From Clostridia bacterium (GTDB taxonomy: Bacteria > Bacillota > Clostridia > Christensenellales > Aristaeellaceae), in contig JAFXQO010000024.1 in NCBI GenBank assembly GCA_017527065.1, forward strand, positions 1 through 42,221: a DNA stretch of 42,221 nucleotides, in the 5' to 3' direction. The notes under the pieces were generated by a model that was not told the origin of the DNA, did no database searches, and saw only the letters and a program-made list of their open reading frames with translations. The translations under genes and the position numbers were made by a program. Shown piece after piece: positions 1-42,221 of the stretch; the first letter of the stretch is position 1, and each line of letters opens with the position of its first letter.

Positions 1-1
1 G

Positions 2-1024
2 ACGCTCAACCAGCTGCTGGTCGAAATGGACGGCTTCGAGACCAATGTGGGCATCATCGTCATGGCGGCGACCAACCGCGCGGACATCCTCGACCCGGCC
101 CTGCTGCGCCCCGGCCGCTTCGACCGGCAGATCGTGGTCAACTATCCGGACATGAAGGGCCGCGAGGAGATTCTGAATATACACGCCAAGGGCAAGCCGC
201 TGGCCAGCGACGTCGATCTGGGCGTCATCGCGCGGCGCACGCCGTACTTTACCGGCGCCGATCTTGAAAACGTGCTCAACGAGGCGGCCATCCTGACCGC
301 GCGCGCCCATGAGAGCGAGATCAGCATGCACACTATCGAGGAGGCCATCACCCGCGTGAGCGCCGGCCCCGAAAAGAAGAGCCACAAGGTGACCGAGAAG
401 GACAAGCGCCTGGTGGCCTATCACGAAGCGGGCCACGCTTTGGTCATGCACTACATCCCCGAGTGCGACCCCGTGCACGAGGTGTCCATCATTCCGCGCG
501 GCAAGGGCGCTGGCGGCTACACCATGTGGCTGCCGGAAGAGGAAACCAGCTACATCACCGCCACGCGCCTCACGGGCCAGATCGCGGGATCCCTGGGCGG
601 CCAGTGCGCCGAGCGGCTGGTGTTCGGCGATATTTCCACCGGCGCGTCCAGCGACCTCAAGCGCGCCACGGAGATCGCCCGCAGTATGGTGACCGAATAC
701 GGCATGAGCGAGAAGCTCGGGCCGATGTTCCTGGGCAACGAGCAGGAGGTTTTCCTGGGCCGCAATTTCTCTCAGTCGCGCTCGAACATCTCCGAGGAAG
801 TCAGCCGGATCATCGACGAAGAGGTTCACGCCCTGCTCGAGGGCTGCATGGCCAGGGCGACGTCCATCCTGAAGGCGCATCGCGACAAGCTGGACGCGAT
901 CGCGGCGGCGCTGATCGACCGGGAAAAGCTGGATCAGGCTGAGTTTCAAACCATTGTAAACGCGACCCCGGCCCTCGAAACGCAGGATGGGGAAGGCGAA
1001 GCGAATGGCCATGAGCAGCTGTAA
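2..1024 (+). CDS. ftsH: FtsH, ATP-dependent zinc metalloprotease (3' part; 5' end outside the window)
   Basis: This is the C-terminal part of the membrane-bound AAA+ protease that degrades misfolded membrane proteins and some regulators. The frame is open from base 2, so the first in-frame ATG at 26 is internal. Visible are the AAA second region of homology with its arginine fingers ([20 protein letters not shown]) and the M41 peptidase domain. The zinc motif HEAGH is encoded at 422-436, and the downstream Asp ligand lies in the [14 protein letters not shown] region. The C-terminus ([17 protein letters not shown]) is short and variable, as is usual. The N-terminal membrane segments and Walker A are outside the window. 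The stop lies inside the first codons of the following PHP gene, so the two are translationally coupled. Family assignment is secure. Confidence 0.97.
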
Positions 1025-1874
1025 TCGGCAAGAGAGCGTCAAATTCGATCTGCATATTCACACGACTGCCTCCGACGGGACTGACTCGCCGGAGGCGGTG
1101 GTTGCGCTTGCGGCTGAAATGGGCCTGTCCGTCATCGCCATAACGGATCACGACACCATGCGCGGCGTCGGCGAGGCCTGCGCGGCCGGACGCCGGCTGG
1201 GCGTGAAAGTCATTCCGGGCGTTGAAATCAGCGCGGGGGGACAGACGGAGGTCCACGTGCTGGGCTACGGCATCCGGGACATGGAGCGGCTGGAGGACGT
1301 GCTCACCCGCATGCAGGCCATGCGCGAGGAGCGCATGGTCCGCATGGTCGACCGGCTGCGGGGCATGGGCGTCGACATCGAGCTTGACCAGGTGACGGCT
1401 CTTTCCGCCGGAACGGTAGGGCGCTCGCATCTGGCCCGGGCGCTGGTCGAAAAGAAAGTGGTTCGAGACGTGCGCGAGGCGTTTGTGCGCTATCTCGCGC
1501 CGGGCCGTCCGGCCTATGTCGAGCGGGAAAAGCTGAAGGTTGAGGACGCTGTCCGGCTCATTGCCGAATGCGGCGGTCTGGCGGGCATCGCCCATCCGGG
1601 CCAGAGCCACGGCGACGCCTATTGGCGCGCGGAACGGTTTCACGCGCTGAAGCCGTTCGGCCTTCGCTGCGTGGAGTGCCACCACATGGCGCATTCTCAG
1701 GCTGTGGCCTCGGGTCTGGAGCAGATCGCGCGCGCCGAAGGCCTGCTGGTAACGGGCGGCAGCGATTACCACGGCCAGGTCAAGGCCGTCACGCTGGGCG
1801 ACGGGATGAAATACTGGCACAATAAAGACGAGGATATCAGGCGTTTCTTAGAGGCGTTGGGAGAAAACGTATGA
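1005..1874 (+). CDS. PHP-domain phosphoesterase (TrpH/RNase AM-like)
   Basis: A 289-residue metal-dependent phosphoesterase of the PHP family. Relatives such as YciV/TrpH hydrolyse 3',5'-nucleoside bisphosphates or trim short RNA 5' ends; the substrate here is inferred only from the family. Metal-binding motifs are HIHT (residues 17-20), DHD (48-50), Glu in PGVEIS (about 74), HPG in the middle and SDYHG near the C-terminus. I chose the ATG at 1005 because GGAAGG lies 8 bases upstream; the in-frame ATG at 987 has no good ribosome-binding site and ATG 1011 is a further option. The gene overlaps the ftsH end by 20 bases and ends in an ATGA overlap with the next gene, which indicates one operon. 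Confidence 0.88.
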   Translation: MAMSSCNRQESVKFDLHIHTTASDGTDSPEAVVALAAEMGLSVIAITDHDTMRGVGEACAAGRRLGVKVIPGVEISAGGQTEVHVLGYGIRDMERLEDVLTRMQAMREERMVRMVDRLRGMGVDIELDQVTALSAGTVGRSHLARALVEKKVVRDVREAFVRYLAPGRPAYVEREKLKVEDAVRLIAECGGLAGIAHPGQSHGDAYWRAERFHALKPFGLRCVECHHMAHSQAVASGLEQIARAEGLLVTGGSDYHGQVKAVTLGDGMKYWHNKDEDIRRFLEALGENV

Positions 1875-3346
1875 CGCGAAAAGGACGGAACAGCAGAACC
1901 AGCTACAGCTCGATGCAGTACGCGCGGATGCGGCAAAAGCGCATGCGCGTTATACTGCTTGCCTCGGCCGTGGCTCTGGTGATCGTTCTGGGCGTCGTCT
2001 CCGGCGTACTCATCAGCCGGCGGATGAGCGACATCCGTCTGGAAAACGAAGTCAACGCCCACGCGGATACCTTCCAGGAAGGCGTGATGGTGGAAGGCGT
2101 GGCGCTCACCGGCTACTCCAGGGAGGAGGCGCAGGCGCTGCTGGACGAACGATACGAGGCGTCGCTCAGCGCGAATATCGAGCTGGTGTTTGAGGACAAG
2201 AGCTGGCATTTTACGCCCCGCGACATGGGCGCGGCCATAGACACGGCGGCGCAGATCGAAGCGGCCTGGCAGTACGGCCGGGTAGGTACGATGCTCGAAC
2301 GGCAGAAGGAGATCCGCGCCTTGCAGGAGGAGCCGGTCAATCTGGACGTGACGCTCACATACGACCGCGCCTCGCTGGAGAATTTGGTTGCCGGGATCAA
2401 ATCGGAAATCGACAAGGAGCCGGTCAGCGCGACGATGTCGATCGTTGAGATCGGCAAGTTCGCCTACACCGATTCCTACACCGGCTGGGACCTGGACGCC
2501 GGGGCGCTGGTGGATCAGCTGGAAGGCATGATCCGCGAGGGCAAGTCCGGCCGCGTGGAGATCAAGCCCGCCGTGGTTGAGCCGGAGGTCAGCCGGGAGC
2601 AGCTGGAACATTCCACGCTACTGCTGGGCGAATGTTATACCACGCTCGCGACAAGCAGCGCCTCCCGCACGGCCAACGTGAACCTGGCCCTGAGCTACTT
2701 CAACTTCCTGCAGATAGAACCGGGCAAGAAGGTGTCCTTCAACAAGGTTGTGGGCAAGCGCACCGAGGAGAACGGCTTCAACAAGGCGCCCGAATACGCA
2801 GGCACGACGATACAGACCGGCATCGGCGGCGGCGTCTGCCAGGCGAGCACCACCGTTTACGGCGCGGTAATCCGCGCGGGCCTGGAGATCCTCGAGCGGC
2901 ACAAGCACACCATGACCGTGGGCTACGTGCCGGGCAGCCAGGACGCGGCCGTGAACGACATCGACAAGGACATGCGCTTCCGCAACACCACGGAAAACAC
3001 GCTCTACGTCTTCGCGTATGTCGATTCAAACAAGCAGCTGGCCGTGTGCAAGATCTTTGGACAGCCGATCGATCCGTCGGTGTACATCGACATCGAGTCG
3101 GTTATCCTCCAGTCGGACATCGGCGGCGGCGGCATATCCTACATGGACGACACCGAGGGCACGCGCGTCTGGTATGTGGACGACCCGCCCGTGCTCTATT
3201 CCGAGGGCAAAAAGGGCATGCGCAGCGAAGCGTACCGCGTGTATCGCGACGCGGTGACGGGCGAGGAGATTCGCCGCGACAGGCTTTCAACAGACTACTA
3301 TATGCCGGAGGATGATACGTATTTGCGCGGCGTACACGTGAGATAA
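1871..3346 (+). CDS. VanW family protein with peptidoglycan-binding-4-like domain
   Basis: A 491-residue envelope protein with a basic N-terminus and one membrane segment at about residues 26-48, so it is probably anchored with its bulk outside. Residues 70-240 look like the putative peptidoglycan-binding domain (PF12229 type) that often precedes VanW. Residues about 250-400 are the VanW domain, with the hallmark GIGGGVCQASTTVYGAVIRA and ERHKHTMTVGYVPGSQDAAVN. The C-terminal 90 residues are beta-rich and end YLRGVHVR. VanW was named from vancomycin-resistance clusters, but its biochemical role is unknown and chromosomal copies like this one are common in Clostridia; nothing here indicates resistance. 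The start codon overlaps the preceding stop (ATGA). Confidence 0.92.
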   Translation: MTRKGRNSRTSYSSMQYARMRQKRMRVILLASAVALVIVLGVVSGVLISRRMSDIRLENEVNAHADTFQEGVMVEGVALTGYSREEAQALLDERYEASLSANIELVFEDKSWHFTPRDMGAAIDTAAQIEAAWQYGRVGTMLERQKEIRALQEEPVNLDVTLTYDRASLENLVAGIKSEIDKEPVSATMSIVEIGKFAYTDSYTGWDLDAGALVDQLEGMIREGKSGRVEIKPAVVEPEVSREQLEHSTLLLGECYTTLATSSASRTANVNLALSYFNFLQIEPGKKVSFNKVVGKRTEENGFNKAPEYAGTTIQTGIGGGVCQASTTVYGAVIRAGLEILERHKHTMTVGYVPGSQDAAVNDIDKDMRFRNTTENTLYVFAYVDSNKQLAVCKIFGQPIDPSVYIDIESVILQSDIGGGGISYMDDTEGTRVWYVDDPPVLYSEGKKGMRSEAYRVYRDAVTGEEIRRDRLSTDYYMPEDDTYLRGVHVR

Positions 3347-3379
3347 GCGAACAGTTATACGAAGGGGGATTATAAGACT

Positions 3380-4378
3380 ATGGTTGGGAATGCGAACGTA
3401 TCTATTTTTGCTGGAAGCGGCGGACGCGCCTTCGCGGAGCGCATGTGCCGGTATCTGGGATGCCCCTTGGGCGATTCCTCAGTGATCCGGTTTTCGGACG
3501 GCAACACCTTCGTTCGGGTCAACGAGTCGGTACGAGACCGCGCGGTGTACCTCGTACAGCCGATCGGCTTATCCCCCAATGACGAATTCGTCGAAATTCT
3601 CTTCTGGCTGGACGCCTTCAAGCGGGCGAGCTGCCTTTCCGCCACGCTGGTGATGCCGTACTTCGGCTACGCCAAGGGCGACAAGAAGGACGAGCCCCGC
3701 GTTTCGATCCGCGCACGCGTTTGCGCGGAGTCCATCGAGCTGGCCGGCGCGGACCGCATCATGGTGCAGGACCTGCACTGCGGCCAGATTCAGGGCTTCT
3801 TCAAGAAGCCTCTCGACCACCTCTACGCGCTGCCCGTGCTGGTTCAGTACGTCCGTTCGCTGCATCTGGAAAACCTGATCGTCGTATCGCCCGACGCGGG
3901 CTACGCCAAGCAGGCCCGCCGCTTCGCCAACGCGCTGGGCACTCCCGTCGCCATTGGCGACAAGCAGCGAACCGATCATTCGGAGAACGCCGAGGTGCTG
4001 GAGATCCTGGGCGACGTGAAGGGCAAGAACTGCCTGATCGTCGACGACTTCACCATCTCCGGCGGCACATTGGTGAATCTTTCCTACGCTCTGGAGCAGC
4101 GCGGCGCGAAGAAGATTTACGCGGCCCTGAGCCACAACATCATCACGCCCGACGGCGTGAAGAAGATCGAGGCCAGCCCCATCGAGCGGTTGATCTCGAC
4201 CGACACCGTGGACAATCCCAATTCGGCCCACAACAAGCGCTTCAAGACACTGTCCGTCGCGCCGGTGTTCGCGGAGACGCTGCGCCGCTACCACAACTAC
4301 CAGTCCATCAACGAGCTGACCAACGCTCTGCCGGAGGACCTGTTCAAGGCCTGCGTGCAGGATATGGACATCGGCTGA
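3380..4378 (+). CDS. prs: Ribose-phosphate pyrophosphokinase (atypical PRPP synthetase)
   Basis: A 332-residue homologue of PRPP synthetase, which makes phosphoribosyl pyrophosphate from ribose 5-phosphate and ATP for nucleotide, His and Trp synthesis. Recognisable are the N-terminal half (MPYFGYAKGDKKDEP, DLHCGQIQGFF), VVSPDAGYAKQARRFA and the PRPP loop at about 219-231 (LIVDDFTISGGTL). Several motifs differ from classical class I enzymes. The ATP-contacting RQD is replaced by KGD, the flexible loop reads DKQRTDHSENAEV, and the PRPP loop has ISGGTL where DTAGT is usual. The Ser-Gly-Gly-Thr form recalls plant class II enzymes. A ribosome-binding site (GGGGG) lies 11 bases before the ATG. A terminator follows directly. 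PRPP synthesis is likely, but another phosphoribosyl activity cannot be excluded. Confidence 0.85.
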   Translation: MVGNANVSIFAGSGGRAFAERMCRYLGCPLGDSSVIRFSDGNTFVRVNESVRDRAVYLVQPIGLSPNDEFVEILFWLDAFKRASCLSATLVMPYFGYAKGDKKDEPRVSIRARVCAESIELAGADRIMVQDLHCGQIQGFFKKPLDHLYALPVLVQYVRSLHLENLIVVSPDAGYAKQARRFANALGTPVAIGDKQRTDHSENAEVLEILGDVKGKNCLIVDDFTISGGTLVNLSYALEQRGAKKIYAALSHNIITPDGVKKIEASPIERLISTDTVDNPNSAHNKRFKTLSVAPVFAETLRRYHNYQSINELTNALPEDLFKACVQDMDIG

Positions 4379-4396
4379 CCGATCATCATCATAAAG

Positions 4397-4432
4397 GCCC
4401 CGGACGGCGATTCGTCCGGGGCTTCGGTTTTT
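4397..4432 (+). terminator. Intrinsic terminator after prs
   Basis: A perfect 9-bp GC stem (GCCCCGGAC at 4397-4405 with GTCCGGGGC at 4414-4422) is followed by TTCGGTTTTT. It lies 18 bases after the prs stop, between convergent genes. The reverse strand has a weaker T tract (CTTTAT), so it may also stop the permease transcript. Confidence 0.85.
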
Positions 4433-4444
4433 GGCGAGGGAGGT

Positions 4445-5488
4445 TTACGCACCCTGCCGTCTGGCGCGGCGGGCGGCGAAGTGCTCCTTCACCACGGGGG
4501 ACATGGTCTGCACGATGATGGCTACGATCAGGATCGCGCCCTTCACGGTGTCGTTCAGCAGCGTGTTCATCTTGAGCGCCACGATGATCTTGTCGATGAT
4601 GGTGTAGCTCATGATGCCGAACAGTATGCCGACGCACTTGCCGCGCCCGCCGGCCATGCTGATGCCGCCCAATACGACCGCGGCGATGGCGTACATCTCG
4701 TAGCTGCCGCCGGTGGTGGCCGGATCGACGGAGGCGTTCATGCTGATCCACAGAAACGCGCTGACGCCGGTCAGCACGCCGGTGATGACGAACACCGCGA
4801 CGCGGCGGCCGTCCACGTCGATGCCTGTGAGCCGAGCGGCGCGCTCGTTGCTGCCCACGGCGTAGAGCTGCTTGCCGAACTTGGTGGAGGTGGTGACGTA
4901 GACGATCAGCGCCGTGAGGGCGATGAGAAACAGGCCGGTCACGGGCAGCGTGAAAACCTTGCTGTTGCCGAAATTGTAAAACGGCTTGAACATCGAGTTC
5001 GCGCTCAGGAGCTTGAAAAGGCTGTTGCTGCCGCCGGAGATCGTGGCGGGAATCTCGTGGCAGATATAGCGGGTGAGGGAGCGGAAGATGAGCATCGTGG
5101 CCAGCGTGACGATGAACGCGGGCATTTTCGCCTTGCCCACGAGCACGCCGTTCACGAGCCCGCACAGTCCGCCGCAAACCACCGCCGTGAGACAGGTGAG
5201 CAGTATGCTGTTGGTGACGTTGAATACCATCACCGCGAAGCCGCCCACGAAGGCCAGCATGGAGCCGACGGACAGGTCGATCTGACCGGTGATGACCACC
5301 AGGCCCATGCCCAGCGCGGTGATGCCAATCACGGCGCTGTGGCGCAGGATGTTCGTGACGCCGACCCAGGTGAGGCTGGAATTGACGATCACATACGCCG
5401 CGAAAATCGCCGCGAAGATGAACACGAAGCTGTATCCGGACCAGATTCTCGAGAGGGTTTTGAGGGGCGAGCGCTTGTTGTCGTTCAT
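4445..5488 (-). CDS. Ribose-type sugar ABC transporter permease (RbsC family)
   Basis: A 347-residue integral membrane permease of the CUT2/RbsC family, which forms the channel for monosaccharides (ribose, xylose, galactose and others). It has roughly eight to ten hydrophobic segments. Family features include ALGMGLVVITGQIDLSVGSM near the N-terminus and the conserved VVLGGISMAGGRG loop in the C-terminal third. The start is ATG 5488, which has GGAGG 7 bases upstream; the in-frame ATG at 5494 would leave only 1 base. It follows the ATPase stop by 2 bases, and the Shine-Dalgarno lies inside the ATPase gene, so translation is coupled. The sugar is not readable from sequence. Confidence 0.93.
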   Translation of the reverse strand: MNDNKRSPLKTLSRIWSGYSFVFIFAAIFAAYVIVNSSLTWVGVTNILRHSAVIGITALGMGLVVITGQIDLSVGSMLAFVGGFAVMVFNVTNSILLTCLTAVVCGGLCGLVNGVLVGKAKMPAFIVTLATMLIFRSLTRYICHEIPATISGGSNSLFKLLSANSMFKPFYNFGNSKVFTLPVTGLFLIALTALIVYVTTSTKFGKQLYAVGSNERAARLTGIDVDGRRVAVFVITGVLTGVSAFLWISMNASVDPATTGGSYEMYAIAAVVLGGISMAGGRGKCVGILFGIMSYTIIDKIIVALKMNTLLNDTVKGAILIVAIIVQTMSPVVKEHFAARRARRQGA

Positions 5489-5490
5489 GG

Positions 5491-6987
5491 TCATGCCTCC
5501 ATTGTTTCCACGGCGTTGGTCGAGTACATCATCACGGTGTGCTCGTCGATCGCCTCGTGGGGCAGCAGTTTGATCAGCCGCCCGTCGTAGAACACCGCGC
5601 ACCGGTCGGCCACCTTCTGGATCTCGCCGATTTCGAGCGTGTTGATGAGGATCGTCTTGCCGGACTCGGCGAGGGAGAGGATCAGCTGATAGATTTCAGC
5701 CTTCGAGCCCACGTCGATGCCCTGGGTGGGGTTGTCCAGGAACAGGATGTCGCCGCCGGTGTTCAGCCAGCGCGCCAAGAACACCTTCTGCTGGTTGCCG
5801 CCGGAGAGGGAGAGCACGGGATTCGCGCTGCTCTCCGCCTTGATGTTCAGCGTCTTTTTGAGCGCGTCGAATTTCTTCTGCTCGGCGCGGCGGGAGATAT
5901 GCGGCCGGCGGGCGGAGAGCGTGTGCTCTGAGAGATAGGTGTTCTCCAGTATGGTCATGTCAGGCACGACGGAGTTCTCCTTGCGGTTGGCGGGCAGCAT
6001 GGCGATACCCGCCTTCATGGCGGCGTGGATGCCGCGGCCCGCCAGAGCCTTGCCGCCCACGGAGATGGAGCCGCGCTCCACCGGCAGCGCGCCGAACACG
6101 GCCTGCATCAGCTCGCTGCTGCCAGAGCCCTGCAGCCCGGTGAGGGCGAGTATTTCTCCCTTGCGCACGGTGAGGGACACGTCCCTGAAGCCCGGCCCGC
6201 TCAAACGGTCGAGGGAGAGCGCCTCGCCCCCCAGCGTCCGCCGCCGGTAAACATCGGCGCCCGTGTACGCGGGCCCCACCATCAGCCGCGCCAGCGCCTC
6301 GGCGTCGGTCTCGGCGACGCGGCCCTGGGCGATGAACGCGCCGTTGCGCAGCACGGTGTAGCGGTCGGAAAGGGCGAAGATTTCCGGCATCTTGTGGGAG
6401 ATGAAGATGAACGACGTGCCCCCGTCCCTGAGCCTTCGAAGAATGGCGAACAGCCGGTCGATTTCCTCGTTGTTGAGCGCGGTGGTGGGCTCGTCCAGAA
6501 TGAGAAGCTTCGCCTCGAAGAACAGCGCCTTGGCGATTTCCAGCAGCTGCTTCTGGCCCATGCGCAGCTCGGAGACCAGCGCGTTCGGGTCGATCTCCAC
6601 GCCCAGGGCTTCGAGGAAGGCGCGGGAGCGTGCGATCATCTCCCGTTTTTTAAGCGCGCCCAGCCGGTGCGTGGGTTCCTTTGTGAGGAACAGGTTTTCA
6701 TACACCTTCATGGTGGGGAACAGGTTCAGCTCCTGGTGCACGAAGGCGATGCCCAGCTTTTCGGTGAGGGGCACGGTGGGCCGTTCGATCGGCTGGCCGC
6801 GGAAGATGATGCGGCCCCGGTCCATCGGCACGACGCCGGTGAGGATGTTCATCAGCGTGGATTTGCCCGCGCCGTTTTCGCCGAGGATGGTGTGGATTTC
6901 GCCTTCCTCGATGGTCAGATCGACGTTCTTCAGCACTTCGACGCCGTTGAACGCCTTTGAGATACCCCGCATTTCAAGTATGTTCAT
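5491..6987 (-). CDS. Sugar ABC transporter ATP-binding protein (RbsA/MglA family)
   Basis: A 498-residue fused ATPase with two nucleotide-binding domains, energising CUT2 sugar importers. Domain 1 has an intact Walker A (GENGAGKST, residues 36-44) and Walker B (LLILDEPTTAL), but a degenerate signature (LRMGQKQ). Domain 2 has a degenerate Walker A (GLQGSGSSEL), an intact signature (LSGGNQQKV) and ILFLDNPTQGID. This split of intact and degenerate motifs is normal for RbsA-type proteins. It lies 3 bases after the URO-D-family gene stop and 2 bases before the permease start, in one operon with the binding protein at 8215-9264. Confidence 0.95.
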   Translation of the reverse strand: MNILEMRGISKAFNGVEVLKNVDLTIEEGEIHTILGENGAGKSTLMNILTGVVPMDRGRIIFRGQPIERPTVPLTEKLGIAFVHQELNLFPTMKVYENLFLTKEPTHRLGALKKREMIARSRAFLEALGVEIDPNALVSELRMGQKQLLEIAKALFFEAKLLILDEPTTALNNEEIDRLFAILRRLRDGGTSFIFISHKMPEIFALSDRYTVLRNGAFIAQGRVAETDAEALARLMVGPAYTGADVYRRRTLGGEALSLDRLSGPGFRDVSLTVRKGEILALTGLQGSGSSELMQAVFGALPVERGSISVGGKALAGRGIHAAMKAGIAMLPANRKENSVVPDMTILENTYLSEHTLSARRPHISRRAEQKKFDALKKTLNIKAESSANPVLSLSGGNQQKVFLARWLNTGGDILFLDNPTQGIDVGSKAEIYQLILSLAESGKTILINTLEIGEIQKVADRCAVFYDGRLIKLLPHEAIDEHTVMMYSTNAVETMEA

Positions 6988-6990
6988 AAG

Positions 6991-8130
6991 TCAGTCTCCG
7001 CAGTTATTCATAACCGCCTGGTCCCAGGCGGCGCTGTAAGCGGCCGTTTCCCCGGGCGGCGCGCTCTGCACCAGCAGGAGGTAACACACACCGCCGCGGC
7101 AGGAAGCGTCCGCCGCGCGCTTCATGAAGCCCTCCAGCGTCTCGCCCGGCAGGCGCGGCATGCCGCCGATGAAGAGCTTTTCGCGCTCGGCGCATCGTGA
7201 AAGCACCTTTGCCATGTCGTGCTTGTCCGGGTTGCCGAAGTTGAGGCCGTGCGCCAGCGGCTCGTTCAGCACCGCCTCGAACAGCGCGTCGTTCCGGCCG
7301 CAGTAATGGATGTAGCCGCCGCCCGCGGCTTCGAGGGCGCGGCGCATGTACGGCTTTACGAACTCCTCTATGGCGGAGGGGCTCAACAGCGTTGAGGTAT
7401 CCTCGCTCAGCTTGATGCCGCCCAGCGAGCGCGGCATGACGAGGTAGCTGTAATGGGCCACGGTTTCGTCTGATCCCGGTATGCGCCTGAGGCACTCCCG
7501 GAAGGCGATTTCGATGGCGTCGCAGCTGAGTGAGAGCAGATGATGCACCAGCTCCGGTTCGTCGAACATCTGGTAGAATATGTCGTCGCCCATGACCAGG
7601 TGGGCCGTGTCGAAGGCGCCCTGGATGTCGAGGGGATATACGCGCACGCCGGTGCCCTCGAGCGCCGAAGCGATGTACTCCATGTGGTCAAGCGCCTGCC
7701 TGAACTCTGAGGTGATGGTCAGGTCGGCCGCCGTCATCTCGCGCACCTGATCCGCCGGCAGGTGGGTTTGCAGCCAGGGCATTTTGTCGTCGAACAGCTC
7801 CTGCACAAGCCCGAACAGCGCCGGCACGATGCCGCAGCCCATGTTGGCGCGCACCGAGGGCACGCTCTCCCGGCCGCCGGCCTGAGCCGCAAGGGCGTCC
7901 AGCAGGCCGTTATAGAGCATCTTCTCCTCGTCGTAGTGGATTTCTTTATATGTGAAGCGCGGGTAGTCCGCGAACTCGGCGGGCAGCGCGCTCTGCAGCA
8001 GCAGCGGGCTGCGCGCGGCGGGCCGGTGACAGAACGCCTCGCGCTGGGCGGCGGCCGACGCGTCGTAGCGCGCGGCGTCGCGGGCGAGGTACTCTATCAT
8101 GCGGGCGATGGCGTCCTTGCAGGCGGTCAT
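6991..8130 (-). CDS. URO-D superfamily protein (MtaA/CmuA-like), sugar-transport operon member
   Basis: A 379-residue protein of the uroporphyrinogen decarboxylase superfamily. It is unlikely to be HemE because no other heme gene is near and it carries an HxC pair (IHYCGRND), as in corrinoid:thiol methyltransferases such as MtaA and CmuA. The third, C-terminal Cys zinc ligand of MtaA is not evident: the corresponding region reads CYLLLVQSAPPGE. ATG 8130 has GGGAGGA upstream at good spacing. The gene sits between the binding protein and the ATPase of a ribose-type importer, 3 bases from the latter, so its substrate is plausibly related to the imported solute. Methyl transfer from a methylated or O-methyl compound is inference. 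There is a second family member at 24239-25258. Confidence 0.82.
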   Translation of the reverse strand: MTACKDAIARMIEYLARDAARYDASAAAQREAFCHRPAARSPLLLQSALPAEFADYPRFTYKEIHYDEEKMLYNGLLDALAAQAGGRESVPSVRANMGCGIVPALFGLVQELFDDKMPWLQTHLPADQVREMTAADLTITSEFRQALDHMEYIASALEGTGVRVYPLDIQGAFDTAHLVMGDDIFYQMFDEPELVHHLLSLSCDAIEIAFRECLRRIPGSDETVAHYSYLVMPRSLGGIKLSEDTSTLLSPSAIEEFVKPYMRRALEAAGGGYIHYCGRNDALFEAVLNEPLAHGLNFGNPDKHDMAKVLSRCAEREKLFIGGMPRLPGETLEGFMKRAADASCRGGVCYLLLVQSAPPGETAAYSAAWDQAVMNNCGD

Positions 8131-8166
8131 GCGGATATTCCTCCCAATGGACCGTTATGACAAGCG

Positions 8167-8194
8167 CGCTCCCGCGCGATGAGGCGCGGGAGCG
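8167..8194 (-). terminator. Intercistronic hairpin after the binding-protein gene
   Basis: A perfect 11-bp GC-rich stem (CGCTCCCGCGC at 8167-8177 with GCGCGGGAGCG at 8184-8194) with a 6-base loop sits 20 bases past the binding-protein stop. On the minus strand it is followed by CTTGTCAT and not a T run. A partial terminator or mRNA-stabilising element that gives excess binding protein over membrane components is the likely role, as in many sugar ABC operons. Confidence 0.65.
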
Positions 8195-8214
8195 ATGCGG
8201 CCGGGTTGCGGCGA

Positions 8215-9264
8215 TCAGTTGAAGCCGACGTAGTTGTCCACGTTATCGGCCGTCACGATCTCGACGGGCACGATGTAGTCCTGCGCGACCTCTTCGCCGT
8301 TCAGGCTGGCGACCATCAGGCCGATGGCGTCCTGAATCATGGCGGGGCTGTAGGTGGCAACGGCCAGGCCGCCGAAGGAGGAGGCCAGCTCGGTGCTCGC
8401 CTTGCCGCCGATCACGTCGTACAGAGCCTGCGCGCCGCCGGCGGCGGAGATGACGATCTCATTGGCCAGAATGGCGGCCTTGGTGTCGTCGTCGATGGCG
8501 GAGCCTTCCAGGGCCTCGATGATGCCCAGCGCGAACTCGTCGTCCTGGGAATAGAACCACTTGATGGCGGCGTTGCCCGCGTCGCTCATGAGGGACTCAA
8601 AGTACTCCTTGGCGGCGGAGCGGCTCCAGTTCATGGCGCCGGAGAAGGTGAGGGAAGCGAGCTGATCCTCGGTCCACTTGGCCTCGTCCGCGATGGTTTC
8701 GCCCGCGTAGGCCAGTTCGCCCGTCAGATACTTCTTGAAGCCGTCGTCACGATAGGTGGTGACGGAGGAGGTGTCGCCCTCGAAGACGATGATTTCATCG
8801 CCGGGCTTCAGGCCCAGGGACACGAAGTAGGCCGCGACGGCCGCGCCCACGCCCTCGTTGTCGCCGGAGACATTGGCCACGGCGGCGTCCTTCACGCCCG
8901 CGATGAGGCGGTCGAAGGCCACGTAGGGGATGCCCGCGTCGATGAGCTGCTGGATGGCGAACTCAACGGTGTCGTCCTGGGGCAGGATGACCACGCCGGC
9001 GGCGTCGCCCGCGTGATTGGCGACGATGTCTTCGAGCTGGGTGATCTGGGCGGCGGCGTCAGGCGCGGTGCTGACTTCGGCCTTCCAGGTGCCTTCGGCG
9101 GTGATCGCCTCGGCGGAGGACTTGGCGAAGGTGGCCACGGAGCCGGTCCAGCCGTGATCCTCGGTGGGCGTCAGGATGTAGATGGTGTCGGCGTCTGCCA
9201 GCGCCGCGAAGGGCATGCAGACGAGAGCCAGGCAGAGGATGATCGCGAACAAAGTCTTTTTCAT
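8215..9264 (-). CDS. Sugar ABC transporter substrate-binding protein (periplasmic-binding-protein-like I / RbsB type)
   Basis: A 349-residue exported solute-binding protein, first gene of the importer operon. Residues 1-23 form a signal peptide (MKKTLFAIILCLALVCMPFAALA) with a plausible ALA-DA cleavage site. The mature part has the type I fold seen in RbsB-like proteins: DTIYILTPTEDHGW, then AGVVILPQDD, YVAFDRLIAG, SGDNEGVG and VKWFYSQDDEFALGIIEAL. No standard lipobox is visible; the Cys residues in the hydrophobic core lack a Gly/Ala/Ser before them in a typical [LVI]xxC setting. That is odd for a Gram-positive binding protein. GGAGGG lies upstream of the ATG. The ligand is unknown. Confidence 0.92.
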   Translation of the reverse strand: MKKTLFAIILCLALVCMPFAALADADTIYILTPTEDHGWTGSVATFAKSSAEAITAEGTWKAEVSTAPDAAAQITQLEDIVANHAGDAAGVVILPQDDTVEFAIQQLIDAGIPYVAFDRLIAGVKDAAVANVSGDNEGVGAAVAAYFVSLGLKPGDEIIVFEGDTSSVTTYRDDGFKKYLTGELAYAGETIADEAKWTEDQLASLTFSGAMNWSRSAAKEYFESLMSDAGNAAIKWFYSQDDEFALGIIEALEGSAIDDDTKAAILANEIVISAAGGAQALYDVIGGKASTELASSFGGLAVATYSPAMIQDAIGLMVASLNGEEVAQDYIVPVEIVTADNVDNYVGFN

Positions 9265-9318
9265 GGAACTCTCCCTCCAACTGTCAAATACTTTGGATTC
9301 TCATTGAAATCCATATAG

Positions 9319-9347
9319 ATTCTATCATACTTTGGTGCGTGAGGCAA
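9319..9347 (-). promoter_or_regulatory. Sigma-A promoter of the sugar ABC operon
   Basis: On the minus strand TTGCCT (9347-9342), a 17-base spacer and TAGAAT (9324-9319) lie about 55 bases before the binding-protein ATG. A second TTGACA just before its ribosome-binding site is too close to the ATG to act as a -35 box for this gene. Confidence 0.55.
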
Positions 9348-9391
9348 CAGGTTTTGCCCTGCCGGATGAAAAAAAGCCGGCAAAAGAAACA

Positions 9392-9417
9392 GTCCGGCGG
9401 GTCGACGTCCGCCGGAC
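9392..9417 (-). terminator. Intrinsic terminator after the DUF1508 gene
   Basis: Stem GTCCGGCGG (9392-9400) with CCGCCGGAC (9409-9417). On the minus strand it is followed by TGTTTCTTTTG and, further on, a run of seven T. It lies 15 bases past the DUF1508 stop and upstream of the ABC operon promoter. Confidence 0.75.
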
Positions 9418-9432
9418 CGGTTTGCGATGGTA

Positions 9433-9813
9433 TTATTCCGCCTTTTCGGCTTTTTCGATTTTCGATTCGGCCGCGTTCTTCTTCACGGATTCGATGCCGT
9501 TCACGCAGCTGGCCATGGACTTGTAGCCCTCGCTCGAGCCGATGATCTGGCCGTTGGTGGCCTTCAGGCGGAAGCGGATCTCCCCGGACTTGTCGGTGTA
9601 GATCTCAAACTTCGGGCACTTTTCCTTCGCAAAACCCTCCGCGGTCTGATCCTCCACGGCGGCGATGGGGGCGTTGCGCTGCACGCTGGCGACACCCTTC
9701 ATGCAGGAACGTTCTGAACGGTACACTTCGCTGGTGAGGATGACCTCGCCGTTGCCGGCCTTCAGATCGAATTTGATGCCTGTCTTGGTCTCCTTGATCA
9801 AAAACTTGCCCAT
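9433..9813 (-). CDS. DUF1508/YegP family protein (two tandem repeats)
   Basis: A small 126-residue protein made of two copies of the roughly 55-residue DUF1508 (YegP) domain, at residues about 1-60 and 65-120. The repeats share the pattern FxLKAxNGxVIxxSExYxSxxSCxxGIxSVxxNA (KFDLKAGNGEVILTSEVYRS and RFRLKATNGQIIGSSEGYKS). The function of this family is unknown; it is small, soluble and widespread. The C-terminal tail is charged (ESKIEKAEKAE). GGAGGAGG precedes the ATG. It appears to be a single-gene transcript with its own promoter and terminator. Confidence 0.93.
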   Translation of the reverse strand: MGKFLIKETKTGIKFDLKAGNGEVILTSEVYRSERSCMKGVASVQRNAPIAAVEDQTAEGFAKEKCPKFEIYTDKSGEIRFRLKATNGQIIGSSEGYKSMASCVNGIESVKKNAAESKIEKAEKAE

Positions 9814-9848
9814 GGTATTTCCTCCTCCATCGTATTTTACATGTTATT

Positions 9849-9877
9849 ATTATAAAGCCTGAAAAGGCAAAATGCAA
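9849..9877 (-). promoter_or_regulatory. Sigma-A promoter of the DUF1508 gene
   Basis: Minus-strand TTGCAT (9877-9872), 17 bases, TATAAT (9854-9849), 35 bases before the ATG at 9813. The consensus -10 box and spacing make this a strong candidate. Confidence 0.75.
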
Positions 9878-9909
9878 CCGGGAAAATGGAGTAAATTTCC
9901 CTGCGGCCT

Positions 9910-10581
9910 CTACCAGATGTAGGGTATCAGCCTGTATTTCACGCGCTGCCTGTAATCCGTATAGCCGTTCAACTCGCGCTCCAGTACCTGTTCCTCATTC
10001 CCGATTCGCCGCACGATGATGGCCGGGTAGGCGAGGAAGGGGATGAGCGCGATGACCGAACCCAGCACCAGCGGCATCATGAGGAACAAGACGAGGGTCG
10101 CGGCGTACATAGGGTGCCGCACCAGGCCGTACAGCCCCGTGTCGATCACGCGCTGGCCCGCCTGCACCTCCACCGTGCGGGAGAGGTATTCGTTTTCCCG
10201 CAGCACTTCGCCGAACATCGCGTAGCTCATGAGGAACAGCGCGGCGGCGCAGCCCGACGCCCAGCCGGGCAGCTGCAGCCATTGGAAGCGGTAGTCCAGC
10301 CCTGCCAGCGCAAAGCCGAGAACGAACATGCCGCCGCTCAGGGCGATGTTCTGCCTTTGCTCCATCTCTTTCTCGCGGGCGTTCAGCCGCCGGCGCAAAA
10401 GATCGGGGCTTTTCAGCATCATGACGACGCCCGCCGCCAGCATGGAGACGAACAGGACGCCCATGAACAGCCAGCCGCGCGGCCAGGCAAGCGTTCCCGC
10501 GGGCAGGAACAGCAGCAGCGCCACCAGGACGATGCCGGCGAGGTATTTCAAAATAGCCTGGATAAAGAGGTCCTTCGTCAC
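9910..10581 (-). CDS. Isoprenylcysteine carboxyl methyltransferase / phospholipid methyltransferase family membrane protein
   Basis: A 223-residue integral membrane protein with about five hydrophobic segments. The C-terminal half carries the family motif: GLYGLVRHPMYAA followed by ERELNGYTDYRQRVKYRLIPYIW, typical of ICMT/PEMT-like SAM-dependent methyltransferases. The RHPMY motif and the E-L-GY-Y tail bind the cofactor in known members. Bacterial homologues are mostly uncharacterised and the methyl acceptor (lipid or other small molecule) cannot be predicted. The start is 6 bases after the stop of the YhaM-like gene, so the two are cotranscribed. Confidence 0.9.
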   Translation of the reverse strand: MTKDLFIQAILKYLAGIVLVALLLFLPAGTLAWPRGWLFMGVLFVSMLAAGVVMMLKSPDLLRRRLNAREKEMEQRQNIALSGGMFVLGFALAGLDYRFQWLQLPGWASGCAAALFLMSYAMFGEVLRENEYLSRTVEVQAGQRVIDTGLYGLVRHPMYAATLVLFLMMPLVLGSVIALIPFLAYPAIIVRRIGNEEQVLERELNGYTDYRQRVKYRLIPYIW

Positions 10582-10587
10582 GGTCTG

Positions 10588-11601
10588 TCACTCGCTTTCC
10601 CGTTTGTCTTCTTTATCTTCCGGCACCGGGTTGTCCTCCGGCTCGGCATCCGCCTGGACCGGCGGATGCGCCCGGCGGTAGAGCCTCCGCTCCAGCGACC
10701 AGATGCGCTCGGTGAACGCGCCGGGGTTGACGGCCTCCAGCGCGCGGTTCATCTCGAACATGCGCGCGTCCAAAAGGTCGATCAGGTGCAGCGCCTCGGC
10801 CTCCGGGAACATGGGGGGCTTGGGGCTGCCGTATTCCGGCAGGTCGTGGTGGGCGAGCAGCATGTGCTGAAGCATCAGTTTCTTCTCGCCCTTCACGCCC
10901 GCCTCGTCGCAGGCTTTGTCCAGCGCGCTCACGCCCATCACGATGTGGCCCAGCAGCATACCCTCGCGGGTGTACTCCGCCGCCACGCCGGATTCGTCCG
11001 CGCGAATCTCCTCGATCTTGCTCAGGTCATGCAGTATGACGCCCGCGGCCAGCAGGTCGGCGTCCAGCATGGGATAGATTTGGCAAACGGCGTCGGCCAT
11101 GCGCAGCATGGTGCTCGTGTGGTGCAAAAGGCCGCTTCTCTCGGCATGGTGCAGCTTCGTTGCGGCGGGATACACCATGAGCCTTGGCCCGCAGGCTTTC
11201 AGTCGCAGCCGGGTGACGCGCTGCAGGTCTTCGTCGAGCATGCGGTCGACCCGGGTGTTGATCTCTTCCAGCATTTCGTCGGCCGGCTGCGGCGCGCAGG
11301 GCACCAGCATTGCCATATCGACCTGGTCTTTTTCCTCGGCCGCGCGCATTTTGTCCACGCGCAGCTGCGGGTGGTTGTTGTATTCCTGCATCATGGCGCG
11401 GATCTTGATCACCGAGCCGGGCTTGGGAGGCTGGGCTGTGCCGTCCCATACCTTGGCGTTGTACTCGCCGGACAGATCGCACAGGGTCATATCCAGAAAC
11501 TTGCCGCCGTTTGAGGAGGTGCGCTGTTCGGCCGCGCGCACGAGCACAAAGCCCTCGAAAATTTGGTTTTTGATCACCCTGGCCAGTTGAAGCTGCTGCA
11601 T
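10588..11601 (-). CDS. YhaM-type 3'-5' exoribonuclease (OB fold + HD domain)
   Basis: A 337-residue protein with an N-terminal OB-fold nucleic-acid-binding domain (about residues 15-95, with GGKFLDMTLCDLSGEYNAKVWD) and an HD metal-dependent phosphohydrolase domain (about 150-290). HD ligands include HH in SGLLHHT, HD in AAGVILHDLSKIEE, and downstream GHIVMG and LAHHDLPEYGS. This is the layout of Bacillus YhaM, a 3'-5' exonuclease acting on short RNA and single-stranded DNA. The last 35 residues are highly charged and probably disordered. GGAAGG lies 12 bases before the ATG. It is cotranscribed with the ICMT-like gene. Confidence 0.92.
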   Translation of the reverse strand: MQQLQLARVIKNQIFEGFVLVRAAEQRTSSNGGKFLDMTLCDLSGEYNAKVWDGTAQPPKPGSVIKIRAMMQEYNNHPQLRVDKMRAAEEKDQVDMAMLVPCAPQPADEMLEEINTRVDRMLDEDLQRVTRLRLKACGPRLMVYPAATKLHHAERSGLLHHTSTMLRMADAVCQIYPMLDADLLAAGVILHDLSKIEEIRADESGVAAEYTREGMLLGHIVMGVSALDKACDEAGVKGEKKLMLQHMLLAHHDLPEYGSPKPPMFPEAEALHLIDLLDARMFEMNRALEAVNPGAFTERIWSLERRLYRRAHPPVQADAEPEDNPVPEDKEDKRESE

Positions 11602-11685
11602 AGCGATTCCAGTCCTTCCGAAAAGAATAATATGATATGCGGGCGGTTAAATTTTCCCGGCGAAGCACCGTCGCCCGTTCATCTG

Positions 11686-11694
11686 TGCTAGAAT
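11686..11694 (+). promoter_or_regulatory. Extended -10 promoter of the phosphoglycerate mutase gene
   Basis: TGCTAGAAT at 11686-11694 matches an extended -10 element (TGnTAnAAT). It lies 50 bases before the ATG at 11745; no good -35 hexamer is seen, as is acceptable for extended -10 promoters. The divergent YhaM-like gene starts at 11601, so this 143-base gap must serve both directions; no clear minus-strand promoter was recognised. Confidence 0.5.
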
Positions 11695-11744
11695 ATATCA
11701 TAATGCATCATGCGCTTTTTGGCAAGCAAAAAGGAGAAAACATA

Positions 11745-12962
11745 ATGAAGTATATGATGATTATCGGCGACGGCATGGCCGACGAGAAGATCGCCTCTCT
11801 CGGCGATAAAACGCCCCTCGAGTACGCCGCCTGCCCGAACATGGCCCGCGTGGCGGGCGGGGAGCTGGGCCGCGTGCGCACCTGCCCGGAAAGCCTGCCG
11901 CCCGGAAGCGACGTGGCGTTCCTCTCGCTCCTCGGGCATGATCCCCTGACCTGCTATCGCGGCCGCTCGCCGCTGGAGGCTGCGGGCGAACAGGTGTCCC
12001 TTGCGGAGGACGAGGTGAGCTTCCGCATGAACCTGGCCACGATCTCCGGCGATTACGAGGGCGGCGTCATGGCCAGCTACAACGGCGACGGCATCGACGG
12101 CCAGGACGCCTACGACATCGCCTCCAGCCTGGTGAAAAACCCCGACTTCGCCGCGCTCATGGAAAAGGCGCAGATGCGTATCACCGTGACGCCCACCTTC
12201 CGCCATATCGCCGTGGTGAAGGCGACGGACGAGCCCTTCGAGCTCACCCCGCCCCACGACATCGCAGGCCGTGTCATCGACGCCTACCAGCCGAAGGGAC
12301 AGAAGGCCGATCTCCTGCGCGCCCTGCAGGCTGCCGCGCGCCGCGTGCTGGAAGATCATCCCGTGAACCTGCGCCGAGTGCAAGAGGGAAAGCTCCCGGC
12401 CAACGCCGTGTGGTTCTGGGGCGCGGGCCGGGCGACGGTCCTTCAGAGCTTCGAGGGGCAGTTCGGGAAAAAGGGAACGGCCGTGTCCGCCGTGCCGCTG
12501 GTGCGCGGCATCGCCTGGCTGAGCGGCCTGAAAGCCCCGCGCGTCCCCGGCGCGACCGGCGCGCTGGACACCAACTACGAGGGAAAGACCGCCGCAGCGC
12601 TCCGCGCGCTGCTGGAGGAGGGCGACGACTTCGCGCTGCTGCACCTGGAAGCGCCGGACGACCTGAGCCACCTGGGCGACACGGAGGGCAAGGCGGAGTC
12701 CATCCGGCGGCTGGACAGCCGCATGGTGGGGCCGGTACTGGACGCGCTGTCTGCTTCCGGCGAGGATTTCCGCGTCCTGCTCATGCCCGACCACTACACG
12801 CTGCTGCGCACCCAGACCCACGACGGCACGCCCGTGCCCTACGCCATCTACGACAGTCGCTATCCCGGCGCGCCGCGCGCGTTCTGCGAGGCCGCCTGCG
12901 CGGACAGGCCCGTGATCGAGGGCGGCGTGGCGCTGCTGAGAAAACTGTTCGAGCTGAATTGA
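11745..12962 (+). CDS. apgM: Cofactor-independent phosphoglycerate mutase, archaeal type (ApgM)
   Basis: A 405-residue enzyme of the alkaline phosphatase superfamily, expected to interconvert 3- and 2-phosphoglycerate in glycolysis. Metal and nucleophile motifs are IIGDGMAD (residues 6-13), PGSDVAFLSLLGHDP with the presumed nucleophile Ser55, HLEAPDDLSHLGD and LLMPDHYT. It is shorter than the classical GpmI (about 510 residues) and matches the ApgM/PF10143 group, also found in Clostridia. The start is ATG 11745, preceded by AAGGAG; in-frame codons upstream to 11637 overlap the promoter. The acetamidase-family gene follows closely, so the two are probably cotranscribed. Confidence 0.93.
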   Translation: MKYMMIIGDGMADEKIASLGDKTPLEYAACPNMARVAGGELGRVRTCPESLPPGSDVAFLSLLGHDPLTCYRGRSPLEAAGEQVSLAEDEVSFRMNLATISGDYEGGVMASYNGDGIDGQDAYDIASSLVKNPDFAALMEKAQMRITVTPTFRHIAVVKATDEPFELTPPHDIAGRVIDAYQPKGQKADLLRALQAAARRVLEDHPVNLRRVQEGKLPANAVWFWGAGRATVLQSFEGQFGKKGTAVSAVPLVRGIAWLSGLKAPRVPGATGALDTNYEGKTAAALRALLEEGDDFALLHLEAPDDLSHLGDTEGKAESIRRLDSRMVGPVLDALSASGEDFRVLLMPDHYTLLRTQTHDGTPVPYAIYDSRYPGAPRAFCEAACADRPVIEGGVALLRKLFELN

Positions 12963-12983
12963 GATCAAATGGAGAGTGAGAGC

Positions 12984-13880
12984 ATGTTTACCCTTTCAGA
13001 CGAAAAGTACATTACTGCGTTTTCCGCGGAAAACGAGCCGGTGCTGCGCGTGCCGGACGGCGCGACTGTCGCCGTCGCCACGCAGGACTGCTACATGAAC
13101 AACCTGCGCGCGGCGAACGACCCGCGCGGCGAGGCGAAAGGACCGGCCATCGGCTGCAACCCGGCCACCGGGCCGATCTTCGTCGAAGGCGCGATGCCCG
13201 GCGACACGCTGGCCTGCGACATCCTTTCCATCGCGGTGGGGGAGTACGCCTCCATGCGCATCTCGAACCGCTCCGGCTTCATGCGCGGGCGCGTGACGGA
13301 GCCCATCGTGCGCTGCGTGCCGCTTAAGGACGGGTTTGCGGAGCTCGCGGGCGTGAAAATGCCGCTCGATCCGATGATCGGCGTGATCGGCGTCGCCCCG
13401 GAAACCGGCGAGGTCTCCACCGAGGCTCCCGGCGCGCACGGCGGCAACATGGATTCTCGCCTCATCCGCGCGGGGAGCACGCTGTATCTGCCGGTATGTC
13501 ACGAAGGCGCGCTGCTGGCGCTGGGCGACGTACACGCGAAGATGGGCGACGGCGAGATGTGCGTCTGCGGTCTCGAATGTCCCGCCGTGGTGATGCTGCG
13601 CGTGCGGGTGATCCACGGGCGCCAGGAGAGATGGCCCGTGCTGCGGGGCGAGGACGGCTCGTTCTCTGTGCTCGCTTCGGGCGAAGACCTGGACGAGGCG
13701 GCCCGCTTCGCCGCAGACGCCATGCTGGATTTCCTCGTTCGCCGCTCTCAGATCGACGTGAACGAGCTGATCCTTCTGATGAGCCTCGTGTGTCACCTGG
13801 AGGTGTGTCAGGTGGTCGACCCGCTGATCACCGCCCGTGTGCGGCTGGAAGGCGGGGCGCTGCCGGAGTTGGCGTTCTGA
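12984..13880 (+). CDS. Acetamidase/formamidase family protein (FmdA/AmdA)
   Basis: A 298-residue member of the FmdA/AmdA amidohydrolase family, which releases ammonia from formamide, acetamide or similar small amides. The N-terminus MFTLSDEKYITAFSAENEPVLRV fits the family start. Other marks are TQDCYMNN, GCNPATGPIFVEGAMPGDTL, the PGAHGGNMDSRLI segment and LPVCHEGALLALGDVHAKMGDGE. I chose ATG 12984 because GGAG lies 9 bases upstream; the in-frame ATG at 12969 overlaps that site. It follows apgM by 21 bases with no terminator between them. The true amide substrate is unknown, and pairing with a glycolytic enzyme gives no clue. Confidence 0.92.
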   Translation: MFTLSDEKYITAFSAENEPVLRVPDGATVAVATQDCYMNNLRAANDPRGEAKGPAIGCNPATGPIFVEGAMPGDTLACDILSIAVGEYASMRISNRSGFMRGRVTEPIVRCVPLKDGFAELAGVKMPLDPMIGVIGVAPETGEVSTEAPGAHGGNMDSRLIRAGSTLYLPVCHEGALLALGDVHAKMGDGEMCVCGLECPAVVMLRVRVIHGRQERWPVLRGEDGSFSVLASGEDLDEAARFAADAMLDFLVRRSQIDVNELILLMSLVCHLEVCQVVDPLITARVRLEGGALPELAF

Positions 13881-13894
13881 TCCCATATACATTG

Positions 13895-13928
13895 ACAGCC
13901 CGAACGGATGGACCGCTCGGGCTGTTTT
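13895..13928 (+). terminator. Intrinsic terminator after the acetamidase-family gene
   Basis: Stem ACAGCCCGA (13895-13903) with TCGGGCTGT (13917-13925), then TTTTCCTTT. It ends the apgM operon just before the convergent ftsY gene. Confidence 0.85.
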
Positions 13929-13940
13929 CCTTTGCGTTTT

Positions 13941-14957
13941 TTACAGTATCGCCTCGATGAACTCCCGCGCGTCAAACGGCTGCAGGTCGTCCAGCTGCTC
14001 GCCCACGCCGATGTAGCGCACCGGCAGGCCCAGCTCGCTGCGGATGGCGATGGCGATGCCGCCCTTGGCCGTGCCGTCCAGCTTGGTCAGGATGATGCCC
14101 TCCAGGTCGGCTACGTCCTTGAACACGCTGGCCTGCGCCAGGCCGTTCTGGCCGGTAGTGGCGTCGATCACCAGCAGGGAGCGCGCCTTCGCCTCAGGGA
14201 ACTCGCGGCTGATGACGCGCGCCATCTTTTTGAGCTCCTCCATCAGGTGCGCCTTGTTGTGCAGGCGGCCGGCGGTATCCACGATGAGCACGTCCGCGCC
14301 GCGCTGCTTGGCGGCCTGGATGCCGTCGAATACCACGGCGGCGGGATCCGCGCCCTCCTTCTGCTTCACGATGGGCACGCCCGCGCGCTCCGCCCAGATG
14401 GTCAGCTGGTCGGCGGCGGCGGCGCGGAAGGTATCGCCCGCGCAGATGATCACGCGGCGGCCCACTGTCTTCAGGCGCGCGGCCAGCTTGCCGATGGAGG
14501 TGGTCTTGCCCACGCCGTTCACGCCGATCACGAACAGCACCATGGGGGAGGCCAGGCGCATCGGCTCGCTGCCCATGATGTCGATGAGGATTTCGCGCAG
14601 CTCCTCGCGGGCCCTCGCGGGCGTCATGCCGCTGTCCGCTTCGCATTTGGCGCGCAGCTTGCCCACGGCCTCGTCCGCGGTCTTCACGCCCACGTCGGCC
14701 ATGATGAGGATGTCGGTCATTTCCTCGAAGAAGTCGTCGTCCAGCGCCTCGGCGTTCTCCACAAGATCGTCCATCTTGCCGGAGAGGTTGTCGTGCGTGC
14801 GCGTGAGCCGTGACTTCAGCCGCCCGAAGAACCCCTTCTTTTCCTCGTGCGGCGGTTCCGGTTCCTCGCGGGCGGTCGCCGCGGCGGTCGCAGAGGCGCG
14901 CTGCGGCGTCCCCTGTTCTTCCGTGCGATTCTTCTTGAACCTGTCGAATAAAGCCAT
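13941..14957 (-). CDS. ftsY: FtsY, signal recognition particle receptor GTPase
   Basis: A 338-residue SRP receptor that docks ribosome-SRP complexes at the membrane for cotranslational insertion. It has a short charged N-terminal A region (residues 1-45), an N helical bundle and the G domain. GTPase motifs are GVNGVGKTT (145-153), DTFRAAAADQL (175-185), DTAGR (227-231), TKLDG (291-295) and the closing GVGEQLDDLQPFDAREF. AGGTGA precedes the ATG. It is the last gene of the plsX-acpP-rnc-smc-ftsY cluster, 33 bases after smc, the usual Firmicutes order. Confidence 0.97.
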   Translation of the reverse strand: MALFDRFKKNRTEEQGTPQRASATAAATAREEPEPPHEEKKGFFGRLKSRLTRTHDNLSGKMDDLVENAEALDDDFFEEMTDILIMADVGVKTADEAVGKLRAKCEADSGMTPARAREELREILIDIMGSEPMRLASPMVLFVIGVNGVGKTTSIGKLAARLKTVGRRVIICAGDTFRAAAADQLTIWAERAGVPIVKQKEGADPAAVVFDGIQAAKQRGADVLIVDTAGRLHNKAHLMEELKKMARVISREFPEAKARSLLVIDATTGQNGLAQASVFKDVADLEGIILTKLDGTAKGGIAIAIRSELGLPVRYIGVGEQLDDLQPFDAREFIEAIL

Positions 14958-14990
14958 ATCATTTCACCTCGTTTGGTCAATGGGATTTTG

Positions 14991-17900
14991 TCAGTATGCC
15001 GCGTCGCTCATCCTTACGGACACCATCTTCGTGACGCCCTTTTCCTCCATGGCCACGCCGTAAAGCGCGTCGCAGCGCTCCATGGTGCCCTTGCGGTGGG
15101 TGATGACCACAAACTGCGTGCTCTTGGAATAGGTGCGCAGGTATTCGGCGAAGTTGTCTATGTTCGCGTCGTCCAGAGCGGCTTCGATCTCGTCCAGGAA
15201 GCAGAAGGGCGTGGGCTTGAGCTTGAGCATCGCGAACAGTATGGCGATCGCCGTGAGCGCGCGCTCGCCGCCGGAAAGCAGAGAGAGCATCTGAAGCCGC
15301 TTGCCCGGCGGCTGGGCGATGATGTTGATGTCGCAGTTGAGCGCGTCCTTTTCGTCGGAAAGCTGCAGCTCCGCGCGGCCGCCGCCGAAGAGGTTCGCGA
15401 AGGTTTCCTGGAAGTTCCTGTTCAGGGCGCTGAACTGCTCGCGGAACTGAACCTCCATTTTCTTCATCAGGTCTTCGATGATGCCGGCCAGGTCAAGCTG
15501 CGCGCGGACCAGGTCGTCGCGCTGGGAGGAGAGCTCGTCGTAGCGGGCCTGCGTCTGGCGGTACTCGTCCACCGCGCCCACGTTGACCGCGCCCATGGCG
15601 CGGATGCGGCCGCGGATGGCGGCGATGCGTTTTTCGGATTCGGTCAGCCTGAAGTCCGCCGTCCGGTATTCCTCCGCGCCGGCGTAGGTCAGCTCGTAAT
15701 CCTCCCAGATACGGTCCGACAGGGTCTTGAATTCGCTCTCCAGGCGGGAGAGCTGCATCTCGGCCTTGTGCTGCTGCTCGTTGAAGCTGTCGAAACCGGC
15801 GCGCAGCCGGTCGAGGGTTTCGCCCAGCTCCCGCAGCATCCGCTGGGCGTCCACGCGCTGCCTTTCGATGCCGCCGAAACGCGTGCGCTCCTCGTCAAGC
15901 GCCCGTTTGAGCGCCGCGAGGGCCGTTTCGCCGCTCTTGAGCTGCGCTTCGCTTTCGCGCAGCGCGTCCTCGCAGGCGGCGAGCTTTTCGCGGTTTTCGT
16001 CCAGCTGGCGGCCGTAGCCGGTCTGTTCGCCGGCCATGCGGATCATATCGGCGTTCAGCGCGGTCAGCCCGCGCTCGCGCGCCGCCTGGACCACGCGCTC
16101 GTCGGTCACGGCGCGGCGCCTGGCGGCCAGGTCCTCGCGCATGTCGGCGATTTCCGCCGTAAGGCGGGCGATGGCCGCCTGCTGATCTTCGCTGCTTTCC
16201 TCCGAGGCGGCCTGGCGCGTTTCGAGGGAGGCGAGGCTCTCGCGGATGTCGCCCAGCTGTTCGAGCATGCGTTCTGTTTCCCCGCGGATGCGCTCGCCGC
16301 GGTCGGTCTGCTGCGTGAGCGCCTCCCGTGCGGCCTTGAGGTGTGCTTCCTCCCGGGCGCAGGCTATTTCCTGCTGGCGGTTCTCTTCAAAGAGATCGCT
16401 CCGCTTCTGTTTGAGGGCGGCGCGCGCCTCGTCCAGCGCGGCGATTTCATCCTGCAGCGCCTTGAGGCGCTCCGTGAGGTTGTTGAGTTTTTCCCTGTGC
16501 TCCGAGATCTCCCGCTCGCGGGAGAGCAGGCTGGTGACACGGCTTGTGACGCTGCCGCCGGTCATCGAGCCGCCGGAATGCATCACGTCGCCCTCCAGCG
16601 TGACCAGGCGGAAGGCGTGATGCCCGGCGCGCTGGACGCGGATGCCGCTGTCCAGGTCCTCGGCTACCACGGTGCGGCCCAGCAGGCTGTCCACGATGCC
16701 CTGATACTTCGGATCGAAGGATATGAGCTCGCTGGCCAGGCCCACGCAGCCGGGCATGGACAGCACGTTCCGTTCCTCGCGGCTGAGCGTGCGGCCCCTG
16801 ACGGCGGTGAGGGGCAGGAAGGTGGCGCGCCCCAGACGGCCCTGGCGCAGGAAGTCGATCATGCGCTTGGCGTCTTCCTCGCGGTCGACGACCACGTTTT
16901 GAAGCGCCGCGCCCAGCACCATGTCGATGGCGCGCTCGAGTTTGCGCGGCACGCTGATGAGCGTGGCGACGACGCCGTGCACGCCGCTGTCCGGCGTGCG
17001 CCGGGCCTGAAGGAGCACCTGCTTGACGGAGTGCTGGTAGCCCTCGTAGTCGCGCTGCATTTCCTCCAGCACGCGCAGGCGGGAGGCGGTCTCCTGCCGC
17101 TCGGCGGTCAGGGCGCGCTGCTGCTCGCTTTTCTGGTCGAACTTCGCCCCTTCAAGCGCGATCTCCTGCTGCACCCCGGCCAGCGCCTTGTCGAGCTTTT
17201 CCTTTTCGCCGCGTTCGGCGCGCAGCCTGTCCTCGGCCTCGCGCACGGCCTGTTCGCAGGCGGCGCTGTCCTCCGCGGCGGCTTTGTCTTCGCCGCGCAG
17301 CGCCTCGATGCGGTTCTCGAGGGCGCTTTCCATGGCGTTCAGACGGGCCTGTTCGCTCTTCACGTCGGACAGGCGGTTGATGGCGTCGATGCGCCGCGCT
17401 TTGAGTTCCTCGGCCTCGCGCTCCTTTTCGACGAGGGCGTCGCTGAGGGCGGTCAATTCGGCGGTCATGGCTTCGAGGCGCTCCCCGGCGCTCTTCGCCT
17501 CGTCGGTCTCGCTTTTCACCCGCTCGCTCAGGCTGGCGAGGCGCTCTTTCAGCGCCTGTTCACCGGCCTCGTCCGCGGCGATGGCGGCGGCGAGGCGGTC
17601 CCGTTCGCGTTCGGTGGAGGCGATTTGCTCGCGCAGCACGCCGGACGCGCCTTCGCGGGCCTCCACGTCGCGAATGAGCGTCTGCACGTTCTCCCGCGCG
17701 GCGGCGGCCTGCTCCTCGCGCTCGGCGAGGCGTTCCTGCGTTTCGTTCCGGCGTCCCGTGACCGCCTGAACCTCGTCCCCGGCCTGCCGGATAGCGTCTT
17801 CGAGGGAGCTGAGCGTCTCCTTCAATTCCGCGCTCTTCTGGTTGTAGCGGTCGCTGCGGACGAGGAATGCGTTCAGCTCCAGCGTCTTGAGTTCGTCGCG

Positions 17901-18554
17901 GAGCTGCAGGTATTCGCGGGCCGTGCGGCTCTGCTCTTCAAGCGGCTCCAGGCGGGATTCCAGCTCGGCGATGATGTCCTCTACCCGGTCGAGGTTCTGA
18001 CGCGTGTTGTCCAGCCGCTTTTCGGCCTCGAGCTTGCGCGTCTTGTATTTGACGATGCCCGCGGCTTCCTCAAAAACGCGCCGCCGGTCCTCGGATTTGG
18101 CCGAAAGGATCTCGTCGATACGGCCCTGGCCGATGATGGAATAGCCTTCTTTGCCGATGCCGGTGTCGCGGAACAGCTCCACAATGTCCTTCAGGCGGCA
18201 GGCGTTCCGGTTGAGCATGTACTCGCTGTCGCCGTTGCGGTATACCCGCCGCGTGACGGCGATTTCGTTGAACTCGAGAGGCAGACTGCGGTCTTCATTG
18301 TCGAAAGTGAGCGTCACCTCGCACCAGGCGAGCCGCTTGCGCTTTTCGGTGCCGTTGAATATGACGTCCTCCATCTTGCCGCCGCGCAGGGTCTTGGGAC
18401 TCTGCTCGCCGAGCACCCAGCGGATGGCGTCCGATATGTTGGACTTGCCGCTGCCGTTGGGGCCCACGACGCCGGTGATGCCGCTTTCAAAGTCCAGTTC
18501 AATGCGGTCGGCAAACGATTTGAAGCCGTATATTTCCAGTTTCTTCAGTTTCAA
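14991..18554 (-). CDS. smc: Chromosome segregation protein SMC
   Basis: The 1187-residue SMC ATPase, core of the bacterial condensin that loads at the origin and aligns chromosome arms. It has the N-terminal ATP head (Walker A GPNGSGKSN, about residues 32-40; GEQSPKTLRGGKMEDVIF), a long coiled coil, a hinge near 480-690, a second coil and the C-terminal head with LSGGERALTAIAI and Walker B FLDEIEAALDDAN. Length matches Bacillus SMC. No ATG fits: upstream in-frame codons to 18650 overlap rnc. TTG 18554 gives LKLKKLEIYGFKSF, the usual SMC start, and overlaps the rnc stop as TTGA. The nearest AGG is 12 bases upstream, so translation probably depends on coupling. Confidence 0.96.
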   Translation of the reverse strand: MKLKKLEIYGFKSFADRIELDFESGITGVVGPNGSGKSNISDAIRWVLGEQSPKTLRGGKMEDVIFNGTEKRKRLAWCEVTLTFDNEDRSLPLEFNEIAVTRRVYRNGDSEYMLNRNACRLKDIVELFRDTGIGKEGYSIIGQGRIDEILSAKSEDRRRVFEEAAGIVKYKTRKLEAEKRLDNTRQNLDRVEDIIAELESRLEPLEEQSRTAREYLQLRDELKTLELNAFLVRSDRYNQKSAELKETLSSLEDAIRQAGDEVQAVTGRRNETQERLAEREEQAAAARENVQTLIRDVEAREGASGVLREQIASTERERDRLAAAIAADEAGEQALKERLASLSERVKSETDEAKSAGERLEAMTAELTALSDALVEKEREAEELKARRIDAINRLSDVKSEQARLNAMESALENRIEALRGEDKAAAEDSAACEQAVREAEDRLRAERGEKEKLDKALAGVQQEIALEGAKFDQKSEQQRALTAERQETASRLRVLEEMQRDYEGYQHSVKQVLLQARRTPDSGVHGVVATLISVPRKLERAIDMVLGAALQNVVVDREEDAKRMIDFLRQGRLGRATFLPLTAVRGRTLSREERNVLSMPGCVGLASELISFDPKYQGIVDSLLGRTVVAEDLDSGIRVQRAGHHAFRLVTLEGDVMHSGGSMTGGSVTSRVTSLLSREREISEHREKLNNLTERLKALQDEIAALDEARAALKQKRSDLFEENRQQEIACAREEAHLKAAREALTQQTDRGERIRGETERMLEQLGDIRESLASLETRQAASEESSEDQQAAIARLTAEIADMREDLAARRRAVTDERVVQAARERGLTALNADMIRMAGEQTGYGRQLDENREKLAACEDALRESEAQLKSGETALAALKRALDEERTRFGGIERQRVDAQRMLRELGETLDRLRAGFDSFNEQQHKAEMQLSRLESEFKTLSDRIWEDYELTYAGAEEYRTADFRLTESEKRIAAIRGRIRAMGAVNVGAVDEYRQTQARYDELSSQRDDLVRAQLDLAGIIEDLMKKMEVQFREQFSALNRNFQETFANLFGGGRAELQLSDEKDALNCDINIIAQPPGKRLQMLSLLSGGERALTAIAILFAMLKLKPTPFCFLDEIEAALDDANIDNFAEYLRTYSKSTQFVVITHRKGTMERCDALYGVAMEEKGVTKMVSVRMSDAAY

Positions 18555-19234
18555 CAGTCTGCACTGCCTTTCAGTTGGTTGTAGGCGGCCTGGGCGGCCT
18601 CCTGCTGGGCCGCGTGCTTGCTGTGGCCGCTGCCGCGGGCCAGTTCGCATCCGTCGAGCATGACGCGCATCACGAAGGTGGGCCGGTGCTGTTCGCCGGT
18701 GCGCTCCACCAGTTCGTAGGTGGGCATCGCGCCGTGCTCCTTCTGCGTGAGGATCTGCAGAAGCGATTTATAGTCGTAATCCACCTTGCGGTTGACGGGA
18801 TGGTTGCGGAGCGGCTTTTCCAACGCCCGAAGGATCAGCGCTTCGGCCTGATCCCAGCCGCCGTCCAGATAGACCGCGGCGAAAATGGCCTCCATCACAT
18901 CCGCCAGGATCGAGGGCCGCTCGCGTCCGCCGGTGCGTTCCTCGCCGGGGGAGAGGATGAGGTATTCCCCCAAGCCGAACTGCTTCGAGGCCTCGAACAG
19001 CGATTCCTCGCAGACCAGGCGCGCCCTGGCCCGGCTCAACGTGCCTTCCTGGTCGGTGTAATGCTCGAACAGGAAGCGGCTGATGGCCAGCTGCAGCACG
19101 GCGTCGCCCAGGAACTCCAGACGCTGGTAGTGCGGCACATGGCGGTCGCCGCCATAGGAAGGATGGGTGAGCGCCGTCCTGAGCAGCGTCTCGTCGTGAA
19201 AGACGTAGCCAAGCCGATCCATGAGCGTTTTCAT
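18551..19234 (-). CDS. rnc: Ribonuclease III
   Basis: A 227-residue endonuclease that cleaves double-stranded RNA in rRNA precursors and other transcripts. The RNase III signature YQRLEFLGDAVL (residues 36-47) supplies metal ligands Glu40 and Asp44, and DVMEAIFAAVYLDGG supplies Asp112 and Glu115. A double-stranded RNA-binding domain fills residues about 155-222 (YKSLLQILTQ, ending AAQQEAAQAAYNQLKG). I chose ATG 19234 because GGGAGG lies 8 bases upstream; the in-frame ATG at 19261 would fall inside the hairpin behind acpP. The stop overlaps the TTG start of smc. Confidence 0.97.
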   Translation of the reverse strand: MKTLMDRLGYVFHDETLLRTALTHPSYGGDRHVPHYQRLEFLGDAVLQLAISRFLFEHYTDQEGTLSRARARLVCEESLFEASKQFGLGEYLILSPGEERTGGRERPSILADVMEAIFAAVYLDGGWDQAEALILRALEKPLRNHPVNRKVDYDYKSLLQILTQKEHGAMPTYELVERTGEQHRPTFVMRVMLDGCELARGSGHSKHAAQQEAAQAAYNQLKGSADC

Positions 19235-19261
19235 GATTGGATCCTCCCGATCATGGCGCAC

Positions 19262-19293
19262 AAAACAGGACGCGCGCGTGCCCGTCCTGTTTT
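19262..19293 (-). terminator. Hairpin between acpP and rnc
   Basis: An 11-bp stem (AAAACAGGACG 19262-19272 with CGTCCTGTTTT 19283-19293), symmetric enough to work on either strand. On the minus strand the 3' arm ends in TTTT. It lies 21 bases after acpP and before the rnc ribosome-binding site. It could partly terminate, so that acpP is made in excess over rnc-smc-ftsY, or be an RNase III processing site. Both are inference. Confidence 0.6.
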
Positions 19294-19314
19294 ATGGCAG
19301 AGTCAGCCGGAAAA

Positions 19315-19545
19315 TCAGCCGACAGTCTTTTCAAGGTAGTTCACGACGTCGCCCACGGTGCGGATCTTGGGCAGCACGTCGTCGTCCACGGTGATGTTGA
19401 ACGCCTCTTCAACGTCCATGACCATGATCATGACGTTTGCGGAATCCGCGTGCAGATCCTCGAACAGGCGCGATTCCATCTTGATTTCGCTCGGATCGAT
19501 CTGCAGCTGATCGGCCAGCAGCGCCTTGACTTTTTCAAATACCAT
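19315..19545 (-). CDS. acpP: Acyl carrier protein
   Basis: A 76-residue acidic four-helix protein that carries growing acyl chains on a phosphopantetheine arm. The attachment Ser is Ser35 in LHADSANVM. The usual motif is DSLDxVE; here the three residues after Ser are Ala-Asn-Val. The following helix (MIMVMDVEEAFNITVDDD) and the C-terminal VGDVVNYLEKTVG are typical. GGAGGAC precedes the ATG. It lies 13 bases after plsX, the enzyme that draws on acyl-ACP, and is the only ACP gene in the window. Confidence 0.95.
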   Translation of the reverse strand: MVFEKVKALLADQLQIDPSEIKMESRLFEDLHADSANVMIMVMDVEEAFNITVDDDVLPKIRTVGDVVNYLEKTVG

Positions 19546-19558
19546 ATGAATGTCCTCC

Positions 19559-20587
19559 TCATGTATCCGTCTTTTCGTTGTTTATGCCGTTGAGTCCCGC
19601 CCGGATCGTGCCGGTCACGTCCTTTTCAACCATCAGCCGGGCCTGGCGTATCGCGTTTTTGAAGGCCAGGGGGCTGGAGGAACCGTGCGCCTTGACCATG
19701 GCGCCTTCCACGCCGAGCAGCGGCGCGCCGCCGTGTTCCTCGTAGTTCATGCGGTTTTTGAAGGATCGCATGGCGGGTTTCAGGAGCAGGCCGCCGATTT
19801 TGCCGCGCAGGCCGCCGGCCAGGATGGAATCCTTCAGCATGCCGGTGAGCGCGGAGGCCAGGCCTTCTGTGTATTTGAGGATCACGTTGCCCACGAAGCC
19901 GTCGCATACCACCACGGCGGTGTCGCCAGTGGGCACGTCGCGCGCCTCCACGTTGCCGGTGAAGCGGTAGGCCGTCTGCGCCTTCATGAGCGCGAAGGCC
20001 GCCTTGACCTGCTGGCAGCCCTTTTCCTCCTCGGCACCGATGTTCACAAGTCCCACGCCGGGGTTCTTCACGCCCTCCACCTTTTCCATGTAGACCGAGC
20101 CCATCAGGCCGAACTGGTTGAGGAATTCGGGCGTGCAGTCCACGTTCGCGCCGCTGTCGATGAGCAGGAACGGGTGGTTGCGGCCGGGGAGCACGGGGGC
20201 GAGCGCCGGACGGTCGATGCCGCGGATGCGCCCCACGCGCAGGATGCCGCCCGCCAGCACCGCGCCGGTCGATCCGGCCGACACAAACGCCTGGCAGCGG
20301 CCCGCCTTGACCTCCAGCATGGCTTTGACCATGGAGGAATTGACCTTGCGGCGCACGGCCAGCGTGGGCGATTCGTGCATGGAGATGACGTCGGGCGCGT
20401 CGAGCACGGTCAGCCGGTCCGCCACGTCCTCCGAGCCGGCCAAAAGCGGCCTGATTTCCGCTTCCGGGCCGCACAGGGTGACGGCGATGTCCTTCATCTC
20501 GCGCAGCGCCATCAGAACGCCTTCGCAGACGGCCTTCGGCGCGTTATCGCCGCCCATGGCGTCCACGGCGATGGTGATCATGCCCAT
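19559..20587 (-). CDS. plsX: Phosphate acyltransferase PlsX
   Basis: A 342-residue enzyme that converts acyl-ACP to acyl-phosphate, the first step of phospholipid synthesis in Firmicutes. Family motifs are ITIAVDAMGGDNAPKAVCEG near the N-terminus, FVSAGSTGAVLAGG, LLIDSGANVDC, NIGAEEEKG, DGFVGNVILKYTEG and GVEGAMVKAHGSS. I place the start at ATG 20587; GGAGGG lies 13 bases upstream, which is long, and the ATG at 20581 is an alternative. A near-consensus promoter stands about 70 bases upstream. It is the first gene of plsX-acpP-rnc-smc-ftsY; fabD, fabG and fapR are not adjacent here. Confidence 0.96.
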   Translation of the reverse strand: MGMITIAVDAMGGDNAPKAVCEGVLMALREMKDIAVTLCGPEAEIRPLLAGSEDVADRLTVLDAPDVISMHESPTLAVRRKVNSSMVKAMLEVKAGRCQAFVSAGSTGAVLAGGILRVGRIRGIDRPALAPVLPGRNHPFLLIDSGANVDCTPEFLNQFGLMGSVYMEKVEGVKNPGVGLVNIGAEEEKGCQQVKAAFALMKAQTAYRFTGNVEARDVPTGDTAVVVCDGFVGNVILKYTEGLASALTGMLKDSILAGGLRGKIGGLLLKPAMRSFKNRMNYEEHGGAPLLGVEGAMVKAHGSSSPLAFKNAIRQARLMVEKDVTGTIRAGLNGINNEKTDT

Positions 20588-20655
20588 GATGAAAGTCACT
20601 CCCTCCTGATTCCGCGCCTTGCGAGTTGGTGAGGAATCAATAACAAATCTGGCTG

Positions 20656-20684
20656 AGTATAGCATTTTTTACCCGGCGTGTCAA
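20656..20684 (-). promoter_or_regulatory. Sigma-A promoter of plsX-acpP-rnc-smc-ftsY
   Basis: Minus-strand TTGACA (20684-20679), 17 bases, TATACT (20661-20656), with TGC just before the -10 box (extended -10). It lies about 70 bases before the plsX ATG. No obvious FapR-type operator was noticed next to it. Confidence 0.88.
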
Positions 20685-20707
20685 TCACCGGCGTGTTAAT
20701 CTGAAAA

Positions 20708-20727
20708 CCGGCGGACAGAGCCGCCGG
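20708..20727 (-). terminator. Terminator after the cupin gene
   Basis: Stem CCGGCGG (20708-20714) with CCGCCGG (20721-20727), 6-base loop, followed on the minus strand by TTTTCAG. It closes the tyrS-yigZ-mutarotase-cupin unit just upstream of the plsX promoter. Confidence 0.7.
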
Positions 20728-20768
20728 CCAAAGGGAAAAACAGTGTCTCAATGATGAGCCGGAGCCGT

Positions 20769-21254
20769 TCAAGGGGCGTCGCTGGCGTCTTCCCGGTCGT
20801 AATAAGCCACGCTGTCCTCGATCCGGTATGCCTTGCCGAACGACTTGCTCCATACGGCCACTTTCCGGGAATCCGGGTAGACGCACACGTTGGTCGGCGT
20901 CACGGTGTCAAAGTCCAGGTACACCATCGTCTCGCTGTCCGACGTGTTGGTCAGGCGATGCGCGCCGGCTTCGCCGCAGGGACAGAAGATCAGGTCCCCG
21001 GCTTTCACGGGCTTATCGCCCTCCGGCGTCTTCAGCACGCCGCTGCCGGAGATGATGTAGAAGATCTCCTCCTCGTCGAAATGATAATGGTACGGATAGT
21101 TTGAATGGCGCGGGGGCAGCTCGTAAAAGCTGACCTTGCTGTGTTCGCCCAGGCCTTTGGGTATGGCGGTGTATTCCGTGAACCCGAACCCCTTTTCGCT
21201 GGGTCGGACATCGCCGTTCAGGTCTTCCCTGCGCGTGATCACGATCTTGCTCAT
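20769..21254 (-). CDS. Cupin-domain protein
   Basis: A 161-residue small beta-barrel protein with the conserved cupin metal site: His-x-His and Glu in YPYHYHFDEEEIFYIISGSG, and the second-motif His in AGDLIFCPCGEAGAHRLTN. Such single-domain cupins act as sugar isomerases, epimerases, dioxygenases or binding proteins; this one cannot be assigned. The C-terminus (YPDSRKVAVWSKSFGKAYRIEDSVAYYDRED) is typical of cupins adjacent to sugar metabolism genes. I chose ATG 21254 because AAGGGGA lies about 9 bases upstream; ATG 21263 is possible. It follows the doubled mutarotase by 22 bases, hinting at a shared carbohydrate. Confidence 0.85.
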   Translation of the reverse strand: MSKIVITRREDLNGDVRPSEKGFGFTEYTAIPKGLGEHSKVSFYELPPRHSNYPYHYHFDEEEIFYIISGSGVLKTPEGDKPVKAGDLIFCPCGEAGAHRLTNTSDSETMVYLDFDTVTPTNVCVYPDSRKVAVWSKSFGKAYRIEDSVAYYDREDASDAP

Positions 21255-21276
21255 GGCGCTCATTCCCCTTGCTTGG

Positions 21277-21918
21277 TTACTGCCGGCAGACGAGTTCCAT
21301 CTTGTCGTGCTTTTCACCGGTCATCCAGTCCACGTCGTCGGTCAGCCAGTCCATGATCTCGAGCTGGCGGGTCTCCCAGGCGACGGTGGCGGCCTTTTCC
21401 TCCTCTGTCATCTCGTGATCGAAGGATTTTACCAGCTCACAGTAGCCGAAGATGTAGCCGTTGGCGTTCCAGATGGTGAAGTTGCTCTCCGGGCCTTCGG
21501 AGACCTTGTCGCCGCGCGCCTCCACCAGCGCGTCATGCCTGCGCTTGTATTCCGCCGCGCAGCCGGGCTTGAGCCTGGTCGCGAACACGCGATGGCGGAT
21601 CAGCGACTTGTCCTCCCGCACGACGCCGATGTCGTGATACATCAGCGGCAGCGTGCCCTGCGCGGCGAACACCTCGCAAAACGGCGCGAGCGCGTTTTCC
21701 CAGGCTTCGGCAGCGGCCGCCTCCGAGCGGGTGGGGCTGGTCTCATCGGGGAATTCGCCGTAGCAGAACAGGAAATCCTGGATGCTCCAGATGGAGAAGT
21801 TTTCAATGCCCTGGCGGTTCAGCGCGGGCCTGACCTCGTTCCACAATCCGGAGAGCGTCGAGAGGCCGGCTTCCTTGCAGCCGGGCTTGAATTTGAGCAC
21901 GAAGGGCAGTCTCTTCAT
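21277..21918 (-). CDS. Tandem L-rhamnose mutarotase-like (DUF718) protein
   Basis: A 213-residue protein built of two copies of the roughly 100-residue RhaM/DUF718 fold. Copy 1 (residues 1-100) has FVLKFKPGCKEAGLSTL and FSIWSIQDFLFCYGEF. Copy 2 (about 107-205) has HRVFATRLKPGCAAEYKRRHD and FTIWNANGYIFGYCEL. Known RhaM is a single-domain enzyme that interconverts rhamnose anomers, using a His in the RRH motif and a Tyr. Copy 2 keeps RRH; copy 1 lacks that His, and both copies have Phe/Trp where the Tyr is expected. GAGGTG lies 8 bases before the ATG. The substrate need not be rhamnose, since no other rhamnose gene is nearby. Confidence 0.85.
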   Translation of the reverse strand: MKRLPFVLKFKPGCKEAGLSTLSGLWNEVRPALNRQGIENFSIWSIQDFLFCYGEFPDETSPTRSEAAAAEAWENALAPFCEVFAAQGTLPLMYHDIGVVREDKSLIRHRVFATRLKPGCAAEYKRRHDALVEARGDKVSEGPESNFTIWNANGYIFGYCELVKSFDHEMTEEEKAATVAWETRQLEIMDWLTDDVDWMTGEKHDKMELVCRQ

Positions 21919-21920
21919 GA

Positions 21921-21949
21921 ATTATACACCTCGCTTGATTTTGTTTCAA
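21921..21949 (-). promoter_or_regulatory. Promoter-like boxes overlapping the mutarotase ribosome-binding site
   Basis: Minus-strand TTGAAA (21949-21944), 17 bases, TATAAT (21926-21921). The -10 box ends only 2 bases before the ATG at 21918 and the GAGGTG ribosome-binding site lies in the spacer. Transcription would begin within the first codons, so it could serve the cupin gene but hardly the mutarotase. It may be chance. Confidence 0.3.
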
Positions 21950-21961
21950 ATGGGAACGCGG

Positions 21962-22603
21962 TCAGGCGTCTTCCCGCCAGGCGCTGTAGATTTCGTCAAA
22001 GCGCATGGGCTCCAGCCTGCCCTCGGAGAGCTGCGTCAGGTCCTGCAACAGGGCCTCCTCGTCCTGCGTTTTCACCAGGAAGGTGAAGGTAATCACGTCG
22101 GAGAAATCCTTGCCTTCGATGGCGACGGGCGCGGATTTGAAGAAATACTCCACTCGGCTGAGCAGGGGATAGGGCACGTCCATGAGGTAGCGCGCGGTGG
22201 GGTGCATCACGCCGACTCCGCAGGCGTTGACCGCCATGGCCGCGCCCTGGGTATAGGCGCGCACCAAGCCGCCCACGCCGAGCAGCACGCCGCCGAAATA
22301 GCGCGTGACCACAACGCAGGCGTTTGTGACGCCGCGGTTTTTCATCACTTCGATGATGGGCATGCCGGCGGTGCCGCCGGGCTCGCCGTCGTCGCTGTAG
22401 CGCATCACGCCCATGTTCGCGCCGATGATGTAGGCGTAGCAGTTGTGCGAGGCGTCCTTGTAGGCCTCGCGCATCTCGCGCAGGAACGCCAGCGCTTCCT
22501 CCTCGCTTTCGACGGGCTTGCCGTGGCCGATGAAGCGCGACTTATTGACGATGAACTCGTCGTCCGCGCGCTTCATCAGCGTCCTGTAGCTTGAAAGCGC
22601 CAT
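21962..22603 (-). CDS. yigZ: YigZ/IMPACT family protein (UPF0029)
   Basis: A 213-residue conserved protein of the YigZ family, with the N-terminal Impact-like domain (residues 15-125) and a C-terminal DUF1949 ferredoxin-like domain (about 135-195). Signature segments are SRFIGHGKPVESEEEALAFL, SHNCYAYIIG, RYSDDGEPGGTAGMPI and VVVTRYFGGVLLGVGGLVRAY. Eukaryotic IMPACT modulates the eIF2 kinase GCN2; the bacterial role is unresolved. The start is 1 base after the tyrS stop, so translation is coupled to tyrosyl-tRNA synthetase. Confidence 0.94.
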   Translation of the reverse strand: MALSSYRTLMKRADDEFIVNKSRFIGHGKPVESEEEALAFLREMREAYKDASHNCYAYIIGANMGVMRYSDDGEPGGTAGMPIIEVMKNRGVTNACVVVTRYFGGVLLGVGGLVRAYTQGAAMAVNACGVGVMHPTARYLMDVPYPLLSRVEYFFKSAPVAIEGKDFSDVITFTFLVKTQDEEALLQDLTQLSEGRLEPMRFDEIYSAWREDA

Positions 22604-22604
22604 G

Positions 22605-23843
22605 TCACTCGGCGAGCTGGAAGCGGTGGTAGGCCTTCTTGCCTTTCCGCACGAGCAGGCCCTCGCCGCGCAGCATGTCGGCCGTCACGCGGAACTCCAC
22701 ATCGCCCACCTTTTCCTCGCCGATATACAGGCCACCCTGCTGGATGGTCTTGCGGGCCTCGCCGTTGGACTTGCACAGCCCACACTTCGCCACCAGCGCG
22801 AGCAGGCGGTTCTCCGCGGCAAGGTCGGCCTCGGTGAGCGCGGTGGTGGGAATGGAGCCGGCCGCAGCGCCGCCGCCGAACAGGGCTTCCGCGGCCTGCT
22901 GGGCCTTAACGGCCTCCTCTTCGCCGTGCACGTTCTTCGTGACCTCGAAGGCCAGCACGCGCTTGGCCTCGTTGATGGCGCTGCCTTCGAGCGCGCCCAG
23001 ACGGTTGACCTCGTCCATGGGCAGGAAAGTGAGGACGCTCAGGCAGTTCTTCACGTCGGCGTCGTCCACGTTGCGCCAGTACTGGTAGAAGTCGTAGGGC
23101 TTGCACTTGTTGGGATCGAGCCAGAGCGCGCCCTTCTCGGTCTTGCCCATCTTGCGGCCGTCGTGGGTGAGCAGCAGCGGGAAGGTGAGGGCGAAGGCGT
23201 CCTTGCCGTCCTTGCGGCGGATGAGGTCCGCGCCGGAGAGCATGTTGCTCCACTGGTCGTCGCCGCCGGTCTGCAGGATGCAGCCGTAGCGGTGGTTCAG
23301 TTCGAGGAAATCGTAGCTCTGCATGAGCATGTAGTTGAACTCCAGGAAGGTGAGGCCGCGCTCCAGCCGCTGCCTGTAGCACTCGGCGGTAAGCATGCGG
23401 TTTACGGAAAACAGCGCGCCAACGTCCCGCAGAAAGTCGATGTAATTAAGGGTTCTGAGCCAGTCGGCGTTGTTCACGATCATGGCGCAGTTCTTCTTGC
23501 TTTCGTCGAAGTCGAGGAAGCGCTCCATCTGGGCCTTGATGTGGGCCACGTTATTGTCGATGTCCTCCACGGTGAGCACCTTGCGCAGTTCGCTCTTGCC
23601 GGTGGGGTCGCCGATCATGCCGGTGCCGCCGCCCATCAGGGCGATGGGCTTGTGGCCCGCGCGCTGCAGGTGCGCCATGGCCATGATCGGGATGTAGTGG
23701 CCGATGTGCAGCGAATCGGCGGTGGGGTCGAAGCCGGTGTAGAAGGTGATCATGCCTTTGTCGAAGGCCTTGTAGAGGTCGTCCTCGAAGGTGACCTGCT
23801 TGATGAAGCCGCGCTCCCGCAGGATGTCCATCGCGTTGCTCAT
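22605..23843 (-). CDS. tyrS: Tyrosyl-tRNA synthetase
   Basis: A 412-residue class I synthetase that charges tRNA-Tyr. The HIGH motif is HIGH in [13 protein letters not shown] (residues 46-49) and the KMSKS loop is KMGKT ([11 protein letters not shown]). Tyr-pocket segments include YTGFDP and [14 protein letters not shown]-terminal S4-type RNA-binding domain occupies about residues 350-412. I chose ATG 23843 because AAGGAG lies about 10 bases upstream; the in-frame ATG at 23978 is inside the riboswitch leader. Expression is controlled by the tyrosine T-box at 23906-24164. Confidence 0.97.
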
Positions 23844-23905
23844 GGGAAAATCACTCCTTATGCTTGATTGACGAATGGTCGGCTGGACAGCGGCGCAGCG
23901 CCACG

Positions 23906-23936
23906 AAAAAACGCCTTCTCCGCGGGGGAGAAGGCG
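23906..23936 (-). terminator. Regulated terminator of the tyrS T-box
   Basis: A 9-bp stem (CGCCTTCTC 23912-23920 with GAGAAGGCG 23928-23936) followed on the minus strand by six T (23911-23906). It is positioned right after the T-box core, as expected for conditional termination. Confidence 0.92.
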
Positions 23937-24164
23937 ATGCGCGACCGCTGTACCACTTCTTTTCGCCGGGTTAGGCATGCGCCGCCCGGCCTCTTTCGCG
24001 CGATGACGGGCGCACCCGGAGCAGCCTACCAGGCGCTTGCGCGCCGTTCGGTGCCCGGCTCAGGGAGGTATTCCGCGCCCGCCGCCCGCCTCCTCGCACC
24101 GGCCGGAGGCTCTCTGGAAGGCACTATCGGGAGCGTACTTATTCCCGTCTCAGCCGTTATTGTT
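23906..24164 (-). ncRNA. Tyrosine T-box riboswitch leader of tyrS
   Basis: The leader of about 260 bases runs from the predicted transcription start near 24164 to the T run of the terminator. The T-box core reads AAGTGGTACAGCGG on the minus strand (within 23941-23959), close to the family consensus AGGGTGGNACCGCG. It overlaps the antiterminator fold and precedes a strong terminator. A GGAATACC segment (24066-24073) offers TAC, a Tyr codon, as specifier, with an upstream AAGTAC segment as possible loop partner. Uncharged tRNA-Tyr would stabilise antitermination and raise TyrRS. The stem I fold was judged by eye only. Confidence 0.9.
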
Positions 24165-24170
24165 TTTCTC

Positions 24171-24199
24171 ATTTTAGCATAAAACCGCGCGCGTGTCAA
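24171..24199 (-). promoter_or_regulatory. Sigma-A promoter of tyrS
   Basis: Minus-strand TTGACA (24199-24194), 17 bases, TAAAAT (24176-24171) with an extended TGC. It stands 40 bases past the stop of the upstream URO-D-family gene. This and the T-box leader account for the 395-base gap 23844-24238. Confidence 0.88.
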
Positions 24200-24238
24200 T
24201 GTCGGAAAAGTGAAATCATTCTCCGGCCCCGCGGCGCG

Positions 24239-25258
24239 CTATTCCGCCGCGGCCTCCGCCATCGCCTGCAGGTTTTCCACTGAAACGCCGGGCAGGATGG
24301 ATTCATGGCTGGGGGAGACCACGTAGTTCTCGCCGAACAGGTCGCGCAGGCGGCGCACTTCGTCGCGAACCTGCTGCGGCGTGCCGAAGGGCAGCAGGCG
24401 CTGGGTATCCACGCCGCCGACGAACACCAGCTTCCCGTTGTATTTTCGGGAGAGCGTTTCCGCGTCCATGTTGGCCGCCAGGGCCTGGATGGGATGCAGC
24501 GCGTCCACGCCGGCATCGATCAGCCGGGGAATGATGCGCTCGATGGAACCGCAGGAGTGCAGCAGCACCTTCATGCCGAAGCGGTGCGCCTGCTCGGTGA
24601 ATTTGACGAAGGTCGGCATGACGAACCGGTCGAACAGCTCCGGCGAGATGAGCATGTCCCGCTGACTGCCGAAGTCGTTGCCGAAGAAGAACATGTCGAT
24701 CTTGTCCGCCGCCTGTTCAAAAAGCCGCTCGTTGATGCGCATGTAGAAATCCGCCACGTGTTCTGTCACGGCCTCCACCACGGCGGGGTCGGTGTACATC
24801 TTCACGAAGTAATTCTCCATGCCGAAAAAATCGCACACGTTGTGAAAGAAGCAGCTCCAGGAGCCGGAAAGCACCGCCTGACCCGCCGCCCGCGTCTCGT
24901 CGATGGTCCTGAGCGTGCCGGTGAAGTCCACGTATTTCTCGTCCGGCCAGGCGAAGGCGTCCACCTCGGCCACGTCCTCGCATTCGGCGAACACGCCGGG
25001 CTGCCCCAGGCTCACCCGGGGCTTGCCGCCCAGAACGTCCATCATCGGCTTGCCCTCCGGATGGTTCCACATGCCGCTGCCCTCCGGCATGACCCAGCGG
25101 CAGGTGTCGCCCATTTTCAGGCCCATGCCGAAATCGTCCTTCACGCCGAAGGCCTCAAACAGCGCGTCGCGGCAGGCCGGATTGGGGTTGCCGTGCCAGA
25201 AGCCGCAGTGGGCGCTGCGGTGCGCCAGGATGTCCTTCATTCTCTGCTGACCGTTCAT
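24239..25258 (-). CDS. URO-D superfamily protein (MtaA/CmuA-like), glycosylasparaginase operon
   Basis: A 339-residue protein of the uroporphyrinogen decarboxylase superfamily, common in gut Firmicutes and not expected to make heme. It has the HxC motif (VLLHSCGSIERIIPRLIDAGVDALHPIQ), FVGGVDTQRLLPFGTPQQV and the C-terminal VVSPSHESILPGVSVENLQAM. MtaA-type enzymes have a third zinc-binding Cys in that last segment; here it is SPSHES, so the ligand set must differ. ATG 25258 is preceded by GGAGGG at good spacing. It follows the CBM9-like gene by 14 bases. Corrinoid-dependent methyl or one-carbon chemistry on a small molecule is the family expectation; the substrate is unknown. Confidence 0.85.
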   Translation of the reverse strand: MNGQQRMKDILAHRSAHCGFWHGNPNPACRDALFEAFGVKDDFGMGLKMGDTCRWVMPEGSGMWNHPEGKPMMDVLGGKPRVSLGQPGVFAECEDVAEVDAFAWPDEKYVDFTGTLRTIDETRAAGQAVLSGSWSCFFHNVCDFFGMENYFVKMYTDPAVVEAVTEHVADFYMRINERLFEQAADKIDMFFFGNDFGSQRDMLISPELFDRFVMPTFVKFTEQAHRFGMKVLLHSCGSIERIIPRLIDAGVDALHPIQALAANMDAETLSRKYNGKLVFVGGVDTQRLLPFGTPQQVRDEVRRLRDLFGENYVVSPSHESILPGVSVENLQAMAEAAAE

Positions 25259-25272
25259 CGCCGTTCCCTCCG

Positions 25273-26322
25273 TCATTCCGTCGCGGTGTCGTCCCGCCAG
25301 ACGTAGCCGTCCTGCCGGATGTGCCACACCTGCCCGTTCCAATGGGCAATGCCCTCGAACAGGCTGGGAGTGACGTAAGCGCGGACGCCGTATTTCGCCG
25401 CCTCGTCGCCCAGCAGCGCGGCGGCGTCGGCCGTGAAGCGCTCATGTTTGTAGAGATAGGCGTGCTCGCGGTAGTAGAGCCGGCGCAGCGCCAGCTTCAC
25501 CTCGTCTTCTTCCAGGGGAAGGGGATACGCCTCGCCCCGCCGGGTGAAGGTGAGATAGCCCCACATCTCCGGCAGGTGGATGTCGATCACGCCCGTGGGC
25601 GCCCACACCCAGTTTTCCTCAGGGAGGTCAACGCCGGTTTCGGGGTTTTTCCGCTTCACGTAGCGGTTGTCTGCCACGTCCACATGGTACTCCACCCGCG
25701 AGAAATTCAGCCGCCATACTTCGCCGGGGACCGGCGCGAGGCGGGAGGGATAGCACTCGTTGCTGCCGCACTCCCGCAGGGAGAACCAGGGGATCTTCAA
25801 CTCGAGCGACCAGCCCCTGTTGTCCGCCGCGGGGTTGTTCAGCTCACCGTCGATCTTCACCGCGCTCTCCAGGCCTTTGATATCCCAGCCGATGATGCGG
25901 CGCACGTCGTCCCGCTGGGGCTTTTCCATCAATAAATCCCAGACGGCGTTTGCCGCGTTCATTTCCAGCTCATAATAACGGTGCGAGGAGTCCTGCGGCG
26001 CGAGGAAGACCTCGAAGTCGTTGTCCACGAAAATCACTTCGTCCCGGTTCTTCACCGTAGCCCAGATCGTGTCGTCGGAGAGATGGGCGCCCACGTACAG
26101 CGCTTCCTCATTCCAGATAAGCTTCACGCGGGTCTTTTTGGCCGGCTTGGGCAGGGAATCGCCCTGGATGTCGTGGAAATCGTCGATCCACTCGCCGGCC
26201 TGCCAGAACGGCTTGTCAAGATCGCCGTCCAGCCTGCCCGGCCCGCCAACGGCGTATACGCAGCGGTACTGCGGGCACTGGGGGGCGATGATCGGCTCCC
26301 TGACTTTGTAATTCCCCTTCAT
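25273..26322 (-). CDS. CBM9-like (DOMON-fold) carbohydrate-binding protein without signal peptide
   Basis: A 349-residue protein whose first 240 residues match the carbohydrate-binding family 9-like fold: LDGDLDKPFWQAGEW, TRVKLIWNEEALYVGAHLSDDTIWATVKNRDEVIFVDNDFEVFLAP, YYELEMNAANAVWDLL and WSLELKIPWFSLRECG. The C-terminal 100 residues (LALRRLYYREHAYLYKHERFTADAAALLGDEA) are helical and of unknown role. Most CBM9 modules belong to secreted xylanases; this protein has no signal peptide, membrane segment or catalytic module, so it should be cytoplasmic. It starts 2 bases after the glycosylasparaginase stop. Weak AGGACT ribosome-binding site. Confidence 0.87.
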   Translation of the reverse strand: MKGNYKVREPIIAPQCPQYRCVYAVGGPGRLDGDLDKPFWQAGEWIDDFHDIQGDSLPKPAKKTRVKLIWNEEALYVGAHLSDDTIWATVKNRDEVIFVDNDFEVFLAPQDSSHRYYELEMNAANAVWDLLMEKPQRDDVRRIIGWDIKGLESAVKIDGELNNPAADNRGWSLELKIPWFSLRECGSNECYPSRLAPVPGEVWRLNFSRVEYHVDVADNRYVKRKNPETGVDLPEENWVWAPTGVIDIHLPEMWGYLTFTRRGEAYPLPLEEDEVKLALRRLYYREHAYLYKHERFTADAAALLGDEAAKYGVRAYVTPSLFEGIAHWNGQVWHIRQDGYVWRDDTATE

Positions 26323-26324
26323 GA

Positions 26325-27215
26325 TCAGTCCTCCTGCTCATCCTTGTCGATCACCGGATCGACCGAAACGATCCTTGGGGATTCGCCTGGGCGCGCGCAG
26401 GCATAGACGAAGCCCTTGTGGTTGCTGGCGCCGGCGCAGTTGCCCCTGGCGTCGATGACAATCAGCGCGATGCAGTCCGGCTTCAGGCCGCACTGCCTGA
26501 GGGTGTTGTGTGCGGTGAACACGACGGTGTCGGCCGCTTCCTGCGCGCTCATGCCGCCGCGCATCAGGTCGACCGCGCGGAAACTGCAGCAGGTGCGCAT
26601 GATGTCCTCGCCCAGTCCGGTGGCCGCCGCGCCGCCCACGCCGCTCTGAACATAAAAGCCGCTGCCGATGATGGGCGTATCGCCCACGCGGCCCGGAAGG
26701 CGCAGGTTCGAGCCGCAGGTGGAGGTGGCAACGCACAGGGAACCGGCGTCATCAAGCGCCAGGCAGCCGATGGTGTCGTGACCGGAAGGCTTTCCCCGTC
26801 TGCGTTTCTCTTCCTCGTATTTGCGCCGCGCCGTTTCGGTTATCATGTATTCCGGCGGCGCCTCCGCGAATCCTATCTGCCGGGCGAAGGCCTCGGCGTA
26901 TGGCCCGACCAGAATGGAATGCTTTGTCTTTTCCATCACGGCGCGGGCGATGGACACCGGGTGCTCGAAGCCGCGCACGCAGGCCACAGCGCCCGTCTTC
27001 AGCGTGTCGCCGCACATGACGGCCGCGTCCAGCGCCAGTTCGCCGTCTGCGTTGAGATAGCCGCCCCGGCCCACGCAGTCGACGGCAGGATCGCTCTCCA
27101 CCAGGCGGACGCCCATCTCCGCCGCGTCCAGCGCGCGGCCGCCGCTTTTAAGGATGGTTTCGCCTTTCTCCACGCACTGCAGGGAAAAGGACCAGGTCGC
27201 GATGATCGACCACAT
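26325..27215 (-). CDS. Glycosylasparaginase / isoaspartyl peptidase family (Ntn hydrolase)
   Basis: A 296-residue N-terminal nucleophile hydrolase related to N4-(beta-N-acetylglucosaminyl)-L-asparaginase, which cleaves the GlcNAc-Asn bond of N-glycans. The precursor should cut itself before Thr148 in GKPSGHDTIGCLALDD, making that Thr the nucleophile. Substrate-loop features are STCGSNLRLPGRVGDTPIIGSGFYV and GVGGAAATGLGEDIMRTC, typical of glycosylasparaginases. I chose ATG 27215 because GAGGGG lies about 9 bases upstream; ATG 27233 has poorer context. There is no signal peptide, so the substrate must be imported. It is the first gene of a three-gene operon with its own promoter. Confidence 0.93.
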   Translation of the reverse strand: MWSIIATWSFSLQCVEKGETILKSGGRALDAAEMGVRLVESDPAVDCVGRGGYLNADGELALDAAVMCGDTLKTGAVACVRGFEHPVSIARAVMEKTKHSILVGPYAEAFARQIGFAEAPPEYMITETARRKYEEEKRRRGKPSGHDTIGCLALDDAGSLCVATSTCGSNLRLPGRVGDTPIIGSGFYVQSGVGGAAATGLGEDIMRTCCSFRAVDLMRGGMSAQEAADTVVFTAHNTLRQCGLKPDCIALIVIDARGNCAGASNHKGFVYACARPGESPRIVSVDPVIDKDEQED

Positions 27216-27277
27216 TTTCAGCGCCCCTCTCATATGAAAACCCGCTGCGGCATCCTGAAAAACCGCCCTTTTCCCGC

Positions 27278-27306
27278 ATTATAACAGAAATACAGTACCA
27301 TGTAAA
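27278..27306 (-). promoter_or_regulatory. Sigma-A promoter of the glycosylasparaginase operon
   Basis: Minus-strand TTTACA (27306-27301), 17 bases, TATAAT (27283-27278), about 63 bases before the ATG at 27215. It faces a divergent promoter about 50 bases away. Confidence 0.85.
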
Positions 27307-27334
27307 GGCGGTTCGGAGCCGTTGCATGCTAATT

Positions 27335-27345
27335 GGAAGTGTTCC
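27335..27345. promoter_or_regulatory. Candidate operator between divergent promoters
   Basis: GGAAGTGTTCC is a small palindrome (GGAA-N3-TTCC) lying about 29 bases upstream of one -35 box and 11 bases upstream of the other. Its position between the two divergent promoters suits a shared regulator. The short arms mean chance cannot be excluded. Confidence 0.3.
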
Positions 27346-27356
27346 ACTTTTTTCTA

Positions 27357-27385
27357 TTGCAAAAATGGCAAAAATGGTTTAAAAT
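27357..27385 (+). promoter_or_regulatory. Sigma-A promoter of the secreted repeat-protein genes
   Basis: TTGCAA (27357-27362), 17 bases, TAAAAT (27380-27385). The spacer and -10 box hold three AAAATGG units (ATGG at 27365, 27374 and 27384). The first ATG of the gene is about 87 bases downstream; the leader carries no recognised RNA element. Confidence 0.65.
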
Positions 27386-27471
27386 GGTAAAGGAATAACA
27401 TGTCGGGTTGTGTCATAAGCGTCGGCTTGCCGGCATGACGCGAATCGGCTGTATGCATGGAGGGAGACAAG

Positions 27472-29454
27472 ATGTTGAAGAAACTGAGCGCACTGTTGCT
27501 GGCGGCCGCCATGCTGTTGGGCGCGGTTGGCTTTGCCGATGCGGCGGAGCTGGCCGGGACGTGGTATGTGAGCACCATGACCTCGGAGGGGACGACCTTC
27601 GCCGCGGCAGACATGGGATTTGAGATCACGCTGATACTGAACGAAGACGGCACCGCCCACATGGACGCGATGGGACAGGCCCAGGACGGCGCATGGCATG
27701 AGGAAGGCGGCAATGCGGCCGTCACGATCGACGGAGACACGATTACCTTCGTCTATGCCGACGGTTCGCTGACCGCCGACCAGGACGGCATAAGCATGAC
27801 CTTCGTCAAGGAAGCGCCCGGCCCCGGCTTCACGCCGGCGGAAGTTGCGCCTCAGGCGGACGCGAGCGCCTTCAACGGCTATTGGCGTGCGGAATACGTC
27901 AGTGTCTTCGGCATGACCATGCCCATGTCGGCCATGCAGGATAATCTGGATTCGTATTTCGGCATTCCCAGCCTTGACCTGACCGTCCAGGACGGCGTCG
28001 TCTCCTGGCTGGGCGGCGAGACCGTGCGCGAGATGCAGTTTGCCGACGGCCACCTCGAATGGTGGAACGAGGCGCTGCAGAGCTGGAATCCCAGCGAGGA
28101 GCCGGATGAGAAAGTCGAGCTGCTGGTCGACGGCATGCTGGCCTATTCCATGAACGGCGGTACGTTCTACTGCCTGCCCGCCGAGCCGGGCGACGAACCG
28201 ACGCCCACCGCCGAGCCCACGGCTGAACCGACCGCCGAGCCCACGGCTGAGCCGACGCCCGAGCCTACGGTCGAGCCCACGGCCGAGCCCACGCCTGAGC
28301 CGACGGCCGAACCCGTCGCCGCAGAACCGGTGTTCGCGCTGTCTCCCGAGGAATTCGCCGGCGAATGGATCGCCAAGATACTGGAGGCGGAAGGCGCGCT
28401 GATGCCCGTTTCCGAACAGGGTCAGGCCTGGCAGGCGCTCTTCGGCTCAGAAGACACCGGGATCGTCATCGACGGCACGAGCGTGACCTATTTCGGCGGC
28501 GAGGCGGAGGAATTCACCTTTGAAGACGGCTGCCTGCAGGTCACAATGCCGCATATCCCCGGCGTGCCGGACGGCATGCTTGACAAGCGCATCGAGCTGT
28601 GCGCGGACGGCGGCATTTCCTTCTCCACCATGAACATGACCATCTACTGCGATCGCGCGCCCATGGATCTGTCCGGCTATGTGGGCGAGTGGAGCGCGGT
28701 GTATATCGACACGCCCATCATGAAGGGCAACCCGAATAAGATGTGGGGCCTGGACATCAGCCTGACCCTGAACGAGGACGGCACCGGCGTGCTTGACTAC
28801 ATGGGTCCGGATTCCGGCATGACCTGGTATGAGGAGGATCGCGCCGTGTGGTACGGCGGCGGCGAAGGCCCCGCCATGCAGCTCGCGCTGGATGAGGACG
28901 GCTTCCTGCTCTACGGCGACGAGAAGAGCGGCATGATCGTGTTCGCCCATGACGCGGACGCGCGCTGGCCGGGCGACATGAGCCCCGTTATCACGGCCGC
29001 GCCCACGCCGGAACCCACCCCTGAACCCACGGCCGTGCCCACGCCTGTGCCCACGGCTGTGCCGACGTCTGTACCGACCGCCGTGCCGACGGCTGAGCCG
29101 ACCGCCGTTCCCACCGCCGCGCCGGCTCCCGCGAGGCCGAACGTCACCGCGCCGCCTCAGCTGCCTGAGCTTGGCGCACGCTATGACTGCGTGAACGTGG
29201 TCATGACAGGCGGCGTGGAGATCGACCCGACCGCGCTGGGCGGCGTGACCTCCTTCACGCTGTACGAGGGCCATTCCGCCAGCTTCGCGCTGACCGGAAA
29301 GCAGCTCAGCGGCGTCACCTGGCATGAAGACGGCGGCGCCTGCGTGCTCGTCTATCCGGAGAACGAGATGCTGCGCCTTGAGCCGACGGATGACGGCGGC
29401 TTCCAGTTCGTCTACAAGAACATGATGACCATGGTTTTCAAAAAGGCGGAGTAA
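27472..29454 (+). CDS. Secreted protein with five lipocalin-like repeats and Pro-Thr-Glu linkers
   Basis: A 660-residue exported protein of unknown function. Residues 1-24 are a signal peptide (MLKKLSALLLAAAMLLGAVGFADA). Five beta-rich repeats of about 80-100 residues follow, each opening with a G-x-W line (ELAGTWYVSTM, FNGYWRAEYV, FAGEWIAKIL, YVGEWSAVYI, LGARYDCVNV). Several contain LxLNEDGT and xxWHEEGG/WYEEDR motifs and end in MxMxFxK. Such lipocalin-like strands suggest binding of a hydrophobic or small ligand, which is inference. Two low-complexity linkers of Thr-Ala-Glu-Pro and Thr-Ala-Val-Pro type separate repeats 2/3 and 4/5. No LPxTG, lipobox or C-terminal anchor is seen, so the protein may be released. 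GGAGGG precedes ATG 27472. Confidence 0.85.
   Translation: MLKKLSALLLAAAMLLGAVGFADAAELAGTWYVSTMTSEGTTFAAADMGFEITLILNEDGTAHMDAMGQAQDGAWHEEGGNAAVTIDGDTITFVYADGSLTADQDGISMTFVKEAPGPGFTPAEVAPQADASAFNGYWRAEYVSVFGMTMPMSAMQDNLDSYFGIPSLDLTVQDGVVSWLGGETVREMQFADGHLEWWNEALQSWNPSEEPDEKVELLVDGMLAYSMNGGTFYCLPAEPGDEPTPTAEPTAEPTAEPTAEPTPEPTVEPTAEPTPEPTAEPVAAEPVFALSPEEFAGEWIAKILEAEGALMPVSEQGQAWQALFGSEDTGIVIDGTSVTYFGGEAEEFTFEDGCLQVTMPHIPGVPDGMLDKRIELCADGGISFSTMNMTIYCDRAPMDLSGYVGEWSAVYIDTPIMKGNPNKMWGLDISLTLNEDGTGVLDYMGPDSGMTWYEEDRAVWYGGGEGPAMQLALDEDGFLLYGDEKSGMIVFAHDADARWPGDMSPVITAAPTPEPTPEPTAVPTPVPTAVPTSVPTAVPTAEPTAVPTAAPAPARPNVTAPPQLPELGARYDCVNVVMTGGVEIDPTALGGVTSFTLYEGHSASFALTGKQLSGVTWHEDGGACVLVYPENEMLRLEPTDDGGFQFVYKNMMTMVFKKAE
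28191..28318 (+). repeat. In-frame Thr-Ala-Glu-Pro repeat linker
   Basis: About ten tandem four-residue units (PTAE/PTPE/PTVE) of 12 bases each, with third-base variation, inside the secreted-protein gene. It forms a flexible, probably extended linker between repeats 2 and 3. Confidence 0.85.
29005..29140 (+). repeat. In-frame Thr-Ala-Val-Pro/Thr-Pro-Glu-Pro repeat linker
   Basis: A second linker of the same design, about ten 12-base units (PTPE, PTAV, PTPV, PTSV) ending in AAPAPARP, between repeats 4 and 5 of the secreted protein. Confidence 0.85.
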
Positions 29455-29463
29455 TCAATGGGG

Positions 29464-29488
29464 AGGCCTGCGCATGCGGGCCTTCTTT
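29464..29488 (+). terminator. Weak terminator between the two secreted-protein genes
   Basis: Stem AGGCCTGC (29464-29471) with GCGGGCCT (29476-29483), 4-base loop and one G-T pair, followed by TCTTT. Since no promoter is visible before the next gene, read-through probably feeds it. Confidence 0.6.
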
Positions 29489-29504
29489 ATCGTTACATAA
29501 CGAT
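29489..29504. promoter_or_regulatory. 16-base perfect palindrome upstream of the giant secreted-protein gene
   Basis: ATCGTTA-CA-TAACGAT, 7-bp arms with a 2-base centre, between the terminator and the ribosome-binding site of the next gene. It could be an operator for a dimeric regulator or a short RNA hairpin in the leader. Confidence 0.4.
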
Positions 29505-29530
29505 GGACCAAAAGAAGGGGGAATGGGACC

Positions 29531-32500
29531 ATGAAGCGGAGAATCCTTGCGATCGTGCTGACGGCACTCATGCTGCTGTGTATGGCGCCTGCGGCAATGG
29601 CGTACATGAACGCGGACGGCACAACCGAGCACGACCATCAGTGGCAGGCCGTGGAGGGAAGAGTCATACCCGCGACCTGCACCGAATGGGGCGCTCACAC
29701 AGAACAGTGCATCCTTTGCTATGAGACCAGAACCGTTGACGATCCGCCCCTCGGCCATCTCTGGAGCGAGTGGCAAATCACCACCGAACCCACCTGCACG
29801 GAACCGGGCCTGAAGAAGCGCGTCTGCCTGCGGCCCGGCTGCGAAGTGGAGGAGACCGGGATTGCCGACGCGCTGGGCCACAAGTATTCCCAGTCCACCG
29901 TGACCCGGCAGCCCACCTGCGCGCAGAAGGGCGAACGGCGCGTCAGTTGCTCCCGCTGTGGCAAGTCCTTCACCGAGAGCATCGACAGGACGCCGCACAC
30001 CTGGGGCGCCTGGACCGTCGTTGTGGAGCCGGGCCTCTGGACGAAGGGCCGCGAAGAACGCACCTGCTCCGTCTGCGGCGCGAAGGACTCCCGCGATACC
30101 TACATGGAAGGCACCGTGGTTCCCGGCGAGCGCAGCGAAAACGCCAAAGCCCTCCAGGAAGCGCTGAACGCCGCGGGCTTTGACTGCGGCAAGGCGGACG
30201 GCATCGTGGGCAACAAGACCACTTCGGCCATTTCCGCCGCCGAGGAAGCCGCTGGCCATCCTGCCACCGGTATCGGCTGGGTCGGCCTGAAGAACTGGCT
30301 CTCCGGCAGTTCGCCCGACCTGCCTGACCTGCATGACGCCTTTATCATCTGGGTGGACGCTCCCGTCAACAGCGACGCGAAGGCGGGCGAGTTCATTCCG
30401 ACGACGCTGCACATCAAGAACACCGGCGTCACGACGCTGAGGATCACCGGCCATTCCTACGGCGATTACGCCGAAGGAAACGTGGATTACATAAGCGGGG
30501 AGACCATTGAGAGCAAAGATCCGTATGGCGTGCTTAAGCCCGGCGAAGAAACCACTGAGACTTACAACGTCATGGTGACGGACGCCGACGTGGCGGCCGG
30601 CCAGGCGGTCCGCCAGGTATCCGTGGCCTGCCATCGCTTTGAGAACGACGACGACGTCGGCGAGTCCATGGGCCAATACATCAGCTTCGTCATCCGCCTG
30701 GGAGAATCGGTCCTGCCCTTGGAGCCGATTGACGACTTCATCATCTGGATCGACGCGCCTACCGCCAGCGGCGCGAAGGCGGGCGAAACCATTCCGACGG
30801 CCCTGCATATAAAGAACACCGGCAACACCACACTGCGGGTGACCGGCTCGTCTTACGGTACCTGTACTTTCGACAGCGACGGCAAGCGAATAACTGTTGA
30901 GGGGGAAACGATCGACACCAGCCTGTTTTTCAGCTCCGACTACACGCTTGCCCCCGGCGCGGAAGGAATCGCGGTGTACAACGTCATGGTGACCGAAGCC
31001 GAAGAGGCGGCGGGCCAGCTGAGCCGCGAAGCGGGCATCGCCTGCCACCGCTTTGAGAACGGCAACGACGTGGGCAACAGCATGGCCCGCTATGTTGAGT
31101 TCGCCATCGCGCTGGGCGCCGCGCCCGAACCCGGCCCCGTGATCGGCACACCCATCAACGCCACGGGCATCGACGTGACCTTCCATGAAGTGGTGGACAT
31201 CAACGACCCGGCCCTGGGCGAGACCGTCAAGACCACGCTCACCATCGCCAACGTGGGCGATACCACCCTCAACGTGACCAGCTACGAGATGGTGGACGGC
31301 GAAGGCAACGACCGCTCCGACGAAGGCACGCTGGAATGGAACTACTCCAGCGAACCGGCGGACGCCCGCGCCCTCAAGCCCGGCGAGCACTATTTCGTCG
31401 ACTACTACATCACCGTGAGGGAAGAGGATGTCGCCGCGGGCAAGGCGTACCGCACGTTCACGGCCTACGCCGTCAACGACACGGGCAACGCCGTGTCTGA
31501 CAGCGACGCCATGAACCTGCCCCTTCTCGCTGCGACGGCGCGCGACGGCGGCGTCGCGCTGACGCTGGACGGCGAGACACAGGAATACAAGGACTTCTAT
31601 CCGAACGACACCTTCTCCGTGACGCTCACGGCTGAAAACACCGGCTTCCAGGACCTGACCGGCCTTGTCATCGAGGTGTTCAAGGAGGACGCTGAAACCT
31701 TCTCGGAGACCAGCCTGGGCGAGGTTTATAACGGAGGCTCGGCCACCATTCTGCCGGCGGGCGGAAGCGTGAACGCCTCGTATGTCTACGAGATCAAGCC
31801 CGAAGACGCGGGCAAGCTCGTAACGCTGATCTTCTACGCCAAGGCGCTCGACGCCACGGGAGCGATCGTGGAAGCCGCTCCCTGGAGTTGCGAATTTGAA
31901 GTGGAGGATGGGGAAGAAGACTGGATAGTCGACCTGATTCTGGAAGAGCACACCCCCGAGACCACCGCGAAGCTGGGCGAAGTCATCGACGTGCCGCTTT
32001 CCGTAACGAACAAAGGAACGGTCGTCGTTGACATGGAAACCTGCTCCGGCACGGCGCACCACTGGAACCAGGTCATGCTCGGAAACGATCATATCCTCTT
32101 TGATCCCGACCATGGCAACCTCGAGCCGAACGAGACGCAGAACGGCTATATCTACAGCGTGCTCGTGCTGCCCGAGGACATCGACGCCGGCGAAGTGGTG
32201 CGCGAGGTGCGGATGGGCGGCTACCGCTGCATCACCACCGCATCCGGCTCGCCGGGCTACATGCGCGACGAGGAAGGCCAGACCATCCTGTTTGAAACCA
32301 ATTCGGTCATCATCCGCATCCCGCTGGACGACAACCAGCCCAACGGCAGCCTGCTCCTGGAGCAGAACGGCCCCGCCAGCCAGCCGGACGGCGCGCTGGG
32401 CGAATGGATCAGCGTGCCGCTCAAGCTGACCAATACCAGCGACACGAGTATCTATATCACGCAATGCTATACCTGGAATCCCGACGACGGCTGGGCGCTG

Positions 32501-35500
32501 GATTCCGGCTACGTCAGCGAACCGAACGGCGGCACAGGCAATGCCGACCCGCTGGGGCCCGGCCTGTTCTTCACCTGCGATCTCTCCATCTACGTGACGC
32601 AGGCGGACGTGGACGCGGGCGAAATCAAGCGCGAGGTGTACTTCTCCGGACGGCATGCGCAGTACGCCAAGGTCTATGAGCAGAGCGTCAATTCCAACAC
32701 CGTGACCATCACGCTGCCCCTGCGCGCCGTCGATGACAGCGCCTTCATCGAACTTGAGCTGAGCGCCGGCCCCGTGTCTCCCGTGTACGCCGAAGTGGGC
32801 GACGTTCTTGAAGCGCCGCTGACTCTTACCAACCACGGCAGCGCTGCCGCCAGGGGCGTAGGCCTCACATACTGGTATGACAGCGGCGACCTGGCTTACG
32901 CGGACGACGTGATCATCGGTTCCAACTTCTACTGGCTGGAGCCCAATGGCGGCCAGGATGAGCAGACCTACCGCGCCGTTGTGACGCAGGATGACATCGA
33001 CAAGGGCTACGTTTCCCGCACCATTTATGAGAGCGCGTTCCGCTGGCTCGTCACAAATAAAGACGAAGCCGGCGAAGGAGCGTGCGCCATCGACGACGCT
33101 GTCAACAGCAACGAGGCCACCATCTATATCCCGCTGCTGTCCGATCCGCCCCGCAGGACCCACGGCGGCGAGCCTGAACTGGTGCTAACCATGGTGCAAA
33201 CATCGCCCGTTCAGGCGGCCTATAAGAGCGGACAGAAGATCGAGTATAACTGGACGCTGACCAACATCGGCTCCGCGGACTGCGATTTCGGCGGACTGAT
33301 GATGTACTTCACCAACAAGGAAGGCAACATGGTCACGGCGGATGTGCTATTCTACGGTGTTGACAGCCGCGTTGTGCTCACGGCCTTCGGCGGCAGCACG
33401 AAAGGCACCGGCTCCTTCATCCTGGACGCCTCTCAGATCCTCAGTGACAGCTTCGTCGTGCCGGCCTTCTACGGCCAGGGCTACTACCCGTACTCCACCG
33501 AGGTCTGGGTCTACTCCAACACGGTTAAGTTCGAGTACCTCATCGACGACAACACCTGGACGCCCGATCCCACCGAGGTGAAGGTGAGCATCGACAAGTG
33601 GGAAGACAGCTACAGCGCCGACCCGCACGGCTATGTGAAAAACGAGACCGTGTGGTATCGCGTCAATGTGAGCAACGACGGAAATGTCGACCTCCACAAC
33701 GTGGTGATCGAAGACCCGCTGTACACGGACTCCGAAGGCGGCCATGTGATCGCCCAATTCGACACCTTTGCGGCCGGCGATTACTACTACGATTACTATG
33801 CCTACGTCGTGACGTCTGACGATGTGTCGAGGACCTACATCGAGAACACCGCCTACATCACCTGGGACGATCCCATTACCGGCGAACGCGTGACCAAGCC
33901 TTCCTACCCGGTGAACGTGCCCACCTACGAGAGCACGCCCGTCCCGCCTGTGAAGAAGGGCACGCTGTTTGTGTACAAGAGCGAGACCAGCACGCCGGCG
34001 AACGATTTCTACCAGGAGAACGAGGTCATTACCTATAACATCGTGGTCCTCAACGACTCCAACCAGACGGCCTACGACATATATGTGGACGACGCGCTGG
34101 TGACGGGCGGCAACAAGAGCATCGCCTACATCGCGCAGTTGGCTTCGGGCGCTTCCTACACCGTCCCGTTCAGCTACATCGTGACGGGGCCGGACTGCGA
34201 CAACGGTTCCGTGACCAATACAGCCAGCATCGCCTGGACCGACTCGGACGGCCACGGCCACACCGCGACGAGCAATCCCGTGACCTCGCCCACCGGCTGG
34301 CCCAAGGATAAGGGCGGCCTGGTTGTGACCAAGGCGGAAATCAGCAAACCGCTGAACATGAGTTACTACACGGAAGGCGAAGTCATTGAGTACAAGATCG
34401 TTGCGATCAACACGAGCGATCACCTGCTCACCGACGTGGAGGTCTACGACCTGCTGAGCGACATGGGCTTCGTCCCGCTCGGCACCGCGGAGCTCCTGCA
34501 TCCCTCCGAGGCGAGGACGTATTACTTCTCGCACACCGTGACCGCCGAAGACGTGAATCGCGGCTATGTGGAGAACTTCGCCGTGGGCTTCTACACGGAC
34601 GAAAACGTATACGGCTTCACCGAATCCAACCATGTGTTCAGCGACACCAACGGCGAGCCCGAGGATCACACAGGCGATCCCGACGGCTTCCCCACGCCCA
34701 TCGCGCAGGGTGATTACTGCTACCTGACGCTGAACGGCAAGGGCGCGGGTACGGGCGATTACACGCAGCACATCTGCGCCGAGCATCTGCCCGTCGCCAA
34801 GCAGGTTGACGCGCTGGTGAGCGCCGCGGCCGACGCCGACGCGCGCACCATGGCCTGGAAGACGGCCCGCGCGCTGTGGCAGGCGAAGATCGACGAGAGC
34901 TACGAGATCCTCTACGCCGCCGCGCTGGATATGCCGACCCGCCTGATCGTGCTGAACGAGCGCATGCTGTTCGCCGCGCAGGCCGATCTCTACGAGCGTG
35001 AACTCGCCCTGATCTATCCGGACGACGAGGAGACCGTGGCGATGAGGCTCGCCGAGATGATGATGAACAAGAGCGCCGAGCTGTGCTATGAGATTCACAC
35101 CGCGCCGGCCGACCGCGTCGACAGCCTGCTGGGCAGCCACGTCATCCTGGCGGACGCCGCGGACGCCGAGGCCTGCGCGCGCGCGATCCTCGAACGTAGC
35201 GAGACAGACACCCGCTACATCGAGACCCTGTGCTCCGAACACGCGGCCACCGACAAGGCGGTGCTCGAAAAGGTCGAAGCCACTCTGACGCTGGCTGAGA
35301 ACGAACGGGCCGAAGCCTTCGGCAAGGTGTTCGCGGAGGCGCGCAAGCTGTGGCTTGCCCAGCTGGACGCCGGCGTGAACGAGCGCTACCGCACTGTGGA
35401 CAGCGCCGACCGCCCGCTCATTGCCGCCAGCCGCACGACCTTCGGCAACTGGCTGCACACCCGCGAGGCGCTGCTTGAGCTGCTCTATCCTGAGAAAGAG

Positions 35501-35587
35501 GCGGCGGTGAACGAGGTTCTTGCCAGAACCATCATGTGCCGCACGATCGACGGCTGCATCGCCGACGCCGACGCAAACGCCGACTGA
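29531..35587 (+). CDS. Giant secreted multi-repeat protein (CxxC repeats, peptidoglycan-binding-like, DUF11/DUF7507-like repeats, helical C-terminus)
   Basis: A 2018-residue exported protein of unknown function. Residues 1-24 are a signal peptide (AMA-Y cleavage). Residues 35-195 hold four Cys-rich repeats (PTCTEPGLKKRVCLRPGC, PTCAQKGERRVSCSRC style) seen in surface proteins of gut Firmicutes. Residues about 200-258 resemble peptidoglycan-binding domain 1 (ENAKALQEALNAAGFDCGKADGIVGNKT). About ten beta-sandwich repeats follow (about 268-1720), with a KNTG/TNxG opening and a VTxxDVxxGxVxR/N closing motif, as in DUF11/DUF7507/CARDB families. The last 280 residues are a duplicated helical module with Cys pairs. 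No sortase signal or C-terminal membrane segment is present, so wall binding would rest on the N-terminal domain. GGGGGA precedes the ATG. Confidence 0.88.
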   Translation: MKRRILAIVLTALMLLCMAPAAMAYMNADGTTEHDHQWQAVEGRVIPATCTEWGAHTEQCILCYETRTVDDPPLGHLWSEWQITTEPTCTEPGLKKRVCLRPGCEVEETGIADALGHKYSQSTVTRQPTCAQKGERRVSCSRCGKSFTESIDRTPHTWGAWTVVVEPGLWTKGREERTCSVCGAKDSRDTYMEGTVVPGERSENAKALQEALNAAGFDCGKADGIVGNKTTSAISAAEEAAGHPATGIGWVGLKNWLSGSSPDLPDLHDAFIIWVDAPVNSDAKAGEFIPTTLHIKNTGVTTLRITGHSYGDYAEGNVDYISGETIESKDPYGVLKPGEETTETYNVMVTDADVAAGQAVRQVSVACHRFENDDDVGESMGQYISFVIRLGESVLPLEPIDDFIIWIDAPTASGAKAGETIPTALHIKNTGNTTLRVTGSSYGTCTFDSDGKRITVEGETIDTSLFFSSDYTLAPGAEGIAVYNVMVTEAEEAAGQLSREAGIACHRFENGNDVGNSMARYVEFAIALGAAPEPGPVIGTPINATGIDVTFHEVVDINDPALGETVKTTLTIANVGDTTLNVTSYEMVDGEGNDRSDEGTLEWNYSSEPADARALKPGEHYFVDYYITVREEDVAAGKAYRTFTAYAVNDTGNAVSDSDAMNLPLLAATARDGGVALTLDGETQEYKDFYPNDTFSVTLTAENTGFQDLTGLVIEVFKEDAETFSETSLGEVYNGGSATILPAGGSVNASYVYEIKPEDAGKLVTLIFYAKALDATGAIVEAAPWSCEFEVEDGEEDWIVDLILEEHTPETTAKLGEVIDVPLSVTNKGTVVVDMETCSGTAHHWNQVMLGNDHILFDPDHGNLEPNETQNGYIYSVLVLPEDIDAGEVVREVRMGGYRCITTASGSPGYMRDEEGQTILFETNSVIIRIPLDDNQPNGSLLLEQNGPASQPDGALGEWISVPLKLTNTSDTSIYITQCYTWNPDDGWALDSGYVSEPNGGTGNADPLGPGLFFTCDLSIYVTQADVDAGEIKREVYFSGRHAQYAKVYEQSVNSNTVTITLPLRAVDDSAFIELELSAGPVSPVYAEVGDVLEAPLTLTNHGSAAARGVGLTYWYDSGDLAYADDVIIGSNFYWLEPNGGQDEQTYRAVVTQDDIDKGYVSRTIYESAFRWLVTNKDEAGEGACAIDDAVNSNEATIYIPLLSDPPRRTHGGEPELVLTMVQTSPVQAAYKSGQKIEYNWTLTNIGSADCDFGGLMMYFTNKEGNMVTADVLFYGVDSRVVLTAFGGSTKGTGSFILDASQILSDSFVVPAFYGQGYYPYSTEVWVYSNTVKFEYLIDDNTWTPDPTEVKVSIDKWEDSYSADPHGYVKNETVWYRVNVSNDGNVDLHNVVIEDPLYTDSEGGHVIAQFDTFAAGDYYYDYYAYVVTSDDVSRTYIENTAYITWDDPITGERVTKPSYPVNVPTYESTPVPPVKKGTLFVYKSETSTPANDFYQENEVITYNIVVLNDSNQTAYDIYVDDALVTGGNKSIAYIAQLASGASYTVPFSYIVTGPDCDNGSVTNTASIAWTDSDGHGHTATSNPVTSPTGWPKDKGGLVVTKAEISKPLNMSYYTEGEVIEYKIVAINTSDHLLTDVEVYDLLSDMGFVPLGTAELLHPSEARTYYFSHTVTAEDVNRGYVENFAVGFYTDENVYGFTESNHVFSDTNGEPEDHTGDPDGFPTPIAQGDYCYLTLNGKGAGTGDYTQHICAEHLPVAKQVDALVSAAADADARTMAWKTARALWQAKIDESYEILYAAALDMPTRLIVLNERMLFAAQADLYERELALIYPDDEETVAMRLAEMMMNKSAELCYEIHTAPADRVDSLLGSHVILADAADAEACARAILERSETDTRYIETLCSEHAATDKAVLEKVEATLTLAENERAEAFGKVFAEARKLWLAQLDAGVNERYRTVDSADRPLIAASRTTFGNWLHTREALLELLYPEKEAAVNEVLARTIMCRTIDGCIADADANAD

Positions 35588-35601
35588 CCTTTGACACGCG
35601 A

Positions 35602-35651
35602 GGCCCGCGCGGGAACGGATTGCGTTCCCGCGCGGGCCGATTTTTGTTTTT
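35602..35651 (+). terminator. Strong intrinsic terminator after the giant gene
   Basis: A perfect 16-bp stem (35602-35617 with 35623-35638) with a 5-base loop, followed by TTTTTGTTTTT from 35641. It isolates the secreted-protein unit from the GH120 operon. Confidence 0.95.
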
Positions 35652-35654
35652 CGA

Positions 35655-35683
35655 TTGACAAGCCCGCGATTGCCCATTATACT
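35655..35683 (+). promoter_or_regulatory. Sigma-A promoter of the GH120-MATE-kinase-phosphorylase operon
   Basis: TTGACA (35655-35660), 17 bases, TATACT (35678-35683), directly behind the terminator and 43 bases before the ATG. Near-consensus, so expression is probably high unless repressed; no catabolite-repression box was recognised. Confidence 0.9.
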
Positions 35684-35726
35684 TGAATCACCGAGTGAAA
35701 ATAAAATAGAGGAAGGATGAATTTTC

Positions 35727-37727
35727 ATGATTTATTACGTCAACGCCAGCGTGTCCCGCGACGGCAACGGCTCGAAGCAGATGCCCTTCAGACACATTGA
35801 CGACGCGGCGAAGGTCGCCATGCCGGGGGACGAGGTCCTCGTCGCGCCGGGCGTTTACAGGGAATACGTCAATCCCCGCAACGCGGGCACGGAGGACAGG
35901 CGCATCGTCTACCGCTCGGAGCAGCCGCTGGGCGCGGTTATCACCGGCGCGGAGCCGCTTTCCGGCTGGACGAAATACGACGGCGACGTGTGGACGGCGC
36001 GCGTCGACAACGGCGTTTTCGGCGCCTACAATCCCTATACGACCATGGTCTGCGGCGACTGGTACTTCGCCCCGACCGTGCGGCATACCGGCGCGGTGTT
36101 CCTCAATGACAAAATGATGTACGAGACCGTGTCGCTGGAGGAGTGCGAAAAGGGCGAAGCCGATCCCTGCGCCTGGAACGCGGAGGAATCCACCTGGAAG
36201 TGGTACACCGAGCAGGCGGACGGCCAGACCGTGCTCTATGCGAACTTCCATGGCCTGAACCCGAACGAGGAGAAGGTCGAAATCACTGTGCGTCGCAACT
36301 GCTTCATGCCGGATAAGAACGGCGTAGGCTACATCACCGTGAGTGGCTTCGACATCAACAAGGCCGCCACCACCTGGGCCCCGCCCGCGGCCTATCAGGA
36401 CGGCATGATCGGCCCGCACTGGTCGAAGGGCTGGATCATCGAGGATTGCGAGATATGGGGCAGCAAGTGCTGCGGCATTTCCCTGGGCAAGTACCGCGAC
36501 CCGGAAAACGACATGTATTTCTACACGAAGCACGTCAAGAGCCCCACGCAGATGGAGCGCGACGCCGTATGCCGCGGCCAGTATCACGGCTGGCTCAAGG
36601 AGAACGTGGGCAGCCACATCATCCGCCGCTGCCACATCCACCACTGCGAGCAGACCGGCATCGTGGGCCGCATGGGCGGCGTGTTCTCCACCATTGAGGA
36701 CTGCCACATCCACCACGTGTGCAACTCTCAGCAGCTGGGCGGCGCGGAGACCGCCGGCATCAAGCTGCACGCGGCCATCGACGTGACCGTGCGCCGCAAC
36801 CACATCCACAACTGCATCATGGGCGTGTGGTTCGACTGGCAGGCCCAGGGCGCGCGCATCACCCAGAACCTGATGCACGACAACTTCCGCCCGGACGGCG
36901 TCGAGCCGGCCCGCGGCGCCATGTTCTCCAACGACGTGTTCATCGAGGTAGGCCACGGCCCGACGCTCATCGACAACAACATCCTGCTCTCCAAGGCGTC
37001 GGTCATCATGCCCAGCGAAGGCGTCGCCTGCGTGCACAACCTCATGCTCGGCGCGTTCGGCCTCATCAATTCCGGCGTGGACAGCGTGGTCAACGGCCAG
37101 CGCGAGCCGCGTTACACGCCCTACCACATCCGCCACCGCACCGAGGTGGCCGGCTTCATGACCATCCTGCACGGCGACGACCGCGTCTACAACAACATCT
37201 TCGTCCAGCATTATCCCGTCACGGATCCCGCGAAGACGCCCGCCAACAACGACTACGAGGTCGTCGGAACGGCCCCGTTCGACATCTTCCCGACTTACGA
37301 CGAGTGGATTTCGCACTTCATGATGGACCGGGAGCCGAACATGGGCGCGCTCGCGCCGTATCACTTCGGCCATCTGCCCGTTTGGGTGGAGGGCAACGCC
37401 TACTTCAATGGCGCGACTGTGTGCAAGCACGAGAAGCGCAACCTGATCGACGAAAAGGACAAGGTATGCGTCGAGCTGGCCGAGGAAGAGGGAAAAGTGG
37501 TGCTCAGGACCAACGTGTACGACTTCCTGAAGGACTTCCGCGACGGCATCATTACCAGCGACATACTGGGCTGTGCCTTCGAGCCGGAACAGCGATTCGA
37601 GAACCCGGATGGCTCGGAAATCATCTTCGACCGCGACTATTTCGGCAATCATCGCGGCCTGGACGCCCTGCCCGGTCCCTTCGCAACCGGCGAGGCGGAG
37701 CGTGCCGTGTGGCGTGAAAATAGATGA
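35727..37727 (+). CDS. GH120 beta-xylosidase (right-handed beta-helix)
   Basis: A 666-residue intracellular glycosidase resembling Thermoanaerobacterium XylC of family GH120, which splits xylose from xylobiose and xylo-oligosaccharides. Shared blocks, compared from memory, include the N-terminal YYVNASVSRDGNGSKQMPF, AMPGDEVLVAPGVYREYV, ATTWAPPAAYQDGMIGPHWS and AGIKLHAAIDVTVRRNHIHN. The XylC nucleophile Asp382 corresponds to Asp370 (GVWFDWQAQG) and the acid/base Glu405 to Glu407 (NDVFIEVGHG). The stretch between them is 14 residues longer here than in XylC. There is no signal peptide. GGAAGG lies in the leader before the ATG. The stop overlaps the MATE start (ATGA). Confidence 0.9.
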   Translation: MIYYVNASVSRDGNGSKQMPFRHIDDAAKVAMPGDEVLVAPGVYREYVNPRNAGTEDRRIVYRSEQPLGAVITGAEPLSGWTKYDGDVWTARVDNGVFGAYNPYTTMVCGDWYFAPTVRHTGAVFLNDKMMYETVSLEECEKGEADPCAWNAEESTWKWYTEQADGQTVLYANFHGLNPNEEKVEITVRRNCFMPDKNGVGYITVSGFDINKAATTWAPPAAYQDGMIGPHWSKGWIIEDCEIWGSKCCGISLGKYRDPENDMYFYTKHVKSPTQMERDAVCRGQYHGWLKENVGSHIIRRCHIHHCEQTGIVGRMGGVFSTIEDCHIHHVCNSQQLGGAETAGIKLHAAIDVTVRRNHIHNCIMGVWFDWQAQGARITQNLMHDNFRPDGVEPARGAMFSNDVFIEVGHGPTLIDNNILLSKASVIMPSEGVACVHNLMLGAFGLINSGVDSVVNGQREPRYTPYHIRHRTEVAGFMTILHGDDRVYNNIFVQHYPVTDPAKTPANNDYEVVGTAPFDIFPTYDEWISHFMMDREPNMGALAPYHFGHLPVWVEGNAYFNGATVCKHEKRNLIDEKDKVCVELAEEEGKVVLRTNVYDFLKDFRDGIITSDILGCAFEPEQRFENPDGSEIIFDRDYFGNHRGLDALPGPFATGEAERAVWRENR

Positions 37728-39091
37728 AGGTTCGCGATATGACCGAGGGCAGCCCCGTCCGGCTGATCATGCTGGTGGCGCTGCCCCTCATGCTGGGCAA
37801 CGTGTGCCAGCAGCTCTACACCGTGGTGGACGCCGCCGTGGTGGGCCGGGGCATCGGCATGGACGCGCTGGCGGCGCTGGGCAGCTCGGACTGGTTCAAC
37901 TGGATGTGGCTGAGCATCGCCCAGGGCCTCACGCAGGGCTTCGCGATTCCCATCGCGCAGGCGTTCGGCGCGAAGGACTATGCGGCGCTCCGCCGGTGCG
38001 TGGGCGGGGCGGCCTCGCTCACGGCGCTGCTGGCCGCGCTGCTCACCGGCGCGGCGCTCCTCGCCATTCATCCGGTGCTCGCGCTGCTGGGCACGCCGGC
38101 CGAGATCCTGCCCACCGGCGCGGCGTACCTCACCGTGCTGTTCGCGGGGCTGCCGGTCGTGATGGCGTATAACCTGCTGGCGGGCATCCTGCGCGGCTTT
38201 GGCGACGCGCGGTCGCCGCTCATGGCCATGGCGCTGTCATCCGCGGTCAACATCGGGCTGGACATCCTGTTCGTCATGGGGTTCGGCCTCGGCGTGACCG
38301 GCGCGGCGGCCGCGACGGTAATCGCGCAGGGATGCTCCGCGGCGTTCTGCCTGCTGCGGCTGCGCGGGCTGGATTTCCTGCGCCTGAAACGGGCCGACTT
38401 CCGCCTCACGCGCGCGCAGGCCAGTTCGCTGATGAAACTGGGCGTGCCGGTTTCCATGCAGAACGCGCTGATTTCCGTCGGCGGCATGATCGTTCAGACG
38501 GTGGTCAACGCCCTGGGCGTGGCGTTCATCGCCGGCTATACCGCCACGAACAAGCTCTACGGCCTGCTCGAACTGGCCGCCGTGTCCTACGGCTACGCGC
38601 TGTCCACCTACGCCGGGCAAAACTACGGCGCGGGCCAATACCAGCGCGTCCGGCGGGGCGTGCGCGCCGGGGCGGCTACGGGCGCGCTCACCGCGGCGGG
38701 CATTTCGCTGGCGATGTTCGCGCTGGGGCGGCCCGTGCTGGGCCTGTTCATCGACCCGGCGGCCGGAACCGGCGAGGCCATGGAGGCGGCGTGCGAGTAT
38801 TTGTACACCATGAGCGCCTGCCTGCCGGTGCTGTATGTGCTCTATGTCGTGCGTTCGACGCTGCACGGCATCGGCGATACGCTGACGCCCATGCTCTCCG
38901 GCATGGCGGAGTTCGCCATGCGCACCGGCTCGGCGCTGCTGCTGCCGCGCTGGATCGGCTATCGCGGGGTTTTTGCCGCCGAAGTGCTGGCCTGGGCCGG
39001 CGCGGACGTGATCCTGATCGCGGGCTGGATGCGCGCGAAGAGAAAGCGGCTTCCGCTCACTGACAGGACGACGCAGAGGAGTGGGATATGA
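37724..39091 (+). CDS. MATE family transporter
   Basis: A 455-residue polytopic protein with about twelve membrane segments in two homologous halves. It belongs to the MATE family (MTEGSPVRLIMLVALPLMLGNVCQQLYTVVDAAVVGR at the N-terminus, AGQNYGAGQYQRVRRGVRAG in the second half), whose members exchange Na+ or H+ for an organic substrate, usually exporting it. It overlaps the GH120 gene and the following kinase gene by 4 bases each, so all are translated together. A role in moving a glycoside, aglycone or sugar by-product of this operon is inference; drug export is what sequence alone would suggest. Confidence 0.92.
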   Translation: MKVRDMTEGSPVRLIMLVALPLMLGNVCQQLYTVVDAAVVGRGIGMDALAALGSSDWFNWMWLSIAQGLTQGFAIPIAQAFGAKDYAALRRCVGGAASLTALLAALLTGAALLAIHPVLALLGTPAEILPTGAAYLTVLFAGLPVVMAYNLLAGILRGFGDARSPLMAMALSSAVNIGLDILFVMGFGLGVTGAAAATVIAQGCSAAFCLLRLRGLDFLRLKRADFRLTRAQASSLMKLGVPVSMQNALISVGGMIVQTVVNALGVAFIAGYTATNKLYGLLELAAVSYGYALSTYAGQNYGAGQYQRVRRGVRAGAATGALTAAGISLAMFALGRPVLGLFIDPAAGTGEAMEAACEYLYTMSACLPVLYVLYVVRSTLHGIGDTLTPMLSGMAEFAMRTGSALLLPRWIGYRGVFAAEVLAWAGADVILIAGWMRAKRKRLPLTDRTTQRSGI

Positions 39092-40047
39092 TGATGGATT
39101 CTGTGCTGGAACGGATCGACGAAGCCCTGCGGGCCTGGGAGCCGCCCGAGGTTCCCCAGGACATCCCGCAGGGCGACATGCCGGGCGACAGGGTGTGGAT
39201 CGGGCCGCAGGCCGAGAAGAAGGCGCAGGCCGTGTTTCGCGCGCTGCTGCCCCTGCTGCGCGAAGCGCTCTCCGCGAATCCCCGCCGCCGGGCGGTCGTG
39301 GCCGTGACGGGCGGCAGCGGGGTGGGGAAGACCTGCGTTTCCGCGCTGCTGACGCATTACCTGAGCGAAATCGGCGTCGGCGCGTACACGCATTCCGGCG
39401 ACAACTATCCCCGCCGCATCCCCATCCAAAACGACGCGGAACGCATGCGCGTTTTCCGCTCGGCGGGCGTTCGCGGCCTTCTGGAAACGGGCGAATACAC
39501 CTCCGAACGCGCGGCGGCGCTGCGCCGGCTCCAGCTGGACGATCTGGACAGCGATCCCGCTCAACGCGCGGCGCACAGCTGGCTCGCCGCTTACCAGGCG
39601 GCGGGCCGCGCGGCGCTGGATGAGTATCTCGGCAGCGCGGCGGAACAGGGATATGAGGAAATCGGAGACGTGCTGCGCCGCTTCCGCGCAGGCGAGGATA
39701 AGATCTGGCTGCGGCGGCTGGGCCGCGGGCCGGAGGATCTGTGGTACGAGGAGAAGACTTTTTCCGGCGTATCCGTGCTGGTTCTGGAGTGGACGCACGG
39801 AAACAGCGGCCTGTTTGAAGGCGTCGATATTCCGGTGCTCCTGAGCAGCACTCCGGCCGAGACCCGCGCCTACCGCCTGGCCCGGGGCCGCGACGCAAAC
39901 GCGGACACCGCCTTCATCACCATGGTGCTGGAGCTGGAACAGGCCAAGCTGGAAGCGCGCGCCGGCACCGCGAAGCTGATCGTCTCCAAGGCGTGCAAGA
40001 CGCTGACCTACGACGAATACAAGGCCGAAATGGAAGCGGGCAGGTGA
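39088..40047 (+). CDS. P-loop kinase related to uridine kinase/phosphoribulokinase
   Basis: A 319-residue soluble P-loop protein. Walker A is VTGGSGVGKTCVSALL (residues 73-88). A DNY segment (SGDNYPRR, about 103-110) sits where uridine kinases and phosphoribulokinases have the substrate Asp. Then come VLVLEWTHGNSGLFEGVD, the Walker-B-like region that calls the substrate strand, and the lid AYRLARGRDANADTAFITMVLELEQ. The true substrate is not known. Because it is followed by a sucrose-phosphorylase-type enzyme 6 bases later, a sugar or sugar glycoside is the natural candidate. ATG 39088, 39091 and 39094 are all possible; AGAGGAG suits the first two. It overlaps the MATE stop. Confidence 0.78.
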   Translation: MMMDSVLERIDEALRAWEPPEVPQDIPQGDMPGDRVWIGPQAEKKAQAVFRALLPLLREALSANPRRRAVVAVTGGSGVGKTCVSALLTHYLSEIGVGAYTHSGDNYPRRIPIQNDAERMRVFRSAGVRGLLETGEYTSERAAALRRLQLDDLDSDPAQRAAHSWLAAYQAAGRAALDEYLGSAAEQGYEEIGDVLRRFRAGEDKIWLRRLGRGPEDLWYEEKTFSGVSVLVLEWTHGNSGLFEGVDIPVLLSSTPAETRAYRLARGRDANADTAFITMVLELEQAKLEARAGTAKLIVSKACKTLTYDEYKAEMEAGR

Positions 40048-40053
40048 GAGAGG

Positions 40054-41571
40054 ATGAATGAAAACCAGTACGGCGCGATTTTCAACGCCTATCCGGACAG
40101 CATGGGCGGCACGCTTGGCGACATCGTGTCCTTCCTGGGCCGGCCTGAGGCGAAGGGCGCGTTCTCGGCGTTCTACATCCTGCCCAGCCTGTATCATTCC
40201 GACCTTGACCGCGGCTTCTGCGTGGTCGACTACGGTCTCAACGAGGCGCTGGCCCGGCCGGAAAACCTCGCCGCGCTGCGGGCCATGGGCATTGGGCTAA
40301 AGCTGGATTTCGTGCTCAATCACGCCTCCGTGCAGTCGCCGCAGTTCCGCGATCTGCTGGCGAAGGGCGACGCGTCGCCCTACCGCGATTTCTTTATAAA
40401 CTGGAACGAATTCTGGCGCGGCCATGGCGAGATGACCGATACGGGTTACATTCAGCCCGACGCCGAACTCATCAAGGATATGTTTTTTCGAAAGCCGGGC
40501 CTGCCCATCCTCATGGTGGACTTCCCGGACGGGCGAAGCGTGCCCTACTGGAACACATTCTACCAACAGGTGGACGTGGACGCCAACGGCCGCAAGCACT
40601 ATCTCGGCCAGATGGACCTGAACATCAAATCGCCGCTGGTGTGGGATTTCTACGCCGATACGCTCAAAACGCTGGCGGGCTACGGCGCGCGGATCGTGCG
40701 GCTGGACGCCTTCGCCTACGCGCCCAAGGAGCCCGGCGCGCGCAATTTCCTGAACGAGCCGGGCACCTGGGACCTGCTGGACCGGGTGGCGGCGCTGGCA
40801 AGCCCTTACGGCATCGCGCTGCTGCCGGAAATTCACGCCAGCTATGCCGAGGGCGTCTGGCGCGCCCTGGGCGAAAAGGGCTACATGGTGTACGACTTCT
40901 TCCTGCCGGGCCTGCTGCTGGACGCCTTCGGGCAGGGCAGCGGCGAATACATCGCCCGCTGGGCGAACGAAATCACGGCCTCGGGCCTTCGCACGGTAAA
41001 CATGCTCGGCTGCCACGACGGCATCCCCGTGCTGGACCTAAAGGGCCTGCTGCCGGAGGATCGCATCCAGGCGCTCATCGACGCGCTGGTTTCACGCGGC
41101 GGCTACGTGAAGGACCTGCACGGCGCCAAGAATGTGTATTACCAGGTAAACGCGGCCTACTACAGCGCGCTGGGCGAAGACGAAGCGCGGCTGCTCACGG
41201 CGCGGGCGATCCAGGTCTTCATGCCCGGTCAGCCGCAGGTGTGGTATCTCGACCTGTTCGCCGGGAAAAACGACTACGAGGCCATGCGGCGCGCCGGGGC
41301 GGGCGGACACAAGGAGATCAACCGCACCAACCTGAGCGCAGACGACGTGGCGGCGGGGCTGGAAAAGCAAGTGGTTCTTAAGCAGCTGGCGCTTCTGAAG
41401 CTGCGCGGCGGATGCCCGGCCTTCCATCCGGAAGCGGACGTCCAGGTCGGCGCCGAGGGAAGCGGCCTGTTCATGCGATGGCGGCACGGTGGCCATGAGG
41501 CCGCGCTGCGGGCCGACCTGGCCACGGCGCGCTATGAGATCACAGTCGACGGCGCACGCCGGACCGACTAG
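40054..41571 (+). CDS. GH13_18 sucrose-phosphorylase-type glycoside phosphorylase
   Basis: A 505-residue alpha-amylase-superfamily enzyme whose length and motifs match sucrose phosphorylases, which convert sucrose and phosphate to alpha-glucose 1-phosphate and fructose. Catalytic residues are Asp218 (RIVRLDAFAYAPKEPG), Glu259 (LLPEIHASY) and Asp322 (LGCHDGIPVLD). Also typical are NHASVQSPQF, YQVNAAYYSALG and FMPGQPQVWYLDLFAGKND. Subfamily GH13_18 also contains sucrose-6'-phosphate and glucosylglycerate phosphorylases, and the acceptor pocket here (RKPGLPILMVDFPDGRSVPYW) differs from the bifidobacterial enzyme, so the acceptor is open. An adjacent kinase makes a phosphorylated acceptor worth considering. 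No signal peptide. AGGTGAG lies just before the ATG. Confidence 0.9.
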   Translation: MNENQYGAIFNAYPDSMGGTLGDIVSFLGRPEAKGAFSAFYILPSLYHSDLDRGFCVVDYGLNEALARPENLAALRAMGIGLKLDFVLNHASVQSPQFRDLLAKGDASPYRDFFINWNEFWRGHGEMTDTGYIQPDAELIKDMFFRKPGLPILMVDFPDGRSVPYWNTFYQQVDVDANGRKHYLGQMDLNIKSPLVWDFYADTLKTLAGYGARIVRLDAFAYAPKEPGARNFLNEPGTWDLLDRVAALASPYGIALLPEIHASYAEGVWRALGEKGYMVYDFFLPGLLLDAFGQGSGEYIARWANEITASGLRTVNMLGCHDGIPVLDLKGLLPEDRIQALIDALVSRGGYVKDLHGAKNVYYQVNAAYYSALGEDEARLLTARAIQVFMPGQPQVWYLDLFAGKNDYEAMRRAGAGGHKEINRTNLSADDVAAGLEKQVVLKQLALLKLRGGCPAFHPEADVQVGAEGSGLFMRWRHGGHEAALRADLATARYEITVDGARRTD

Positions 41572-41596
41572 GAACCGTGACCCAACGATATAAAAG

Positions 41597-41631
41597 AGCG
41601 GGAACCGCTTCGCTTCGAGGCGGTTCCCGCT
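41597..41631. terminator. Bidirectional terminator between the phosphorylase and acyl-CoA synthetase genes
   Basis: A perfect 12-bp stem (AGCGGGAACCGC 41597-41608 with GCGGTTCCCGCT 41620-41631). TTTGATG follows on the plus strand and CTTTTAT on the minus strand. It stands between convergent genes and probably serves both. Confidence 0.85.
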
Positions 41632-41642
41632 TTGATGTGTCT

Positions 41643-42221
41643 TTATGCCGTTTCGATGGCGGCGTCCTTTTGAAGCCCCAGCTTCTCTATGGCCTGTTCG
41701 CGCATCTTGTATTTTTGTATCTTTCCGGCGTCGTTCATGGGGAAGCCGGTCACGAAGTCGATGTACTTTGGCACCTTGTGCTTGGCCATGTGGTCGAGCA
41801 CATACTGCTTCATCTCCTCCACGGTCATGCTCTCGCCCTCCTTGAGGATGATGCACGCCATGATCTCCTCGCCCATGGCCTTGTCCGGCACGCCGATGAC
41901 CTGCACGTCGCTGACCTTTGGATGGGTGTAGATGAATTCCTCGATCTCCTTGGGGTAGATGTTTTCGCCGCCGCGGATGATCATGTCCTTCAGGCGGCCG
42001 GTGATGCGGTAGTTGCCCTCGGCGGTGCGGCAGGCCAGATCGCCCGTGTGCAGCCAGCCGTCCTTGTCGATGGCGGAGGCGGTGGCCTTGGGCATCTTGT
42101 AATAACCCTTCATGATGTTGTAGCCCCGGGCGACGAACTCGCCGATGACCTCGTCCGGGCAGTCCAGGCCGGTCTCCGGGTCCACGATCTTGCACTCCAC
42201 CTCCGGGAAAGCGCTGCCCAC
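41643..42221 (-). CDS. AMP-dependent acyl-CoA synthetase (3' part; 5' end outside the window)
   Basis: The C-terminal 192 residues of an ANL-superfamily ligase, which activates a carboxylic acid as acyl-AMP and then acyl-CoA. Visible are [25 protein letters not shown] (A7/A8 region), [22 protein letters not shown] (hinge Asp/Lys region) and the C-terminal catalytic Lys segment [15 protein letters not shown]. The pattern is that of medium- and long-chain fatty acyl-CoA ligases (FadD/FadK group). The frame is open at the window edge; GTG at the edge is an internal Val and not a start. The acyl substrate cannot be told from this part. Confidence 0.93.

Follow-up and report, generated by a model that had tools for sequence, protein, structure and literature searches.

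A stand-alone AgaSK-type kinase paired with a predicted strict sucrose 6F-phosphate phosphorylase in a four-gene operon of a Clostridia bacterium

The window analysed here, a stretch of 42,221 nucleotides from a Clostridia bacterium, carries four packed open reading frames (ORFs), all on the + strand, between positions 35655 and 41571, which encode a GH120 enzyme, a MATE-family transporter, a P-loop kinase and a GH13_18 enzyme. The core of this operon is probably an intracellular sucrose-catabolic pair, composed of a kinase that would most likely act on fructose C6 and a strict sucrose 6F-phosphate phosphorylase (SPP), with which GH120 and the MATE protein are associated by a genus-level gene arrangement. 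In the proposed route, whose substrates and phosphorylation position we infer, the kinase would convert sucrose and ATP into a sucrose phosphate, most likely with the phosphate on C6 of fructose, and the strict SPP would cleave sucrose 6F-phosphate with inorganic phosphate, and its two products, glucose 1-phosphate and fructose 6-phosphate, would enter glycolysis. The GH120 protein would work in the cytoplasm as a beta-xylosidase, probably on xylo-oligosaccharides taken up by the cell, and the MATE protein would be a transporter which, like GH120, would share the transcript through the arrangement of genes in this genus.

The operon begins with a sigma-70-like promoter, TTGACA-17-TATACT (35655 to 35683, + strand), which is a consensus match only, with 11 of 12 matching positions, and is the best of three sites in the 7.2 kb scanned, compared with a mean of 1.1 in shuffles. 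It is followed by the genes for a GH120 beta-xylosidase-type protein of 666 aa (35727 to 37727), a MATE-family transporter of 455 aa (37724 to 39091), a stand-alone AgaSK-type sucrose kinase of 319 aa (39088 to 40047) and the predicted strict SPP of 505 aa (40054 to 41571). ATGA overlaps join GH120 to MATE at 37724-37727 and MATE to the kinase at 39088-39091, and a gap of 6 bases separates the kinase from the GH13_18 gene. Two terminator-like hairpins from a sequence scan, one 3' of the gene upstream of the operon (35602 to 35638) and one 3' of its last gene (41595 to 41633, no strand assigned), bracket the four-gene unit; nine such hairpins were found, compared with 4.4 in shuffles. Beyond them lie the gene for a 2018-aa DUF7507 protein upstream and that for an AMP-binding enzyme downstream. 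The tight coupling described in the earlier, sequence-only reading, with its two overlaps, short gap and near-consensus promoter, is confirmed by the ORFs, their coordinates and the promoter scan, and we infer that the four genes are co-transcribed. In a Kyte-Doolittle window, which is not a signal-peptide predictor, none of the three enzymes has a strongly hydrophobic N-terminus.

The GH13_18 enzyme is matched best by far, among solved structures, by the SPP of Ilumatobacter coccineus (IcSPP, 6S9U; 601.9 bits), and its score against the sucrose phosphorylase family TIGR03852 is 297.3 bits, below the cut-off of 334.4. With strict-SPP sites defined as in the available parts of PMC6720575 and PMC7178133, its loop A reads KNVYYQ (residues 359-364; codons 41128 to 41145, + strand) and thus carries the KXXYYQ signature of strict SPPs (PMC7178133, in section 2.1 as available), the sucrose phosphorylase motif N(L/V)D(I/L/V)YQ being absent from this loop. 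The residues R146, K353 and K420 correspond to R152, K364 and K434 of the fructose-6-phosphate site of IcSPP, and the catalytic D218, E259 and D322 to its D223, E264 and D327; all are kept, as are the further strict-SPP residues K359 and Y362-Y363-Q364. The earlier label "sucrose-phosphorylase-type" is right as to family, GH13_18, and wrong as to predicted substrate. Among relatives, YYQ and the equivalent of K434 occur jointly in all 34 readable GH13_18 enzymes linked to the kinase, as against none of 10 unlinked ones. In the unlinked enzymes R152 is kept in 10/10 and K364 in 7/10, and K434 was not found; R152 and K364 do not separate the two sets. In two of the 34 linked enzymes another residue (Q, R) stands in place of the lysine of KXXYYQ. 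Enzymes with an incomplete site reading were left out, namely those of L071 and L002, which are cut by contig ends, and of L078, whose SPP lies in two frames, together with a second, cut GH13_18 enzyme of L010, which had entered the linked set of 38 by clustering only. The window enzyme is predicted to be a strict SPP acting on sucrose 6F-phosphate only.

The kinase, previously described as being of unknown substrate, is, by homology, related to the AgaSK sucrose-kinase domain and stands alone as a protein. It aligns with the C-terminal portion of a protein of Agathobacter rectalis whose annotation is alpha-galactosidase (E 3e-36), and its likeness to Ruminococcus gnavus AgaSK runs through this protein; the A. 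rectalis locus, in the order AraC, binding protein, two permeases, alpha-galactosidase and gtfA, resembles the published Rgaga1 locus. Two further ORFs of 932 and 938 aa (L069 and L070; Pfam was run on the latter) have the same GH36-kinase layout and stand directly before SPP. The Walker A motif GGSGVGKT (residues 75-82) is kept, with G75, G76, S77, G78, G80 and K81 invariant where aligned in 39 rows. No GH36 domain was matched in the 319-aa polypeptide, so that it is not a bifunctional AgaSK. Pfam and NCBIfam match only its Walker region, below their cut-offs, and in PDB searches it hit APS kinases and SRP GTPases in their Walker region, besides a weak match to phosphoribulokinase. A distant relation to the PRK family is likely, since PF00485 (PRK/uridine kinase) matches a longer stretch in 13 of 29 kinase relatives at E 0.01, over the cut-off in L070. 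An AlphaFold model of the kinase, built from a two-row alignment, gave no usable structure (pLDDT 45) and was kept out of fold searches. That the kinase has a sugar as its substrate is very likely. The earlier suggestion that it phosphorylates one, and that the phosphorylase yields glucose 1-phosphate, is supported.

That the kinase and the phosphorylase belong together is supported by gene order, because all 37 further loci in which the kinase is complete have it immediately before SPP on the same strand. This count is based on homology matches, and L013 (G001), which has a kinase fragment with a TGA at a contig end, was dropped before it was made. In five of the 37 loci, including L071, the kinase and SPP form one ORF; the fused rows do not form a single group on the kinase tree (L082, on a long branch, is placed with uncertainty), and the split of a fused ancestor is possible. 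Within a class sample of 391 genomes, the kinase was found at E 1e-10 in 14, the window's own genome counted, and these are the same 14 which have a GH13_18 enzyme at 54% identity or more (strict SPP), while the remaining 10 of the 24 genomes with GH13_18, where identity is 33-40%, are without the kinase. In a phylum sample of 398 genomes it occurs in three, again including our own, all of the same class; one partial homologue came from a scan of viral contigs and was left out of the analysis. One genome (G406), of the same genus (g87) as four kinase-bearing genomes, carries in its place an enzyme whose loop, NLDIYQ, is of the sucrose-phosphorylase kind, together with ABC permeases and a kinase of the ROK family; it looks as though phosphorylation had shifted to after cleavage along with the change of enzyme. 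Three of the unlinked enzymes speak against the proposed route: their loop is VHQ, like that of TtSPP, and they occur without this kinase, near PfkB-family kinases.

The position of the phosphate is the point at which this pairing meets the published biochemistry. According to the available parts of PMC7688924, measurements on sucrose gave Km values of 3.1 mM for AgaSK of R. gnavus and 1.0 mM for its kinase domain (section 9), AgaSK is stated to phosphorylate C6 of glucose (introduction), and its product was named from mass spectrometry in that 2020 paper. A sucrose phosphorylated on glucose C6 is not expected to be a substrate of a strict SPP, and the published AgaSK product does not fit this enzyme. 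The kinase could nevertheless make sucrose 6-phosphate on glucose for hydrolysis by another enzyme, with SPP separately taking imported sucrose 6F-phosphate, as in the model of Tauzin et al. This agrees with the published assignment and pathway model (PMC7688924; PMC6521584, sections 21 and 24, both as available), and a single GH32 protein is encoded in our genome, on a different contig. We nevertheless consider it rather unlikely: the kinase adjoins strict SPP in each of the 37 loci and shares one ORF with it in five, in the class sample the kinase and strict SPP each occur only with the other, the fused rows do not make up one group on the kinase tree, and fusion of enzymes with unrelated substrates is not expected. 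The pairing and the fusions instead predict phosphorylation of fructose C6, although the acceptor of the window kinase could differ because it is only 35-43% identical to AgaSK-type domains.

A kinase whose substrate is some other sugar, such as a fructoside different from sucrose, with SPP acting on the matching 6F-phosphorylated glucoside, seems improbable. The divergence of the kinase, with its sub-threshold profile matches, would allow it, and neighbouring genes vary among loci, with a GH36 cluster in 10/38 and a PF00756-type esterase cluster in 9/38, in lists that are approximate since antisense frames can be chosen when ORFs are called in loci of high GC (the MATE gene of L156, found by the MATE search, was missed). 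Against it, IcSPP showed no activity on other acceptors among more than 30 tested (PMC6720575), and its listed acceptor-site residues are kept in the window enzyme.

The two front genes are members of their families. The GH120 protein matches PF21258 (9.2e-39) and PDB 3vst (4.8e-132) and has, by sequence comparison, the insertion domain, beta-helix and two catalytic acids of the family. Its D370 and E407, the predicted nucleophile and acid/base, align on D382 and E405 of the solved 3vst enzyme, which we take to be the catalytic nucleophile and acid/base. The MATE protein has MatE domains (PF01554, 3.1e-43) and scores 202.9 bits against TIGR00797, over the cut-off of 147.4. The earlier proposal joined all four genes in one route for a mixed xylosyl glycoside, in which GH120 trims xylose, the kinase and phosphorylase process the rest and MATE exports the aglycone. 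The overlaps and the single promoter favour it, as do the relatives of all four genes on one contig of the congener G004, where URO-D-like, second MATE and NUDIX genes separate GH120 from MATE. In L030 and L083, moreover, the gene just before the kinase is GH36, and here GH120 stands one gene further up; distant MATE-family genes, 23-28% identical, fall within the fetched stretch in three other loci, in one of which, L081, the gene directly follows the kinase-SPP gene, and a further MATE gene is annotated close to the locus of A. rectalis. We nevertheless regard this route as very improbable. In 60 genomes, our own (G000) included, GH120 occurs in 13, of which only G000 and G004, of one genus, have it on the contig that carries the kinase, a count in which linkage can be missed as contigs are short; among 38 fetched kinase loci only that of G004 (L002) has a GH120 match. 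GH120 proteins 63-81% identical occur in nine relatives with no kinase, SPP or MATE match called in the fetched stretch; the kinase was matched in just one of the nine, G029, and there on another contig. MATE genes may neighbour the pair by chance, since MATE matches are common (36 of the 60 genomes at E 1e-60, one to five each) and, at this threshold, none lies on a GH120 contig outside G000 and G004; close MATE relatives adjoin the pair only in these two genomes. The supposed co-occurrence holds for the kinase and SPP, with GH120 and close MATE relatives joining them in this genus only, so that the refuting condition set with the earlier proposal, adjacency in this genome alone, largely applies; a conserved four-gene route is unsupported, as is export of an aglycone by MATE. 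GH120 and MATE look like local neighbours, not parts of one conserved pathway with the kinase and SPP.

A bolder extension of the sucrose-catabolic pair would make it a portable terminus for sucrose released from decorated sucroses, by GH36 from galactosyl-sucroses of the raffinose family, by PF00756-type or CE2 esterases from acyl-sucroses and, in this genus, by GH120 from xylosylated sucrose, with a sucrose 6F-kinase that revises the published position and channels its product to SPP in the fused enzymes; we hold this to be a long shot. The operon is ordinary in kind, and is useful for one biochemical question, namely which position the kinase phosphorylates. A review gives the phosphotransferase system, or a currently unknown source, as the origin of sucrose 6F-phosphate for SPPs (PMC7178133, section 2.1 as available); the pairing and the fusions point to the kinase as this source. 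In the available sections of PMC7688924, PMC6521584, PMC7178133, PMC10112845 and PMC11046441, no mention of kinase-SPP fusions was found.

Compared with known systems, the logic of the pair, which looks like a type of partnership already known from gut bacteria, is largely published, and the earlier view that the kinase and phosphorylase lack an obvious common pathway is unsupported, as they match the AgaSK/RgSPP pair (PMC6521584 and PMC7688924, as available). The latter describes an Rgaga1 synteny group of R. gnavus E1, Blautia hansenii, Eubacterium rectale and Clostridium sp. L2-50, the last with the kinase as a separate gene. The window operon resembles RgAgaSK/RgSPP in that a homologous sucrose-kinase domain immediately precedes a strict SPP, and differs from it in lacking the GH36 fusion, ABC transporter and regulator, with GH120 and MATE instead; no ABC sugar transporter and regulator were found beside the kinase and SPP, and a strong GH36 match lies elsewhere in the genome (C78). 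With IcSPP it shares all listed acceptor-site residues, I. coccineus belonging to another phylum. Its GH120 protein is homologous over its full length to the beta-xylosidase 3VST/3VSU/3VSV, with both catalytic positions, but is encoded in an operon with a sucrose pathway. The route through sucrose phosphorylase and fructokinase gives the same net products at one ATP per sucrose, whereas the kinase of the window would act before cleavage and not after it.

The four open reading frames (GH120 xylosidase, MATE transporter, P-loop kinase and GH13_18 phosphorylase; forward strand, 35727-41571), two ATGA overlaps, 6-base gap and promoter of the sequence-only reading were all borne out on re-reading of the window, and terminator-like hairpins (35602-35638 and 41595-41633) bracket the unit, which is a real operon. 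The assembly has 85 contigs totalling 3.07 Mb and is 89% complete; the window is its contig C60. Upstream, at 29531-35587, a gene with a strong hairpin on its 3' side encodes a probable surface protein of 2018 aa that combines DUF7507/DUF11 repeats with a peptidoglycan-binding domain.

The best solved relative of the window phosphorylase is the sucrose 6F-phosphate phosphorylase (SPP) of Ilumatobacter coccineus (IcSPP, 6s9u; 601.9 bits, runner-up 281.9 bits), which the cited passages of its report describe as active, among the compounds tested, on sucrose 6F-phosphate only (PMC6720575). The IcSPP acceptor-site residues R152, K364 and K434 are all kept, as R146, K353 and K420, in the window enzyme, which carries the KXXYYQ loop signature at K359-Q364 and the catalytic triad D218, E259 and D322, and scores under the cut-off of the sucrose phosphorylase (SP) equivalog model. 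Family models match the window kinase in the Walker A region only, and it was relatives, not models, that revealed a kinase of the type found in AgaSK, the alpha-galactosidase/sucrose-kinase fusion of Ruminococcus gnavus. A tblastn search of plasmid records gave a single match to the kinase, spanning query residues 81-305, in an Agathobacter rectalis protein annotated as alpha-galactosidase (35%, E 3e-36); the locus reads AraC, binding protein, two permeases, alpha-galactosidase, gtfA, with a MATE annotated ~3 kb downstream of gtfA. Two further genomes share this layout, with 932- and 938-aa ORFs preceding SPP, and Pfam finds in the 938-aa ORF GH36 domains, then a P-loop kinase match, the architecture reported for AgaSK in the cited part of PMC7688924. 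The glycines and lysine of Walker A are kept in at least 95% of 39 aligned kinases, as are the blocks GD.Y..RIP..ND..R, EW.H and P.ET...R..R.RD.

Beyond the window, 38 kinase loci were fetched from three samples, with kinase matches in 6 of 60 relatives and 14 of 391 genomes of the class (own genome included in both), and in 23 of 299 genomes of family f52, 3 of them already found. After one kinase fragment was dropped (G001), SPP lies directly downstream of the kinase on the same strand in 37/37 loci. Kinase and SPP form a single open frame in five (L040:7216-9585, 789 aa; L081:6962-9364, 800 aa; L082:583-3030, 815 aa; L084:6889-9393, 834 aa; L071:1-1956, 652 aa, cut by the contig end), and GH36 and kinase in two. 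In the kinase tree, fused rows occur in at least two places, 29 rows fall in no group and L082 is a long branch; the separate genes could still stem from splitting of a fused ancestor. In the class sample, the 14 kinase genomes are the 14 with GH13_18 at 54% identity or more, while the remaining 10 GH13_18 carriers have no kinase (Fisher p 5e-7 among 24 carriers, treating as independent genomes that are not). YYQ plus K434 is present in 34/34 readable enzymes adjoining the kinase (the K of KXXYYQ is substituted in two) versus 0/10 unlinked ones, which also keep R152 (10/10) and K364 (7/10), and whose loops are SP-type (7/10) or TtSPP-like (3/10). Among four unlinked neighbourhoods read, the SP-type enzyme (G406) has ABC permeases and a ROK-family kinase nearby, and the three TtSPP-like enzymes lie near a PfkB kinase (adjoining in two, one gene apart and on the opposite strand in the third); SPP activity as such therefore need not accompany the AgaSK-type kinase family.

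The idea of the four genes as a conserved unit was not supported. Both catalytic acids of 3vst are matched in the window GH120, where their roles are predicted. Among the 60 relatives, GH120 (E 1e-40 or better) occurs in 13, the kinase in 6 and both in 4, and the two share a contig only in the window's genome and G004, of the same genus. In G004 the genes run GH120, URO-D-like, MATE-like, NUDIX, MATE, kinase, SPP, with the URO-D-like, second MATE and NUDIX genes at L002:1140-4236. Kinase, SPP and MATE matches were all absent from the 6-18 kb fetched around GH120 in nine other relatives, and MATE matches at E 1e-60 occurred on no other GH120 contigs, so the arrangement is a genus-level one. MATE-family genes 23-28% identical to the window MATE lie within L078, L081 and L083, that at L081:5289-6659 (28%) directly downstream of the kinase-SPP fusion. 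Such distant neighbours, like the MATE near gtfA in A. rectalis, count against a clean split of MATE from kinase-SPP, but may reflect chance, since MATE genes are common. Co-transcription of GH120 and MATE with the pair may be mere convenience; a common role in plant oligosaccharide use is possible.

As sucrose-kinase activity was measured for AgaSK (cited part of PMC7688924) and the SPP clade is strictly specific, sucrose and ATP would give sucrose phosphate, which with Pi would yield glucose 1-phosphate and fructose 6-phosphate. Phosphorylation at glucose C6, as published there, would break this chain; the authors' alternative, in the cited part of PMC6521584, is that dietary sucrose 6F-phosphate is taken up. 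We infer from sequence comparison that fructose C6 is the likelier position, given the genomic pattern. ABC permeases, a transporter type that brings in unphosphorylated sugar, form a cluster present in 23/38 loci (Pfam run on L074 members). The window's genome encodes GH36 (736-aa frame, C78) and GH32 (C79) elsewhere, so raffinose-family sugars could supply sucrose. Carbohydrate genes vary by locus, with a GH36 cluster in 10/38 and a PF00756-type esterase cluster in 9/38 (assigned by clustering, and two members per cluster examined with Pfam; for the esterase, those of L041 and L071). In seven loci (L035, L036, L041, L071, L075, L076 and L087) the esterase gene immediately precedes the kinase or the kinase-SPP fusion, a hint of acylated sucrose as a source; in L011 a CE2 esterase precedes the kinase, and at L079:5696-7846, directly before SPP, a beta-lactamase-family (PF00144) domain is N-terminal to the sucrose-kinase domain in one frame. 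These differences suggest, as a bold reading, exchangeable front-end enzymes that would release sucrose.

The pair is worth pursuing for the phosphorylation position. Compared with AgaSK/SPP systems, the operon's core is known in kind, and the window pair, unlike AgaSK, is an additional member without GH36.
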